A DNA stretch of 45,970 nt, taken from positions 1 through 45,970 of the forward strand of contig NZ_CYPR01000019.1 in the NCBI RefSeq assembly GCF_001408515.1, in the 5' to 3' direction. Positions within the stretch are counted from its first letter, which is position 1. Every line of letters starts with the position of its first letter. A program made the position numbers and the translations under genes. The DNA comes from Jannaschia seosinensis. Its GTDB lineage: Bacteria; Pseudomonadota; Alphaproteobacteria; Rhodobacterales; Rhodobacteraceae. Of the stretch, positions 1 to 45,970 are shown in pieces. Under the pieces are notes generated by a model. That model did no database searches and had not been told where the DNA came from. It worked only from the letters and a program-made list of their open reading frames with translations.

Positions 1-1031
1 TGCTTCCAGTGCTCGGCCGGGAAGTCGTAGAAGGCCAGCAGCTCGTCACGGTCTTTCACCAGCTTGGCCACAGCCTTCTCGTACTTCGCGCCGTAGATTT
101 CGACGAAGAGATCGAAGGCGGCATTCGCCTCCTTCTTCGTCTCGGCCATCCAGATGTCTTGCAGATCGGCCTTGACCCTTTCATGCATGGATTTGGGGGT
201 CGCGCCCAGCACATTGGCGGTCTTGTGAACCCAACATCTCTGCTCGCGCGTGTCGGGGAAGACATCCCGCAGGGCCGTCCAGAACCCGAGCGCACCATCG
301 CCTGTGGCCAGTTCCGGGGGCACAGTCAGGCCGCGCTTCTTCAGCCCTTTCAGCAGGTCGCACCAGCTGTCGGCATTCTCACGGAACCCGTCTGTGATGG
401 CGAGAATGTCCTTCTCGCCGTATTCGTCGGCGCCAATAATCACCAACATACATTGGCGATCGCCGTCCAGGCGTGGCGTGAAGTAGACCCCATCCGCCCA
501 GATGTAGACGTAGCGCTTGCCCGTGAGATCGCGCTTGCGCCAGGCCTCGTACTCCTCCCACCACGCGGCCTTCAGACGCGTGATGGTCGAGGACGACAGC
601 CCCTCGGCATCAGGTCCGAGGAGCGCCGCCAGTGCCTCGCTGAAGTCGCCCGTCGAGATGCCCTTCAGGTACAGCCAAGGTAGCAACTCCTCGACCGACT
701 TCGCCTTGCGCAAATACGGCGGTACCAGCGCCGAGCGGAACTTGATCTTGCTCCCATCTTCATTGCGGCCGCGATCGCGCACGCGCGGGACCTGCACAGG
801 AATGGTCCCGATCCCGGTCATCATCTCGCGCTCGGGCAGAAAACCATGGCGCACAAGACGCTGGCGGCCCTCCTCGTCCAGAAGATGCGCATGCTCGGCG
901 AGGAAGGCGGATACCTCCGCCTGAACCGCCGTTCGCAGAAGCTCCTTGGCCCCAGCTTGGATTACCTCGGTCAACGGATCCGCAGAAAATTCCGATGGCA
1001 GTTCGAACGGGACAACGGTAGATTTGGCCAT
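1..1031 (-). CDS. IS256-family transposase, C-terminus cut by window edge
   Basis: Mutator-type DDE transposase that would catalyse movement of its own insertion sequence. The frame is open from an ATG at 1031 to the left edge (about 343 residues), so the C-terminus and the final catalytic Glu lie outside. Visible features are the first Asp in IWADGVY (about residue 180), the second in ATGDGALGF (about 245), and the family signature QRCWVHKTANV (about 264-274). No stop or frameshift is seen in the visible part. It lies directly inside an interrupted hsdS gene. The family call is strong; the exact IS name cannot be given without a database. Confidence 0.93.
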   Translation of the reverse strand, partial: MAKSTVVPFELPSEFSADPLTEVIQAGAKELLRTAVQAEVSAFLAEHAHLLDEEGRQRLVRHGFLPEREMMTGIGTIPVQVPRVRDRGRNEDGSKIKFRSALVPPYLRKAKSVEELLPWLYLKGISTGDFSEALAALLGPDAEGLSSSTITRLKAAWWEEYEAWRKRDLTGKRYVYIWADGVYFTPRLDGDRQCMLVIIGADEYGEKDILAITDGFRENADSWCDLLKGLKKRGLTVPPELATGDGALGFWTALRDVFPDTREQRCWVHKTANVLGATPKSMHERVKADLQDIWMAETKKEANAAFDLFVEIYGAKYEKAVAKLVKDRDELLAFYDFPAEHWK

Positions 1032-1127
1032 GGTGGCATATCCTTTCTCTTTTGAGACTGACGGCGCGTGAACACCGCCATGATATGCCGCCTACTTCAG
1101 GCCATCACCAACTTTCGGACATAACTC
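1..1127 (-). mobile_element. IS256-family insertion sequence, right end visible, left end outside
   Basis: Homology of the neighbouring frame to HsdS stops at about 1128, after the HsdS-like residues NTTLFVSNFHG. From there the minus strand reads GAGTTATGTCCGAAAGTTGG, a plausible terminal inverted repeat, followed by about 95 bases of leader to the transposase ATG. The other terminus and the expected 8-9 bp target duplication lie off the window, so the boundary is accurate to only a few bases. Confidence 0.7.
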
Positions 1128-1385
1128 GCCGTGGAAGTTCGACACGAAGAGCGTGGTATTCAAAGGCCAGTAGGGTTCTTCGGAATAATAGACCTTTCCA
1201 ATGGTCCCATAGCGCCCGGTGACAACACCGGGGCCTTGCTTGGCCGGAACTGCGTGGAAGGCTTCGGCTCCTGATGATGAGATAATCGGAACCTGCCCTT
1301 CACGACGTTCCTTTTTGGGAAGGTCGAACCCACGTTGGAGCGTCATGATTTCCCCGAGAGGCTTCTCGGTCCAGCTTGAGGTCAT
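1128..1385 (-). pseudogene. hsdS: Type I restriction specificity subunit HsdS, 5' fragment cut by IS256
   Basis: HsdS gives a type I restriction-modification enzyme its DNA target through two recognition domains. The frame starts at the ATG at 1385, overlapping the hsdM stop as ATGA. The first about 86 residues look like the start of a target-recognition domain (WTEKPLGEIMTLQRGFDLP, then GPGVVTGRYGTIGKVYY and PLNTTLFVSNF). The reading then runs into the IS256 terminus and stops at 1092. A functional HsdS is about 400 residues, so this copy is truncated. The remainder may lie left of the insertion. Confidence 0.85.
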
Positions 1386-3818
1386 TGCGCGAACCCCATG
1401 GCGCGCAGGAGATCGGCCACCTTGCTTTCGAGCGCGCCAAAGTTCTCAGTCAATTCCCGCAGCGTGTGCCCATACCGCTCCGTCAGCACCCGCACGCGGG
1501 CGGTCAGATGCTCCGTCCGCGCCTCGATCTCGGCCTCGATCAGCCCGGCGATGTCGGTCAGCCATTTGTCATCCACGACCAACGAGCGGATCTCGTCCTG
1601 GGTCAGATCGGGATATTTCTTCAGCGTGGCCTCGATCAGCGCCTCCTCGGCTTCCTTGACCGCCTTCTTTGCCGCCGTCTCGGCCGTCATCAGCTTGGCC
1701 ACCTGCTTTAGCAGTTTCGCCTCCTCCGGCTCGACCGCGCTGTCCTTCATGCGCGCCTTGACCGAGGCTGCCGTCAGCTTGCCCGCCTCGGTCAGCGCAT
1801 CGGCCAGCAGCCCGCCCTCGGCCCCGTGTTCCTCGACCAGCTCTTCGATCTCGCGGCCCAGTTCTTCGGCCTTGGCCTGCGCATCCTCCAGCTCCTGCTG
1901 CATCTGAGGGAAGAAGTGGGCGACGATCAGCCGGGGCGGGACAACATCAGCCACAAGGCGCACCTTGTTCACGGTCAGGTCGGCCTCTTCCAGCCATTTG
2001 ACCTTGTTGCCATCGACCTCCTTGCGGGCCTCGCGCAGCTCCTTCGCAGCCTCCCAGCCGTCGTGGGCGATGATGAAGACATCGTCCTGCATCACCTCGG
2101 CCCAGTAGGCCATGAGCCGCTGATAGGCCTCGTATTGGTCGATGAGCGGCGCCTCTGCGAAGCGAGTCAGCATGTCCTCGGCGATGGTGTGGATCAGCGC
2201 CTTGGGCTTGTCTCCCACCTGTATGCCATCCATGAGCGGCGCGTTCTGCCCGGCCCAGCCGTCGAGGATGGCGTGGATTCGGTCGCGGAAGGCGCCGAAC
2301 TCGGGATGGTTGCGGATGGTAGTCCGGACCTCCTCCGGCTCGACCAGCGGATCGGAATAGCCCGGGCGCGGGTTCGGTCCGAAGAGCGTGGCGCGGATGC
2401 CGGGCATTACCTCCCAGAAATTGGCCAACAGGTCGATATCGCGGTTCGGGACGCCGCCTTTCAGGTGCGCTTCGATGTCCTGAAGATCCTCGGGATCGGA
2501 GCCGTCGATGTAGCGCGGGATGTTCAGGTTGAAGTCATTGCGCGTAATCTCGGCGTAGGGAACGAGACAGGAGTAGCCGGGGAGTTCGGCCTGCCGGGTG
2601 TAGGCGTCGGCGATCTTGTGGATGTCCCGTTCGCGCAGGCGATTCTTGTTGCCGTCCTTCATGAAGCCCCGCGAGGCGTCGATCATGAAGACGGGCCGCT
2701 CGGCACAGGCGGCGGACTTGTCCAGCACGATGATCGAGGCGGGGATGCCGGTGCCGTAGAATGAGGTTAGCCGGCAGGCCGATGATCGCCTTGATGTAGC
2801 CGCGCTTGAGGATCTTCTCCCGCAGCTCTGCTTCTTTGTTGCCCCGGAAGAGCACGCCGTGGGGGAGGATGACGGCGCCCGAGCCGGTGGCCTTCATGGA
2901 GCCGAGGATGTGCAGCAGGAAAGCGAAGTCGCCGTTCTTGTCGGGCGGCATCCCGAGGTCGAACCGCCCGAACCTGGTGTCGCTGGTGAGACCCGATCCC
3001 CACGCCTTGGCCGAGAAGGGCGGGTTGGCGACTAGGAAGTCGAACGTCTGGAGCTCTGTCTCGGACGCCTTGAACTGCGGCTCGCCGATCACGTCGCCCT
3101 GGGCGATCTCGGCGTCCTCCCGCCCGTGCATGATCATGTTCATCTTGGCGAGGCCGCGAGTGGTGATGTCCATCTCCTGGCCGTAGATGGTCAGGCTGAC
3201 ATCGGCGGCGTCAGCGGCCTTCAGCAGGAGCGAGCCCGAACCGCAGGTGGGGTCGTAGACGGTCTGCTTCGGCCTGGTGGCGCGGTCCACGCCCGCCACG
3301 GCGGCGACGACACGCGAGACCTCGGCGGGCGTGTAGAACTGGCCCTTGCTCTTGCCGGACTCGGTCGCGAAGTTCCGCATCAGATACTCGTAGGCGTCGC
3401 CCAGGATGTCGTCGCCATCCGCCCGGTTGCGGCTGAAGTTCAGCTCCTCGCGGCTGAAGATGTTGATGAGGGCGGTGAGCGTGGTGACCATCTTGGCGCC
3501 GCGCCCGAACTTCTCGGTGTCGTTGAAGTAGGCCCGGTCGATGACGTTCTTGAGGTCGTTCGCCTCGGCGATCCCCGCGATGGCCTTGTCGATGCCTTCA
3601 CCGATGTCCTTGGTGCCGCGCAGCTTCCGGATGTCCTCAAAGGAGCAGCCCTCGGGAACTTCGATCAGGGCATCCTGCTGACCCGCCCGGTCGGAGACGT
3701 ACTTCACGAAGAGCAGTGTGAGGATGTAGTCCTTGTAGAGCGACGCATCCATGCCGCCCCGAAGCTGGTCGCAGCTGTCCCACAAGGATCGGTAGATGTC
3801 ACTTTTCTTGATTGCCAT
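1382..3818 (-). pseudogene. hsdM: Type I restriction-modification methylase HsdM, one-base frameshift
   Basis: HsdM is the N6-adenine methylase subunit that pairs with HsdS. Start ATG 3818 follows a GAGG ribosome site. Codons 1-352 hold the N-terminal helical domain, the SAM-binding motif DPTCGSGS (about 189-196) and the catalytic NPPF (265-268). At about 2762 one extra A (minus strand CTC-A-TTC) breaks the frame. Removing it restores NL-FYGTGIPASIIVLDK and a further about 459 residues with a coiled-coil C-terminal part, giving about 811 aa, normal for the long HsdM type. No hsdR is visible. A sequencing error at one base is the main alternative to true decay. Confidence 0.88.
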
Positions 3819-4206
3819 GCCGCGCCTCAATTCCAATGCCTTGACGGGTCTCGCACCTCGTACAGCTTTGTGAAAGTGCCCCGGCAAGGCTGGGACCTGC
3901 AAGCACTGTCCAGCCCGCTTCGCTGAGCGGGGTCCTCGTCGGAGTAGTTCGGCAAGAGAAGAGGCTATCCGTTATCCGACAGCGAATGTTCGATTTCCGT
4001 TCCATCTCGCCGAGCGCGACTGTCATCGAAGTGTTCAGCTGCCTGCCCGAAGAATTTGCGTCTTTTCGAAGACTTACAAGCTATTCACCAAATCCGGGCA
4101 GTCATCAGGTCCGGAGAATATCGGCCCTGAGAGACCGCTTCGGGGGCTCTTGGCGACCGAGCCGGTGCTCAGCCTCACCCACATAACCCTTGAATATAAC
4201 AAGAAA

Positions 4207-4224
4207 ATCCGGCCGCGGCCGGAT
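4207..4224. repeat. 18-bp perfect palindrome
   Basis: ATCCGGCCGCGGCCGGAT is its own reverse complement. No T-run follows on either strand, so a simple intrinsic terminator is unlikely. It could be a protein-binding site, a RIP/REP-like element or chance in a GC-rich region. Confidence 0.5.
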
Positions 4225-4250
4225 CGGGAGAACGCTTTCGCAGTGGCAAG

Positions 4251-4266
4251 TGGCGGAGGGGATGGG
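4251..4266 (-). other. Possible tRNA-Ser 3'-end remnant (attachment-site scar)
   Basis: The minus strand reads CCCATCCCCTCCGCCA, which looks like the T-arm/acceptor end plus CCA of a bacterial tRNA-Ser. The rest of a tRNA is absent: the T-loop core GTTCGAAT does not follow. Tyrosine-recombinase islands often leave such a copy at one border. The length and identity are suggestive only. Confidence 0.3.
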
Positions 4267-4406
4267 CCTGATTTCCAACCTTCTCCACCTTAAGTCATTG
4301 TTTTCATTAATCTCGAATTACGCGTCGCGCTTCGTCCGTCCGTGATCGCGCGCGCCGAAGTCCCATTCGGTAAAGCGAGCCCCGAACCGTTGGTGTCCTT
4401 CTCGGA

Positions 4407-4997
4407 TCAATGCGCGTGTGGATTTTGCCCGGCCGCCAGCGCGAGGTGATGGGCTTGGTGATGCATGCCCACCGTCATCACGCCAATGAACCCGAGGGCC
4501 CTGAAGCGGTCAGGGTCGGCGCCGGTCACGACCAAGGCCGCGCCACCCGGGATCTCCGCCGCCTGCATGGTCCAGCCCTCGACACCATCCATCGTCGCTG
4601 CGTGGGACGAGACCATGGCGCGGATCGAGCTGGTGACGCCCGCGTCCGCCGAAGTCGCCTCGAAGCGGGCACCGCCGTCGATCTCCTCGACGCGGACGCG
4701 GGCGCGGAGCGTCACGTTGTCCATGTCGATCAGATGCTGGCGAAGCGCCTCGATATCGACGCGGCTCCAGTCCGTCTCCGGATCCGCCATCAGCTGCGCG
4801 ACAATCTCCTGAATGGCAGCGAAGGCGGATTGTCCCCCCTCCATGAGCTCTGCGGGCAAGGCGTCCGCGTTCATCCCGTGGCCGCCGCGGGACATCCCGG
4901 GCACATGCCGCATCCCGCCATGCTGACCGGCCGCATCCTGAGCCAGCGCGAGACCGGGCGACGCAAGAAGGGTGACGACTAACGCAAAACGGATCAT
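4407..4997 (-). CDS. Secreted His/Met-rich protein of unknown function
   Basis: This 196-aa product starts at the ATG at 4997, chosen because a GGAGG site precedes it and an N-terminal signal peptide follows (MIRFALVVTLLASPGLALAQ, cleavage near AQ-D). It should act in the periplasm. The mature N-terminus (QHGGMRHVPGMSRGGHGM) and the C-terminus (MHHQAHHLALAAGQNPHAH) are rich in His and Met, which suggests metal binding, perhaps copper; this is inference. I do not recognise the family. It is divergent from the Crp/Fnr-like gene across only 54 bases, so that regulator is a natural candidate to control it. Confidence 0.75.
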   Translation of the reverse strand: MIRFALVVTLLASPGLALAQDAAGQHGGMRHVPGMSRGGHGMNADALPAELMEGGQSAFAAIQEIVAQLMADPETDWSRVDIEALRQHLIDMDNVTLRARVRVEEIDGGARFEATSADAGVTSSIRAMVSSHAATMDGVEGWTMQAAEIPGGAALVVTGADPDRFRALGFIGVMTVGMHHQAHHLALAAGQNPHAH

Positions 4998-5051
4998 GGG
5001 GCCTCCAGTGGGTGCATAGCCCCCTTGTTGCAGAGGATTGCCGATAGCCAT

Positions 5052-5065
5052 ATGATCAAGATCAT
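5052..5065. promoter_or_regulatory. Short inverted repeat ATGATC-AA-GATCAT at the regulator start
   Basis: Two perfect 6-bp arms around AA overlap the first codons of the Crp/Fnr-like gene. The spacing differs from the TTGAT-N4-ATCAA Fnr consensus. If translation really begins at 5064, this would be an autoregulatory operator next to the start codon. Confidence 0.3.
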
Positions 5066-5600
5066 GCCGACGTCGATTTCCTTGCTTTTTCAGGATGCCG
5101 GCGACACCGGGCTTGCCGCTGGTGAGACGCTTTTCGCAGCGGGCGAAGATGTCGCCAACATCTACATGGTGCGCTCCGGCAGAGTGCATCTGCATCGCCA
5201 CACGACGCATGGCGCGCAAATGGTTTTGCAGAACGCGGGTCCGGGCGGGGTCGTCGCCGAAGCCTCAGCATATTCATCCCGGTATCACTGCGATGCCGTC
5301 GCCGCCGAGGAAAGCGTCGTCGCAGGCTTGCCGAAATCCCGCTTTCTGAGCGCGCTCGCGGATGATCCAGCGATTGCCGCAAGTTGGTCCGCCATGCTGG
5401 CGCGCAGTGTTCAAGCTGCAAGGTTCAGGTCAGAGATCCGCTCCTTGCCGAAGGTCGCGGATCGCCTCGATGCCTGGCTTGGAGAAGGAAACAGCCTGCC
5501 CGAGAAGGGCCGCTGGCAGGAGGTGGCCGCCGAATTGGGCATAACGCGGGAAGCGCTCTATCGCGAATTGGCGCGGCGCCGAACAGAGAACCGCGCATGA
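5052..5600 (+). CDS. Crp/Fnr-family transcriptional regulator
   Basis: About 182 aa. An N-terminal cyclic-nucleotide-binding-like beta-roll is visible ([28 protein letters not shown], with VVAEAS where the family usually has GExx), followed by a long helix and a short C-terminal winged helix ([19 protein letters not shown]). No Cys cluster is present near the N-terminus, so it is not a classical Fe-S Fnr. Start ATG 5052 is preferred over TTG 5025 and ATG 5064 because AGAGGA lies upstream, though the spacing is long. Its stop overlaps the ynfA start as ATGA. It probably regulates itself and its divergent neighbour. Confidence 0.85.
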
Positions 5601-5916
5601 CTTTCGCTTGGTATCTGATCGCGGCATTCGCGGAGAAGCGGGATGCTTCGCCTTCTGGACGTGGGCGCGGCTGGACAAGTCACTGTTCTGGCTGATCCCG
5701 GGCATCGCCAGTCTCGCGCTGTTCGCCTGGGTACTCACGCGCGCCAACACCGCCTTGGCGGGGCGCACCTATGCCGCCTACGGCGGGGTCTACATTGCGA
5801 GCTCGATGCTCTGGATGTGGCTGGTCGAAGGGCGTCGGCCCGACCGGTGGGACGCCGCTGGCCTCGCGCTCTGCCTGATTGGCAGCGCGGTGATCCTCTT
5901 GCCGCAACGAAGCTGA
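5597..5916 (+). pseudogene. ynfA: YnfA-family (UPF0060) small membrane protein, frameshifted
   Basis: YnfA proteins are about 108-aa four-helix inner-membrane proteins related to small multidrug transporters. Translation from the ATG at 5597, which overlaps the regulator stop, gives [13 protein letters not shown] and then loses the family. The family resumes one frame over as [30 protein letters not shown] and on to [19 protein letters not shown]. The net change is one missing base near 5632-5636 (GAG-AA-GCG where GAG-ATC-GCG is expected). Total length, about 106 codons, fits the family. A sequencing error is possible. Confidence 0.82.
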
Positions 5917-6005
5917 TGGGTGGCCAAGCCGCGCGGCAGTCCTCAGACGGCACGGCGACGACCTCGGCGTGGCATCCATCGGTGGAATCTGTTAAAGAAC
6001 ACGAC

Positions 6006-6338
6006 ATGAACAACGTGAGATTTTTTGACGGGCTCGTAGAGCGACTGCAGCGAACCGGGATCAGCGCGGACACGCTTCGTCCCACCGGCGCGCTGATGTG
6101 GCGCGGCGTTCTACTTGGGACGGCGCTCTATCTTGTTCTCGGCGAAGATCCCGAAGCCAACCTGAAGCTCAACGGCGTTTCCTACATCGTCGCCCTCGTA
6201 TGGGCCTATTATGACGGCTTGTTTGCCAGAAGGCTTTGGTCGATGGCCTTTGTGGAGGCGATCTTCCTGCATATTCTGGGCGTCCAGGTCGGCAATCTGC
6301 TCGCAGCGATCTTCGGCAATCCGCTGCTCGGGACATGA
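6006..6338 (+). CDS. Small membrane protein of unknown function
   Basis: 110 aa from ATG 6006, with a weak AAAGAA site upstream. About three hydrophobic segments are visible (ALMWRGVLLGTALYLVLG, SYIVALVWAYYDGLF and MAFVEAIFLHILGVQVGNLLAAIF), so it should sit in the inner membrane. I do not recognise the family. Its stop overlaps the next ATG as ATGA, which suggests translational coupling. Confidence 0.65.
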   Translation: MNNVRFFDGLVERLQRTGISADTLRPTGALMWRGVLLGTALYLVLGEDPEANLKLNGVSYIVALVWAYYDGLFARRLWSMAFVEAIFLHILGVQVGNLLAAIFGNPLLGT

Positions 6339-6613
6339 AAAGTGGCGGCCACCGAGAGAGCCATCTGCCTCTCAGCTCGCTGACCTACATCAGGACTCTG
6401 CATGAACGGTCGCTTGGTGAAGGTAGCGCGTTGCGGCATGAGATATGGTCCCTCGTGGAGGTCGACGGGGAACGCAAGGTTCTCTTCGAGGCTCAGAGCC
6501 CCGGAAAAACTGGCGCTTCGCAGCCCATAGAGCAACGACTGATGACCTTGAGGGAGGCGCTCCGCGGACCGCGAGCGGCTGCACGACAGATCTGGCTGGC
6601 ACTCGAGGACTGA
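6335..6613 (+). CDS. Small hypothetical protein coupled to the membrane gene
   Basis: 92 aa from ATG 6335, sharing ATGA with the upstream stop. It is soluble and charged, with a motif-like stretch HEIWSLVEVDGERKVLFEAQS and a C-terminal helix LMTLREALRGPRAAARQIWLAL. I do not recognise the family. The overlap and the smooth continuation of coding character support it as real; an antisense frame at 6209-6760 is less convincing. It converges on the universal stress gene. Confidence 0.55.
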   Translation: MKSGGHRESHLPLSSLTYIRTLHERSLGEGSALRHEIWSLVEVDGERKVLFEAQSPGKTGASQPIEQRLMTLREALRGPRAAARQIWLALED

Positions 6614-6653
6614 CCTGCGACCCGCATTCGGTGTTGCAAAGCCGACGCCTGGC

Positions 6654-7517
6654 TCATTCTCCGCGTTGCGGAGGAATGGCGAGGACATCGATCTGCGCTG
6701 TCTTGAGCACCTGCTCCGTGACGCTTCCGATGAGCATCTTGGCCAGTCCGCTTCGACCATGGGTGGACATCACGATCAGGTCAGCGTGCTCTTCGGTGGC
6801 CGCCTTCAGGATCTCGTGCGGTGCTTGCGAAGCCTCGTAACGCACGATCTGTCGTAGCCGAGCGAGATTCGTCGAGGAGAGGAATCGAGCAAGTTCGAGA
6901 GCAGCGTCCCGCTGTTCATCCTCGAGATAGTGTTTCTGATCATCTTTCGGGATCGAATGACTGAAGGCGAGACGGAGCGCAGGAGCATCAAATACATAAA
7001 TCAGCGACGTTCGCGCATGGTCGCCAAGTCCCAGCGCCTGGAACCTCAGCAACGCGTCGCGCGAGCCATCGGACAGGTCAGTCGTCTGCAGCACGTGGCG
7101 GTAGTGCCCGGCCGGCGTGGCGTTCGCCATCAGGACCGGGCACTCCACCGACCGGATCGTCCGCTCTGCCGTGGTGCCGACAAACACGTCCCTGAGCACC
7201 TGCCGTCGATGCGACCCGATCACCAGAATGTCGGGCGCTGCGTCCGCCACCGCCTGAGCGATGCCGACGAAGGGAGATGCGAGGATGACGCGCGGCTCGC
7301 ACGCCACGCCATCGACATCCCGAAGCGTTGCAGCCATCTGGCGCAGAAGCGTCGAGGCCTCGTCCCACTCGACGTCCACAATCCGGCGCGGCTGATCGTC
7401 GTCGACGACATGGATCAGGAGCATGGCGGCTTCGAACTGGCGGGCCAGCAGAGTCGCGCGCCGCAGCGCCCGATCCGACCGTTCCGAAAGGTCCGTTGCC
7501 ACCATGATTGTCTTCAT
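6654..7517 (-). CDS. Tandem universal stress protein (two UspA domains)
   Basis: 287 aa, two Usp domains in one chain. Domain 1 (about 1-135) begins MKTIMVATDLSERSDRALRRA and carries DILVIGSHRR. Domain 2 (about 143-287) begins RHVLQTTDLSDGSRDALL and ends with DLIVMSTHGRSGLAKMLIGSVTEQVLK, matching the ATP-binding G2xG9xG(S/T) pattern. Such proteins are cytoplasmic stress factors. It is divergent from the HTH-antiporter pair, consistent with a stress/ion locus. Confidence 0.93.
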   Translation of the reverse strand: MKTIMVATDLSERSDRALRRATLLARQFEAAMLLIHVVDDDQPRRIVDVEWDEASTLLRQMAATLRDVDGVACEPRVILASPFVGIAQAVADAAPDILVIGSHRRQVLRDVFVGTTAERTIRSVECPVLMANATPAGHYRHVLQTTDLSDGSRDALLRFQALGLGDHARTSLIYVFDAPALRLAFSHSIPKDDQKHYLEDEQRDAALELARFLSSTNLARLRQIVRYEASQAPHEILKAATEEHADLIVMSTHGRSGLAKMLIGSVTEQVLKTAQIDVLAIPPQRGE

Positions 7518-7596
7518 CGTCTCCGGTCCCGGGCCTCACTTCTGGGAGCGACGCGCTGCGACGCGTCAAGCTCTGTCTGAATCATCTGATCTGCTC

Positions 7597-7602
7597 TATA
7601 AT
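7597..7602 (+). promoter_or_regulatory. Perfect TATAAT -10 element upstream of the HTH gene
   Basis: TATAAT lies 38 bases before the ATG at 7641, giving a leader of roughly 30 bases. The matching -35 (about 7574-7579, TGTCTG) is poor, so activator help or weak activity is possible. The divergent usp promoter should share this 123-base gap. Confidence 0.45.
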
Positions 7603-7640
7603 ACGCTATCTTAAGCCAAACTCGGTGAAAAGGCGCCAGC

Positions 7641-7895
7641 ATGTCACGCGAGCAATATCGGACCGTGAAGGAGGTCGCGGACCTTCTGCGGGTCAACGAG
7701 GTCACAGTACGACGCTGGATCAAGGACGGCGAGCTCAGGGCGATCGATATCGGCAAGGGATGGCGGATCGGCCCGGACGACCTCGACGCCTTCCTCGAAG
7801 GTCACGCGACGCGGCCCGCCGACAGGCCCAATGGCGGCACGGACACATCTCCGGAGGAGTCAGCAGCACAGAAGACGAAGGAACAGAAGAATTGA
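7641..7895 (+). CDS. Excisionase/MerR-type helix-turn-helix protein
   Basis: 84 aa. The N-terminal 55 residues are an HTH_17-type winged helix (YRTVKEVADLLRVNEVTVRR, then WIKDGELRAIDIGKGWRIGPDDLDAFLEGH), followed by a disordered hydrophilic tail. AAAAGGCG precedes the ATG. The stop overlaps the antiporter start as TGATG, so it probably regulates or is co-produced with that gene. It resembles excisionases, but no integrase is nearby, so a transcriptional role is more likely. Confidence 0.85.
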   Translation: MSREQYRTVKEVADLLRVNEVTVRRWIKDGELRAIDIGKGWRIGPDDLDAFLEGHATRPADRPNGGTDTSPEESAAQKTKEQKN

Positions 7896-9619
7896 TGGAG
7901 GTGATTGTTCAGTCGCCGTTTGCGGAGATCGCCGCGCTTCTCGTGCTTGCCGCAGTTATCGGGTTTCTCGGGATCATCCTGCGCCAGCCGCTGATCGTGA
8001 GCTTCATCGCGGTCGGCCTGATCGCAGGTCCCTCGGCGCTGGACCTGGTCCGGTCGGACGAGCAGATCAGCCTGCTTTCCGAACTCGGGATCGCGGTGCT
8101 TCTGTTCCTCGTCGGCATCAAGCTCGACGTGAAGCTCATCCGCTCTCTCGGGGCGGTGTCGTTGTTGACCGGGCTGGGCCAGGTCGCGTTCACGTCGATC
8201 TTCGGCTACCTGATCGGGCTCGCGCTCGGGCTCGGGCATGTCACCAGCCTCTACGTCGCCGTGGCGCTGACCTTTTCTTCGACGATCATCATCGTGAAAC
8301 TGCTGTCGGACAAGCGCGAGATCGACAGCCTGCACGGCCAGATCGCGCTGGGCTTCCTGATCGTGCAGGACCTCGTCGTCGTTTTGGCGATGATCGTGCT
8401 CTCGGCCATCGGGATCGGCGCGGCCGGTGACGGCGGCCGTGGCGGCGGGTCGGTCCCGATCGTGCTGGCCTCGGGCGTGGCGATGGTGGCCCTCGTCATC
8501 CTCTTCGTCCGCTATGTCGCAAATCCGCTGACCGAGCGGCTGGCGCACGCGCCGGAGCTTCTCGTGATCTTCGCCATCGCCATGGCGGCGATGTTCGCGG
8601 CGGCCGGCGACATCGTCGGCCTCGGCAAGGAGGTGGGCGGCCTGCTGGCCGGCGTCGCGCTCGCCTCGACGCCCTATCGCGAAACCATCGCGGCGCGGCT
8701 CGCACCTCTGCGCGACTTCCTTCTTCTCTTCTTCTTCATCGCGCTCGGCTCGGCGCTCGACCTGTCGCTACTCGGCGCGCATGTGACCGGTGCCATCGTC
8801 TTTTCGCTGTTCGTGCTGATCGGCAACCCGCTCATCGTTCTGGCGATCATGGGGGCCATGGGCTACCGCAAGCGCACCGGTTTCCTCGCCGGCCTGACAG
8901 TCGCGCAGATCAGCGAGTTTTCCCTCATCTTCGTGGCCATGGGGGTGTCGCTCGGCCATGTGCAGGAAGACGCGCTCGGCCTCGTCACCATGGTCGGGCT
9001 CGTGACCATCGCCGCCTCGACCTACATGATCACCTACTCCCATCAGCTCTATTCCGTGTGCGAGCCGCTGCTCGGCGCGTTCGAGCGCAAGGGTACGCCG
9101 CGCGAGCCATCCGAGGCCGGGTCGCATCGCGAGGACGGCTACAAGGTGATAATATTCGGGCTGGGCCGGTTCGGCACGGCGATCGGAATGCGCCTGAAGA
9201 AGCGGGGCATCCGGGTGCTCGGGGTCGACTTCAACCCTCTGGCTGTGCGTCGCTGGCGCGAACTGGGGCTCGAAACAGAGTTCGGCGACGCGACCGATCC
9301 GGAATTCGTGGCCGAACTTCCACTGGCGCGGGCGGAATGGATCGTCTCGACCGTGCCGATCCACCCGACAGGCCTCAGCCACGAGGACACGCGCACGACG
9401 CTGATCCAGCTCACACGCACCTCCGGCTTCCGCGGGCGCGTGGCCGTGGGCTCGCATCATCCCAAGGACACAGAGGAACTCTTCGCCTCCGGCGCGGACA
9501 TGGTGCTGGAGCCATTCCAGGATGCCGCTGACCGGGCAGTGGATCTCCTTTGCGGCGCCCCGGAGGAAGAGCGGACCGAGATCCCGTCCATCGAAACGGA
9601 AGAGAAGCAGGCATCCTGA
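7895..9619 (+). CDS. CPA2-family cation:proton antiporter with RCK N-domain (Kef/YbaL type)
   Basis: 574 aa. Residues about 1-390 form a polytopic CPA2 exchanger (VIGFLGIILRQPLIVSFIAVGLIAGP; ALTFSSTIIIVKLLSDKREI; LGFLIVQDLVVVLAMI). After about residue 410 a Rossmann RCK/TrkA-N domain follows (YKVIIFGLGRFGTAIGMRLKKRG; GDATDPEFVAELPL) that binds nucleotide and gates transport. The start at 7895 overlaps the HTH stop and gives MEVIVQSPFAEIAALLVL. It should exchange K+ or Na+ for protons at the inner membrane. It converges on a CPA1 antiporter, making an ion-homeostasis block. Confidence 0.92.
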   Translation: MEVIVQSPFAEIAALLVLAAVIGFLGIILRQPLIVSFIAVGLIAGPSALDLVRSDEQISLLSELGIAVLLFLVGIKLDVKLIRSLGAVSLLTGLGQVAFTSIFGYLIGLALGLGHVTSLYVAVALTFSSTIIIVKLLSDKREIDSLHGQIALGFLIVQDLVVVLAMIVLSAIGIGAAGDGGRGGGSVPIVLASGVAMVALVILFVRYVANPLTERLAHAPELLVIFAIAMAAMFAAAGDIVGLGKEVGGLLAGVALASTPYRETIAARLAPLRDFLLLFFFIALGSALDLSLLGAHVTGAIVFSLFVLIGNPLIVLAIMGAMGYRKRTGFLAGLTVAQISEFSLIFVAMGVSLGHVQEDALGLVTMVGLVTIAASTYMITYSHQLYSVCEPLLGAFERKGTPREPSEAGSHREDGYKVIIFGLGRFGTAIGMRLKKRGIRVLGVDFNPLAVRRWRELGLETEFGDATDPEFVAELPLARAEWIVSTVPIHPTGLSHEDTRTTLIQLTRTSGFRGRVAVGSHHPKDTEELFASGADMVLEPFQDAADRAVDLLCGAPEEERTEIPSIETEEKQAS

Positions 9620-9752
9620 TCCATGAGTTCATCATGACCGGTCGACCGAGTTTTCCGGGTCGGATTTCGCGAATGCGAAGATCATCGGCCGCCCACGACC
9701 GAGGACGGGCACAACGTCATCGAGTTCGACGCGACGCTGGACTGAGGTGACG

Positions 9753-9786
9753 CCGTCGCGCGATCCTCATTCCGCGCGCGCGACGG
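9753..9786. terminator. Hairpin between convergent antiporter genes
   Basis: Perfect 10-bp stem CCGTCGCGCG/CGCGCGACGG with a 14-nt loop. It lies between the CPA2 stop (9619) and the CPA1 stop (9794). No long T-run follows on either side, so bidirectional termination is inferred from position. The bases 9620-9745 hold no convincing gene, though GHNVIEFDATLD followed by a stop could be a gene remnant. Confidence 0.5.
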
Positions 9787-9793
9787 TGGTGCC

Positions 9794-12286
9794 TTAGAAC
9801 AGGTCGTCCGGGTCGACCCCGCGCTTCTCGGCGCTTGCGCGGACGGCGTCCTGCAGGGCTGCGCTGCGGTCCAGCAGGCGGCGGAACCGCGCCTCGTCGA
9901 GCACGAGCAGCGTCGAGGGGGCGATGGCGCGCACCTCGGCGCGGCGGGCCTTCTTCATCAGGATTGCCATCTGACCGAACATCTCACCCCGCCCGAGCCG
10001 CCAGGTCTGCCCGGCGGTTTCCAGTTCCACCGCCCCCGAGGCAATGAAGAAAACGCTCCTGGCGGCGCTGTCCTTGCGGATGATCACCTCGCCGGCATTG
10101 ACGTAGCGCGTCTCGAGCGCACGGCCGAGTCGCTTGAGCACGGCATCGTCGATCTCGGCGAAGAGCGGGAATTGCCGGACCAACTCTGCCCGCTGCAGCG
10201 CGATGTCGAGATGCGGGCGTTCCTCAGCGACGGCCCGGCGCGCATCGAGGTCCTGCATCAGCGCAGTGTAGACCTCGGCGCCGATCAGCCCGTCCTCGCG
10301 CATCGCCGTGTATTCCCGCTCCTCGAGCCGAAGGGTCGTTCGCCTGATGAAGCGGCGCTCCAGTTTCTCGGCATAGCCCGGGTATTGCAGGCGCAGCCCC
10401 TCAAGCGCGGTTTCCACCGTCTCGATCCGCCGGGCGAGCAGCTCGTGAAGCAGGTCCGCCACCCGCCGGCCGTGAATGCGCCGGATGCGCCCGTCGATGA
10501 AGGTGCCCAGATCGCGCAGGATCAGCCGCTGCGAGAGCAGCAGCTCGAACCGGTCGGCGGTCATGCGCGCCAGCGGCCCGGACAGGCGCAAACGACCGTT
10601 CAAAAGCACGGCGACACGGAACCCCCGACCATAGGCGACGCTGCGCCGCGCCGCGCGGTTGTAACCGCTTCGCCCCTGGCTGCGCGCGCCCTCGATCAGC
10701 CGGTCGGCATCCGACAGGATTTGTTCGGCCATGCGCGCCGAGATCGTCCGGTCGCGCACGCGCTCGATGATCGTGTCGCGCTCGTGACCCGCGACCGCAA
10801 TCAGGCCGAGCGTGACCCGGTCGCGGTCGAGGATGTCGGCGCTGTCCTCCGCCGATTTCACGGCCGCGTCCAGGCGCACGCCGAACCGCTTGGCCTCGGA
10901 CCGCACGGTATCGTGGCTCAGCTCGTAGTTCTCGGTGGTGCGCGCCACGTCCTCGCGCACCGTCTGTAGCGCCACGGCGACCACCTGCCGCGACAGCGCC
11001 TGGTCGATCGGCGACAGGCGGTCGAGGCCGAGCCAGCCGATCATGGTCCTCAGCGTCGTGCCCTGCACGATGAGGGTGAAGAGCGTGAAACCCGTGGCGA
11101 GGATGCCCACGACGCGGCTGATCTCATCCGGCACGCGAAAGCTTTCTGTCACCGCCAGCGCCAGAGCCAGCGTCACAGCGCCCCGCAAGCCGCCCCAGAG
11201 GATCGCCACCCGGTAGGGCCGTTCCACCTCGGGGGAAAGCTTCAGCGCGGTCAGCAGCGGCAGAAGCCCGAACAGGATCACTGCCCGAGCGGCGATGGCG
11301 GCGAGGATCACCACGCCGACCAGCACAAAATCCTCAAGCCGCACCTCCTCGAGAAGTCGCGGGATCAGCAGCGCGGCGAGAATGAAGATCAGCGCCCCGG
11401 CCCAATGCGCCAGCACGTCCCAGATCTCGCGCAGGTTCGCCCAAGCCTGCGGCGGCAGGCGCCCGGGTCCGGTCAGGTTCAGCGTCAGCCCCGCGGCCAC
11501 CACGGCGATGACGCCCGAGGCGCCGATGCTTTGCTCCGCTCCGATATAGGCGAGGTAGGGCAGCGCGATCGAAATCGAGATCTGAGCCAACTCATGCCGG
11601 CTGAAGAGCGCCATCATCCAGACCGCCACCCGCGCCGCCAGCCAGCCCGTGAACGCGCCGCCCGCGATCAGGACCGGAAATCGCGACAGCGCCTCGTCAA
11701 GGTCGGGATCCGGCATCCCCAGCATCACAAAGCCCATGAACACGCCGAAGAGCGCGATCGCCGCGGCGTCGTTCAGAAGACTCTCGCCCTCGATGATCCG
11801 CGCGAGCCTGCGGGGCGCAGAGATCGAGCGGAAGATGGTGACCACCGCGGACGGGTCGGTCGTGGACACGATCGCGCCAATCAGCAGGCAAGCCGCGAGC
11901 GGCAGCGCGCTCGCCCAAGCGAGGGCGTAGCCCACGCTCAGCGTCGCAACGACCACGGCCACGACCGCGAGCACGAGGATCGGCACCCAGTCGTCCAGAA
12001 TCCGGCGCAGGTTCATCCCCAGCGTCGCCTGGAACAGCAGCGTCGGCAGGAACACGTAAAGAAAGACGTTGGAGCGGATCGGCAGCCCGAGAATGGCCTC
12101 GGCCACGGGGTTGAGCGCGTCGGTCAGCTCCGTCCGCAGGAAGAAGATCGCCCCCGCACCGATCAATATGCCGAGCACGGCGAGGATCACACTGTAGGGC
12201 ATACGAAGGCGCGCGGCGAGCGGCTCCGCCGCGCCGATAACGAGAAACAGGGACGCGATGACAGTGGTGACCAGAACGATATCCAT
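9794..12286 (-). CDS. CPA1-family Na+(K+)/H+ antiporter with C-terminal cyclic-nucleotide-binding domain
   Basis: 830 aa. Residues about 1-420 are the NhaP/NHE-type membrane exchanger, with the family signatures GAIVSTTDPSAVVTIFR and EGESLLNDAAAIALFGVFMG and a late LWGGLRGAVTLALALAV helix. A long cytoplasmic helical region follows. Residues about 705-825 are a cNMP-binding fold (FPLFAEIDDAVLKRLGRALE; GEVIIRKDSAARSVFFIASG; LGRGEMFGQMAIL). Similar in layout to SOS1/sperm-NHE-like exchangers. It is the last resident gene before the prophage; prophage late transcription runs toward it in the same direction. Confidence 0.92.
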   Translation of the reverse strand: MDIVLVTTVIASLFLVIGAAEPLAARLRMPYSVILAVLGILIGAGAIFFLRTELTDALNPVAEAILGLPIRSNVFLYVFLPTLLFQATLGMNLRRILDDWVPILVLAVVAVVVATLSVGYALAWASALPLAACLLIGAIVSTTDPSAVVTIFRSISAPRRLARIIEGESLLNDAAAIALFGVFMGFVMLGMPDPDLDEALSRFPVLIAGGAFTGWLAARVAVWMMALFSRHELAQISISIALPYLAYIGAEQSIGASGVIAVVAAGLTLNLTGPGRLPPQAWANLREIWDVLAHWAGALIFILAALLIPRLLEEVRLEDFVLVGVVILAAIAARAVILFGLLPLLTALKLSPEVERPYRVAILWGGLRGAVTLALALAVTESFRVPDEISRVVGILATGFTLFTLIVQGTTLRTMIGWLGLDRLSPIDQALSRQVVAVALQTVREDVARTTENYELSHDTVRSEAKRFGVRLDAAVKSAEDSADILDRDRVTLGLIAVAGHERDTIIERVRDRTISARMAEQILSDADRLIEGARSQGRSGYNRAARRSVAYGRGFRVAVLLNGRLRLSGPLARMTADRFELLLSQRLILRDLGTFIDGRIRRIHGRRVADLLHELLARRIETVETALEGLRLQYPGYAEKLERRFIRRTTLRLEEREYTAMREDGLIGAEVYTALMQDLDARRAVAEERPHLDIALQRAELVRQFPLFAEIDDAVLKRLGRALETRYVNAGEVIIRKDSAARSVFFIASGAVELETAGQTWRLGRGEMFGQMAILMKKARRAEVRAIAPSTLLVLDEARFRRLLDRSAALQDAVRASAEKRGVDPDDLF

Positions 12287-12518
12287 AATCCTGAAATAGC
12301 TGGAAATTCAGGCGCGGGGAATCGGCAGGGCTCGATTGTCGCCAAGAAGGGCAAGATTTCCTCGTATTGGCGCTCGATCCGCTTCCGCCGATGGCGAACT
12401 GCGCCTGTGAGAAACCTGCCTATGGTCGCCGTTTAGGCAGCAGTCCGGTCATTATCTCGCAGCGGCGTTGCTCCGGCAGCGATGTCCGGAACCCAATCAG
12501 GGCTACTGTGCGCAACGA
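12287..12518. other. Chromosome-prophage junction region; attL expected here
   Basis: 232 bases between the antiporter start and the last lysis gene. No gene, tRNA or strong repeat is visible. The left attachment site should lie here, because genes to the left are resident-type and all genes to the right are phage-type. It must also contain the antiporter promoter. Confidence 0.4.
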
Positions 12519-12773
12519 TCACCTACCTAAGCCGGTCGTACCCGTCCCTCGGCAGGCGCGGAGCTGATCTCTTACGACAGCATAATCGCTCAGCATCTCC
12601 GCGATCGACGAGCCTTGCGGCAGCATCCCCAGTTCCTCGGCCGCCCGTGCCTGGAACTCGCGGCCATACTCGACCACCGGTGGGCACGCCGCGAGCCTGC
12701 CCGACTCAGAACCGTCCGTCGCGCAGCCGCTGAGCAAGCTCGTTGCGATCGCGAGGACGGCGAGCCGCCGCAT
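12519..12773 (-). CDS. Rz1-like outer-membrane spanin lipoprotein (o-spanin)
   Basis: 84 aa from the ATG at 12773: MRRLAVLAIATSLLSGCAT, a lipoprotein signal with lipobox LSGC and acylated Cys at residue 17. The rest is a short periplasmic domain. Its first 68 bases lie out of frame inside the upstream i-spanin gene, the classical nested Rz/Rz1 layout. The pair fuses inner and outer membranes at the end of phage lysis. An in-frame upstream ATG (12797) would spoil the signal peptide. Confidence 0.85.
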   Translation of the reverse strand: MRRLAVLAIATSLLSGCATDGSESGRLAACPPVVEYGREFQARAAEELGMLPQGSSIAEMLSDYAVVRDQLRACRGTGTTGLGR

Positions 12774-12963
12774 CCAGCATCCGGCGTTGGACATCATTGG
12801 TCTTCTCCAAGGTTCCGAGACGTTCGGCGAGGCGGCCCGTGCGTTCGCCGGAGCGCCGGAGTGCGAGCAGGAACAGTAGTACCGCGAGCGCGAAGGCGCC
12901 GTAGCGCAGCGCCGCCCGCATCCACAGGCTCGTGGCGATCCCGCCGAGCAAGGTGCCGATCAC
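12706..12963 (-). CDS. Rz-like inner-membrane spanin (i-spanin)
   Basis: 85 aa with one N-terminal membrane helix (LRYGAFALAVLLFLLALRR) and a periplasmic coiled coil (GRLAERLGTLEKTNDVQRRMLDAAARRPRD). ATG 12963 overlaps the endolysin stop as ATGA. Its 3' end overlaps the o-spanin gene in a different frame. The topology, position and overlap identify it rather than sequence similarity alone. Confidence 0.8.
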   Translation of the reverse strand: MIGTLLGGIATSLWMRAALRYGAFALAVLLFLLALRRSGERTGRLAERLGTLEKTNDVQRRMLDAAARRPRDRNELAQRLRDGRF

Positions 12964-13634
12964 CGCCGCCCCCGGCGCCAGTCATCGAGCCGGGCGTAGA
13001 TCGTGACCGCGATGCCGCCGAGCGCCACTGCGATGAACACCCAGCGGAGCGTGTCGAGATATGGCACGAGCGGCAGGATGGCGGACTGGGTCTCGGCCAG
13101 GACGCTCTGCGCGACCTCCACGCCCGCAGCACCCAACGTCGCCACACCGGCCGCCCCGCCGCCCTTCATGGTGCGGCTGTCGGCCAGCACTTCGCGCGCG
13201 GGCGGCGTCTCGGCTGCAAATGCTGTCGCCCGGACCGGGAACCGCTCGCCCCACTGACGCGCGGGCCCAAGGTCGATATGGATGAACCCCGAGCGCGGAT
13301 AGAAGCCGAAGCCGAGGAATCCGACCTCGCGCGCCGCCGCCTCGAACGCCACCGGGTCGAGGTTCGTCATGGCGATATCGAAGGCGCCGCCGTCCATGTG
13401 CTTCGACCGGGTGGCGCCGCCAACGGCACGGTTGTGCTCGGGGCTGCGATAGGCCGAGCGCACGATCAGCGGCTTGCCCAGCCGGTCGCGCAGCGCTTGC
13501 AGCTTGTCGAGCGCGGGTTCGTTGATGAGCAGCTTGCCGGTGCCGCGGCAGGCGATCTCGGCGGGCGAGAAGTTGGGCCAGCGCCAGGTGCCCTCAGGCA
13601 AGTCGCGCCAATGGCGGTGGAAGGTCGTGGTCAT
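12960..13634 (-). CDS. M15-family peptidase endolysin with C-terminal membrane segment
   Basis: 224 aa from ATG 13634 behind GGAGGATTCTC. Residues about 20-130 are a peptidase M15A domain that cleaves peptidoglycan cross-links: SKHMDGGAFDI supplies zinc ligands H79 and D86, and FIHIDLG supplies H119. A linker follows, then one hydrophobic segment (RWVFIAVALGGIAVTIYA, about 195-213) and a basic tail DDWRRGRR. A tail-anchored or signal-arrest-like endolysin is one reading; an endolysin fused to a holin-like segment is another. It begins the lysis cassette and is overlapped by the i-spanin. Confidence 0.88.
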   Translation of the reverse strand: MTTTFHRHWRDLPEGTWRWPNFSPAEIACRGTGKLLINEPALDKLQALRDRLGKPLIVRSAYRSPEHNRAVGGATRSKHMDGGAFDIAMTNLDPVAFEAAAREVGFLGFGFYPRSGFIHIDLGPARQWGERFPVRATAFAAETPPAREVLADSRTMKGGGAAGVATLGAAGVEVAQSVLAETQSAILPLVPYLDTLRWVFIAVALGGIAVTIYARLDDWRRGRR

Positions 13635-13657
13635 GAGAATCCTCCGAAAACGAAAAA

Positions 13658-13674
13658 CCCGCCTCAAGGGCGGG
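13658..13674 (-). terminator. Rho-independent terminator/attenuator before the endolysin
   Basis: On the minus strand CCCGCC-CTTGA-GGCGGG is followed by TTTTT. It lies in the 73-base gap between the holin-like gene and the endolysin, only 24 bases before the endolysin ATG. It would stop late transcripts before lysis unless read through or antiterminated. Confidence 0.75.
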
Positions 13675-13707
13675 CGCGGTTGGGCTGATGGATGGGATGG
13701 TGAGCGG

Positions 13708-13998
13708 CTACGGGCTGCCGCCGAAGATCTTGAGCTTGATGGCGATGCCCGCGAGCAGCGCCAGCATGACGCCAGTGGTGATCATGCGGACGGCGGTCTG
13801 CATCGCCGTGCGCCGCACCAGACGAATGCAATCCACGAGGGAGCGCAGATCTCGGATGTCGAGCGCGGCCTCGTCGCCGTCGAGACCGACATCGGCCAGC
13901 GCGCGTTTCGCGCCTTCCTCGGCCGCCCGCGCGAGGATCGCCTCGAACTCCGGCTCGGGCATGCGGACGTGGCCCTGATCGTTGCGGCGTACCGTCAT
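13708..13998 (-). CDS. DUF6127-like small membrane protein, holin candidate
   Basis: 96 aa. The N-terminal half is soluble (EFEAILARAAEEGAKRALADVGLDGDEAALDIRDLRSLVD) and the C-terminal part has one or two membrane spans (MITTGVMLALLAGIAIKLKIF). This layout matches small phage proteins of the DUF6127 type that lie next to lysis genes. Position just upstream of the endolysin makes a holin role reasonable, but the sequence alone does not prove it. Confidence 0.7.
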   Translation of the reverse strand: MTVRRNDQGHVRMPEPEFEAILARAAEEGAKRALADVGLDGDEAALDIRDLRSLVDCIRLVRRTAMQTAVRMITTGVMLALLAGIAIKLKIFGGSP

Positions 13999-14011
13999 GG
14001 CATCCTCCTCG

Positions 14012-15088
14012 TCAGCCGATCTTCGCGCCCCAGAAAGAGGTGTGGTTGGCGGCGAAGTAGCCGTCGGCCGCGCGGAAGTACCCTTGGAGTTCGACGGTGT
14101 CGCCCGCTGTCAGCGGCACCATGGTCTGCAGCCAGAGCGCCGTGGCATCGGAGACGTGAGCCCCGCTGATCTCCCCAAATGAGCCGCGGATCTCAGTCCC
14201 GCCGTTCAGCACGAGCCGCCCGCTCATGCGCGCCGCGGTGCTGGCGTTGATCTTGTAGAGCAGCGTCGCGCCGAAGAGGTAGGTGCCGTCCACAGGCGCC
14301 ACGTAGTGGTTGTTCGCGGCGTCGAAGGCCCCCTGATCGTTGTAGTCGGTGTTGTTGAGGCCGATCTTCGTCCAGGTCCCGACGCCGACATAGTTGTCGT
14401 AGTTGGTCCATGCCTTGAACCGCGGGAGCCGGGGCTGGTCGACGATGCCGTTGGCGTTGTCGACGCTGAGCCCGTCGAAGAAGGTGCTGCCGTCGGCCGA
14501 GACCGCGAGCCGGAAGCGGTCTGAGCCGAACAGCCCGACCAGCGCCTTGGTCACGAAGCCGGTCTGCAACGTCAGCCCGAGATCGTCGCCAGCGGCCTCC
14601 TTGTTCATGGTGTAGAACAGATCGCCGGTCCCGCCCTCGGCCACGGTCTTCGCCGTCCAGAGCGCGGCGTTGAGCTTGGCCGAGAACGGGTTCGCGGCGC
14701 CCGCCGTGGTGCCGAGCCCCAGCAGCGCCATGTTCTGCAGCGCCGTGGGTGTCGTTCCGATCCAGGCTGCACCGTCGTAGACGAGCAACAGGCCCTCGTC
14801 CTCGACCCACGCCCGCCAGCCGGTCCGGGGTGGCAGACGCAGCCACGCGCCATCGGTCCAAAGCGCGACGTTCAGATCCCAGCCCGCCCAGTCGCCCGTT
14901 GCGCCGGAGGCGACGATGTATCGGTCGCCGTCGGCGGGGCTTCCGGGTGGCGCGGTCAGGTCCCGGTCGAGGACGGAGAGCTGCACGAGTCCGTCGAGGA
15001 TCCTCAGCGCCTCGTTTTGGGTGACGTGCTTCTGGGCCTGCGCCGCCAGGATGTAGGGCAGCAGCAGATGGGTCGTGGCATCGGACAT
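14012..15088 (-). CDS. DUF2793 tail fibre/host-recognition protein
   Basis: 358 aa from ATG 15088. The N-terminal about 180 residues are DUF2793 (LLLPYILAAQAQKHVTQNEALRILD; DGDRYIVASGATGDWAGW; LPPRTGWRAWVEDEGLLLVYDG). The C-terminal about 135 residues (FKAWTNYDNYVGVGTWTKIGLNN; YLFGATLLYKINASTAARMS) resemble a C1q/TNF-like trimeric receptor-binding head. It probably forms a fibre attached to the tail tip and determines host range. A hairpin sits just upstream. Confidence 0.85.
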   Translation of the reverse strand: MSDATTHLLLPYILAAQAQKHVTQNEALRILDGLVQLSVLDRDLTAPPGSPADGDRYIVASGATGDWAGWDLNVALWTDGAWLRLPPRTGWRAWVEDEGLLLVYDGAAWIGTTPTALQNMALLGLGTTAGAANPFSAKLNAALWTAKTVAEGGTGDLFYTMNKEAAGDDLGLTLQTGFVTKALVGLFGSDRFRLAVSADGSTFFDGLSVDNANGIVDQPRLPRFKAWTNYDNYVGVGTWTKIGLNNTDYNDQGAFDAANNHYVAPVDGTYLFGATLLYKINASTAARMSGRLVLNGGTEIRGSFGEISGAHVSDATALWLQTMVPLTAGDTVELQGYFRAADGYFAANHTSFWGAKIG

Positions 15089-15111
15089 GGACGGTCTCCA
15101 GAACGAAGAAG

Positions 15112-15132
15112 GCCGCCTGCATGGCAGGCGGC
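15112..15132 (-). promoter_or_regulatory. Hairpin before the tail-fibre gene
   Basis: Perfect 9-bp stem GCCGCCTGC/GCAGGCGGC with a 3-nt loop, 23 bases before the fibre start. On the minus strand it is followed by CTTCTTCGTTCTGGAG, a pyrimidine-rich run leading into the ribosome site. It could be a weak terminator or an mRNA-processing/stability element. Confidence 0.55.
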
Positions 15133-15162
15133 GAACAGTGGCGCAGCGGTGGTGCTGACGAG

Positions 15163-15543
15163 CTACCCGCGCTCGGGCGTCTTCCCCGGAATCGCGGACA
15201 GAACTGGGTCGGGTTTCGCCGCGTCCCACTTCGCGGTCATCGCGGCCCAGCGATCAATTTCGGCACGGAAGGCCGGGTCATCGATCCGCAGATGGAAGGT
15301 GTAGAGCCGATCGACAATCTCGCGCATGAGCGCGCGCATCTCGTCGTCATCGATCCGAGAGACCTCGGACCAGGGAATGCGGTTGCCCTCTGCATCTTGG
15401 ACGATGACGTCGCTGCCGTCACCGGTGCGCGAGATGGGCGTCCGGCCCGCATGCAGGGCCTCCAACTGCGTGTTGCGCACGCAGGCCACGGCCATCACTC
15501 TGGCAAGCTGGGCTGCTATACGGTCTTCGTCTTCAGGGCGCAT
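15163..15543 (-). CDS. Hypothetical phage protein next to the baseplate gene
   Basis: 126 aa, soluble and acidic: MRPEDEDRIAAQLARVMAVA, then SDVIVQDAEGNRIPWSEVSRIDDDEMRALMREIVDR. I do not recognise the family. It lies between the giant tail protein and the fibre, where RcGTA-like and related prophages often carry small accessory tail genes, so a role in fibre attachment or assembly is possible. Confidence 0.65.
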   Translation of the reverse strand: MRPEDEDRIAAQLARVMAVACVRNTQLEALHAGRTPISRTGDGSDVIVQDAEGNRIPWSEVSRIDDDEMRALMREIVDRLYTFHLRIDDPAFRAEIDRWAAMTAKWDAAKPDPVLSAIPGKTPERG

Positions 15544-15595
15544 GACCCAAGCTTACGCCGCAGGATGCGTGCACTTCCAGAACTCATTGCATGCC

Positions 15596-18500
15596 TCAAA
15601 AGGTCAGCGTGACGGTCTTGGGCGCGCCCCGCCCGACGAGGGCGGAGAGCTGGAAGATGCGGATGTCGAGCGTGTCGCCCGGGCCGAGCGCCGCGCCCCA
15701 GTCGGCGGTCTGCTGGGCGGCGGTGTAGACCGCGCTGGTGGTGTCCGTGCTCAGCACCCGCTTCACGGTGACACCGTCGATGATCTCGACCTCGTAGGCC
15801 TCGGTCTCCTCGGCTATCGGCACCTCGAGCCCGCCCCAGCTGTCGGCCGCGAGCGCGCGGGACCGGCGCGTCCAGCGGAGCGTCAGATCGCCGGACGTGC
15901 GAGGCCTGCGCCACGGCTGCTCGACATGGGCGACCGAGAACGGCCGCAGCCCCACGCCCACCGGCATGAATGCCTGCGCCACATAGGTCTCGTGGCTGAC
16001 CGGACGGCTTGCGGGGCCGATGCGCCAGTTCCAAGGAATGCCGAGATCGGCCTCGGCGATTGGCAGCGAGGCGAGACTGTCGTCGAGCACCACGACCCGC
16101 GCGCCGGCGGGCGTCGGATTGCCCATGGCGCTTTCGGTGCCGCGCTGGCCGCGCAGGAGCCGGGTCAGCCGATACCGGCCGGGCGCGAGCAGCTCGGCCG
16201 TGCTCGCCTGCACGATCTCCCACACCCCCGGCGCGCTCTCGATGGCCAGCGCGTTCGCTCCGCCAAACAGCGTCAGGTCGGTGACGCTCTCCAGCGTGCC
16301 GGTCAGCAGATCGACCACCAGCGCGTTGCCGACATCGAAACGCGAGGTGGGGCCCGGGTAGAAGTCGGAGACCAGTGCCCCCATCCGGGCGCGGGACTGA
16401 GCCGTGGTCAGCAGTTCGAACCCGTCCGTCGACGGACTGCGGAACACCGCCATCTCGCCCGGCCAGGGAACCGCGTGCGCGGCGATCAGCGGCCGATGCG
16501 CGGGCTGGTCTTCGGTCAGCTGCGGCAAGTCCATCAATATCGCATCCGGCGCGCCGAACACCACGGCCCGCGTCAGCGACGCCGCACGGGGATCGCCGGG
16601 CGGCAGGTCATAGCTCGCCCGGTCCTGATGGACGGACTCGATGCCGCGTGCCTCGGCGTCGGCGATAGAGACGAGCCGCAGATCGACCAGCCGTCCGTCA
16701 TGCGCGAGTCGGATCGCGTCGGCCGGATCGAGGGCGAGGCGCGAGGGCGGCAGACGGAAGGCCGCGGTCTCGCGCCCCACCCACGCCTCCATCAACGCGC
16801 GACGGCAGCGGCGCTCGGCCTCCTCGGATGGCACAGCCATCGGGAAGGACTCCGAGGCGATCCGCGTCGTGTCCACGGTGATGCGTTGCGCCTCGACGAG
16901 GGCCACGTCGTAATCCTCGTCCGCCCGCGCGATCTGCCACTTCAACGCCTGCGGCAGTTCCGTTTCCTGGCCGCGCGTCAGTTCCAGCAGGTCGCCCTCG
17001 CGGGCGGCGACCAGATCGTCGGGCCCGAGGGTAGCGACGGACGCCCGCCCGCGCATCACGAAGCGGATCACGCCCTCGGTCTCGACGGCGTCGAAGCCGA
17101 AATGGCGCGACAGCGTGGTGATCGAGGCGCGCGGGCTTTCCAGCGCGGTGATGGCGTAGCCCTCGACCGCGCCCCAGAGGCCGGAGACGTCGATCCTCGA
17201 CTCGGGCATCCCGGCCCGCAGGCAGAGGTGCCGGACCAGCGCCGCAAGCGACACCGCGCCGAGCCGCCCCGTCAGCCAGTGGCCGAGCCGCCAGTTCGCC
17301 CCGTCCGTCCAGACGTCGGTCAGCGCCGGGAAGAACGGATAGGGCCGTGCGTCCCAGGTCCAGGCGGCGCATTCGGGCACCTGCACCATGCGGTCGCCGT
17401 AGACGCCAGAGATCGGATTGTTGGCGGCCTCGCCCCACCAGAGATAGGTCGCCTCGAGATAGGCACGCTGGATGGCGTCATCGCGCCAGCCCCGCGAGAA
17501 ATGCGGCGTGAAGCTCTCGGACGATTTCGGATCGAAGAAGACATTGGGCTGGTTCGTGCCCCGGTCGATGGCGGGACAGCCGAGCTCGGTGAACCAGATC
17601 GGCTTGGAGTGTGGCGCCCACGCCGTCGGCGTCGCGCTCTCCACCCCGCCCGGGCGATCGTAATGCGCGTTCGACCACCAGGCGCGCAGATCCTTGTAGC
17701 GGAAGACCCACGGCTTGCTGACCGCACCATCCGTGATCGGCGTGCGGACCTGCGCGGTGCGATCCGCTGCGCTGGCGTAGAACCAGTCGAAGCCTTCGCC
17801 GCCCGCGATGTTTGCCTGCAGGTAGGCCCGGTCGTAGATCGCGGGCCAGCCCTCGGCCGCATCCGCGTGTTCGAACCCGTCGCGCCAGTCCGACAGCGGC
17901 ATGTAGTTGTCGATGCCGACGAAATCGATCTCCGGATCGGCCCAGAGCGGATCGAGATGGAAGAACACATCGCCGCTGCCGTCGCCGGGCTGGTGCCCGA
18001 AGTATTCCGACCAGTCGGCGGCGTAGCCGATCTTCGTGCTGGCACCGAGGATCGAGCGCGCATCCGCGAGCAGGTCCCGATACGCCTGCACGGCCGGATA
18101 TGTGGCCGCGCCCGACCGGATCGTCGTCAGCCCCGGCATCTCGGTGCCGATGAGGAAGGCGTCCACGCCGCCCGCCGCCGCGCAGAGATGGGCGTAGTGC
18201 AGCACCATGCGCCGCAGGCCCCAGTCGCCGGGCGTGCCTGTCCACGAAACCGTCTGACCCGAGACGCTGAAGCTGGCGGGCGTGGCCGCGCCGAACAGCG
18301 CAGCGACCTGGCTTGCGGCCGTGGCGGTCTTGTCCACGGTCCCCGCGAAACCAGCGGCAGGCGAACAGGTGATCCGCCCACGCCAGGGGAACGCGGGCTG
18401 ACCTGCCTCGGCGGCGTTGTCCGAATACGGGTTCGGCAGCGTGTTGCCGGGAGGGACGTCCATCAGGATGAACGGATAGAAGGTCACCCTCAGCCCGCGC

Positions 18501-19561
18501 GCCTTCATCTCCTGGATCGCCTGCACCACGGCGAAGTCGGACGGCGTGCCGCCATAGACCGGACGATCCTCTGCATCCCGGCTGACGAGGAAGGCGCTGG
18601 CCCGGCTGATGCCATTGACCGACCAGCTGGCGGGCGTGGTCGACTTGGCCGAGACCTCGACGCCGGGCCGCACCTTGCAGGACCCTGCACGCAGATCGTC
18701 GCCGAACCAGGCAACGACGAGGCTGACGCTCTCGACCGCAGGCGCCATCGCCTGCAGCCGGTCCAGCGCTTCGACCATGTCGGTGGAGTCGGCCAGAGCG
18801 TTCAGGTTCTCGGGCACCGTCGCGCCGCCATCGGTCTTGCGGATGGCTTGCGTCGCGTAGGTGAATTCGCCGGATGCCGGGATCATGGTGACGGCGCGGG
18901 TCAGCCCCTCGGCGGTGTCGGGATCGGCCAGTGGGCGGAACACCTCGAAGGAGAGCTGCGGCAGGCGGTTGCCGTAGGTCGAGAGCGCCAGCTCCTCGAA
19001 GACCACATAGGCGGTGCCGCGATAGGCGGGCGTGTTGGCGGAGCCCATCTTCGCCGCGATGAACGGATCGGGGCTCTGCACCTCGTCGCCGGGATACCAG
19101 CGCCACGTGACGCCGGAGAGGTCCATCGGCTTGCCGTCCGCCCAGATGCGGCCGATCCCGGTGATCGGGCCCTCGCACAAGGCCACCGCGAAGCTGGCAT
19201 AGTACAGATACTCCGTCGTTTTGACCTTTCCGCCCCCGCCGCCCTTGCCGCCGCCCTGCGTGGTGGTCTTCGTCTCCTCGCGGAAATCCGTCGCCCAGAT
19301 GATGTTGCCGCCCATCCGCATCCGGCCATAGAGCCGCGGGATCACCGCGCCTTCGGTGGCCGAGGTGATGCGCAGCGTGTCGAGCCGCGCACCCTCGATG
19401 CGCTGCGTGGGCGCCAGCGACGAGATGATCCAGCTGTCGACGACCGAGCCGATACTAGAGCCGATGAAACCGCCGATGGTCGCGGCGCTGACGCCGAGGA
19501 TCGCGCCGCCGATGCTGCCGCCAATGGCGGCGCCAGCGGCACCAAGAACGAGCGTTGCCAT
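15596..19561 (-). CDS. GTA-type TIM-barrel phage tail/baseplate hub protein ('megatron', RcGTA gp15-like)
   Basis: 1321 aa, the largest gene here. The N-terminus is small-residue rich (MATLVLGAAGAAIGGSIGGA, a membrane-active-looking segment). A tail-hub region follows (LAPTQRIEGARLDTLRITSATEG; YYASFAVALCEGPITGIGRIWADG). The middle holds a glycoside-hydrolase-like TIM barrel (VDAFLIGTEMPGL; IDFVGIDNYMPLSDWRD; KPIWFTELGCPAIDRGTNQPN). The C-terminal half contains hub and fibronectin-like beta domains. In RcGTA the homologue forms the tail-tip hub and helps penetrate the envelope. Neighbours gp12-14-like support the assignment. Confidence 0.93.
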   Translation of the reverse strand: MATLVLGAAGAAIGGSIGGAILGVSAATIGGFIGSSIGSVVDSWIISSLAPTQRIEGARLDTLRITSATEGAVIPRLYGRMRMGGNIIWATDFREETKTTTQGGGKGGGGGKVKTTEYLYYASFAVALCEGPITGIGRIWADGKPMDLSGVTWRWYPGDEVQSPDPFIAAKMGSANTPAYRGTAYVVFEELALSTYGNRLPQLSFEVFRPLADPDTAEGLTRAVTMIPASGEFTYATQAIRKTDGGATVPENLNALADSTDMVEALDRLQAMAPAVESVSLVVAWFGDDLRAGSCKVRPGVEVSAKSTTPASWSVNGISRASAFLVSRDAEDRPVYGGTPSDFAVVQAIQEMKARGLRVTFYPFILMDVPPGNTLPNPYSDNAAEAGQPAFPWRGRITCSPAAGFAGTVDKTATAASQVAALFGAATPASFSVSGQTVSWTGTPGDWGLRRMVLHYAHLCAAAGGVDAFLIGTEMPGLTTIRSGAATYPAVQAYRDLLADARSILGASTKIGYAADWSEYFGHQPGDGSGDVFFHLDPLWADPEIDFVGIDNYMPLSDWRDGFEHADAAEGWPAIYDRAYLQANIAGGEGFDWFYASAADRTAQVRTPITDGAVSKPWVFRYKDLRAWWSNAHYDRPGGVESATPTAWAPHSKPIWFTELGCPAIDRGTNQPNVFFDPKSSESFTPHFSRGWRDDAIQRAYLEATYLWWGEAANNPISGVYGDRMVQVPECAAWTWDARPYPFFPALTDVWTDGANWRLGHWLTGRLGAVSLAALVRHLCLRAGMPESRIDVSGLWGAVEGYAITALESPRASITTLSRHFGFDAVETEGVIRFVMRGRASVATLGPDDLVAAREGDLLELTRGQETELPQALKWQIARADEDYDVALVEAQRITVDTTRIASESFPMAVPSEEAERRCRRALMEAWVGRETAAFRLPPSRLALDPADAIRLAHDGRLVDLRLVSIADAEARGIESVHQDRASYDLPPGDPRAASLTRAVVFGAPDAILMDLPQLTEDQPAHRPLIAAHAVPWPGEMAVFRSPSTDGFELLTTAQSRARMGALVSDFYPGPTSRFDVGNALVVDLLTGTLESVTDLTLFGGANALAIESAPGVWEIVQASTAELLAPGRYRLTRLLRGQRGTESAMGNPTPAGARVVVLDDSLASLPIAEADLGIPWNWRIGPASRPVSHETYVAQAFMPVGVGLRPFSVAHVEQPWRRPRTSGDLTLRWTRRSRALAADSWGGLEVPIAEETEAYEVEIIDGVTVKRVLSTDTTSAVYTAAQQTADWGAALGPGDTLDIRIFQLSALVGRGAPKTVTLTF

Positions 19562-19571
19562 GGTCGGGATC

Positions 19572-20006
19572 TCAGCGTTGCGGAAACAGGAAGGCGAAGG
19601 CGATGCGTCGCCGCCAAGATTGGGTTAGCGCCTCCTCGATCACGCCGAGCCGCTCGTAGGCATGGAGGAAGGTGGCGGGACCGGTCAGGATCCCGACATG
19701 CTTGGCGATGGCGCGGGGCTTCATGCGGAAGAGGACCAGCGCGCCGGGCCCAGCCTGGGAAGTCGGCACCTCGATCATCATCCGGCGCGCGCCTTCCGCC
19801 AGCACCTCGCGCGGACCGGTCTCGCCCCAGTCGCGGCTGTAGGGCGGGATCGGGAACGGCTCGGGGCCGACGACCTCGCGCCAGACGCCCCGGGCGAGCC
19901 CGAGGCAGTCGCAGCCGACGCCGCGCAGGCTCGCCTGGTCGTGATACGGCGTGCCGAGCCAGGAGCGTGCGACGGCGATGACGCGTGCGGGGTCAGCGGA
20001 GATCAC
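19572..20006 (-). CDS. NlpC/P60 tail peptidase (RcGTA gp14-like)
   Basis: 144 aa. A cysteine peptidase that cleaves peptidoglycan stems and is carried in the tail tip. The catalytic Cys is C34 in GVGCDCLGLARG and the His is H103 in AKHVGILTG. WLGTPYHDQASL near the N-terminus is typical of the GTA branch. ATG 20006 overlaps the preceding stop as ATGA, indicating coupling to the DUF2163 gene. Confidence 0.93.
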   Translation of the reverse strand: MISADPARVIAVARSWLGTPYHDQASLRGVGCDCLGLARGVWREVVGPEPFPIPPYSRDWGETGPREVLAEGARRMMIEVPTSQAGPGALVLFRMKPRAIAKHVGILTGPATFLHAYERLGVIEEALTQSWRRRIAFAFLFPQR

Positions 20007-20887
20007 AACACCGAACCCTCATGCCCGCCATCCTTGGTGGCGTAGCGCAGCACCGCATCCTGGCCGGGAATGTGCGGGAAGCCGCGGAAGTTGGCGGTGT
20101 TGGCGAACTTCGCGCCGCAGGTCTCCATCCGCTTGTCGCAGCCCGCGCGGATGGTGAAACCGTCGCTCTCGGCGATCGCGCGCACCGGCGCCTCGAGCAG
20201 GGTCAGCACGGCGATGCCATCCGTAACGTCATGGCCCAGCACCTCGGTGCGCCGCCCCGCGTTCGCGCCGCTGGTCCACTCGACCGTGCCGAAGGTGAAC
20301 CAGCCCGCCTCGAAGCCGCCGAGGCCGGAGGCCGTGAGCGCGCGATCGCGGAGGACATCGAGCACAACGCCCGTGCCCTTGTAGGCCGGATCCTCCAGAT
20401 CGACTCCGCAGCGCGCATCCCCAAGCGCGGCATCGCAGCTCGCCTGGAACGTCCGTCCGACCGTCTGGCCGAGGACATGGGCGAGCGAGCGGACTTCGGC
20501 GACGAAGGCGAGCCGTCCGCGCCGGATCTGTCCGATGGCGCCGCGGCGCATCAGCACGCGCTGGCTCATGTCCGCCCAGTTGACCCGCCAGACCTCGACC
20601 TCCGCATTGTCCCAGCGGCCGTCGAGGATGTCGGTCTCGGTGATCCGGTCGGAGGTCAGCACACCCTCGGCGTCCTGCGCATCCACCGACAGGTCGGAGC
20701 CCGAGCGCACCTCGGAGGCGGTCAGCCCGCTCTCTGGCTCGAAGTCGGTGCCGTCAAAGCTCAGCGCCCGGTCGTGGTCGGTGAAGCCGAAGGTCACGCC
20801 GTCGGCGCGGGTGATCCGCCAGCACCAGGCGAGCGTGGTCGTGCCCTCATCGAGATGGGCTTGCAGCGCGGGCGAGAGGGATTTCAT
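20003..20887 (-). CDS. DUF2163 tail protein (RcGTA gp13-like)
   Basis: 294 aa. DUF2163 plus the C-terminal phage_BR0599-type domain: FGFTDHDRALSFDGTDFEPESGLTA at about 33, then RVLMRRGAIGQIRRG and the Cys-containing end TIRAGCDKRMETCGAKFANTANFRGFPHIPGQD. In RcGTA it is a baseplate hub component that binds an Fe-S cluster through Cys residues; several Cys are present here too. It overlaps both neighbours by 4 bases. Confidence 0.92.
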   Translation of the reverse strand: MKSLSPALQAHLDEGTTTLAWCWRITRADGVTFGFTDHDRALSFDGTDFEPESGLTASEVRSGSDLSVDAQDAEGVLTSDRITETDILDGRWDNAEVEVWRVNWADMSQRVLMRRGAIGQIRRGRLAFVAEVRSLAHVLGQTVGRTFQASCDAALGDARCGVDLEDPAYKGTGVVLDVLRDRALTASGLGGFEAGWFTFGTVEWTSGANAGRRTEVLGHDVTDGIAVLTLLEAPVRAIAESDGFTIRAGCDKRMETCGAKFANTANFRGFPHIPGQDAVLRYATKDGGHEGSVL

Positions 20888-21510
20888 CGCCGGATCTCCA
20901 CGAGCGGGATGGAGGTGATCGAGCCGAGCCGCTCTGTGTCGAGCGTAACGTCGAGCGCGTCGGTGTCGAAGCGGACGGGGACATCGAAGGCGAAGCCCGC
21001 GGTGATGGCGACGCCCGCTGCCGGGGCGGTGTCGAAGGCTACGACGCCGGTGGTCGTGTCAACGAGCCAGCCGCTGCCCTGCTCGATGCCATCGAGCGCG
21101 ATGCGGACAGACCCTGCCACCGGCTTGATGATCGTCCGCACCCATGTCTGGCTGCCCGACGCGTAGCGCTTCACCAGCTGGAAGGCGGTGGTCGTTCCGT
21201 CGCCAGTGCCGATCGGCTGATCGGTCGGAGCCGGCGTCTGCGACGGCAGGCAAGACTTGTGGTCGGCCCAGTCCTTGAACCGGAAGCCGTGGAGGCGGCC
21301 GTTGCGCGCCTCGAAGAAGGAGACGACAGCCGCCAGGTCGTCGGCGCGGCGGATGCCGTAGGCCACGTCATAGCGGCGGCGCGAGTTCGCCCAGCTGGCG
21401 TTGCGCTCCTCGTCGCCGGAGGCGAGCTCGACGATGTGCGTGCGCCGCTCCGGACCGCCGCGCGCCCCGCGGCTGATGTCGTCCGGAAACCGGACCTCGT
21501 GGAGCGCCAT
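20884..21510 (-). CDS. DUF2460/TIGR02217 distal tail protein (RcGTA gp12-like)
   Basis: 208 aa. The N-terminus HEVRFPDDISRGARGGPERRT, the YDVAYGIRRADDLAAVVSFFEARNGRLHGFRFKDW segment and the end LDVTLDTERLGSITSIPLVEIR are diagnostic. It forms the distal tail ring joining tube to hub. The start shares TGATG with the tape-measure stop, and its stop overlaps the DUF2163 start. Confidence 0.93.
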   Translation of the reverse strand: MALHEVRFPDDISRGARGGPERRTHIVELASGDEERNASWANSRRRYDVAYGIRRADDLAAVVSFFEARNGRLHGFRFKDWADHKSCLPSQTPAPTDQPIGTGDGTTTAFQLVKRYASGSQTWVRTIIKPVAGSVRIALDGIEQGSGWLVDTTTGVVAFDTAPAAGVAITAGFAFDVPVRFDTDALDVTLDTERLGSITSIPLVEIRR

Positions 21511-23696
21511 CAGAGCCCCCTCCGGCCGAGCGAGACGGCGCGGGCGATGTCGGCCGCGACCTGCGTGCGGGACTGCCGGAAGCTCTCCGCGTCGCGAGCC
21601 ATGATCGTGACGTTCACGCCGCCTGCGCCGTAGTTCTGGGCCTCACGACGCGAGAGCACCCGCTCGCCCCGCTGCAGGATCGCCGGCACTTCGTCGTGCC
21701 GCAGCCCGACCGCGCCGCCGGAATGCATCCGAGGCGCCCCCGCGAAGGCGAGCGCCGGGATCATGCGCGCCGGCGCGGGAGCGCCGACTATGCCACCGCC
21801 GTGCAGCACGTTCGCGAACACGCCACCGGCTCGGCCGAGAATGCCGCCGAGCGCGTTCGAGAGCGGGCCGAGCATGAAGCGCCGGGCCGCGAGCTTGGCG
21901 AGATCGGCGATGAGCGAGGTGACGAGATCGTGCACGTTCAGCTTGCCCGTCTTCACGAACTCGCCGACTGCAGTCTCCGCGCTCCGGAAGGCACTGACGA
22001 GACTCTGGCCGATATCGCCGCCGATCTCGCGCGCTTTGCTGGCATAGTCGCTGAGCGCGGCCGTGACCGCCTGCCATCCCGTGACGGCCGCATCGGTCGC
22101 TGGCTCGGCGGCAGCTGCAGCCGCCGCCGTGGCGGCGCTTGCATCCGTTGCGGCGCTCCCGGCGCCGTCGAGCGCCGTTTCGAACCGCTCCGCAGCCTGC
22201 GTTGCCTCTGTCAGCGCGGCGTCCGCACCGACTTCGTCGTCGCCGCGCATCGCGTCGCGCAGTGCCTGCATGGCGGGGCCGACGCCGTCGAAGGCGGAGG
22301 CGCGCGTAGCGGCCGCCTGTCGGCGGAAAGCCTCGGCCGAGGCGCCGGCATTGCTGGCGGCGTGCCCGAGCATCGACGCGTAGCTCTCGGCCCCGAACCA
22401 GTCGATCCGGGTGTCCGCGCCGATCTGTTCGGCTACGGCGTTGAAGGTCGGGCCGATCTGCCCGAGGAAGTCGGCCCACTTCTGCGAAAGGAAGGCCATC
22501 AGGCGCAGCCAGATCCCCTCGACGTCGGCCCGCAGGGCCCGGAAGTCGTCGACGAAGGAGCCGGCCGTGGCCTTGATCCCGTCCCAGACCGCTTTGGCCA
22601 CGGCGCCCATCAGTTCCAGCGCATTGCCGAACCCGCCGGCGCCCCGGACCAGCTGAGTGAACTGGTAGATCAGCTCGCCTGCGCCGACGATCAGCGCCCC
22701 GATGCCAGTGCGGATGAGCGCGCCGCGGAGGACCACGAGCGCAGTGGCAAGGCCGCGAACGGAGAATGCCGCTGCAGCCAGCCCCGCCACCCATCGCCCA
22801 GCCATGAAAGCGGCGAAGGTGCCGGCATAGGTGACGAGCCGGCCCAGATTGTCGATGAGGGCTTGGAATGCGCGATGCAGCACCCCGCCCGAGGAGGCGA
22901 GCCGAACGAAGGCATTGGCGAGATCGGTCACCACCGGCGCCAGCGCGGCGCCGATCTGGTTGCGCATCCCTTCGAAGACCTGGCCGACACCGATCAACGC
23001 GATCTGCGCCCGGCGCATGGTCTCGATGGTGCTGGAATCCATCACCGCACCGAGATCCTCGGCCTGCCGACCGAGGCGCTTCATCTCCGCCCCGCCGTTG
23101 CGCAAAAGCGGCAGGAGGCGGGTGACGTCGCTCGCCATGGCTTCGAGGTAGAAGGTCATCTCCTGCTGCCCGAGCCCGGCGCGCTCGAGGCTATCCACGA
23201 AGAGCTGCAGGGCCTCGGGTCCGGACAGCCGCGCGAACTGCTCGGCGGTGACGCCGATTTTGGGCGCGACATTCTCGAAGAAGTCCGCCATCGGTCCGCC
23301 GCCGGTCTGCAGGAAATCACCAACGCGGTCGTTTACGTCCTTCAGGATGTCGGCGAGCTTTTCCTCCTCGATGCCGACCGTTCGGGCGGCGCCGGCCCAG
23401 CGCTGAAAGGCCTCCGGTGTGGCGTTTGCTATCTGCGCGAATTCCCGCGTCTCGGCAGCTGCGCGGATGGTGGCGTTCGCGATCGCTCCCATAGCCGGGA
23501 TGGCGGCGGCGACAGCCGCGCCCATCGCCACGGAAATCCTGCGCGAGAAGCTCGCGAGCCGCCTGTTCGCCGCCTCCATTTCGTGGCTGAGGCGGCCAAA
23601 GCCCTTCGCTCCGGCATCGCCGACGCCCTCAAGTTCGGCGCGCACCTGCCGCCCGCCGACCGCGGCGAGGCGGACGCTAACGCGTTTCTCGGCCAT
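21510..23696 (-). CDS. Tail tape measure protein
   Basis: 728 aa, mostly helical and Ala-rich with two hydrophobic stretches (AVAAAIPAMGAIANATIRAAA at about 59; LVTYAGTFAAFMAGRWVAGLAAAAF in the middle). The N-terminal about 200 residues match lambda-family tape measures (FAQIANATPEAFQRWAGAARTVGIEEEKLADILKDVNDRVGDFL). It sets tail length; at roughly 0.15 nm per residue the tail would be about 110 nm (inference). It starts inside the minus-one frame of the tail chaperone gene, overlapping it by 20 bases. Confidence 0.92.
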   Translation of the reverse strand: MAEKRVSVRLAAVGGRQVRAELEGVGDAGAKGFGRLSHEMEAANRRLASFSRRISVAMGAAVAAAIPAMGAIANATIRAAAETREFAQIANATPEAFQRWAGAARTVGIEEEKLADILKDVNDRVGDFLQTGGGPMADFFENVAPKIGVTAEQFARLSGPEALQLFVDSLERAGLGQQEMTFYLEAMASDVTRLLPLLRNGGAEMKRLGRQAEDLGAVMDSSTIETMRRAQIALIGVGQVFEGMRNQIGAALAPVVTDLANAFVRLASSGGVLHRAFQALIDNLGRLVTYAGTFAAFMAGRWVAGLAAAAFSVRGLATALVVLRGALIRTGIGALIVGAGELIYQFTQLVRGAGGFGNALELMGAVAKAVWDGIKATAGSFVDDFRALRADVEGIWLRLMAFLSQKWADFLGQIGPTFNAVAEQIGADTRIDWFGAESYASMLGHAASNAGASAEAFRRQAAATRASAFDGVGPAMQALRDAMRGDDEVGADAALTEATQAAERFETALDGAGSAATDASAATAAAAAAAEPATDAAVTGWQAVTAALSDYASKAREIGGDIGQSLVSAFRSAETAVGEFVKTGKLNVHDLVTSLIADLAKLAARRFMLGPLSNALGGILGRAGGVFANVLHGGGIVGAPAPARMIPALAFAGAPRMHSGGAVGLRHDEVPAILQRGERVLSRREAQNYGAGGVNVTIMARDAESFRQSRTQVAADIARAVSLGRRGL

Positions 23697-24353
23697 GCGA
23701 GACTTCCATCTGCTCGTTGAGCTTTGAGACCATCACCGCTTCGATGAGCGGCAGCAGTTCGGCCGCGGCGGCGGGCGGCACGCCGAGGGCATCACCCAGC
23801 GCCAGTGCGGCGGTCAGGTCCCAGCCGACGATTGCGCCGGGCAACACGCGCAGCTGACCGCCGAGGCGGCCGACCAGATCCCAGACCTGCCAGCCCTCAT
23901 GCGTGAGCGGCCGGTTCAGTCGCGCCGGGCAGTCCGGGCACGGCCCTTCACAGGCTTCGCAGTATCGGTCGCCCCCGCCGAAGGACCATTCGGCGAGAGC
24001 GCAGAGGCGTTTTTTTCCTGTTCCAGCAGCAGGCCTTTGGACACGTAGGTCAGCTGGAAGGCCTCGAAGATCGGCCAGACGTCGAGCAGCGCGTCGATGG
24101 CCTCCGGGCTCGGTTCGATGGAGTTGCCGTCAGCATCGCCCACCCCCTCCCAGGCGAGCACCGCCCGCCGCGCGAGAGACTTGGCGAAGGCGACGGCGCG
24201 TTCCTCGTCGGAGGCTTCCTCGGGCAACCCCTCGACGGCGGGATCGCTGCGGGTTGAGACCATCAAGGCGGTGGTCAGCGGGCGCAGCTGCACCCGAACG
24301 CCGGGGGCGAGATCGTGCCAGCGCGGGGCGTTGGTCAGGTCGAGCGTGAGCAT
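23677..24353 (-). CDS. Frameshifted tail assembly chaperone fusion (G-T type)
   Basis: A minus-one shift at A AAA AAC (24009-24015) joins the first 115 codons of the chaperone to an overlapping frame of 110 codons that ends at TAG 23677-23679, giving about 225 aa. The extension is stop-free and protein-like: RLCALAEWSFGGGDRYCEAC, then EGPCPDCPARLNRPLTHEGWQ, with four closely spaced Cys. It has no good start of its own. In lambda the G/GT fusion recruits tape measure and tube subunits. Position between tail tube and tape measure is exactly that of G/GT. Confidence 0.8.
23916..24353 (-). CDS. Tail assembly chaperone, unshifted form (G type)
   Basis: 145 aa from the ATG at 24353, which shares TGATG with the tail-tube stop; TTG 24356 in the same frame is less likely. 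The product (RWHDLAPGVRVQLRPLTTALM; EERAVAFAKSLARRAVLAWEGVGDADG; IEPSPEAIDALLDVWPIFEAFQLTYVSKG) ends in a low-complexity tail after the slippery site. It would be made in excess over the fusion form. Confidence 0.85.
   Translation of the reverse strand: MLTLDLTNAPRWHDLAPGVRVQLRPLTTALMVSTRSDPAVEGLPEEASDEERAVAFAKSLARRAVLAWEGVGDADGNSIEPSPEAIDALLDVWPIFEAFQLTYVSKGLLLEQEKNASALSPNGPSAGATDTAKPVKGRARTARRD
23976..24015 (-). promoter_or_regulatory. Programmed -1 ribosomal frameshift signal
   Basis: Minus strand reads GAA AAA AAC in the zero frame, giving the canonical heptamer A AAA AAC at 24015-24009. A hairpin follows after 13 nt: CGCCGAA (23995-23989), loop TGGTCC, TTCGGCG (23982-23976), 7 perfect base pairs. 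The heptamer is the only A7 run noticed in this GC-rich operon. Confidence 0.82.
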
Positions 24354-25294
24354 CAATACGTCTCCACATCATTCACGAGGGTGGCAGTGCACATCCGGCC
24401 GACCACGCTGTCGCGGGCGGCCTGCCAGTCGAACGTCGCCTGCACGCCCTGCGGCCCGGAGATTTCGATTCGGGGTCGCGGCAGGTAGACGGCGTGCACG
24501 GTGAAGGTGAAGCTTTCGCCGGACGGCAGGACGTAGGCGAATTCCATCTCGCAGGCATCGCCGTTGATCGCCTGCGTGACCAGCGTGCTGTCGGCGAAGC
24601 GCACCTCGATGGAGCCGGTCAGCGCGGCGATGGACGGGTCCGCCCCGTCGATCCGGCCGTCGGCGCGGATCGTCTCGATCCGGTCGAGGTTGTTGGCATA
24701 GGTGATGTCGGCCGAGACCACGTTGCCGAGTGCCGAGCCGTTCCGGGCGATCGACCCGTTGAAGTGCCCGAAGCGCTTCAGCTCCAACGCGTCCGGCGTC
24801 CCAGCGCTGCTCGTCGTCCCGACCGTCTCGCCCTGCGCGACGAGGCGCGCCGTGGCGGTCAGCAGGCCTGAGCGCTGCATCTGCCAGTTCAGCTGATCGA
24901 GCACGCAGCCCGAATACATGGCGTAGCGCGGCACCTCGGGCATGCCGGTCTCGATCGAGAGGCTCGGCAGCGTCCAGGCGCCAGACTGGAACTCGTGGCT
25001 GTAGGGGGCTTCGGTGCCGGTGGTCGTCGGCGCGCCGAACGCCGCCTTCAGCCACAAACCGAAGGCCTCGGCGTCGATCGGCACGACCACGTCGCCATCG
25101 GCCGTCACGGCGTCCTTGATCGGCGCCAGCGGATCGCGGCCGTAGCCGAGCAGTTCCGAGTTCAAGAGCGGCTGTTCCGCGCCGAGCGAGGCGCTGGCGA
25201 AGGGCATCTTCGTGAAGCCGCTCGCGGGCGGCGTACCATAGATGGTCTCGAACGCGAGCGCCATCTGCGCTCGCGCCCCTTGGGCGCGTGCCAT
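24353..25294 (-). CDS. Major tail tube protein
   Basis: 313 aa. Typical of phage tail-tube families: MARAQGARAQMALAFETIYG at the N-terminus, SLGAEQPLLNSELLGYGRDP, SIETGMPEVPRYAMYSGCVLDQ and LDRIETIRADGRIDGADPS, followed by an Ig-like C-terminal part (GESFTFTVHAVYLPRPRIEI). It polymerises into the tube through which DNA passes. Located immediately upstream of the chaperone pair, as expected. Confidence 0.88.
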   Translation of the reverse strand: MARAQGARAQMALAFETIYGTPPASGFTKMPFASASLGAEQPLLNSELLGYGRDPLAPIKDAVTADGDVVVPIDAEAFGLWLKAAFGAPTTTGTEAPYSHEFQSGAWTLPSLSIETGMPEVPRYAMYSGCVLDQLNWQMQRSGLLTATARLVAQGETVGTTSSAGTPDALELKRFGHFNGSIARNGSALGNVVSADITYANNLDRIETIRADGRIDGADPSIAALTGSIEVRFADSTLVTQAINGDACEMEFAYVLPSGESFTFTVHAVYLPRPRIEISGPQGVQATFDWQAARDSVVGRMCTATLVNDVETY

Positions 25295-25318
25295 CGTGTT
25301 CTCCTTGAATGGTCGGGG

Positions 25319-25738
25319 TCAGCCGAGCGGGTCGGCCGTGGTGTAGTGCAGGACGACGGGGATGACGGCGGCCTTCAGGCTCGCCGCGCCCTCGACCGGC
25401 AAATCGACCGGCCGCGGCGCCTCCGCCTCGACCCAGTCGCAGAGACCGCCCAGCGTGCGGTCGACCACGAGCGCGGCACCGATGCTGGCGGTCAGTGTGT
25501 CGAAGTCTGCGTCGCGATTGGTGCCCTGCACGACCGCTTCGATCTCGGCTCGGTGCTGATAGTGGTACCTCAACGGCGACAGCGTCACCTCCGGCTCCCC
25601 CGGCTCGCCGTCGCGCAGGATCAGCAGGCCATCGATGGGTACGCGCTCGGGCAGAACCTCACCGCGCAAGGTAGTGGCGGGCAGCGCCGAGAGCCGCGCG
25701 TGCAGCGCGGCGAGGATGGTTTCGCGAGGGGTGGGCAT
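25319..25738 (-). CDS. Tail terminator/completion protein
   Basis: 139 aa: MPTPRETILAALHARLSALP, then VLPERVPIDGLLILRDGEPG and a C-terminal beta strand set (LKAAVIPVVLHYTTADPLG). This is the usual pattern of lambda U/HK97 gp10-like tail terminators, which cap the tube and join it to the head. Position upstream of the tail tube agrees. It should follow the DUF6441 gene directly, but a three-gene insert separates them. Confidence 0.72.
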   Translation of the reverse strand: MPTPRETILAALHARLSALPATTLRGEVLPERVPIDGLLILRDGEPGEPEVTLSPLRYHYQHRAEIEAVVQGTNRDADFDTLTASIGAALVVDRTLGGLCDWVEAEAPRPVDLPVEGAASLKAAVIPVVLHYTTADPLG

Positions 25739-25771
25739 GTTTCCGTCTTCGTATGGAAGCGGTGAAAAAGG

Positions 25772-26299
25772 TCAGAGAAGGTCGCCGAAGCTCGCGATCT
25801 TCAGTCTGAACCGGTGGTTCGCCGCCCAGTCGTCCTTGATGGCGTCGGCCTCCTCGACGCTCAGGAGACCTTCCACGATCATCTGTACAGTCAGGTCGGC
25901 TGTCCCGAGAACCACCAGACCGTCGTTGATGCGACGCGCTTCGTTCGCCGCGCGCTTGTCGTCCAGAGCGAGACCGGCGCCGATCGAAATGGCGTGCGCG
26001 ATCGTGGCGCTTTCACCGATGCCGAGGCGCTGCGTGCCGGTCAGCTGTCCGAACATTTCGAGGGCAGCGTCGTCCTCCACGCGGCAGACTTCGCAGCATC
26101 CGGCGGCAACCGCGGCTTCAAACCGGGCCAACTGATCCCCGTACACATCGGTGATCTCGCCAGCGGCATGGTCGGTGACCAGAAACTGCGGCGACAGGTC
26201 CCGGATTAGACCCATCCGGTCGATCCGAAGGAAGTTCACCAGTACGGACGTGTCTGTGACGAGGACAATTGGCGGCGGCGCAGGCATCTTGGACGTCAC
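25772..26299 (-). CDS. PIN-domain nuclease (candidate toxin/effector)
   Basis: 175 aa. PIN fold: VTDTSVLVNFLRI with the first Asp at D16, LGIGESATIAHAISIGAGLALDDKRAANEARR carrying the Glu and later Asp, and ending HRFRLKIASFGDLL. PIN proteins are metal-dependent RNases common in toxin-antitoxin systems. ATG 26299 overlaps the stop of the Xre-ImmA gene as ATGA, so the two are translated together. No VapB-like antitoxin is present; the upstream Xre-peptidase protein is the only candidate partner. Confidence 0.85.
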   Translation of the reverse strand: MTSKMPAPPPIVLVTDTSVLVNFLRIDRMGLIRDLSPQFLVTDHAAGEITDVYGDQLARFEAAVAAGCCEVCRVEDDAALEMFGQLTGTQRLGIGESATIAHAISIGAGLALDDKRAANEARRINDGLVVLGTADLTVQMIVEGLLSVEEADAIKDDWAANHRFRLKIASFGDLL

Positions 26300-27537
26300 T
26301 CGGCTCGCGCTGCTTCCGCAAGTTCGAGCAGCTTGCGCCCGTCAACGCCGACGGTCTTGCCTACATCGAGAAGGCGTCCTCGGGAGATTTCGCCGAGCCG
26401 ATACGCCTCGAGCGCCAGGTGGGCCACGCGGCTGCGAAGCTCTCGGGTTCCTCTGGGGCCACGGACTGGCTCCTCAAGATCTTCGAACAGGTCCAGTGCC
26501 CGCAAGTAGTCCTTTCCAGCATTCTCCTGTTCCGGCGACAGAAGCAGGAGGCTTTCCGGTTGATTGATGTAGCGAAGGCTCTTCAGTCGATAGACCGCCG
26601 CCTGATAGCTCACGCCGAACCTGTGCGCGATGAACGCGACGTCCTGAAAGCCGATCGTCTGGGAGCGCGGCGCTGGACGTAGTTGGCCCTGTATGCTGCC
26701 GCCCGTCGCCACATCGAAGACGATCTGATCCGTGCGCGCCGGCTGACCCTTTCCAAGCTGGCGCAGTTCCTCTTCGAGCCCCGCCTCAGGAAGCAGGAAA
26801 GCCGCAGCGAAAGCATTTGCCCGCTGCTCAATCCGTTCACGGCTGTTGTCTGCACTGCTGACGCCGACCACCCGGTTCCGATCCATAAGGGCATGCGCGT
26901 ATTCATGCGCCAGCGAGAACCGCTGGCGGGCGCGCACATGTCCAGCGTTCACGAGCACGGCCATGCCAATGCTCGGATGATGCAGGAACAAGCCGGACAT
27001 GGTGTGCGGAAGATCGACGACAGATGCCCAGATACCCTGATCGCCGAGCAGTTCCGTCATGTCGGCAATCGGAGAACTCCCGAGCTCAAGGCGTCTCCGT
27101 TCCTGTTCAGCCACCCGCTCGCCTTGGGCGACGGCATCCCCGGTCGATCTCGGTACCGGCTCACGATACGCCGGCGGCCCGTCGCGCTCCTCGCGCCCCA
27201 GCAATCCCTCCAGGCTGACACCTTCGCGGCAGATTTGCACGCAGCGGTCCACCTCGATCCGGATCTCCGGAGCCGCGTCGAGGCCCGGCGCAATTCGATG
27301 CAGCGCCACGACGACGTCCTCTTCGGCGTCCGGCGCGTCCGCGAGGAACCAGCTGACCGGGCGACGATAGAGGTCCGCAAGCCGTGCAAGTTCCATGGTG
27401 GACACTGCGCGGTTCCCTCCTTCGATCTGCGTGACGGCCGTACGGGGAAGGCCGAGCGCTTCAGCTGCTTCACCCTGACTGATTGATGCGAGTTCTCGTG
27501 CCTCCCTCAGCCGACGAGACATTTCGGTGCGGTTCAT
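26296..27537 (-). CDS. Xre HTH-ImmA/IrrE metallopeptidase fusion
   Basis: 413 aa from ATG 27537 behind GAGGAACC. Residues about 1-65 are an Xre helix-turn-helix (MSRRLREARELASISQGEAA, then LGLPRTAVTQIEGGNRAVS). The ImmA/IrrE (COG2856) peptidase lies in the middle, with zinc motif HEYAH at 211-215 and downstream ANAFAAAFLLPE. The C-terminus has a further helical DNA-binding-like segment (DVAFIAHRFGVSYQAAVYRL). Members cleave repressors on stress or act as self-regulating antitoxin-like partners. It has its own promoter and is coupled to PIN. Confidence 0.9.
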   Translation of the reverse strand: MNRTEMSRRLREARELASISQGEAAEALGLPRTAVTQIEGGNRAVSTMELARLADLYRRPVSWFLADAPDAEEDVVVALHRIAPGLDAAPEIRIEVDRCVQICREGVSLEGLLGREERDGPPAYREPVPRSTGDAVAQGERVAEQERRRLELGSSPIADMTELLGDQGIWASVVDLPHTMSGLFLHHPSIGMAVLVNAGHVRARQRFSLAHEYAHALMDRNRVVGVSSADNSRERIEQRANAFAAAFLLPEAGLEEELRQLGKGQPARTDQIVFDVATGGSIQGQLRPAPRSQTIGFQDVAFIAHRFGVSYQAAVYRLKSLRYINQPESLLLLSPEQENAGKDYLRALDLFEDLEEPVRGPRGTRELRSRVAHLALEAYRLGEISRGRLLDVGKTVGVDGRKLLELAEAARAE

Positions 27538-27590
27538 GACGGGTTCCTCAGGTGCGCGTGTCGGGCTTCTCCCGGCCCACACTTGGGCAC

Positions 27591-27619
27591 AAGATAGGCT
27601 GAGCGAACTCTAAGGTCAA
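27591..27619 (-). promoter_or_regulatory. Sigma70-type promoter for the Xre-ImmA/PIN pair
   Basis: On the minus strand TTGACC (27619-27614), 17-nt spacer, TATCTT (27596-27591). The start codon is 54 bases downstream. This independent promoter inside a late operon is typical of a moron expressed from a quiescent prophage. Confidence 0.65.
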
Positions 27620-27627
27620 ATTCTTAC

Positions 27628-27639
27628 TTGAACGTTCGA
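27628..27639. promoter_or_regulatory. Inverted repeat TTGAACGTTCGA beside the -35
   Basis: Contains the 8-bp palindrome GAACGTTC (27630-27637), just upstream of the -35 of the Xre-ImmA promoter and within the divergent gap. A site for autoregulation by the Xre domain is plausible but untested. Confidence 0.4.
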
Positions 27640-27659
27640 TTGCAGCATACCACATCCTG

Positions 27660-27692
27660 GCCATGCCACCGAAAGGAGGTGATGGGCATGGC
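27660..27692 (+). promoter_or_regulatory. Hairpin displaying the DUF2188 ribosome binding site
   Basis: GCCATGCC (27660-27667) and GGCATGGC (27685-27692) form a perfect 8-bp stem. The 17-nt loop carries the whole Shine-Dalgarno sequence, and the start codon lies within the 3' arm. This could modulate initiation. Confidence 0.45.
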
Positions 27693-27912
27693 AGGCAAGA
27701 ACCAGCACGTTGTTCGGCGCGAGGACGGATGGGCCGTCCTCGGCGCCGGGAACAGCCGCGACACGGCGCGGTACGGCACTCAGGCTGAGGCAGTCGATCG
27801 GGCCACGGAGATCGCGCGCAACCAGCAGAGCGAAGTTCTGATCCACGGACGTGACGGGCGGATCCGCGAGCGCAACAGCTACGGAAACGACCCGTTCCCG
27901 CCACCCGGGTAA
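27688..27912 (+). CDS. DUF2188-family small protein
   Basis: 74 aa from the ATG at 27688: MAGKNQHVVRREDGWAVLGA, then SEVLIHGRDGRIRERNSYGNDPFPP, diagnostic of DUF2188. The start is fixed by an 11-base match to the 16S 3' end (AAGGAGGTGAT, 27673-27683) at ideal spacing; ATG 27682 is too close to it. Function unknown. It is the only plus-strand gene among the structural genes and is divergent from the Xre-ImmA gene, so it belongs to the same accessory insert. Confidence 0.85.
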   Translation: MAGKNQHVVRREDGWAVLGAGNSRDTARYGTQAEAVDRATEIARNQQSEVLIHGRDGRIRERNSYGNDPFPPPG

Positions 27913-27917
27913 GAACA

Positions 27918-27946
27918 GCGCGGAGGACCCATGAGGCCCTCCGCGC
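27918..27946. terminator. Hairpin between convergent DUF2188 and DUF6441 genes
   Basis: Perfect 9-bp stem GCGCGGAGG/CCTCCGCGC with an 11-nt loop, 5 bases after the DUF2188 stop and 13 bases beyond the DUF6441 stop. T content after the stem is modest on both strands. It marks one border of the accessory insert. Confidence 0.55.
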
Positions 27947-27959
27947 GACCGTTCTCGTC

Positions 27960-28592
27960 TCAGAACCGCTCCTTCACCCAGTTCTCCACGACCAGTCCCG
28001 GCACCGCACCATGTGCGCGCTCCGCGTCCCGCGCCAAGTCGAGCCGCTTCGGCAGCTTGACCTGCGGCACCAGCAGAAAGATCGGCGCGGTCACCTGGCC
28101 GCGGCCGGTCTTCGAGCGAGACGCCACTGCCTGGCCTCGCGTGTTGAGCCGCGCCTTGTCGGCTACGAGCAGGCTCGGCCCCCGACGCCGATAGACGAAC
28201 CGTAGGCGCAGCCCACGTCGCCGCTCCCACTCACCGGGGGTGATCCGCCCGCCGCGAAGCCCGCGACCGGCGGCCTCGGTCGGGATCGCCAGCCAGAACC
28301 CGTCCTTCGAGCGGATCAGCGGTCCCGTATCGTGGGCGCCGACGATGACCGGGGCCTTGGACCAGACCAGCGCCGCGGCGTCCAGGCTTTCGCCCGCCTT
28401 GGGGAAGCTCTGGCTGCGGATCGAATTGGCGAGCCGGGTGCCGAGCCCCGCGCCGGTGATCTGCAACCGCCACGCGATCTTCAGCCCGCTCCCGGCCTCG
28501 CGCATGGCGGCGGTCACGGCGCGTTCACCCGCCGCGACCTCGGCCGCCATCATCGCGACGATGTCGGGATCGATGTCGAGCTTCAGTTTCAC
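27960..28592 (-). CDS. DUF6441-like head-tail/minor tail protein
   Basis: 210 aa: helical N-terminus (MKLKLDIDPDIVAMMAAEVAAG, AVTAAMREAGSGLKIAWRLQI), then beta-rich segments SKDGFWLAIPTEAAGRGLRGG and RFVYRRRGPSLLVADKARLN. This resembles phage proteins annotated as DUF6441, positioned between head-tail joining and tail terminator genes as a neck component. ATG 28592 overlaps the preceding stop (ATGA). The family name is from memory. Confidence 0.7.
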   Translation of the reverse strand: MKLKLDIDPDIVAMMAAEVAAGERAVTAAMREAGSGLKIAWRLQITGAGLGTRLANSIRSQSFPKAGESLDAAALVWSKAPVIVGAHDTGPLIRSKDGFWLAIPTEAAGRGLRGGRITPGEWERRRGLRLRFVYRRRGPSLLVADKARLNTRGQAVASRSKTGRGQVTAPIFLLVPQVKLPKRLDLARDAERAHGAVPGLVVENWVKERF

Positions 28593-28900
28593 GCGGGCCT
28601 CAGATCGACGGTCCAGACAAGCCGTTCGCGATCGCGGACGGGCTCGCCCTGAATGAGGAAGGCCTCGCCATCGATCTCGATGCGGTCGCCGGGGCGCGGG
28701 CTCGTCACCTCCGCGACGCGCAGATCGACCCGGGTGGTCTCGGACCAGAGCCGCGCATCGCCGAAGTCGCTGATCGCGTCGGCGCGCCGGGCGACGACGC
28801 GCACCAGCACGGGCGCGCCGCCGTCGGCTATGTAGACTGCGTCCCGGCCGATGTTCGGATCGGCGAAGAGCGCGCCAACGGCGGCGGCGAAGGCCGACAT
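28589..28900 (-). CDS. Head-tail joining protein (FII/gp6-like connector)
   Basis: 103 aa from ATG 28900, which shares TGATG with the decoration gene stop. Sequence MSAFAAAVGALFADPNIGRD, then VRVVARRADAISDFGDARLWSETTR and GDRIEIDGEAFLIQGEPVRDRERLVWTVDL is a small beta-barrel typical of lambda FII/HK97 gp9-like stoppers, which seal the portal and bind the tail. Confidence 0.75.
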   Translation of the reverse strand: MSAFAAAVGALFADPNIGRDAVYIADGGAPVLVRVVARRADAISDFGDARLWSETTRVDLRVAEVTSPRPGDRIEIDGEAFLIQGEPVRDRERLVWTVDLRPA

Positions 28901-29235
28901 CAGAAGGAGCCGTTCAGGCGCACCCGGCCGATCAAGTCGCCTGCGCCGCCCGCGACCGCCTCGACGGCGACACCTACAGCCGTGTTCCCCGTCGCGGTCT
29001 TGGTCGCTTCCTTGTTGGTGTTGTCCCAGTAGACCTTGTCGCCGGCCGACCAGGTCTGGGAAGCGACCTTCTTCAGGTCGAAGACGCCGACAAGCGCGAC
29101 CTCGACGCTCTCGCCACTCGCGGCATCGCCGGACGCCACGCCGAAGATCGAGCCGACGAGCAGGCCGTCGCCGGAGGCAACGGCATAGGGCGCGGCGAGC
29201 GTGATGGTGTTGCCGGGCTGGACGTAGTTCTTCAT
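28900..29235 (-). CDS. DUF2190 capsid decoration (cement) protein
   Basis: 111 aa: MKNYVQPGNTITLAAPYAVA, SGDGLLVGSIFGVASGDA, and WSAGDKVYWDNTNKEATKT, characteristic of DUF2190. These small beta proteins stabilise mature capsids as trimers. It follows the capsid gene with an 82-base gap that holds a hairpin, and so may be produced at a different level. Confidence 0.88.
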   Translation of the reverse strand: MKNYVQPGNTITLAAPYAVASGDGLLVGSIFGVASGDAASGESVEVALVGVFDLKKVASQTWSAGDKVYWDNTNKEATKTATGNTAVGVAVEAVAGGAGDLIGRVRLNGSF

Positions 29236-29262
29236 CGCAATAGTCCTTCACAGAACGACGAA

Positions 29263-29280
29263 GGGCGGCCGTGGCCGCCC
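29263..29280 (-). promoter_or_regulatory. Hairpin between capsid and decoration genes
   Basis: GGGCGGC/GCCGCCC stem with a 4-nt loop; on the minus strand TTCGTCGTTCTG and then AAGGAC follow before the decoration gene start. Similar in layout to the hairpins at 15112-15132 and 13658-13674. Confidence 0.5.
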
Positions 29281-29317
29281 GTCTCGTCAGGGTTCAGATG
29301 TCGGGGACGAGCGCGGA

Positions 29318-31387
29318 TCAGGCGCCCGGGTTCTTGTAGAGGCCGCGCCAGTCGATGGCCTTGGCGCCGAAGTCGAGGCGGCACTTGATCTCCACCCCGT
29401 CGACGTCGAAGCCGTTGCGGGTCTCGATGTACGCACCCTGCTGGCCCTCCAGATAGGCGTACTCGATGGTGTCGATCTGGTTCGGGCTCGCGGCGAGGTA
29501 CCAGGCAGTCTCGCTCGCGGCGTCGAGCCGTGGCTCGCTGATCGGCGCCAGGGTCCGGATCGACTGTGGCACGACGCTCGCGCTCGACGCGGGCACCAGG
29601 TTCTGCGCGACCAGCTGCTCGGCCTTCAATTCCAGCGAGGCCGGCACGATCAGGAAGGCGGGCCGGATGTTCAGCACCGTCTTCTTGTCGAGCCCGGTCT
29701 GCTTCGCCATTGCCGCGCGGCCCGAGCCGACCGCGTCGACGGCGAGCGCGGCGCCGCTGCCGGCGAGGTTCTTGTGATCGGCGTGGAACAGCGCCTTGCC
29801 GTCGGCCATCGCCGGATTGGCGGTGATGATGCCCCAGACCACATCGCTCTCGAGCTGCGCGATCGAGTTGCCGTACATCGCGGGGATGCGGGTGAAGGCG
29901 TCGAGGTCGTCATTGATCAGAACCTGCCGGGTGATGGCGACCACCCGGCCATAGGTCTTGACCTTGTAGCTTTCCTTCGACTCGCCCAACGTTCCGCGCT
30001 TGAACTCGCCGCTCTCCCCGACTTCGAGGAGCTGCGGCGCTTCGCCGAGCTGCACCCGGTGCATGGCCTTGAAGTCAGTGGCGAGCACCTGCCGGCAGAA
30101 GAGCGCGAAAGTTCGCGGATAGGCCTCGTAGGCCTGCCGGAGCGTCTTGTTGGTGACCGCCGAGAGGATCTCGGGGAAATCCGAGGTCGTGTGGAGCGCG
30201 CGCGTCGCCACCTCGTCGCGCGACAGGCCACGCGTGTTCACGCCGGCGTCGGTGAGACTCTCGCGCGCGAGCTCGAGCAGCGTCATGCCGCGGTACTGGC
30301 GCGCGGCATCCTCGAGCGGGAAGAGCGTCGGGCTGTAGCGGTGCAGGAGCGCGCTCGCTACCGCATCGCGGCGGGTGACGCGCTCGTCACGGCCGCCGAG
30401 CGGCACGGAGACTTGGCTGAAGGTCCGCGTCTCCTCGGACTTGGCCGCGACCTGATCGAGGATCAGGCGGCGCGCCTCGTCGATAGCCACGCCGCGCTTG
30501 ACCAGATCCTCGGCGAAGCCGCGCTCGAGGCTGAGCCGGCCCGCCAGGTCGTAAATCGTCGAGACGCGGTCGCGCTCGGCATCGCGGGCGCGGGTCACCA
30601 GCGCCTCGGCATCCTCGCCCTGTGAGGCGGTGCCCGGCTCCGGTTTCGCCGGCTGCTGGCTCTTCGTCTGGGCGCGGGTCTCGCTCGCGCCGTCCTTCGG
30701 CTCGGTCACGGTCGTCTTCTCCTCGGTCTCGACCGTCTCGGTCGTCTCATCTGGGGTCTTCGCATCGGCGTCCTTGGCCGCCGGGCTCTTGGTCTTGTCC
30801 GTCATCGGGCTGACTCCTGTGGTGGCGATGGGCGCGTGCCGGCGATGAAGGACGCAGTCGTGAAGCGGGGCATGGCTGCGGAAGCCGGCGGCGGGATCGG
30901 CGCCGACCGCCACGGCGGAGACCTCGAACGGGGTCCAGTCGACCGCGCGCCAGAGTTCGCGACCGCCCTCGGGCTTGGAGACCTCGAAGCGGTGGACCTG
31001 GTAGCCGATCGAAACCGCGCGGATGTGCCCGTCCTGGATGTCGCGCCAGATCGGCTCGACCTCCGCGCGTTCCGAGAGGCGCACGAGGGCGACACCCCGG
31101 CCGTTCTCGATCCTGGCCGAGCCCGGCACGACCGAGCCGATCACCGCATCGAGCTCGGTCAGCTCGTGCACCTTCAGAAATGGCGCGCCGGCGTTGAGCC
31201 GCTCCAGCCGGACATGGTCCGGGTCAAGGCTCAGCTCCTCGTCGTAGGTCTCACCGAAGAGCGTGATGCGGCGGACGCGAGCGCCGGCCGACCAGACCAC
31301 CTCGACGGTGCGGGACTCCGGCTCGGCCGTGCTCGGCGCAAGCTCCGCCGCCCGGCGGAGCGCCGGCAGTTCGATCATCGTCTCCAT
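29318..31387 (-). CDS. Prohead protease-major capsid fusion protein
   Basis: 689 aa combining maturation protease and capsid subunit. Residues about 25-165 are an S78-type prohead protease with H74 (FLKVHEL) and S126 (IRAVSIGYQ). Residues about 195-265 are a charged, Thr/Glu/Lys-rich linker likely to act as internal scaffold. The remainder is a Mu gpT/HK97-like capsid domain (FALFCRQVLATDFKAMHRVQLGEAPQLLE; YGNSIAQLESDVVWGIITANPAM; IDTIEYAYLEGQQGAYIETRNGFDVDGVEIK). Start ATG 31387 or in-frame ATG 31378, which has GGAG upstream. The chain is presumably self-cleaved on assembly. Confidence 0.9.
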   Translation of the reverse strand: METMIELPALRRAAELAPSTAEPESRTVEVVWSAGARVRRITLFGETYDEELSLDPDHVRLERLNAGAPFLKVHELTELDAVIGSVVPGSARIENGRGVALVRLSERAEVEPIWRDIQDGHIRAVSIGYQVHRFEVSKPEGGRELWRAVDWTPFEVSAVAVGADPAAGFRSHAPLHDCVLHRRHAPIATTGVSPMTDKTKSPAAKDADAKTPDETTETVETEEKTTVTEPKDGASETRAQTKSQQPAKPEPGTASQGEDAEALVTRARDAERDRVSTIYDLAGRLSLERGFAEDLVKRGVAIDEARRLILDQVAAKSEETRTFSQVSVPLGGRDERVTRRDAVASALLHRYSPTLFPLEDAARQYRGMTLLELARESLTDAGVNTRGLSRDEVATRALHTTSDFPEILSAVTNKTLRQAYEAYPRTFALFCRQVLATDFKAMHRVQLGEAPQLLEVGESGEFKRGTLGESKESYKVKTYGRVVAITRQVLINDDLDAFTRIPAMYGNSIAQLESDVVWGIITANPAMADGKALFHADHKNLAGSGAALAVDAVGSGRAAMAKQTGLDKKTVLNIRPAFLIVPASLELKAEQLVAQNLVPASSASVVPQSIRTLAPISEPRLDAASETAWYLAASPNQIDTIEYAYLEGQQGAYIETRNGFDVDGVEIKCRLDFGAKAIDWRGLYKNPGA

Positions 31388-31390
31388 GGA

Positions 31391-32893
31391 TCAGTCCTGT
31401 TCAGCGGCGTCGGTCTGCGCCGGGTCGTTGGATTGCGCGCTGCCGGTCTTAGTGACGCGCCGCGGATCGCTGTCGAGCACGAGCCCGAGCGCGTCGAGCT
31501 TGGCGTTGGTCGCCGCGATCTCGGCGAGCACGGCATCGGGGTTGCGGCCCTGCTGGGCGATCACCTCGGCGAGGCTGGTGGTCCCTGAGCGAATCGCCAG
31601 CAGGTTCGCCATCGCGTCCTTCTGCGGGTCGACCGCCTCGAACTTCGGCGGCGACCATTCAACCGGTATGTCGGGGCGCGGGATCTGGCCCGTTGCCCAT
31701 GCGGCTTCGGTGAACCACCGCCAGACCGGCTGGCAGAGCATCGGAATGAAGAGCTGCCACTGCACGGCGTCGATCTGGCGGCGGAATTCGACGAGGCCTG
31801 CCCGGATCGAGGAGTAGTTCACCTGGGAGAGGTCCCCGGTCAGCAACTCGTAGGGCACCCGGAACCCGGCCGAGATCGTGTGCAGGCTCGCGCGCTTGTA
31901 CTCGGCATAGCCGCCTGTCGCTGACGGCTGGTTGAAGCGGATGTCCTTGCCGCCGCGGGCATAGGCGATGAGCCCGGGCTCGAACTGCTCGACCTGGTTC
32001 CCATCGGCGTCGACGACGGCGGGCGCGATGCCCTGCTGGGCCTCGTCGTCGCCGAAGACGATGGCGGTGACGCAGGCCTCGGTCTTCTTGCGGACGATCT
32101 CGGCCACCTCGTAATCGTCGAGATCGCGCAAGGACCGGATCACCGGCGCGCCCCAGGGCACGCCGCGCGCCTGGGTCCGCTGCTTCTCGTAGACATGCGC
32201 GATCTCGCTCGCCGGTACCGCCCGGCTCGACGCGCCCGCCTGCACCGCGCCGAAGGCGTCGCCTGGATGCTCACCGTGCAGCCAATAGGCCCGGCGCTGT
32301 CCGAGCGGGTCGAACTCGATCCCCTGCACGAGGCGACCGGACCCGATGGCGCCGGTCCGGCTGGCATCGAGGAAGTCGGCCTCGAGTACCTGAAGCTGAA
32401 GCGGGACCGGGAGCCCGTCGCTCGGACGGCGGAGCCGACGGCGCACCAGGACCTCGCCGGCCTCGACCATCTCGCGGCAGATCAGCGTCTGCAGCCCATA
32501 GAAGTCGAGCTGACCGTCGGCGTCGCAGGCGGACGACCAGCGCTCGAACAGCGCGTCGACCTTTCGATCGAGCTTGTCGTCGCCACTGGCGGCGCGGGGC
32601 ATGATCCCCGCGCCGATGATGTTGTTCACCAGCACCGCCACCGCCTTGGCGGCATGCGGGTTGTTGCGTACCAGATCCCGCATCCGGTTGCGCAAGAGCG
32701 CACCGGCGACGCCGATCTCGGTGTCGGCCGAGGACGCGCTCGCCCGCCAGCCATCCGTCCGCCGCCCACGCGCCGCCCCGTCGTAGCCGCGGGTGTGCGT
32801 GAGGGTGTCGAACGCCTGTCGCGCGAGCACCCGACGCGCGGCGGCTCGCGGCGCAACCGTTGCGATGGCGCGGTCGAACCAGCTTGCCGACAT
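31391..32893 (-). CDS. Portal protein, lambda (gpB) family
   Basis: 500 aa. Recognised by RTDGWRASASSADTEIGVAG, LRNRMRDLVRNNPHAAKAVAVLVNNIIGAGI, EVLVRRRLRRPSDGLPVPLQLQVLEADFLD and FRVPYELLTGDLSQVNYSSIRAGLVEFRRQ. It forms the dodecameric DNA channel at one capsid vertex. Its start overlaps the gpW stop and its stop lies 3 bases before the capsid start. Confidence 0.95.
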   Translation of the reverse strand: MSASWFDRAIATVAPRAAARRVLARQAFDTLTHTRGYDGAARGRRTDGWRASASSADTEIGVAGALLRNRMRDLVRNNPHAAKAVAVLVNNIIGAGIMPRAASGDDKLDRKVDALFERWSSACDADGQLDFYGLQTLICREMVEAGEVLVRRRLRRPSDGLPVPLQLQVLEADFLDASRTGAIGSGRLVQGIEFDPLGQRRAYWLHGEHPGDAFGAVQAGASSRAVPASEIAHVYEKQRTQARGVPWGAPVIRSLRDLDDYEVAEIVRKKTEACVTAIVFGDDEAQQGIAPAVVDADGNQVEQFEPGLIAYARGGKDIRFNQPSATGGYAEYKRASLHTISAGFRVPYELLTGDLSQVNYSSIRAGLVEFRRQIDAVQWQLFIPMLCQPVWRWFTEAAWATGQIPRPDIPVEWSPPKFEAVDPQKDAMANLLAIRSGTTSLAEVIAQQGRNPDAVLAEIAATNAKLDALGLVLDSDPRRVTKTGSAQSNDPAQTDAAEQD

Positions 32894-33102
32894 CAGCGGT
32901 CCCCGCGCGAGAAGCCGGCGAGACCTGCGACCGGCAACGGCCGGCTTGTTCCGGTGATCGCGCGCTCGATGGTCCGGATGCGCGCGAGCAGGTCCTCGGC
33001 CGAGCCATAGTCGACGGACTTGCCGTCATAGCTGACGCGCGTCGTGCCGCTGGCATAAGCGCGCCGGAGCGCGGCCAGTTCAGCTTCGGTCCAGTCCGCC
33101 AT
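32893..33102 (-). CDS. gpW-like head-tail joining protein
   Basis: 69 aa: MADWTEAELAALRRAYASGT, then RVSYDGKSVDYGSAEDLLARIRTIERAI, the helix-hairpin-helix pattern of lambda gpW. It binds below the portal and is needed for DNA retention. ATG 33102 shares TAATG with the terminase stop, which fixes the start; an upstream in-frame ATG at 33111 is less likely. Confidence 0.85.
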   Translation of the reverse strand: MADWTEAELAALRRAYASGTTRVSYDGKSVDYGSAEDLLARIRTIERAITGTSRPLPVAGLAGFSRGDR

Positions 33103-35108
33103 TAGAACCATCCTTCACGTCGCCCGAGCCAGTCCGAGCGCCGTTTCGTCTGCGGCGCGGAGGCGGGCCTGTTGATCAGCCCCGCGGCATCCGCCGCGGT
33201 CGGCGCCCGCCCGAGCTGATCCTCGAGGTCGCGCCATTTCTCGTCGGGCCAGCGGTCCGCGCCCGCGATCCAGGCGGCAGCGCGGGCATAGACCCGGCAG
33301 TCCAGCGCCTCGTTGCGCTCGCGCAGCTTCTGCCATTCCAGCCGGGCGAAGCCGCGCTTCGTGCGCACCGTCACCAGCTGCTCGGCCACGAACTGCTTCA
33401 GCCATTCGTTCTCGACCCAGTGCGGAAGGTGCACCGAGCCGGGCGGGAACGCCGCCCCGTCGGCCATCTCCTCCTCGGTCGGCCGCGCCAGCCGCAGGAA
33501 GCGGTAGGTCTCGGCCTTGAAGGTCGACACCGCCACCGTCCAGAGCCGCGCGCCGCGCCGCAGCCGCTTGCCGCCCTCGGTCGCATCGACGAAGGTCGGC
33601 CCCGACACCGGGCTCGAGCGGTTGAACCCCTCGACGCCCTTGACTGGCGATACCTGCGCAAACCCGTGCGCCCGCGACCAGGAATAGACGGCCGGGGCCT
33701 CGTAGCCGGTGTCGATGGCGAGCCGCGCGATCCTGAGATGCGCGCCACGTTCATGCAGCCAGCTTTTGTCCAGCAGCACGGTCAGTTCCGACCAGGCGTC
33801 ATGCCGGTCCGGCCCGCCCTCGATGACGACGTGATCGACGAGCCAGCTTTCCAGTCCGCGGCCCCAGGCCCAGACGTCGACCTCGATCCGGTCCTTCTGC
33901 ACGTCGGCCCCGGCAGTCAGGAACAGCCCACCCGCAGGCACCGTGCCGGACGTCCAGCGCTCGCGCCGGTCGTAGAGCCGCTGCCAGTCGGGCGCTTCCC
34001 CGGTCTCGACCCATGTCTCGCCGAGTATCGTGTTGCGAAAGGCCTTGATCGCCTCGTCGGACCCCTGCGCCGCGTCCCATGCCCGCACGATCCGCTCCCA
34101 GCTCAGCCAGCCGATCGGCGAATAGAGCGCCGAGAGGTGATATCCGACCGTGGTCGGATCGGCGGCCGTGGCGGTCGCCCGCCATTCGCCGCCCTCCAGC
34201 ATGGCCGTCTTGTGGTGTTCCGCGATTGCCGCGTCGCAGACCTCGCAGTGATACTCCGCCGTCTCCGGGCGGCCCTTCTGCCAGCGCAGCCGGTCGAACT
34301 TCAGCCACTGCATCGCGCCGCAATGCGGGCACGGCACGAAGAAGCGCCGTTGATCGCTCGCCTCGAACTCTCGCTCGATGCGGCTCAGCCCCCGGATCGT
34401 CGGAGTCGAGACCAGGAATACCTTGCGCCGGTGCGCGAAGGTCAGCGACCGCGCCTCGGCGAGCGTGACCGGATCGCCTTCCTCGTCGGCCGAGGCCGGA
34501 TAGGCGTCCACCTCGTCAAGGAAGATGTAGCGCGCCGGCGTCGAGCGAAGCCCCACCGCCGAGTTCGCCCCGGTCATGATCAGGATGCCGCCCGCGAACT
34601 CCTTCGACAGCATCGTGTTGCCGGCGTCGCGCGAGCGCGCTGGCTTGACCCGCGACCGCAGCTCCGGGCTCTCGTCGATCAGCGGGTCGATCCGCTGGCG
34701 CGAGTTGCGCTTCGCGAGTTCCACCGTGGGCTGGACCGCAAGCATCGGCCCCGGCGCCTGGTGGATCGCGAAGCCGATCCAGTTGTTGCCGGCCTCGGTG
34801 GCGCCGACCTGCGCGGCCTTCATGAAGACGATGCGCTGCGCGGCGTTCCCCGGCGACAGCGCGTCCATGATCTCGCGCGTGTAGGGCGTGCGGGCCGTGC
34901 GGTATCGCCCCGGCTCGGCCGACGCGCGGGGCGCCAGCATGCGGTGCCGGTCCGCCCATTCCGAGACGGTCAGGTCCGGGTCGGGCCGGAGCCCGGCGCC
35001 CCAGGCGCGCAGGACCTCCGCGACGCCATCGAAGTCGGTCAGGGCATCTTCGGCGTCACCTGAACTCGGGCCGGACCTCGGCGAGATCGTCGAGGTGGGC
35101 GCGTACAT
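33102..35108 (-). CDS. terL: Terminase large subunit, lambda gpA family
   Basis: 668 aa ATPase-nuclease that cuts and packages phage DNA. The ATPase has a variant Walker A KAAQVGATE (97-105) and Walker B RYIFLDEVDAYP (D198/E199). A zinc-finger-like pair CPHCGAMQW and CEVCD follows. The C-terminal nuclease includes DVQKDRIEVDVWAWGRG and LAIDTGYEAPAVYSWS. The ATG at 35108 lies 53 bases inside terS, an unusually long overlap, so a slightly later start is possible. Confidence 0.95.
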   Translation of the reverse strand: MYAPTSTISPRSGPSSGDAEDALTDFDGVAEVLRAWGAGLRPDPDLTVSEWADRHRMLAPRASAEPGRYRTARTPYTREIMDALSPGNAAQRIVFMKAAQVGATEAGNNWIGFAIHQAPGPMLAVQPTVELAKRNSRQRIDPLIDESPELRSRVKPARSRDAGNTMLSKEFAGGILIMTGANSAVGLRSTPARYIFLDEVDAYPASADEEGDPVTLAEARSLTFAHRRKVFLVSTPTIRGLSRIEREFEASDQRRFFVPCPHCGAMQWLKFDRLRWQKGRPETAEYHCEVCDAAIAEHHKTAMLEGGEWRATATAADPTTVGYHLSALYSPIGWLSWERIVRAWDAAQGSDEAIKAFRNTILGETWVETGEAPDWQRLYDRRERWTSGTVPAGGLFLTAGADVQKDRIEVDVWAWGRGLESWLVDHVVIEGGPDRHDAWSELTVLLDKSWLHERGAHLRIARLAIDTGYEAPAVYSWSRAHGFAQVSPVKGVEGFNRSSPVSGPTFVDATEGGKRLRRGARLWTVAVSTFKAETYRFLRLARPTEEEMADGAAFPPGSVHLPHWVENEWLKQFVAEQLVTVRTKRGFARLEWQKLRERNEALDCRVYARAAAWIAGADRWPDEKWRDLEDQLGRAPTAADAAGLINRPASAPQTKRRSDWLGRREGWF

Positions 35109-35616
35109 GGCTCTCCAGCGCTTTCTGCATCGCGGCCGCCTCCACGCCGAGCTCGGCCGCCATCAGCGCCGCGGCGCGGGACGGCCAGTTCACCCAGGCG
35201 TCGCGCTCCTCGCGGGCGAGCCGGAACACGAGCGCGGTCGCGCGGGCGCGGTCGATCAGCTCCCCCTTCATCTTCTGGAGGCGCAGCCGGCGCTCCTGCG
35301 CCTTCAGCACCTCGTTGGCGGTCTTGGCCTGCAGGAAGGTCGTGCCACCGCCGACGGCCGGGACCGCCAGACCCTGTTCGCGCAGCGTGTCGCCGACGGC
35401 GGCCACCGCCGCCTCGGGGACGGGCTTCAGCTTCGGCGCGGGCGGCTTGCGGGTCTTCGACGGGTCCGTCGTCTCGGCACGCCTCGCGTCGCTGGCGGCC
35501 GCGTTGATGCTGCCGTCCGGATAGAGGACCAGCCGCTCGGCGGCCTTCGCCTTCTGGATCGCGCCGCGCGACAGCCCAACATGGGCGGCGTACTGGCGCT
35601 CGCTCATGCCCTGCAT
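35056..35616 (-). CDS. terS: Terminase small subunit, Nu1-like
   Basis: 186 aa. N-terminal winged helix-turn-helix (SERQYAAHVGLSRGAIQKAKAAERLVLYPDGSIN), basic linker, and a C-terminal helical oligomerisation part (QAKTANEVLKAQERRLRLQ; REERDAWVNWPSRAAALMAAELG), as in Nu1-type proteins that recognise the packaging site. It is the first gene of the structural operon and faces a divergent plus-strand cassette. Confidence 0.88.
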   Translation of the reverse strand: MQGMSERQYAAHVGLSRGAIQKAKAAERLVLYPDGSINAAASDARRAETTDPSKTRKPPAPKLKPVPEAAVAAVGDTLREQGLAVPAVGGGTTFLQAKTANEVLKAQERRLRLQKMKGELIDRARATALVFRLAREERDAWVNWPSRAAALMAAELGVEAAAMQKALESHVRAHLDDLAEVRPEFR

Positions 35617-35647
35617 CGACGGCCCCGATTATCATTCAGATTCATGT

Positions 35648-35666
35648 GCTTATCGAGTTGATAAGC
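35648..35666. promoter_or_regulatory. Inverted repeat GCTTATC-GAGTT-GATAAGC in the terminase divergent gap
   Basis: Two perfect 7-bp arms with a 5-bp spacer, 32 bases upstream of terS and 63 bases upstream of the plus-strand gene at 35729. The form is that of a dimeric repressor operator. The half-site CTTATCAAC recurs at 40157-40165 inside the candidate origin. Confidence 0.5.
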
Positions 35667-35728
35667 CTCCGCGCCGGAGCGAACGTCCGTCCCACAAGGA
35701 CGATGCAACTCACTACGGAGCCACCACG

Positions 35729-36001
35729 ATGACGACCCGCCTGAACCCGATCACCACGCCCCGCCACGAGCTCCGCGCCGAGAAAACGCAACGGAACAAG
35801 CAAGCCGCGCTCGACGCCTTCATTGCAAAGAAGGCCGAGATCGACGCGATGCTCGCCCGGCTGCAGGGCCTCAGCGACGAGCATTTCAACGCCCACCCCG
35901 ACGAAATCAACTGGGGGCATGTCGGCACCCTCGAGCACTACGCCAGCCTCCTGAAGCGCATCACCGACAGCGCCTTCGGCGAGGGCGAACACGCTGACTG
36001 A
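35729..36001 (+). CDS. Small phage protein of unknown function
   Basis: 90 aa from ATG 35729, with GGAG 9 bases upstream. Sequence: MTTRLNPITTPRHELRAEKT, then AALDAFIAKKAEIDAMLARLQGLSDEHFNAHPDEINWGHVGTLEHYASLLKRITD, which is helical and probably cytoplasmic. I do not recognise a named family. It lies with a DUF3489 gene in a plus-strand pair divergent from terS. Confidence 0.75.
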   Translation: MTTRLNPITTPRHELRAEKTQRNKQAALDAFIAKKAEIDAMLARLQGLSDEHFNAHPDEINWGHVGTLEHYASLLKRITDSAFGEGEHAD

Positions 36002-36094
36002 CGGGTCATCTCTCCGAGTCCTGCCCGCCGACTGGCGGGCTCGACCTCGTAGAAGGGCCCGCATCCCGCGCGCCCCGATGCGACGGAGACGACC

Positions 36095-36649
36095 ATGACC
36101 AAACTTTCCGGCACCCAGCTCCTGATCCTGAGCGCGGCCGCGCAGCGCGACGACCGCAACGTTCTGCCGCTGCCCGGCTCGCTGCGCGGCGGCGCCGCGA
36201 CCAAGGTGGTGGCCGCGCTTCTCTCCCGCGGGCTCATTGCCGAGACCATGACCGACAGCCAGACCAAGGCCGACGCGGCGCTGAACCGCATCTGGCGGAA
36301 CGATGAGGATGGCCGCGCCATCCTGCTCCACATCACCGACGCTGGCCTCGCCGCCATCGGCGTCGAACCCGAGGACGCGCCGAACGCGGACGCCGCGACG
36401 GAGATCACGACAGACGACGCTCCCGCGCTTAAGGTGCGCAAACCGCGCGAGGGCACGAAGCAAGCTCAGCTCATCGCCATGCTGCGGGCGCCGGAAGGCG
36501 CGACCATCGACGAGATCGTCGCCGCCACCGGCTGGCAGCCGCACACGGTGCGCGGCGCCTTCGCCGGCGCGCTCAAGAAGAAACTCGGGCTCGAAGTAAC
36601 CTCCGACAAGGTCGAGGGGCGCGGGCGGGTCTACCGGCTCGAAGCCTGA
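36095..36649 (+). CDS. DUF3489-domain protein
   Basis: 184 aa. The N-terminal half (TKLSGTQLLILSAAAQRDDR, then LRGGAATKVVAALLSRGLI) resembles a winged helix. The C-terminal DUF3489 segment (GTKQAQLIAMLRAPEGATID, EIVAATGWQPHTVRGAFAGALKKKLGLEV) is also HTH-like, so DNA binding is likely. GGAG precedes the ATG. Its 3' end overlaps the convergent DUF7220 gene by 19 bases. The exact role is unknown; regulation of phage genes is an inference. Confidence 0.85.
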   Translation: MTKLSGTQLLILSAAAQRDDRNVLPLPGSLRGGAATKVVAALLSRGLIAETMTDSQTKADAALNRIWRNDEDGRAILLHITDAGLAAIGVEPEDAPNADAATEITTDDAPALKVRKPREGTKQAQLIAMLRAPEGATIDEIVAATGWQPHTVRGAFAGALKKKLGLEVTSDKVEGRGRVYRLEA

Positions 36650-36951
36650 TCCCGACCCGGCGCACCGCCGAAGTTCCGGCGGTAGGGAAGCCGGACCGGA
36701 ACAGAGCCGCCGCTCGTCCTGAGCGGCGGCTTCGTCGCGCTGACCCTGAGCGCCTCGAACAGCCGCCGCAACGTGAAGCTGCGGACGATGGAGGCCCCGG
36801 TGAAGACCAACCCCATCTGCAAGTTCTGCGCGAGCGTCGTGTGCAGACCGAAGATCGGGAAGATCAGGATCTGCGTCACGACCGCGACGCCATAGCCGAC
36901 CGCGACATTGGCGATGGACTCGACCAGCGACATGAGCCGCGACTGCTTCAT
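36631..36951 (-). CDS. DUF7220-like small membrane protein
   Basis: 106 aa: MKQSRLMSLVESIANVAVGY, AVVTQILIFPIFGLHTTLAQ, LQMGLVFTGASIVRSFTLRRLFEALR. Two membrane spans followed by a polar tail, a pattern common in Rhodobacterales prophages and GTA-like regions. ATG 36951 overlaps the methyltransferase stop as ATGA. Function unknown; the family name is from memory. Confidence 0.78.
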   Translation of the reverse strand: MKQSRLMSLVESIANVAVGYGVAVVTQILIFPIFGLHTTLAQNLQMGLVFTGASIVRSFTLRRLFEALRVSATKPPLRTSGGSVPVRLPYRRNFGGAPGRDQASSR

Positions 36952-38309
36952 GCGGCCTTGCTCTTCCTGCGCCCTGCGCTCGCGGCGTCGGTGGGGGCAT
37001 CGGACTCGTCGTTACCGAGCCGCTCCGTCCTCACGTCCGCAAAACTGCGTCCTTCGCCATCCAAGATCGCGTCGTGGCCGGTCTCCGCCTGCCAGCGTTC
37101 CACGGCGACATCGACATAGGCCGGGCTGATCTCCATCGCGAAGACCCGGCGTCCGTTGGCCTCGCCCGCCATGATCTGCGAACCCGAGCCTGAGAACGGC
37201 TCGTAGCAGATCCCGCCGCGGGCGACGTGCTGGCGCATCGGGATCCCGAAGGCGTCGAGCGGTTTCGGTGTCGGGTGGTCGGGCCGGTCATCCTTGGCGA
37301 AGCTGGGCAGCGCCCATGTCGACGGCAGCGTTTCCTCGGCGACTTTGGGCGGGCGGTTCGGGCGGCGCCAGCCCATGAAGCAGGGTTCGTGCTTCCAGAG
37401 GTAGTGCGACCGGGTCAGGACCCCGCGGTCCTTCACCCAGATGATCTGCTGGTGGACGAAGGCGCCCGCCTTCTCCCAGCAAGCCTCCAGCATCGCCTGG
37501 CGGCGCGAGGCGTGCCAGCAGTACCAGGCGGCGTCTTCGGCGATGGCCTCGGCGACCGCCGCAGCGATGAAGCCGTCGTAGAGTTCCGCGCCTTGAGAAC
37601 TGTCGTCCCAGGTCGTGCCGTAGGACGCCGACCAATCCTTGTTCCGGGTCGGGTGGTTCGAGCCGTCGTAATCGACGAGATACGGCGGATCGGTCGCGAA
37701 CAGGATCGCCCGCTCGCCATTCATCAGACGGCGCACATCGGCCGCGCTGGTGCTGTCGCCGCAGAGCAGCCGGTGATCGCCGAGGATCCAGAGATCGCCC
37801 GTCCGCGACGCCGGATTGCGTGGGGGTTCGGGGATTGTCACCGGTGGCACCGAGCCCCCGGGGCCACCTTCTTCACCGTCGTCTTCCGCGACGTAGGCCA
37901 GCAGCTTATCGAGTTCGCCATCGGAAAACCCGACAAGCGACAGGTCGAAATCCTCGGCCAGCAGGTCGTTCAGTTCCGCCGAGAGCAGCGCCTCATCCCA
38001 GGTCCCGAGTTCCGTCAGCTTGTTGTCCGCGATGCGGTATGCGCGGCGCTGCGCCTCGGTCAGGTGCCCCAGCAAGATCACCGGCGCTTCGGTCAGCCCG
38101 AGCTGCGTCGCGGCCTGCACGCGCCCGTGCCCCGCGATTAGTTCCCCGTCCTCGGCCACGAGGCATGGCACGGTCCAGCCGAACTCGGCCATGCTGGCAG
38201 CGATCTTCGCCACCTGGTCCGCGCCATGCGCCTTCGCGTTCTTCGCGTAGGGCTGGAGGCGCGACAGCGGCCACATCTCGATCGCGTCCGGGGCGAAGCT
38301 CAGCGTCAT
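36948..38309 (-). CDS. DNA methyltransferase with N-terminal ParB-like domain
   Basis: 453 aa from ATG 38309. Residues about 10-140 are a ParB/sulfiredoxin-type domain (LSRLQPYAKNAKAHGADQVA, ELIAGHGRVQAATQLG with GHGR at 60-63). Residues about 170-430 are a beta-class amino-methyltransferase: DPPY at 207-210 precedes the SAM motif EPFSGSGSQIMAG near 380, giving N4-cytosine or N6-adenine methylation. No cognate restriction gene is adjacent, so it is a phage orphan methylase that may guard against host restriction or time gene expression. The leader carries nested palindromes. Confidence 0.92.
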   Translation of the reverse strand: MTLSFAPDAIEMWPLSRLQPYAKNAKAHGADQVAKIAASMAEFGWTVPCLVAEDGELIAGHGRVQAATQLGLTEAPVILLGHLTEAQRRAYRIADNKLTELGTWDEALLSAELNDLLAEDFDLSLVGFSDGELDKLLAYVAEDDGEEGGPGGSVPPVTIPEPPRNPASRTGDLWILGDHRLLCGDSTSAADVRRLMNGERAILFATDPPYLVDYDGSNHPTRNKDWSASYGTTWDDSSQGAELYDGFIAAAVAEAIAEDAAWYCWHASRRQAMLEACWEKAGAFVHQQIIWVKDRGVLTRSHYLWKHEPCFMGWRRPNRPPKVAEETLPSTWALPSFAKDDRPDHPTPKPLDAFGIPMRQHVARGGICYEPFSGSGSQIMAGEANGRRVFAMEISPAYVDVAVERWQAETGHDAILDGEGRSFADVRTERLGNDESDAPTDAASAGRRKSKAA

Positions 38310-38334
38310 GGTGGGCAAGGTTCCTCGGTCGAGT

Positions 38335-38365
38335 GGATGCCGGTGGCATCCGGACTCCGGATGCC
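38335..38365. repeat. Nested palindromes in the methyltransferase leader
   Basis: GGATGCC, then GGCATCCGGA, C, TCCGGATGCC: the 10-bp arms at 38345-38354 and 38356-38365 form a near-perfect 21-bp palindrome, and the first GGATGCC (38335-38341) can pair with GGCATCC instead. The two structures are mutually exclusive. The element ends 26 bases from the ATG at 38309. Confidence 0.6.
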
Positions 38366-38557
38366 GCGCAGGACTCCACACGGGGTCCAGCGGCCACCAG
38401 CGGTGTCCGGTCGGAAGGCCAGCGTTCATTGGTGTTTGCGCAAGGCGCGGGTGGCTCCGGCTTCCGGGTGGCTTCCCAAAAATCCGGCCCTGTCGCTGGC
38501 GATGTCCCGCGCTTCGCCCGCCAGCATACGAATATCGCGAGGAAGGAACCAAGAACT

Positions 38558-38606
38558 CAATGGGTTAGCCCATTGGACCCCGGCTGGACCCTTCGCTGGA
38601 CCCCGG
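38558..38606. repeat. Inverted repeat plus phased TGGACCC direct repeats
   Basis: CAATGGGTTAGCCCATTG (7-bp arms, 38558-38575) runs into TGGACCC copies starting at 38574, 38585 and 38597, spaced 11 and 12 bp, about one helical turn. An inverted copy GGGTCCA lies at 38383-38389. Confidence 0.5.
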
Positions 38607-38714
38607 AAGCCAGCGGCGCGGCCTCTGCCTGCGCGCTTCTCTCCCGAGCATATTGGTTTTCTAACGGCCTCGACGAAATGTGTAAGGCCCTGCGATGTAC
38701 ACCCGAAAATTTCC

Positions 38715-39161
38715 TCAGAGGACGATTTTTCTTGACAGCCGATTGGCGTTTTCGATGACGAACTGCTGCGAGCGCCGGGGCGACGGCACGCGACCGTTCA
38801 GCCGCCAGGTGATCACCGCAAGGCCGTACTGCCAGCGCTTGGTCGCGGCCGTGCGCGACAGGCCGAACTGCCAGCAGATCGGCTTCCACGCCATTCCGTC
38901 GGCGCGGGCCCAGACCAGCCGCCCGTCCTCGGGCTCGAGCCAGCGCAGCCAGAGCATCGCTTCTTCCGCCTGCGTGATCTGTCGCGGGCTGGGCCTCGGG
39001 CGACGCATCTGCGGCTCCTGACCGACCTTGTCGGCGAAGCTGTGGAAATACTCGGGCCAGGCGTTGAAGAAGCCCTGCGGCATCACGCCCGGCATCTGCC
39101 GCATCACGCCCGCCGCAAGTTCAAGCCGATCCTGCACCTGCGCTGTGGTCCACTCACCCAT
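38715..39161 (-). CDS. DUF6362-like phage protein
   Basis: 148 aa: WTTAQVQDRLELAAGVMRQM, then FNAWPEYFHSF, RRPRPSPRQITQAEEAMLWLRWLEPEDGRLVWARA and CWQFGLSRTAATKRWQYGLAVITWRLNGR. The last segment is an HTH-like helix pair, reminiscent of sigma-region-4/transposase-like DNA-binding proteins in Rhodobacterales prophages. Start ATG 39161 overlaps the next gene's end by 8 bases. The domain name is from memory. Confidence 0.75.
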   Translation of the reverse strand: MGEWTTAQVQDRLELAAGVMRQMPGVMPQGFFNAWPEYFHSFADKVGQEPQMRRPRPSPRQITQAEEAMLWLRWLEPEDGRLVWARADGMAWKPICWQFGLSRTAATKRWQYGLAVITWRLNGRVPSPRRSQQFVIENANRLSRKIVL

Positions 39162-39357
39162 GGCGCGCCTCCTGTTCCCGCTTGCCGTAGAGCCGCTCGC
39201 CGAGTTGGCGCACCAGCTCTCGCTCCGGCCAGGTCAGGCGGTCGTCGTCGACGGCGACGGCCAGCAGGCCCTGTTCCTTCCAGCCGTCGCGCTTGACCTC
39301 GTCAGGGTTGCGGCGGTGACCGCCGTAGCCCTTGGGCGTGAACCGCATGCCGCTCAT
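39154..39357 (-). CDS. Small phage protein of unknown function
   Basis: 67 aa from ATG 39357: MSGMRFTPKGYGGHRRNPDE, VKRDGWKEQGLLAVAVDDDRLTWPERELVRQLGERLYGKR. It overlaps the RuvC-like stop as ATGA and the DUF6362 start, so it belongs to a tightly coupled gene set. No family recognised. Confidence 0.7.
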   Translation of the reverse strand: MSGMRFTPKGYGGHRRNPDEVKRDGWKEQGLLAVAVDDDRLTWPERELVRQLGERLYGKREQEARHG

Positions 39358-39872
39358 TGCACACCTCCCCGGGTCTCCAGCGCCCAGAGCAGGATCGCGA
39401 TGGCGTCGGCCTCGTTGTCGTCGGCGGGAGAGAAGCCGCGCGCTCGGGCGGCCGCCATCATGGCGTCCTTGTTCGCGTTGCCCTTGCCGGTGGCGTGGCG
39501 CTTGATGGTGCCGACCGGCACGCCCTGATAGGCGACGCCCGCGGTCTCCGCCCATGACGTCAGCGTGGCCAGCAGCCCGCCATACACATGCGCCGCGTCA
39601 GTCCCGACGTGCCTGCGCACTTCCTCGAAGTGGATGGCGGTGATGGCTCCGGCGTCGTTCGCCAGCTGCTCGAGCCAGCCCCGGAACCGCACGTAGCGCA
39701 TGCCCCCGCCGTCATAGCGGCTGGGCCGGAATGACACGGTGCCGCTGGTGATCAGACCGTCCGCAGCCTGCAGCGCCCAGCCAGTGGTGGTACCGAGATC
39801 GAGGGCGAGGATGACCGGCACGCCGGGGAACGGGGCGCTCATGGGTGTCGGGGTCGGAGATGCGTGGGCCAT
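39354..39872 (-). CDS. RuvC-like Holliday junction resolvase
   Basis: 172 aa from ATG 39872, behind AAAGGAGCC. RNase H-fold nuclease: ILALDLGTTTGWALQ with the first catalytic Asp (D25), IHFEEVRRHVGTDAAHVYGGL supplying Glu, and DDNEADAIAILLWALE with the terminal acidic residues. It would resolve branched phage DNA during recombination, replication or packaging, in line with its place behind the primase and nuclease genes. Confidence 0.87.
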   Translation of the reverse strand: MAHASPTPTPMSAPFPGVPVILALDLGTTTGWALQAADGLITSGTVSFRPSRYDGGGMRYVRFRGWLEQLANDAGAITAIHFEEVRRHVGTDAAHVYGGLLATLTSWAETAGVAYQGVPVGTIKRHATGKGNANKDAMMAAARARGFSPADDNEADAIAILLWALETRGGVQ

Positions 39873-39928
39873 GATGGGCTCCTTTCCGGTTTGCTGCTCG
39901 ATGGGGTGACGGGCGGGGCATGCGGGGC

Positions 39929-42856
39929 TCATGGATCGAGCTCCCTCAGCCAATCGGGGACGGGTGAACCTCGGGAACCTGCCGCGGGAGGTTCACATGG
40001 AGGTTCACACGCACAAGGCTCTGAATTCGCTGGGCTTTGTGAACCTCGCGAACCTTGTGAACCTTTTCCGGCATCATCCTTCGCATGTGCGTGCGCGCGC
40101 GCGTACGTAAGGGTTGGAAGAGGTTCACAAGGTTCACAAGGTTCACATTTGCCATTCTTATCAACGGCTTGATCGTGTGAACCTCGGTTTTGGAGGTTCA
40201 CACCCGCGCTCGGAGGTTCACACGCGTCGGGCCCTCGTGCGCCCGATTGCGGACGCGACGGTTGCTCCGAGACCTTCAGCTGCCATTTGACCGCCCTCCG
40301 AAACGTGCCCGCCTGCACCAGCCTGAGCGTCAGATCGCCCACCTTGAACACGCGGTCCCGCATCTTCTTGATGGCGATCCCGAAGCTGGTTTTCTGCGCG
40401 CGATCCGTGTGGCAGGTGATGGGGGGCGCCGGATCGCAGAACAGGGCGACGTCGAAGAGGTCGGCCGCGCCCACCTCGGCGGTCCCGAACCGGTCCCACC
40501 AGGCGGCGATGAAGGCGCTCCAGCCCGCGCCTTCGCTGTCGGAGGCCTCCATCATCTCGTCGAGATTGCCGAGGAAGCCGGGAATGCCCGCGACCTCGAG
40601 CACGCCGCCGACGACATGCGCCCAGTTCTCGAAGGAGCCGATGGTGCGCGCCCCGCGCGGCTTTCCGGCGGCGATCCACGCCTGGCACAGCGTGAGGCAG
40701 GCGGCGACCAGCCGGGGGCGGTTTGCGCGCACCCATGTCATCAGATCGGGATGGCGGAAGCCGGTGCGCTGCCAGGGGCGCTCCTCGTGCGGGTCGAGCC
40801 GGATGCGCAGGAGGCGGCGCGCCATCTCGTTGGAGAACTCGGGGTTGTTACCGGTGGCGATCCAGAGACAGCGGATCGGCAGCCGCGCCATTTCCGATGC
40901 GCCGAGGATCCGGTCCTCCCAGAAGGGCGCCGTCAGGGCGGCCGCGACGGCGGAGCTGTCGAGCTTGGCGCGCAGGTTGTCGATCAGCACGATCGCGGGG
41001 ATCTGGCGCAGCTTGGCGGTGACGCGCTTGCGCCATTCATCGTCGTCGCGCCCTTCAGTCATCACGCTCGCGCCTGAGCCGGTGAGGATGGTGGCCACGG
41101 CATCGACCATCAGCGTGGCGCCGGAGCCGGGGCTGGGCTTCTCGATCAGGTGCAGCGGCGTCGGCCCGTCGATCATGCCGCGCAGGAAGCCCAGCAGCAG
41201 CAGCGCGATCACATGCGCCATCTCGGCGGGGCCGACGAAGGGAAAGTCTCCCAGCAGATCCTCGCACAGGAGGCTGCGGGCGGCGGCAACCTCGGCGGCT
41301 GACGGCTTGGCCGGAATGGTCGGCACCACGAAGCCGGGAGTCGGGGCATAGAGAAGCCGCGCATCGGGATGATATCCCGGCGTGGTCAGCAGCGTGCCGC
41401 CGCGACCGAAGACGGGTGTGTTGACGATGCCCACCAGCACGGGCAGCGCGGGGTCGGGCGTGGCCAGCACGGATTTGACCACGGCGATCGGCGGCGGGGC
41501 CGCGACCAACTCGCCCTTGCCGTTCAGCTTCTTCCAGTGCGCCAGCCGCGCCAGCATGTGACGCAGCCGTTCCTCGGTGATCGCGGTGGCGACCGGGCGG
41601 CCTTCGTCGTCGGGCACCACCCATGTCGGCTGCCCGGCGAAGCGGAACACCCATGGCGTCCGGTTCGAGGCCATGAGCAGACTCCAGACCCGCTCGACCG
41701 AGCGGGCCAGATCGCCCTCGTCGGCGCGCAAGGTGGGGATGGCCTCGCCGCTGCCCTGATAGTTGACCGGCCTGTGCTGCCCGATCAGCAGCGTGGGCTC
41801 GGCCTCGGTGATGGCCTCCGCATCTGCGATCAGGGCGGCGATAGCCTCGGGCCCCTCGCGCAGCAGCAGGTCGTTGAAATCCTCGCCTTCCTCGGGCGGC
41901 AAGACGACGGCCACGTCGCGCCCTTGCGCGCGCAGGCGCCGGGCGGCGGCCTCGGCGGCCCGCAGACCGGCCCCGGAGGTGTCATTGTCGGCCAGGATCA
42001 GCACGCGCCGGACGCCAGGCGGTAGATCGACCTGTTCGAGGCCCGATGTCGACAACGTCGCCCAGACCGGCAGATCGGGGCATGCGGTCATCACCGCGAG
42101 CCCGGTCTCGATCCCTTCGGAAAGCGCAAGCCGATCACCGTCGCCGAGATCGGCGAGACGCACCGCGCCACCAGCCACTCGGCCCAGCATCTTCTTCGCC
42201 TTGTCGAGCGGCGCCTTGGTGACCGCCACCTCATCGGTGGCGAGGTAGCTGCGGTGCAGGCCGATGACCGCGCCATCGCGGTCGCGGACCTGTCCCAGCA
42301 TGGCCGGATAGCCGGTCTTCGTCTCCCAATGGGTAAGGTCGGGGTGAAACAGCAGATCGGCGGCCTCGGGCACGGTCAGGCCGCGTCCGGTCAGATACCG
42401 CGCGACCGGAGAGCCCGTGATCGTCTCCGCACCCGTCAGGATGTGCGCGATCTCCAGCGCGGGATCGCGCTTCAATGGGGGTGGCGTCGGCGGAGCGCGA
42501 CGTTCCGGCGCGCCGGGCGCAATGCCTGCGATCTCGGCCGCCTCGACGATCAGGGCCCGGCCGTCGAGCCCGGTCGCTTCCTCGATGGCGCTGATCGGAC
42601 CGCCGCCCTGATTGCCGTCGAAGTCGATCCAGTCGCCAGCATGCGCGCCGCGCAGGGTGATGACGCAGGAGCCGGTATTGCGCGGCGCGTCGCCCCGGAT
42701 GTTGGCGAGCCGCCACTCGTCGCCCGACCTGCGCCCGCGCGGAAACAGGCGTGGCACCCATATCTCGGCGGTCTCGCGAAGGCGCGCCACCACCAGATCG
42801 AGATCGTAGCGCAGAGGCTCGCCACCGAGCGGTTTGGCGTCGTTGAGGTCAAGCAA
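39929..42856 (-). CDS. Toprim primase/helicase-like replication protein with repeat-coded tail
   Basis: 975 aa. An N-terminal zinc-less primase-like part (GDEWRLANIRGDAPRNTGSC) precedes a Toprim domain with ALSEGIETGLA (E248/E250) and ILADNDTSG (D290/D292). An ATPase region follows, with a Walker A-like EKPSPGSGATL (about 572-582) and Walker B-like AIVLIDN (about 621-627), then GNNPEFSNEMARRLLRIRL as in DUF5906-like phage helicases. The last about 100 residues are low-complexity (CEPCEPCEP, GSQGSRGSQ) because the DNA there is an octamer array. It overlaps the helicase stop by 8 bases. Confidence 0.88.
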   Translation of the reverse strand: MLDLNDAKPLGGEPLRYDLDLVVARLRETAEIWVPRLFPRGRRSGDEWRLANIRGDAPRNTGSCVITLRGAHAGDWIDFDGNQGGGPISAIEEATGLDGRALIVEAAEIAGIAPGAPERRAPPTPPPLKRDPALEIAHILTGAETITGSPVARYLTGRGLTVPEAADLLFHPDLTHWETKTGYPAMLGQVRDRDGAVIGLHRSYLATDEVAVTKAPLDKAKKMLGRVAGGAVRLADLGDGDRLALSEGIETGLAVMTACPDLPVWATLSTSGLEQVDLPPGVRRVLILADNDTSGAGLRAAEAAARRLRAQGRDVAVVLPPEEGEDFNDLLLREGPEAIAALIADAEAITEAEPTLLIGQHRPVNYQGSGEAIPTLRADEGDLARSVERVWSLLMASNRTPWVFRFAGQPTWVVPDDEGRPVATAITEERLRHMLARLAHWKKLNGKGELVAAPPPIAVVKSVLATPDPALPVLVGIVNTPVFGRGGTLLTTPGYHPDARLLYAPTPGFVVPTIPAKPSAAEVAAARSLLCEDLLGDFPFVGPAEMAHVIALLLLGFLRGMIDGPTPLHLIEKPSPGSGATLMVDAVATILTGSGASVMTEGRDDDEWRKRVTAKLRQIPAIVLIDNLRAKLDSSAVAAALTAPFWEDRILGASEMARLPIRCLWIATGNNPEFSNEMARRLLRIRLDPHEERPWQRTGFRHPDLMTWVRANRPRLVAACLTLCQAWIAAGKPRGARTIGSFENWAHVVGGVLEVAGIPGFLGNLDEMMEASDSEGAGWSAFIAAWWDRFGTAEVGAADLFDVALFCDPAPPITCHTDRAQKTSFGIAIKKMRDRVFKVGDLTLRLVQAGTFRRAVKWQLKVSEQPSRPQSGARGPDACEPPSAGVNLQNRGSHDQAVDKNGKCEPCEPCEPLPTLTYARAHAHAKDDAGKGSQGSRGSQSPANSEPCACEPPCEPPAAGSRGSPVPDWLRELDP
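39964..40221. repeat. AGGTTCAC iteron array, candidate replication origin
   Basis: Eleven perfect octamers. AGGTTCAC begins at 39989, 40001, 40121, 40130, 40139, 40194 and 40214; GTGAACCT begins at 39964, 40039, 40057 and 40177. Degenerate copies start at 39973 and 40048. Triplets at 40039/40048/40057 and 40121/40130/40139 have a 9-bp period and opposite orientation. Between them 40082-40109 is 28 nt of unbroken purine-pyrimidine alternation (Z-DNA-prone). The AT-richer 40147-40176 follows. Confidence 0.8.
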
Positions 42857-44132
42857 GGATCACCAGACCTTTCTCGGCCCGCGTGATCGCGGTATAGAGC
42901 CAGCGGTTGCGGTCGGCGGCGCTGCGCCCGAACCCGTCGTCGAACACGACGACGTTCTCCCATTGCGAGCCCTGTGACTTGTGGCAGGTGATCGCATAGC
43001 CCCAGCTGGACTCGATCAGCCCGCGCCGGACCTGCCACTCCCGTCGCCCACGCTCGGGGTCGTAGGCGACATGATCGGCATATTCGCCGCGCCAGAAACT
43101 CTGTCGCCCGCCGAGGCTCACCCCGTCCTCGGTCTCGACCATGGCGCTGAAGGCGAAGGCGTCGTCCGGATCCTGCCGCACCTCGGTCAGGGTCAGGAAC
43201 ATGCCGTTGATCAGCCCGAGATCGTGGCGGTTCTTGAGACAGATGATCTTCTCGCCGCCGCCTGTCGGATAATCGGCGCTGAACCCGGCCGCGCGCTTCA
43301 TCGCGGTGTTCAGCCAGCGCCGCGTCGCGTTGGTGCCGCAGATCACTTGGCCGCCCTGCAGCATCTGCGCGGGACCGACCTCGTGGCGCGACATCTTCCA
43401 GACATGGTCGTCATGCGCGCCGGGTGGGATCGGCAGCCCCTCACGGGCCAGCGTCGCGAGCCTCAGGATGGCGCTGTCGCTCGCCTGGCGGTGCACCTCG
43501 GTCAGCATCACGTTCGGTGCGGTCTCGGTGAAAAAGCCCGTGTCCTTGACGGGCGGCAGCTGCCCCGGATCGCCCAGCACGAGGATCGGCTTGCCGAAGG
43601 CCATGAGATCGTGGGCCATCTCCTTGCCCACCATCGACACCTCGTCGAGCACCAGGAGGTCCGCGTCGCGCAGGATCGACTGCTCGTTGATCAGGAACTT
43701 CGGCTGGTGGATGTCCTCGAGGCGCAGTTCGAGCTGGGCGATGCGCGTCATCGCGAAACCGCGCTCGGCCGGGCCCATGCGCGGCAGGTCGCGCCGCAGC
43801 GCCAGCAGATCCTCGGTCGCGCGCGCGATCTCTTCGGGCGTCGCCTCGGAGACGCGGTAGATCAGGCTGTGGATGGTCTGCGCGGGCGTTCCCTTGCGCG
43901 TCATGACGAGCGCCGCCTTGCCGGTGAAGGCGGCGAAGAGCACGCCGCCAAGCCCGCCCGGGGTCATCGGTTCAAGCCCCAGCGCCTCGATCGCCATGGC
44001 GGTGATCGTGGTCTTGCCGGTCCCGGCATAGCCGAAGAGGCGGAAGATCTGCTGGTCGTGCCGCCGCGTCTCGTACCAGTCGCGGATGGCGGCGATGGCG
44101 CGGCCCTGGGTATCAGAAAGGGTGATGGTCAT
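42849..44132 (-). CDS. Dda/RecD2-like superfamily 1B DNA helicase
   Basis: 427 aa from ATG 44132. Walker A GYAGTGKT (34-41), Walker B LLVLDEVSMVG, GDPGQLPPV (motif III), and C-terminal GYAITCHKSQGSQWENVVVFDD and LYTAITRAEKGLVIL (motifs V-VI), the signature of RecD/Dda 5'-3' helicases. It would unwind DNA at forks or during recombination. It is coupled by ATGA to the Cas4-like nuclease upstream and overlaps the primase start, so all three are co-expressed. Confidence 0.93.
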   Translation of the reverse strand: MTITLSDTQGRAIAAIRDWYETRRHDQQIFRLFGYAGTGKTTITAMAIEALGLEPMTPGGLGGVLFAAFTGKAALVMTRKGTPAQTIHSLIYRVSEATPEEIARATEDLLALRRDLPRMGPAERGFAMTRIAQLELRLEDIHQPKFLINEQSILRDADLLVLDEVSMVGKEMAHDLMAFGKPILVLGDPGQLPPVKDTGFFTETAPNVMLTEVHRQASDSAILRLATLAREGLPIPPGAHDDHVWKMSRHEVGPAQMLQGGQVICGTNATRRWLNTAMKRAAGFSADYPTGGGEKIICLKNRHDLGLINGMFLTLTEVRQDPDDAFAFSAMVETEDGVSLGGRQSFWRGEYADHVAYDPERGRREWQVRRGLIESSWGYAITCHKSQGSQWENVVVFDDGFGRSAADRNRWLYTAITRAEKGLVILA

Positions 44133-44902
44133 ACGCGGTCCTCCCAGCAGCGGGTTGCGAACGGGCAGAACCGGCAGAGAAAAAAGTCGGGACTGGTCGC
44201 GATGCGGGGCAGAAGATCGCCCGCGTCCGCGGCGCGCAGCACGTCGACCGCCTTGTCCGACAGCGCCTGCGCGGCGGCCGGATCGAACGGCACATGTTCG
44301 TGGTAGATCTCGCAGGTGTCCTTGTTCAGCGCCGTGAAAAGCGCGGACCCGAGGCCCATGTAGGCCATGTAGATCTGCATCTGGCCGAAATAGACGGGCT
44401 TCGAGAGCTGCACGCCCTTCTTCGCGGTGTCGGACCAGGACGAGGCTTTCAGCGCCTTGTGTTCCCAGAGCAAAGGCCATTCGAGGCCGATCTCCGGGCC
44501 GCCGACGATCACGCCGTCCACGTGGCCGCGTATGCGTCCGCCCGCCGTCTCGAAGCCGAACTGGCCGCCAGCTTGCGTTTGCGTGCGCAGATCGAATCCG
44601 GCCTGCCGGAGCCAGCGGATCGCCAGATCCTCGAAGACATGCCCGGCAGCGAAGATGCGAAGAACGCGCCCCTCGAAATCCTTGCCCGGATCGGGCGGCG
44701 TGCGGGTAACCTCGTAGACCAGCCGCCGCGCGCAGGGCTCGCCGATGCGGCTCGCGCCCAGATAGTCGCGCGGGCGCTGGCCCTCGCGTTCGGCGACCAG
44801 CGCGGCATCGATGCGGGAGTTGATCCGCGCGCCCAGTGGTTCGGGATCAGAGGTGCCGCGGCCATAGACAAAGCCCGATCCGTGATTGAAATCGACCAGC
44901 AT
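44129..44902 (-). CDS. Cas4/RecB-like PD-(D/E)XK nuclease with predicted Fe-S cluster
   Basis: 257 aa from ATG 44902. Nuclease residues: H88 in AAGHVFED, D129 in GHVDGVI, E147 and K149 in LLWEHKAL. Four Cys are arranged as in Cas4/AddB: C57 (IGEPCARRL) and C243, C246, C252 (FFLCRFCPFATRCW), predicting a 4Fe-4S cluster. No CRISPR genes are present, so it is a phage recombination nuclease, probably processing DNA ends for annealing or replication. Confidence 0.9.
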   Translation of the reverse strand: MLVDFNHGSGFVYGRGTSDPEPLGARINSRIDAALVAEREGQRPRDYLGASRIGEPCARRLVYEVTRTPPDPGKDFEGRVLRIFAAGHVFEDLAIRWLRQAGFDLRTQTQAGGQFGFETAGGRIRGHVDGVIVGGPEIGLEWPLLWEHKALKASSWSDTAKKGVQLSKPVYFGQMQIYMAYMGLGSALFTALNKDTCEIYHEHVPFDPAAAQALSDKAVDVLRAADAGDLLPRIATSPDFFLCRFCPFATRCWEDRV

Positions 44903-44912
44903 CCGCACCCCT

Positions 44913-45341
44913 TCAGAACGGCACGTCGCCATTGTCGGACTGGCGTTGCATCGAGGCCCGAAAGCCGTCGACGCAGGCCTCGATCACGCGGTCGATGTCC
45001 GCGGCCGGGCGGTCGAAGAAGGGCGCCATCAGGCCCAGCTCCGTCAGCGCCTCGGCGAGCATCCGGCGGGCCTCCACGATGGCGCGCGTCTCCATGTCGG
45101 TCTTGTCGATCATGCCGTGGTTCCTTTTGGCGTTGGCCGAGCCCGCCATCAGGCAAGCCATCGAGCAGAAGCGGTAATGAGGGTGGTGATCCCAGCGCAG
45201 GCCGTGGCAGTAGCCAAAGCCCCGGGCCTCGCGACCGCACTGGGCGCAGGGCACGCGCCGGGCGAGGTCCGCGCGTGAAGGAGGGCTCCGCCCGTTCGCG
45301 GCTGAAACGCTCCCCCGGAGCCTTTCCGAGACGCCGCTCAC
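44913..45341 (-). CDS. DUF6511-like protein with N-terminal zinc-ribbon cysteines
   Basis: 142 aa from GTG 45341, which overlaps the preceding stop as GTGA. The N-terminal part carries CAQCGREARGFGYC and YRFCSMACLM, a four-Cys-plus zinc-binding pattern. The C-terminal helix region METRAIVEARRMLAEALTELGLMAPFFDRPAADIDRVIEACVDGF is conserved in DUF6511-like phage proteins as I recall. Function unknown. Position with replication genes suggests a nucleic-acid role. Confidence 0.75.
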   Translation of the reverse strand: MSGVSERLRGSVSAANGRSPPSRADLARRVPCAQCGREARGFGYCHGLRWDHHPHYRFCSMACLMAGSANAKRNHGMIDKTDMETRAIVEARRMLAEALTELGLMAPFFDRPAADIDRVIEACVDGFRASMQRQSDNGDVPF

Positions 45342-45571
45342 CCCATGAGCAGCAGGTCCAGCGTGTCGCGCTCCTCCTTGTCCGGGGCGGCGGTCCGGCG
45401 CTCGGAGGACAGCACGATGAACCGGCTGATGGCGTTCGAGGCCATGCATTCCAGATCGCGCCGGGTCAGGCTGGCGATGGGGCGGTCGAGACGCCCGCGC
45501 GCCTCGAGCCAGCGTCCCATCGCCAGTGCCGCCTCCGTGGTGACATGCGCCTGCCATTCGTCCGGGCTCAC
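45338..45571 (-). CDS. Small phage protein of unknown function
   Basis: 77 aa from GTG 45571 (SPDEWQAHVTTEAALAMGRW, then LDRPIASLTRRDLECMASNAISRFIVLSSERR). The start overlaps the upstream stop as GTGA and its stop overlaps the next GTG likewise, giving a chain of GTGA junctions. The frame is open further upstream to 45793, but that part is Ala/Arg/Pro-rich antisense-like sequence over the neighbouring gene. No family recognised. Confidence 0.65.
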   Translation of the reverse strand: MSPDEWQAHVTTEAALAMGRWLEARGRLDRPIASLTRRDLECMASNAISRFIVLSSERRTAAPDKEERDTLDLLLMG

Positions 45572-45970
45572 GGGTTCAGCCAGGCTGGGCCGTTGCCGGG
45601 TTTGGCGGCGGGCGGTGTCTGGGTGGCGGGCTGGGCGGGAGCCGACGGCGCGCCCCAGGCAGGCGCCGCCGGCGCGGAGGCCGACTGCGGCTGGCCCCAT
45701 GCCGGGGGCGCGGGCTGCGCGGCTGCGGCGGCGGGCCGGGGCTTGTTCGACGGCTGCGCGGGCACGGTTTCGCCCGCCATTACCTTCTGCCATTCGGGCG
45801 CCGTGGGCAGCACGACATGGTCGAGCTTGTTGGCGTCCTTGTAGGCGGGGTTGCGGCTCGGCTCGATCTGGATCTTCGCGACGAAACTGATCCCGTCGAG
45901 ATCGGCGAGCCCACGCAGCACCCGCTTGACCTTCGCCGCCTCGCTCATGTCCTCGGGGTTCAGCCCGAGC
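45568..45970 (-). CDS. Partial phage DNA-metabolism protein, N-terminus outside window
   Basis: The frame is open to the right edge (about 133 residues visible). The internal ATG at 45948 is probably not the start, since LGLNPEDMSEAAKVKRVLRG reads continuously through it. A folded part (ISFVAKIQIEPSRNPAYKDANKLDHVVLP) is followed by a disordered Pro/Ala/Gln tail ending GNGPAWLNP. The layout of an OB-like domain with a flexible tail resembles phage ssDNA-binding proteins such as DUF669 types. That is only a guess. Confidence 0.6.
   Translation of the reverse strand, partial: LGLNPEDMSEAAKVKRVLRGLADLDGISFVAKIQIEPSRNPAYKDANKLDHVVLPTAPEWQKVMAGETVPAQPSNKPRPAAAAAQPAPPAWGQPQSASAPAAPAWGAPSAPAQPATQTPPAAKPGNGPAWLNP

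What the first reader, a model, noticed from the sequence alone, without database searches (positions are those of the whole stretch)
39964..40221. Iteron array with inverted triplets and a Z-prone core inside the primase gene: candidate phage replication origin
Eleven perfect AGGTTCAC octamers (either strand) occur in 258 bp, where chance would give well under one. Two 9-bp-period triplets (40039-40064 and 40121-40146) face each other around a 28-nt unbroken purine-pyrimidine tract centred within a few bases of their midpoint. In one frame the two orientations encode different peptides (Cys-Glu-Pro versus Gly-Ser-Gln/Arg), so the conserved unit is the DNA, not the protein. Lambda-type phages place origin iterons inside a replication gene, so an origin is the leading reading. 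A partition, repressor or packaging site is possible.
Basis: partly seen in the sequence, partly recalled or inferred. Interest (0 to 1): 0.85.

Follow-up and report, generated by a model that had tools for sequence, protein, structure and literature searches.

The report
Likely phage origin inside primase gene
A prophage gene for a DNA-replication enzyme seems to carry its own replication start site inside its coding sequence, and in relatives the enzyme and the site change together in such a regular way that one can read which amino acid goes with which DNA base.

Summary
In detail: 11 exact AGGTTCAC octamers lie at 39964-40221 and nowhere else in the window; two one-mismatch copies fill 9-bp slots (13 sites). 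The array is the 3' end of a 975-aa Toprim primase gene. Relatives show that the DNA, not the peptide, is conserved. Of 115 related loci examined, 106 carry an array of one octamer type (8 others end before it); 84 of the 106 fit the window's 13-site spacing well. The octamer differs between lineages (GTGAACCT, GGGAACCT, GTGAGCCT, GGGGACCT, GGGAACGT, GTGAATGT...), its copies switched together. Each variable base covaries with particular residues of the primase's C-terminal winged helix (819/821/823/827 in the helix, 851-855 in the wing), repeatedly on the helicase tree. Rules read from these loci gave 83 of 88 bases in 18 other loci (78 by nearest relative, 55 by commonest base). The centre is a 28-30-nt alternating purine-pyrimidine (Z-prone) tract, kept in most relatives beyond what codons require. 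Best reading: a self-recognised replication origin, like P4 crr or PICI origins but embedded in the initiator gene and with a Z-prone, G+C-rich core. Binding and origin function are inferred, not shown. New variant of a known kind.

The parts
39932..42856 (-). Primase gene (975 aa; DUF7146 + Toprim_3, then a helicase-like region without a Pfam match) whose 3' end contains the array
40259..40549 (-). C-terminal winged-helix domain (residues 770-866), inferred iteron-binding domain
   Evidence: AlphaFold2 model, mean pLDDT 85.8, helices 3-21, 28-36, 49-62, strands 67-70, 73-83, 86-94; winged-helix matches, all tied; covariation with iteron bases
40364..40405 (-). Codons of the third (recognition) helix, residues 818-831; 819/821, 823 and 827 covary with iteron positions 5, 6 and 7
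40292..40306 (-). Codons of the wing tip, residues 851-855; 851-854 covary with iteron position 2 and 855 with position 4
39964..40221 (.). 13-site iteron array: GTGAACCT on + at 39964, 39973 (1 mismatch), 40039, 40048 (1 mismatch), 40057, 40177; on - at 39989, 40001, 40121, 40130, 40139, 40194, 40214
   Evidence: layout in relatives
40039..40064 (+). Left facing triplet, 9-bp spacing
40121..40146 (-). Right facing triplet, 9-bp spacing
40065..40120 (.). 56-bp core between the triplets, G+C 0.61
40082..40109 (.). 28-nt unbroken alternating purine-pyrimidine (Z-prone) tract
   Evidence: (L355); conservation
39932..39958 (-). Conserved C-terminal tip PDWLRELDP after the array-encoded tail
   Evidence: WL near the C-terminus in 91 of 103 rows

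Best explanation
The array is the replication origin (or the essential cis part of it) of this prophage, recognised by the C-terminal winged helix of the primase in whose gene it lies. Inferred working: copies of the primase/helicase bind the iterons on both sides of the core, the third helix reading iteron positions 5-7 and the wing reading positions 2 and 4; two assemblies facing the core open it, and the Toprim domain primes the first strands. The array is translated only because the gene runs through it to a conserved C-terminal tip; the peptide there is a passive linker. Domain and array lie side by side, so one exchange can change both and keep them matched. Shown by sequence: conserved geometry, concerted octamer switching, residue-base covariation, conserved alternation of the core in most relatives. 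Inferred: exchange as a cassette (from identity profiles), physical binding, strand opening, initiation.
For: Array and layout. Octamer differs by lineage, copies together. Covariation over 826 columns, best columns per iteron position apart from the tail (the array's own translation): position 2 residues 853/854/851, 4 residue 855, 5 residues 819/821, 6 residue 823, 7 residue 827. Cross-tabs over 81 distinct rows: position 2 G with His853 in 39 of 39 against 1 of 42 for T; position 6 C with Thr823 in 63 of 63, T with Ile in 9 of 9; position 7 C with Lys/Arg827 in 0 of 45, G with Lys in 25 of 28. Independent pairs on a helicase-only tree of 79 rows: 10:0, 4.6:0, 9:0, 10:0 and 8.6:0 for positions 2, 4, 5, 6, 7. 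Other loci: 83 of 88 bases right, against 78 for the nearest relative's octamer and 55 for the commonest base. Identity profile: window and L165 are mostly 92-100% identical in the helicase codons, 45-63% from the wing codons into the array, 88-100% past the gene. Array outside the primase frame in L144, L133, L365 and L132. P4 crr: GTGAAC-type repeats, 9-bp spacing, 3' of the alpha gene. Domain modelled as a winged helix.
Against: No replication, binding or footprint data. The core is G+C-rich, unlike PICI and P4, though 40101-40200 is 52-54% A+T against 24-38% in most neighbouring 50-bp windows. By sequence the primase is not a P4-family primase and its domain does not align significantly with P4 alpha's. 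Foldseek gave no match at E 0.001. Covariation shows recognition, not its purpose. Position 4 alone does not reach p 0.05. At position 5, G goes with Arg821 in 9 of 19 rows, Gln in 8, Asp in 2, so residue 819 is needed too; L265 and L268 have G at position 7 without Lys/Arg; L217 (and its copy L379) breaks the position-2 rule; L365, L366 and L411 are mispredicted at one or two positions. The pair L188/L196 shows no clear identity drop.
Confidence: 0.85

Rival explanations
1. The array is bound by the primase but serves regulation or incompatibility (autoregulation, copy control, exclusion of a like phage) rather than initiation.
For: The covariation shows binding specificity only. Two prophages in the same genome share one iteron type, so they could interfere with or help each other.
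Against: The array lies at the 3' end of the gene, not at its promoter. Iterons 3' of a primase/initiator gene are origins in PICIs/SaPIs (PMC6092414, PMC7581432, passages) and a cis replication element in P4. Two facing sets around a core is an origin layout.
Confidence: 0.1
2. The repeats are only a low-complexity protein tail; the DNA repeats are a by-product.
For: The array is wholly inside the reading frame in 95 of 106 rows. Unrelated coding repeats also contain the octamer pair (L119, L107, L040).
Against: The peptide changes with each octamer switch while spacing and orientation stay. The two orientations give different peptides. The array lies outside the primase frame in L144, L133, L365 and L132. 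Bases covary with the winged helix.
Confidence: 0.02
3. Packaging, partition or repressor site bound by another phage protein.
For: Inverted repeat clusters also mark such sites. A GpA-type terminase gene (33102-35108) lies about 5 kb away.
Against: Best covarying columns lie in the primase's own winged helix and follow helix and wing geometry. Identity profiles join array and domain. No other protein was tested for covariation.
Confidence: 0.03

Closest known systems
Phage P4 crr/ori type 1 repeats with alpha protein (X51522)
   Same: GTGAAC core in the repeats, copies at 9-bp spacing and in both orientations, crr ending 45 bp 3' of the primase/helicase gene; alpha binds the P4 origin repeats with a winged-helix domain (PMC4234260, part of section 18), the solved domain 1KA8 covering residues 671-770. 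Alpha ends ...GDWLPKCDDPTTA and the window protein ...PDWLRELDP.
   Different: P4 crr is outside the gene and AT-rich, the sets within each 120-bp repeat point the opposite way (GTTCAC left, GTGAAC right), and P4 has a second site (ori). The window protein matches neither TIGR01613 nor Pox_D5.
PICI/SaPI origins (pri-rep-ori)
   Same: Two sets of iterons flank a core 3' of the rep gene (PMC6092414, passages), and SaPI Rep recognises its origin with its C-terminal domain (PMC7581432, passages).
   Different: PICI cores are AT-rich and lie 3' of the gene; here the core is an alternating, mostly G+C tract inside the gene. The window carries a large terminase gene.
V. cholerae PLE RepA_N/ori modules
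   Same: DNA-binding domain and origin covary and appear swapped as a module (PMC8263062, passages).
   Different: Two specificity groups in the passages seen. Here 21 octamer strings (18 without two partly read ones and a truncated one) and a residue-to-base reading, in another kind of protein.
repABC oriV inside repC; lambda ori inside O (lambda recalled)
   Same: Origin within the initiator's coding sequence (repC: PMC3155836, passages).
   Different: repC's origin is described as a large A+T-rich region in the middle of the gene. Facing triplets and a Z-prone core are not described in the passages seen.

Membership tests
P4-family primase (TIGR01613 / Pox_D5) | Match to primase_Cterm, D5_N or Pox_D5 models | tested here: not met
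   Pfam at E 0.001 and NCBIfam at E 0.01 give no such match for P0001; P4 alpha and P0002 do match
P4-family primase (TIGR01613 / Pox_D5) | C-terminal winged helix homologous to P4 alpha's ori-binding domain | tested here: inconclusive
   Winged helix modelled; hhalign with P4-type domains or P4 alpha not significant, but P4-type domains against P4 alpha is hardly better, so the test is weak; 1KA8 not among the rows shown
P4 crr-like cis element | GTGAAC-core repeats with 9-bp spacing in both orientations at the 3' end of the primase gene | tested here: met
P4 crr-like cis element | AT-rich, outside the gene, sets in P4's orientation | tested here: not met
   Core G+C 0.61, inside the frame, opposite orientation
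P4 crr-like cis element | Required in cis for replication | not testable with these tools
   needs experiment
PICI/SaPI-type origin | Two iteron sets flanking a core at the rep gene | tested here: met
PICI/SaPI-type origin | AT-rich region between the sets | tested here: not met
   Core G+C 0.46-0.69 in 65 rows; 0.61 in the window
PICI/SaPI-type origin | Iterons recognised by the C-terminal domain of the rep/primase | tested here: inconclusive
   Covariation supports it strongly; binding not measured

The most novel reading that the evidence does not exclude
The conserved 28-30-nt alternating tract works as the origin's opening element by flipping to Z-DNA under negative supercoiling, with B-Z junctions between the facing initiator sets, in place of an AT-rich melting region; and the neighbouring winged helix and array form an exchangeable specificity cassette read by a simple residue-to-base code.
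Probability: 0.35. Interest if true: 0.9.

Novelty: new variant of a known kind. Interest (0 to 1): 0.76.

Why it matters
It is a large natural experiment on how an initiator and its origin stay matched while both change: 81 distinct domain/octamer pairs, at least 40 changes of octamer type on the helicase tree, and a residue-to-base reading that predicts most bases in other loci. Because domain and site lie side by side, recombination can move both at once. The Z-prone core, kept in most relatives, raises the testable question whether a G+C-rich replicon can open its origin through a B-to-Z switch.

Tried and rejected
Lambda-type origin: same idea (origin inside a replication gene), but layout and core differ. 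Protein-repeat explanation: rejected by octamer switching and by arrays outside the frame.

P4-type primases, 77 of 80 loci testable: 0 have three or more GTGAAC at the 3' end, but 31 have some other 7-mer repeated more often than in all 60 shuffles of each, so 3' iterons look common there with other sequences; 77 loci were tested, so one or two may be chance, and the geometry was not analysed. A P4-type query by a single protein found only its own contigs. L135, a P4-type primase with GTGAACG iterons, has Arg after Phe-Gly where L134 and L026 (GTGAACC) have Met and P0002 (GTGAACC) has Ala: suggestive, too few to count.

Literature: of ten searches, searches found no paper; others gave the papers cited or, in the rows listed, nothing closer by title and abstract. 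I make no wider claim that this is absent from print.
Full report
Observation. The 11 exact octamers are real, confined to 39964-40221 and far beyond chance. Allowing one mismatch adds two copies in register, giving 13 sites. They lie in the last 300 nt of a 975-aa gene on the minus strand with DUF7146 and Toprim_3 matches. The stretch after Toprim has no Pfam match; in tblastn residues about 380-880 match phage proteins at 31-38% identity, most unnamed, one annotated as P-loop ATPase-like, so 'helicase' is partly my reading. A second prophage in the same genome (contig C196) has the same array; its primase frame holds one in-frame stop just before the C-terminal domain.

Relatives chosen by protein, not by octamer. 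Two profile scans of viral contigs gave 80 loci each, the best of 261 and 265; the seed proteins of the first had been found through the array. With 30 new loci from the second (the other 50 were contigs already in hand, judged by name), L139, L144, L147, L141 and the window, 115 loci were examined; the window is in twice, as itself and as L208. Eight end at the contig edge before the array. A template made from the window's spacing (start-to-start gaps 20, 17, 38, 9, 9, 64, 9, 9, 38, 12, 16, 9, the core gap left free) fits well in 84 of 106 rows; gaps found without it are. In the 65 well-fitting distinct rows the core gap is 64 in 32 and 70 in 16, otherwise 52-71. 102 loci have 5 or more exact copies of one octamer; four more (L202-L204, L209) have ten copies of a GTGAGG type; L263 is weak. 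That makes 106 rows, 81 distinct in domain plus octamer. Rows with a poor template fit were typed by octamer count alone. Twenty-one octamer strings occur (two partly read, one a truncated copy of another).

Concerted switching. Within an array most copies share the octamer, and between lineages they switch together. The peptide follows: CEP/GSQ with GTGAACCT, RER/RSP with GTGAACGT. A short tip, usually DWLxE(L/V), is kept at the C-terminus (WL near the end in 91 of 103 rows). In L144 the array lies after the stop codon and the protein still ends in DWL. So the tail is a translated DNA element between a domain and a tip. Facing GTGAAC-type pairs also lie at or after other primase types: P4-type (L111 by family scan; L134, L135, L026, L143, L128 by alignment), VapE-like (L126), DnaG-like (L142, L145), DUF5906 (L140). 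These came from pattern scans with 28 and 24 fixed bases (12 and 26 viral stretches; 6 genome records, two planctomycete). L137's neighbouring gene matched no family.

Who reads the octamers. Normalised mutual information between each variable iteron position and 826 columns of the primase picks, outside the tail, residues 853/854/851 (position 2), 855 (4), 819/821 (5), 823 (6) and 827 (7); at position 7 several tail columns rank above 827. The best columns before residue 781 reach 0.47 (position 7) and 0.28-0.36 for the others. Cross-tabs: G at position 2 has His853 in 39 of 39, T in 1 of 42; position 4 A has Ala855 in 67 of 69, G has Thr/Val in 10 of 11; position 5 A has Gln821 in 61 of 61, G has Arg in 9, Gln in 8 and Asp in 2 of 19, and the Gln rows differ at 819; position 6 C has Thr823 in 63 of 63, T has Ile in 9 of 9, G has Val in 5 of 9; position 7 C has Lys/Arg827 in 0 of 45, G has Lys in 25 of 28. 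On a tree of the helicase part only (residues 360-780), octamer types need at least 40 changes (81 rows). Without two long branches (79 rows), independent pairs on well-supported branches go the same way 10 to 0, 4.6 to 0, 9 to 0, 10 to 0 and 8.6 to 0 (means over pairings) for positions 2, 4, 5, 6, 7; median p 0.002, 0.06, 0.004, 0.002, 0.004. The residue groupings were set after seeing the tables.

Structure. The domain modelled alone from 20 rows has mean pLDDT 85.8 and the order helix-helix-helix-strand hairpin. Residues 819-827 fall in its third helix and 851-855 at the turn of the last hairpin, as expected of a winged helix holding DNA. Matches to solved structures are tied.

Prediction test. 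Rules read were applied to loci from a third scan, seeded with a planctomycete homologue (80 loci, of which 18 were contigs not seen before) and to that homologue, L133; L433 lacks the domain, leaving 18. The observed octamer was the commonest 8-mer of the form G(T/G)G....(T/A) in 350 nt, 5-14 copies. Of 88 predicted bases 83 were right, against 78 for the nearest training domain's octamer and 55 for the commonest base; 13 of 18 octamers were exact against 10 for the nearest domain. So the gain over plain relatedness is modest in number. Three test rows (L379, L413, L420) have a domain identical to a training row. The telling cases are L389, L432, L434: nearest domain L271 (91-96% identical, GGGAATGT), predicted and observed GGGAACGT; L408, predicted and observed GGGGACGT where the nearest has GGGAACGT; and L133, nearest domain 43% identical with GTGAACGT, predicted and observed GTGAACCT. 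L133 was in my hands, and its octamer known to me, before the rules were written down. Misses: L365 (two), L366, L379, L411 (one each).

Exchange of domain and array. The window and L165 are mostly 92-100% identical through the helicase codons (one 60-column block at 83%), fall to 45-63% from the wing codons into the array and stand at 88-100% past the gene; their helix and iteron positions 5-7 are the same, their wing and position 2 differ. L175/L194 decline more gradually, to 48-73%, and return to 98-100%. L194/L187 drop too, but the DNA ends before a return could be seen. L188/L196 show no clear contrast. Among pairs with helicase identity 95% or more, domain identity averages 0.95 with the same octamer (88 pairs) and 0.69 with different ones (80 pairs). 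Exchange by recombination is my inference; fast change in place is not excluded.

The core. In 65 distinct rows with a good template fit, the longest alternating run between the triplets averages 26.0 nt (14 or more in 58 of 65), against 6.05 in same-length windows of the same genes and 12.4 in synonymous-codon shuffles; below the 5% level in 51 of 61 testable rows. Exceptions: L139 (7), L234, L235, L237, L238, L219, L141 (12-13). These rows are related, so they are not 65 independent cases; but letters vary while alternation stays, and L133, outside the primase frame, has a 28-nt run. Arrays with AT-rich cores (L111, L134, L128, L132, L365) lack it. That the tract forms Z-DNA in the cell is unproven.

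Spread. In 390 genomes drawn from the window's order, 9 hold a close homologue (own included); 9 of the 10 loci returned have the array, the tenth is a partial match.

Comparison. Phage P4 crr has type 1 repeats with 9-bp spacing just 3' of alpha. PICI origins have two iteron sets flanking an AT-rich region 3' of the initiator gene (PMC6092414, passages), and SaPI Rep recognises its origin with the C-terminal domain (PMC7581432, passages). oriV inside repC is known (PMC3155836, passages). Covarying initiator domain and origin are known in PLEs, where an origin-directed phage nuclease is thought to have selected for swaps (PMC8263062, passages). pRN1 has its origin 3' of a primase-helicase gene (PMC4234260, passages and part of one section). 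The present element joins these traits and differs by coding embedding, the Z-prone core and the number of specificities. By sequence it is not a P4-family primase. Hence: works like a P4/PICI-type self-recognised origin; new variant, not a member.

Limits. Everything is sequence inference. Covariation with other phage proteins was not tested. That opening happens at the Z-prone tract is a guess.

Noticed in passing
L005 3756-6683 (own genome, contig C196): A second prophage with the same array has a primase frame interrupted by one in-frame stop just before the C-terminal domain; domain frame and array are intact, and both prophages share one iteron type.
   Followed up: partly
L133 1805-4444: The planctomycete homologue of the primase ends in DDDEIPF, which looks like the C-terminal tip of single-stranded-DNA-binding proteins (recalled); the window family ends in PDWLRELDP and P4 alpha in GDWLPKCDDPTTA. 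The tips may recruit host replication proteins.
   Followed up: no
L275-L354 (P4-type primase loci): 31 of 77 P4-type primase genes have another repeated 7-mer at the 3' end (AGTAACA, AGTAACC, ATTAACC, CTTCCAA and others), suggesting the same arrangement with other iterons.
   Followed up: partly
L132 2182-3977: In Planctomycetales bacterium 10988 the helicase part and a small winged-helix-like ORF (my reading) are separate, slightly overlapping ORFs, followed by an array outside them.
   Followed up: no
window 39354-39953 (-): An ORF without a Pfam match that I read as RuvC-like (name recalled) follows the primase gene directly; a like ORF (ALDLGTTTGWA...) follows it in several relatives.
   Followed up: no
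L139, reverse strand, array start 12114: L139 has the iteron array but a core whose longest alternating run is only 7 nt, a natural exception to the Z-prone core.
   Followed up: no
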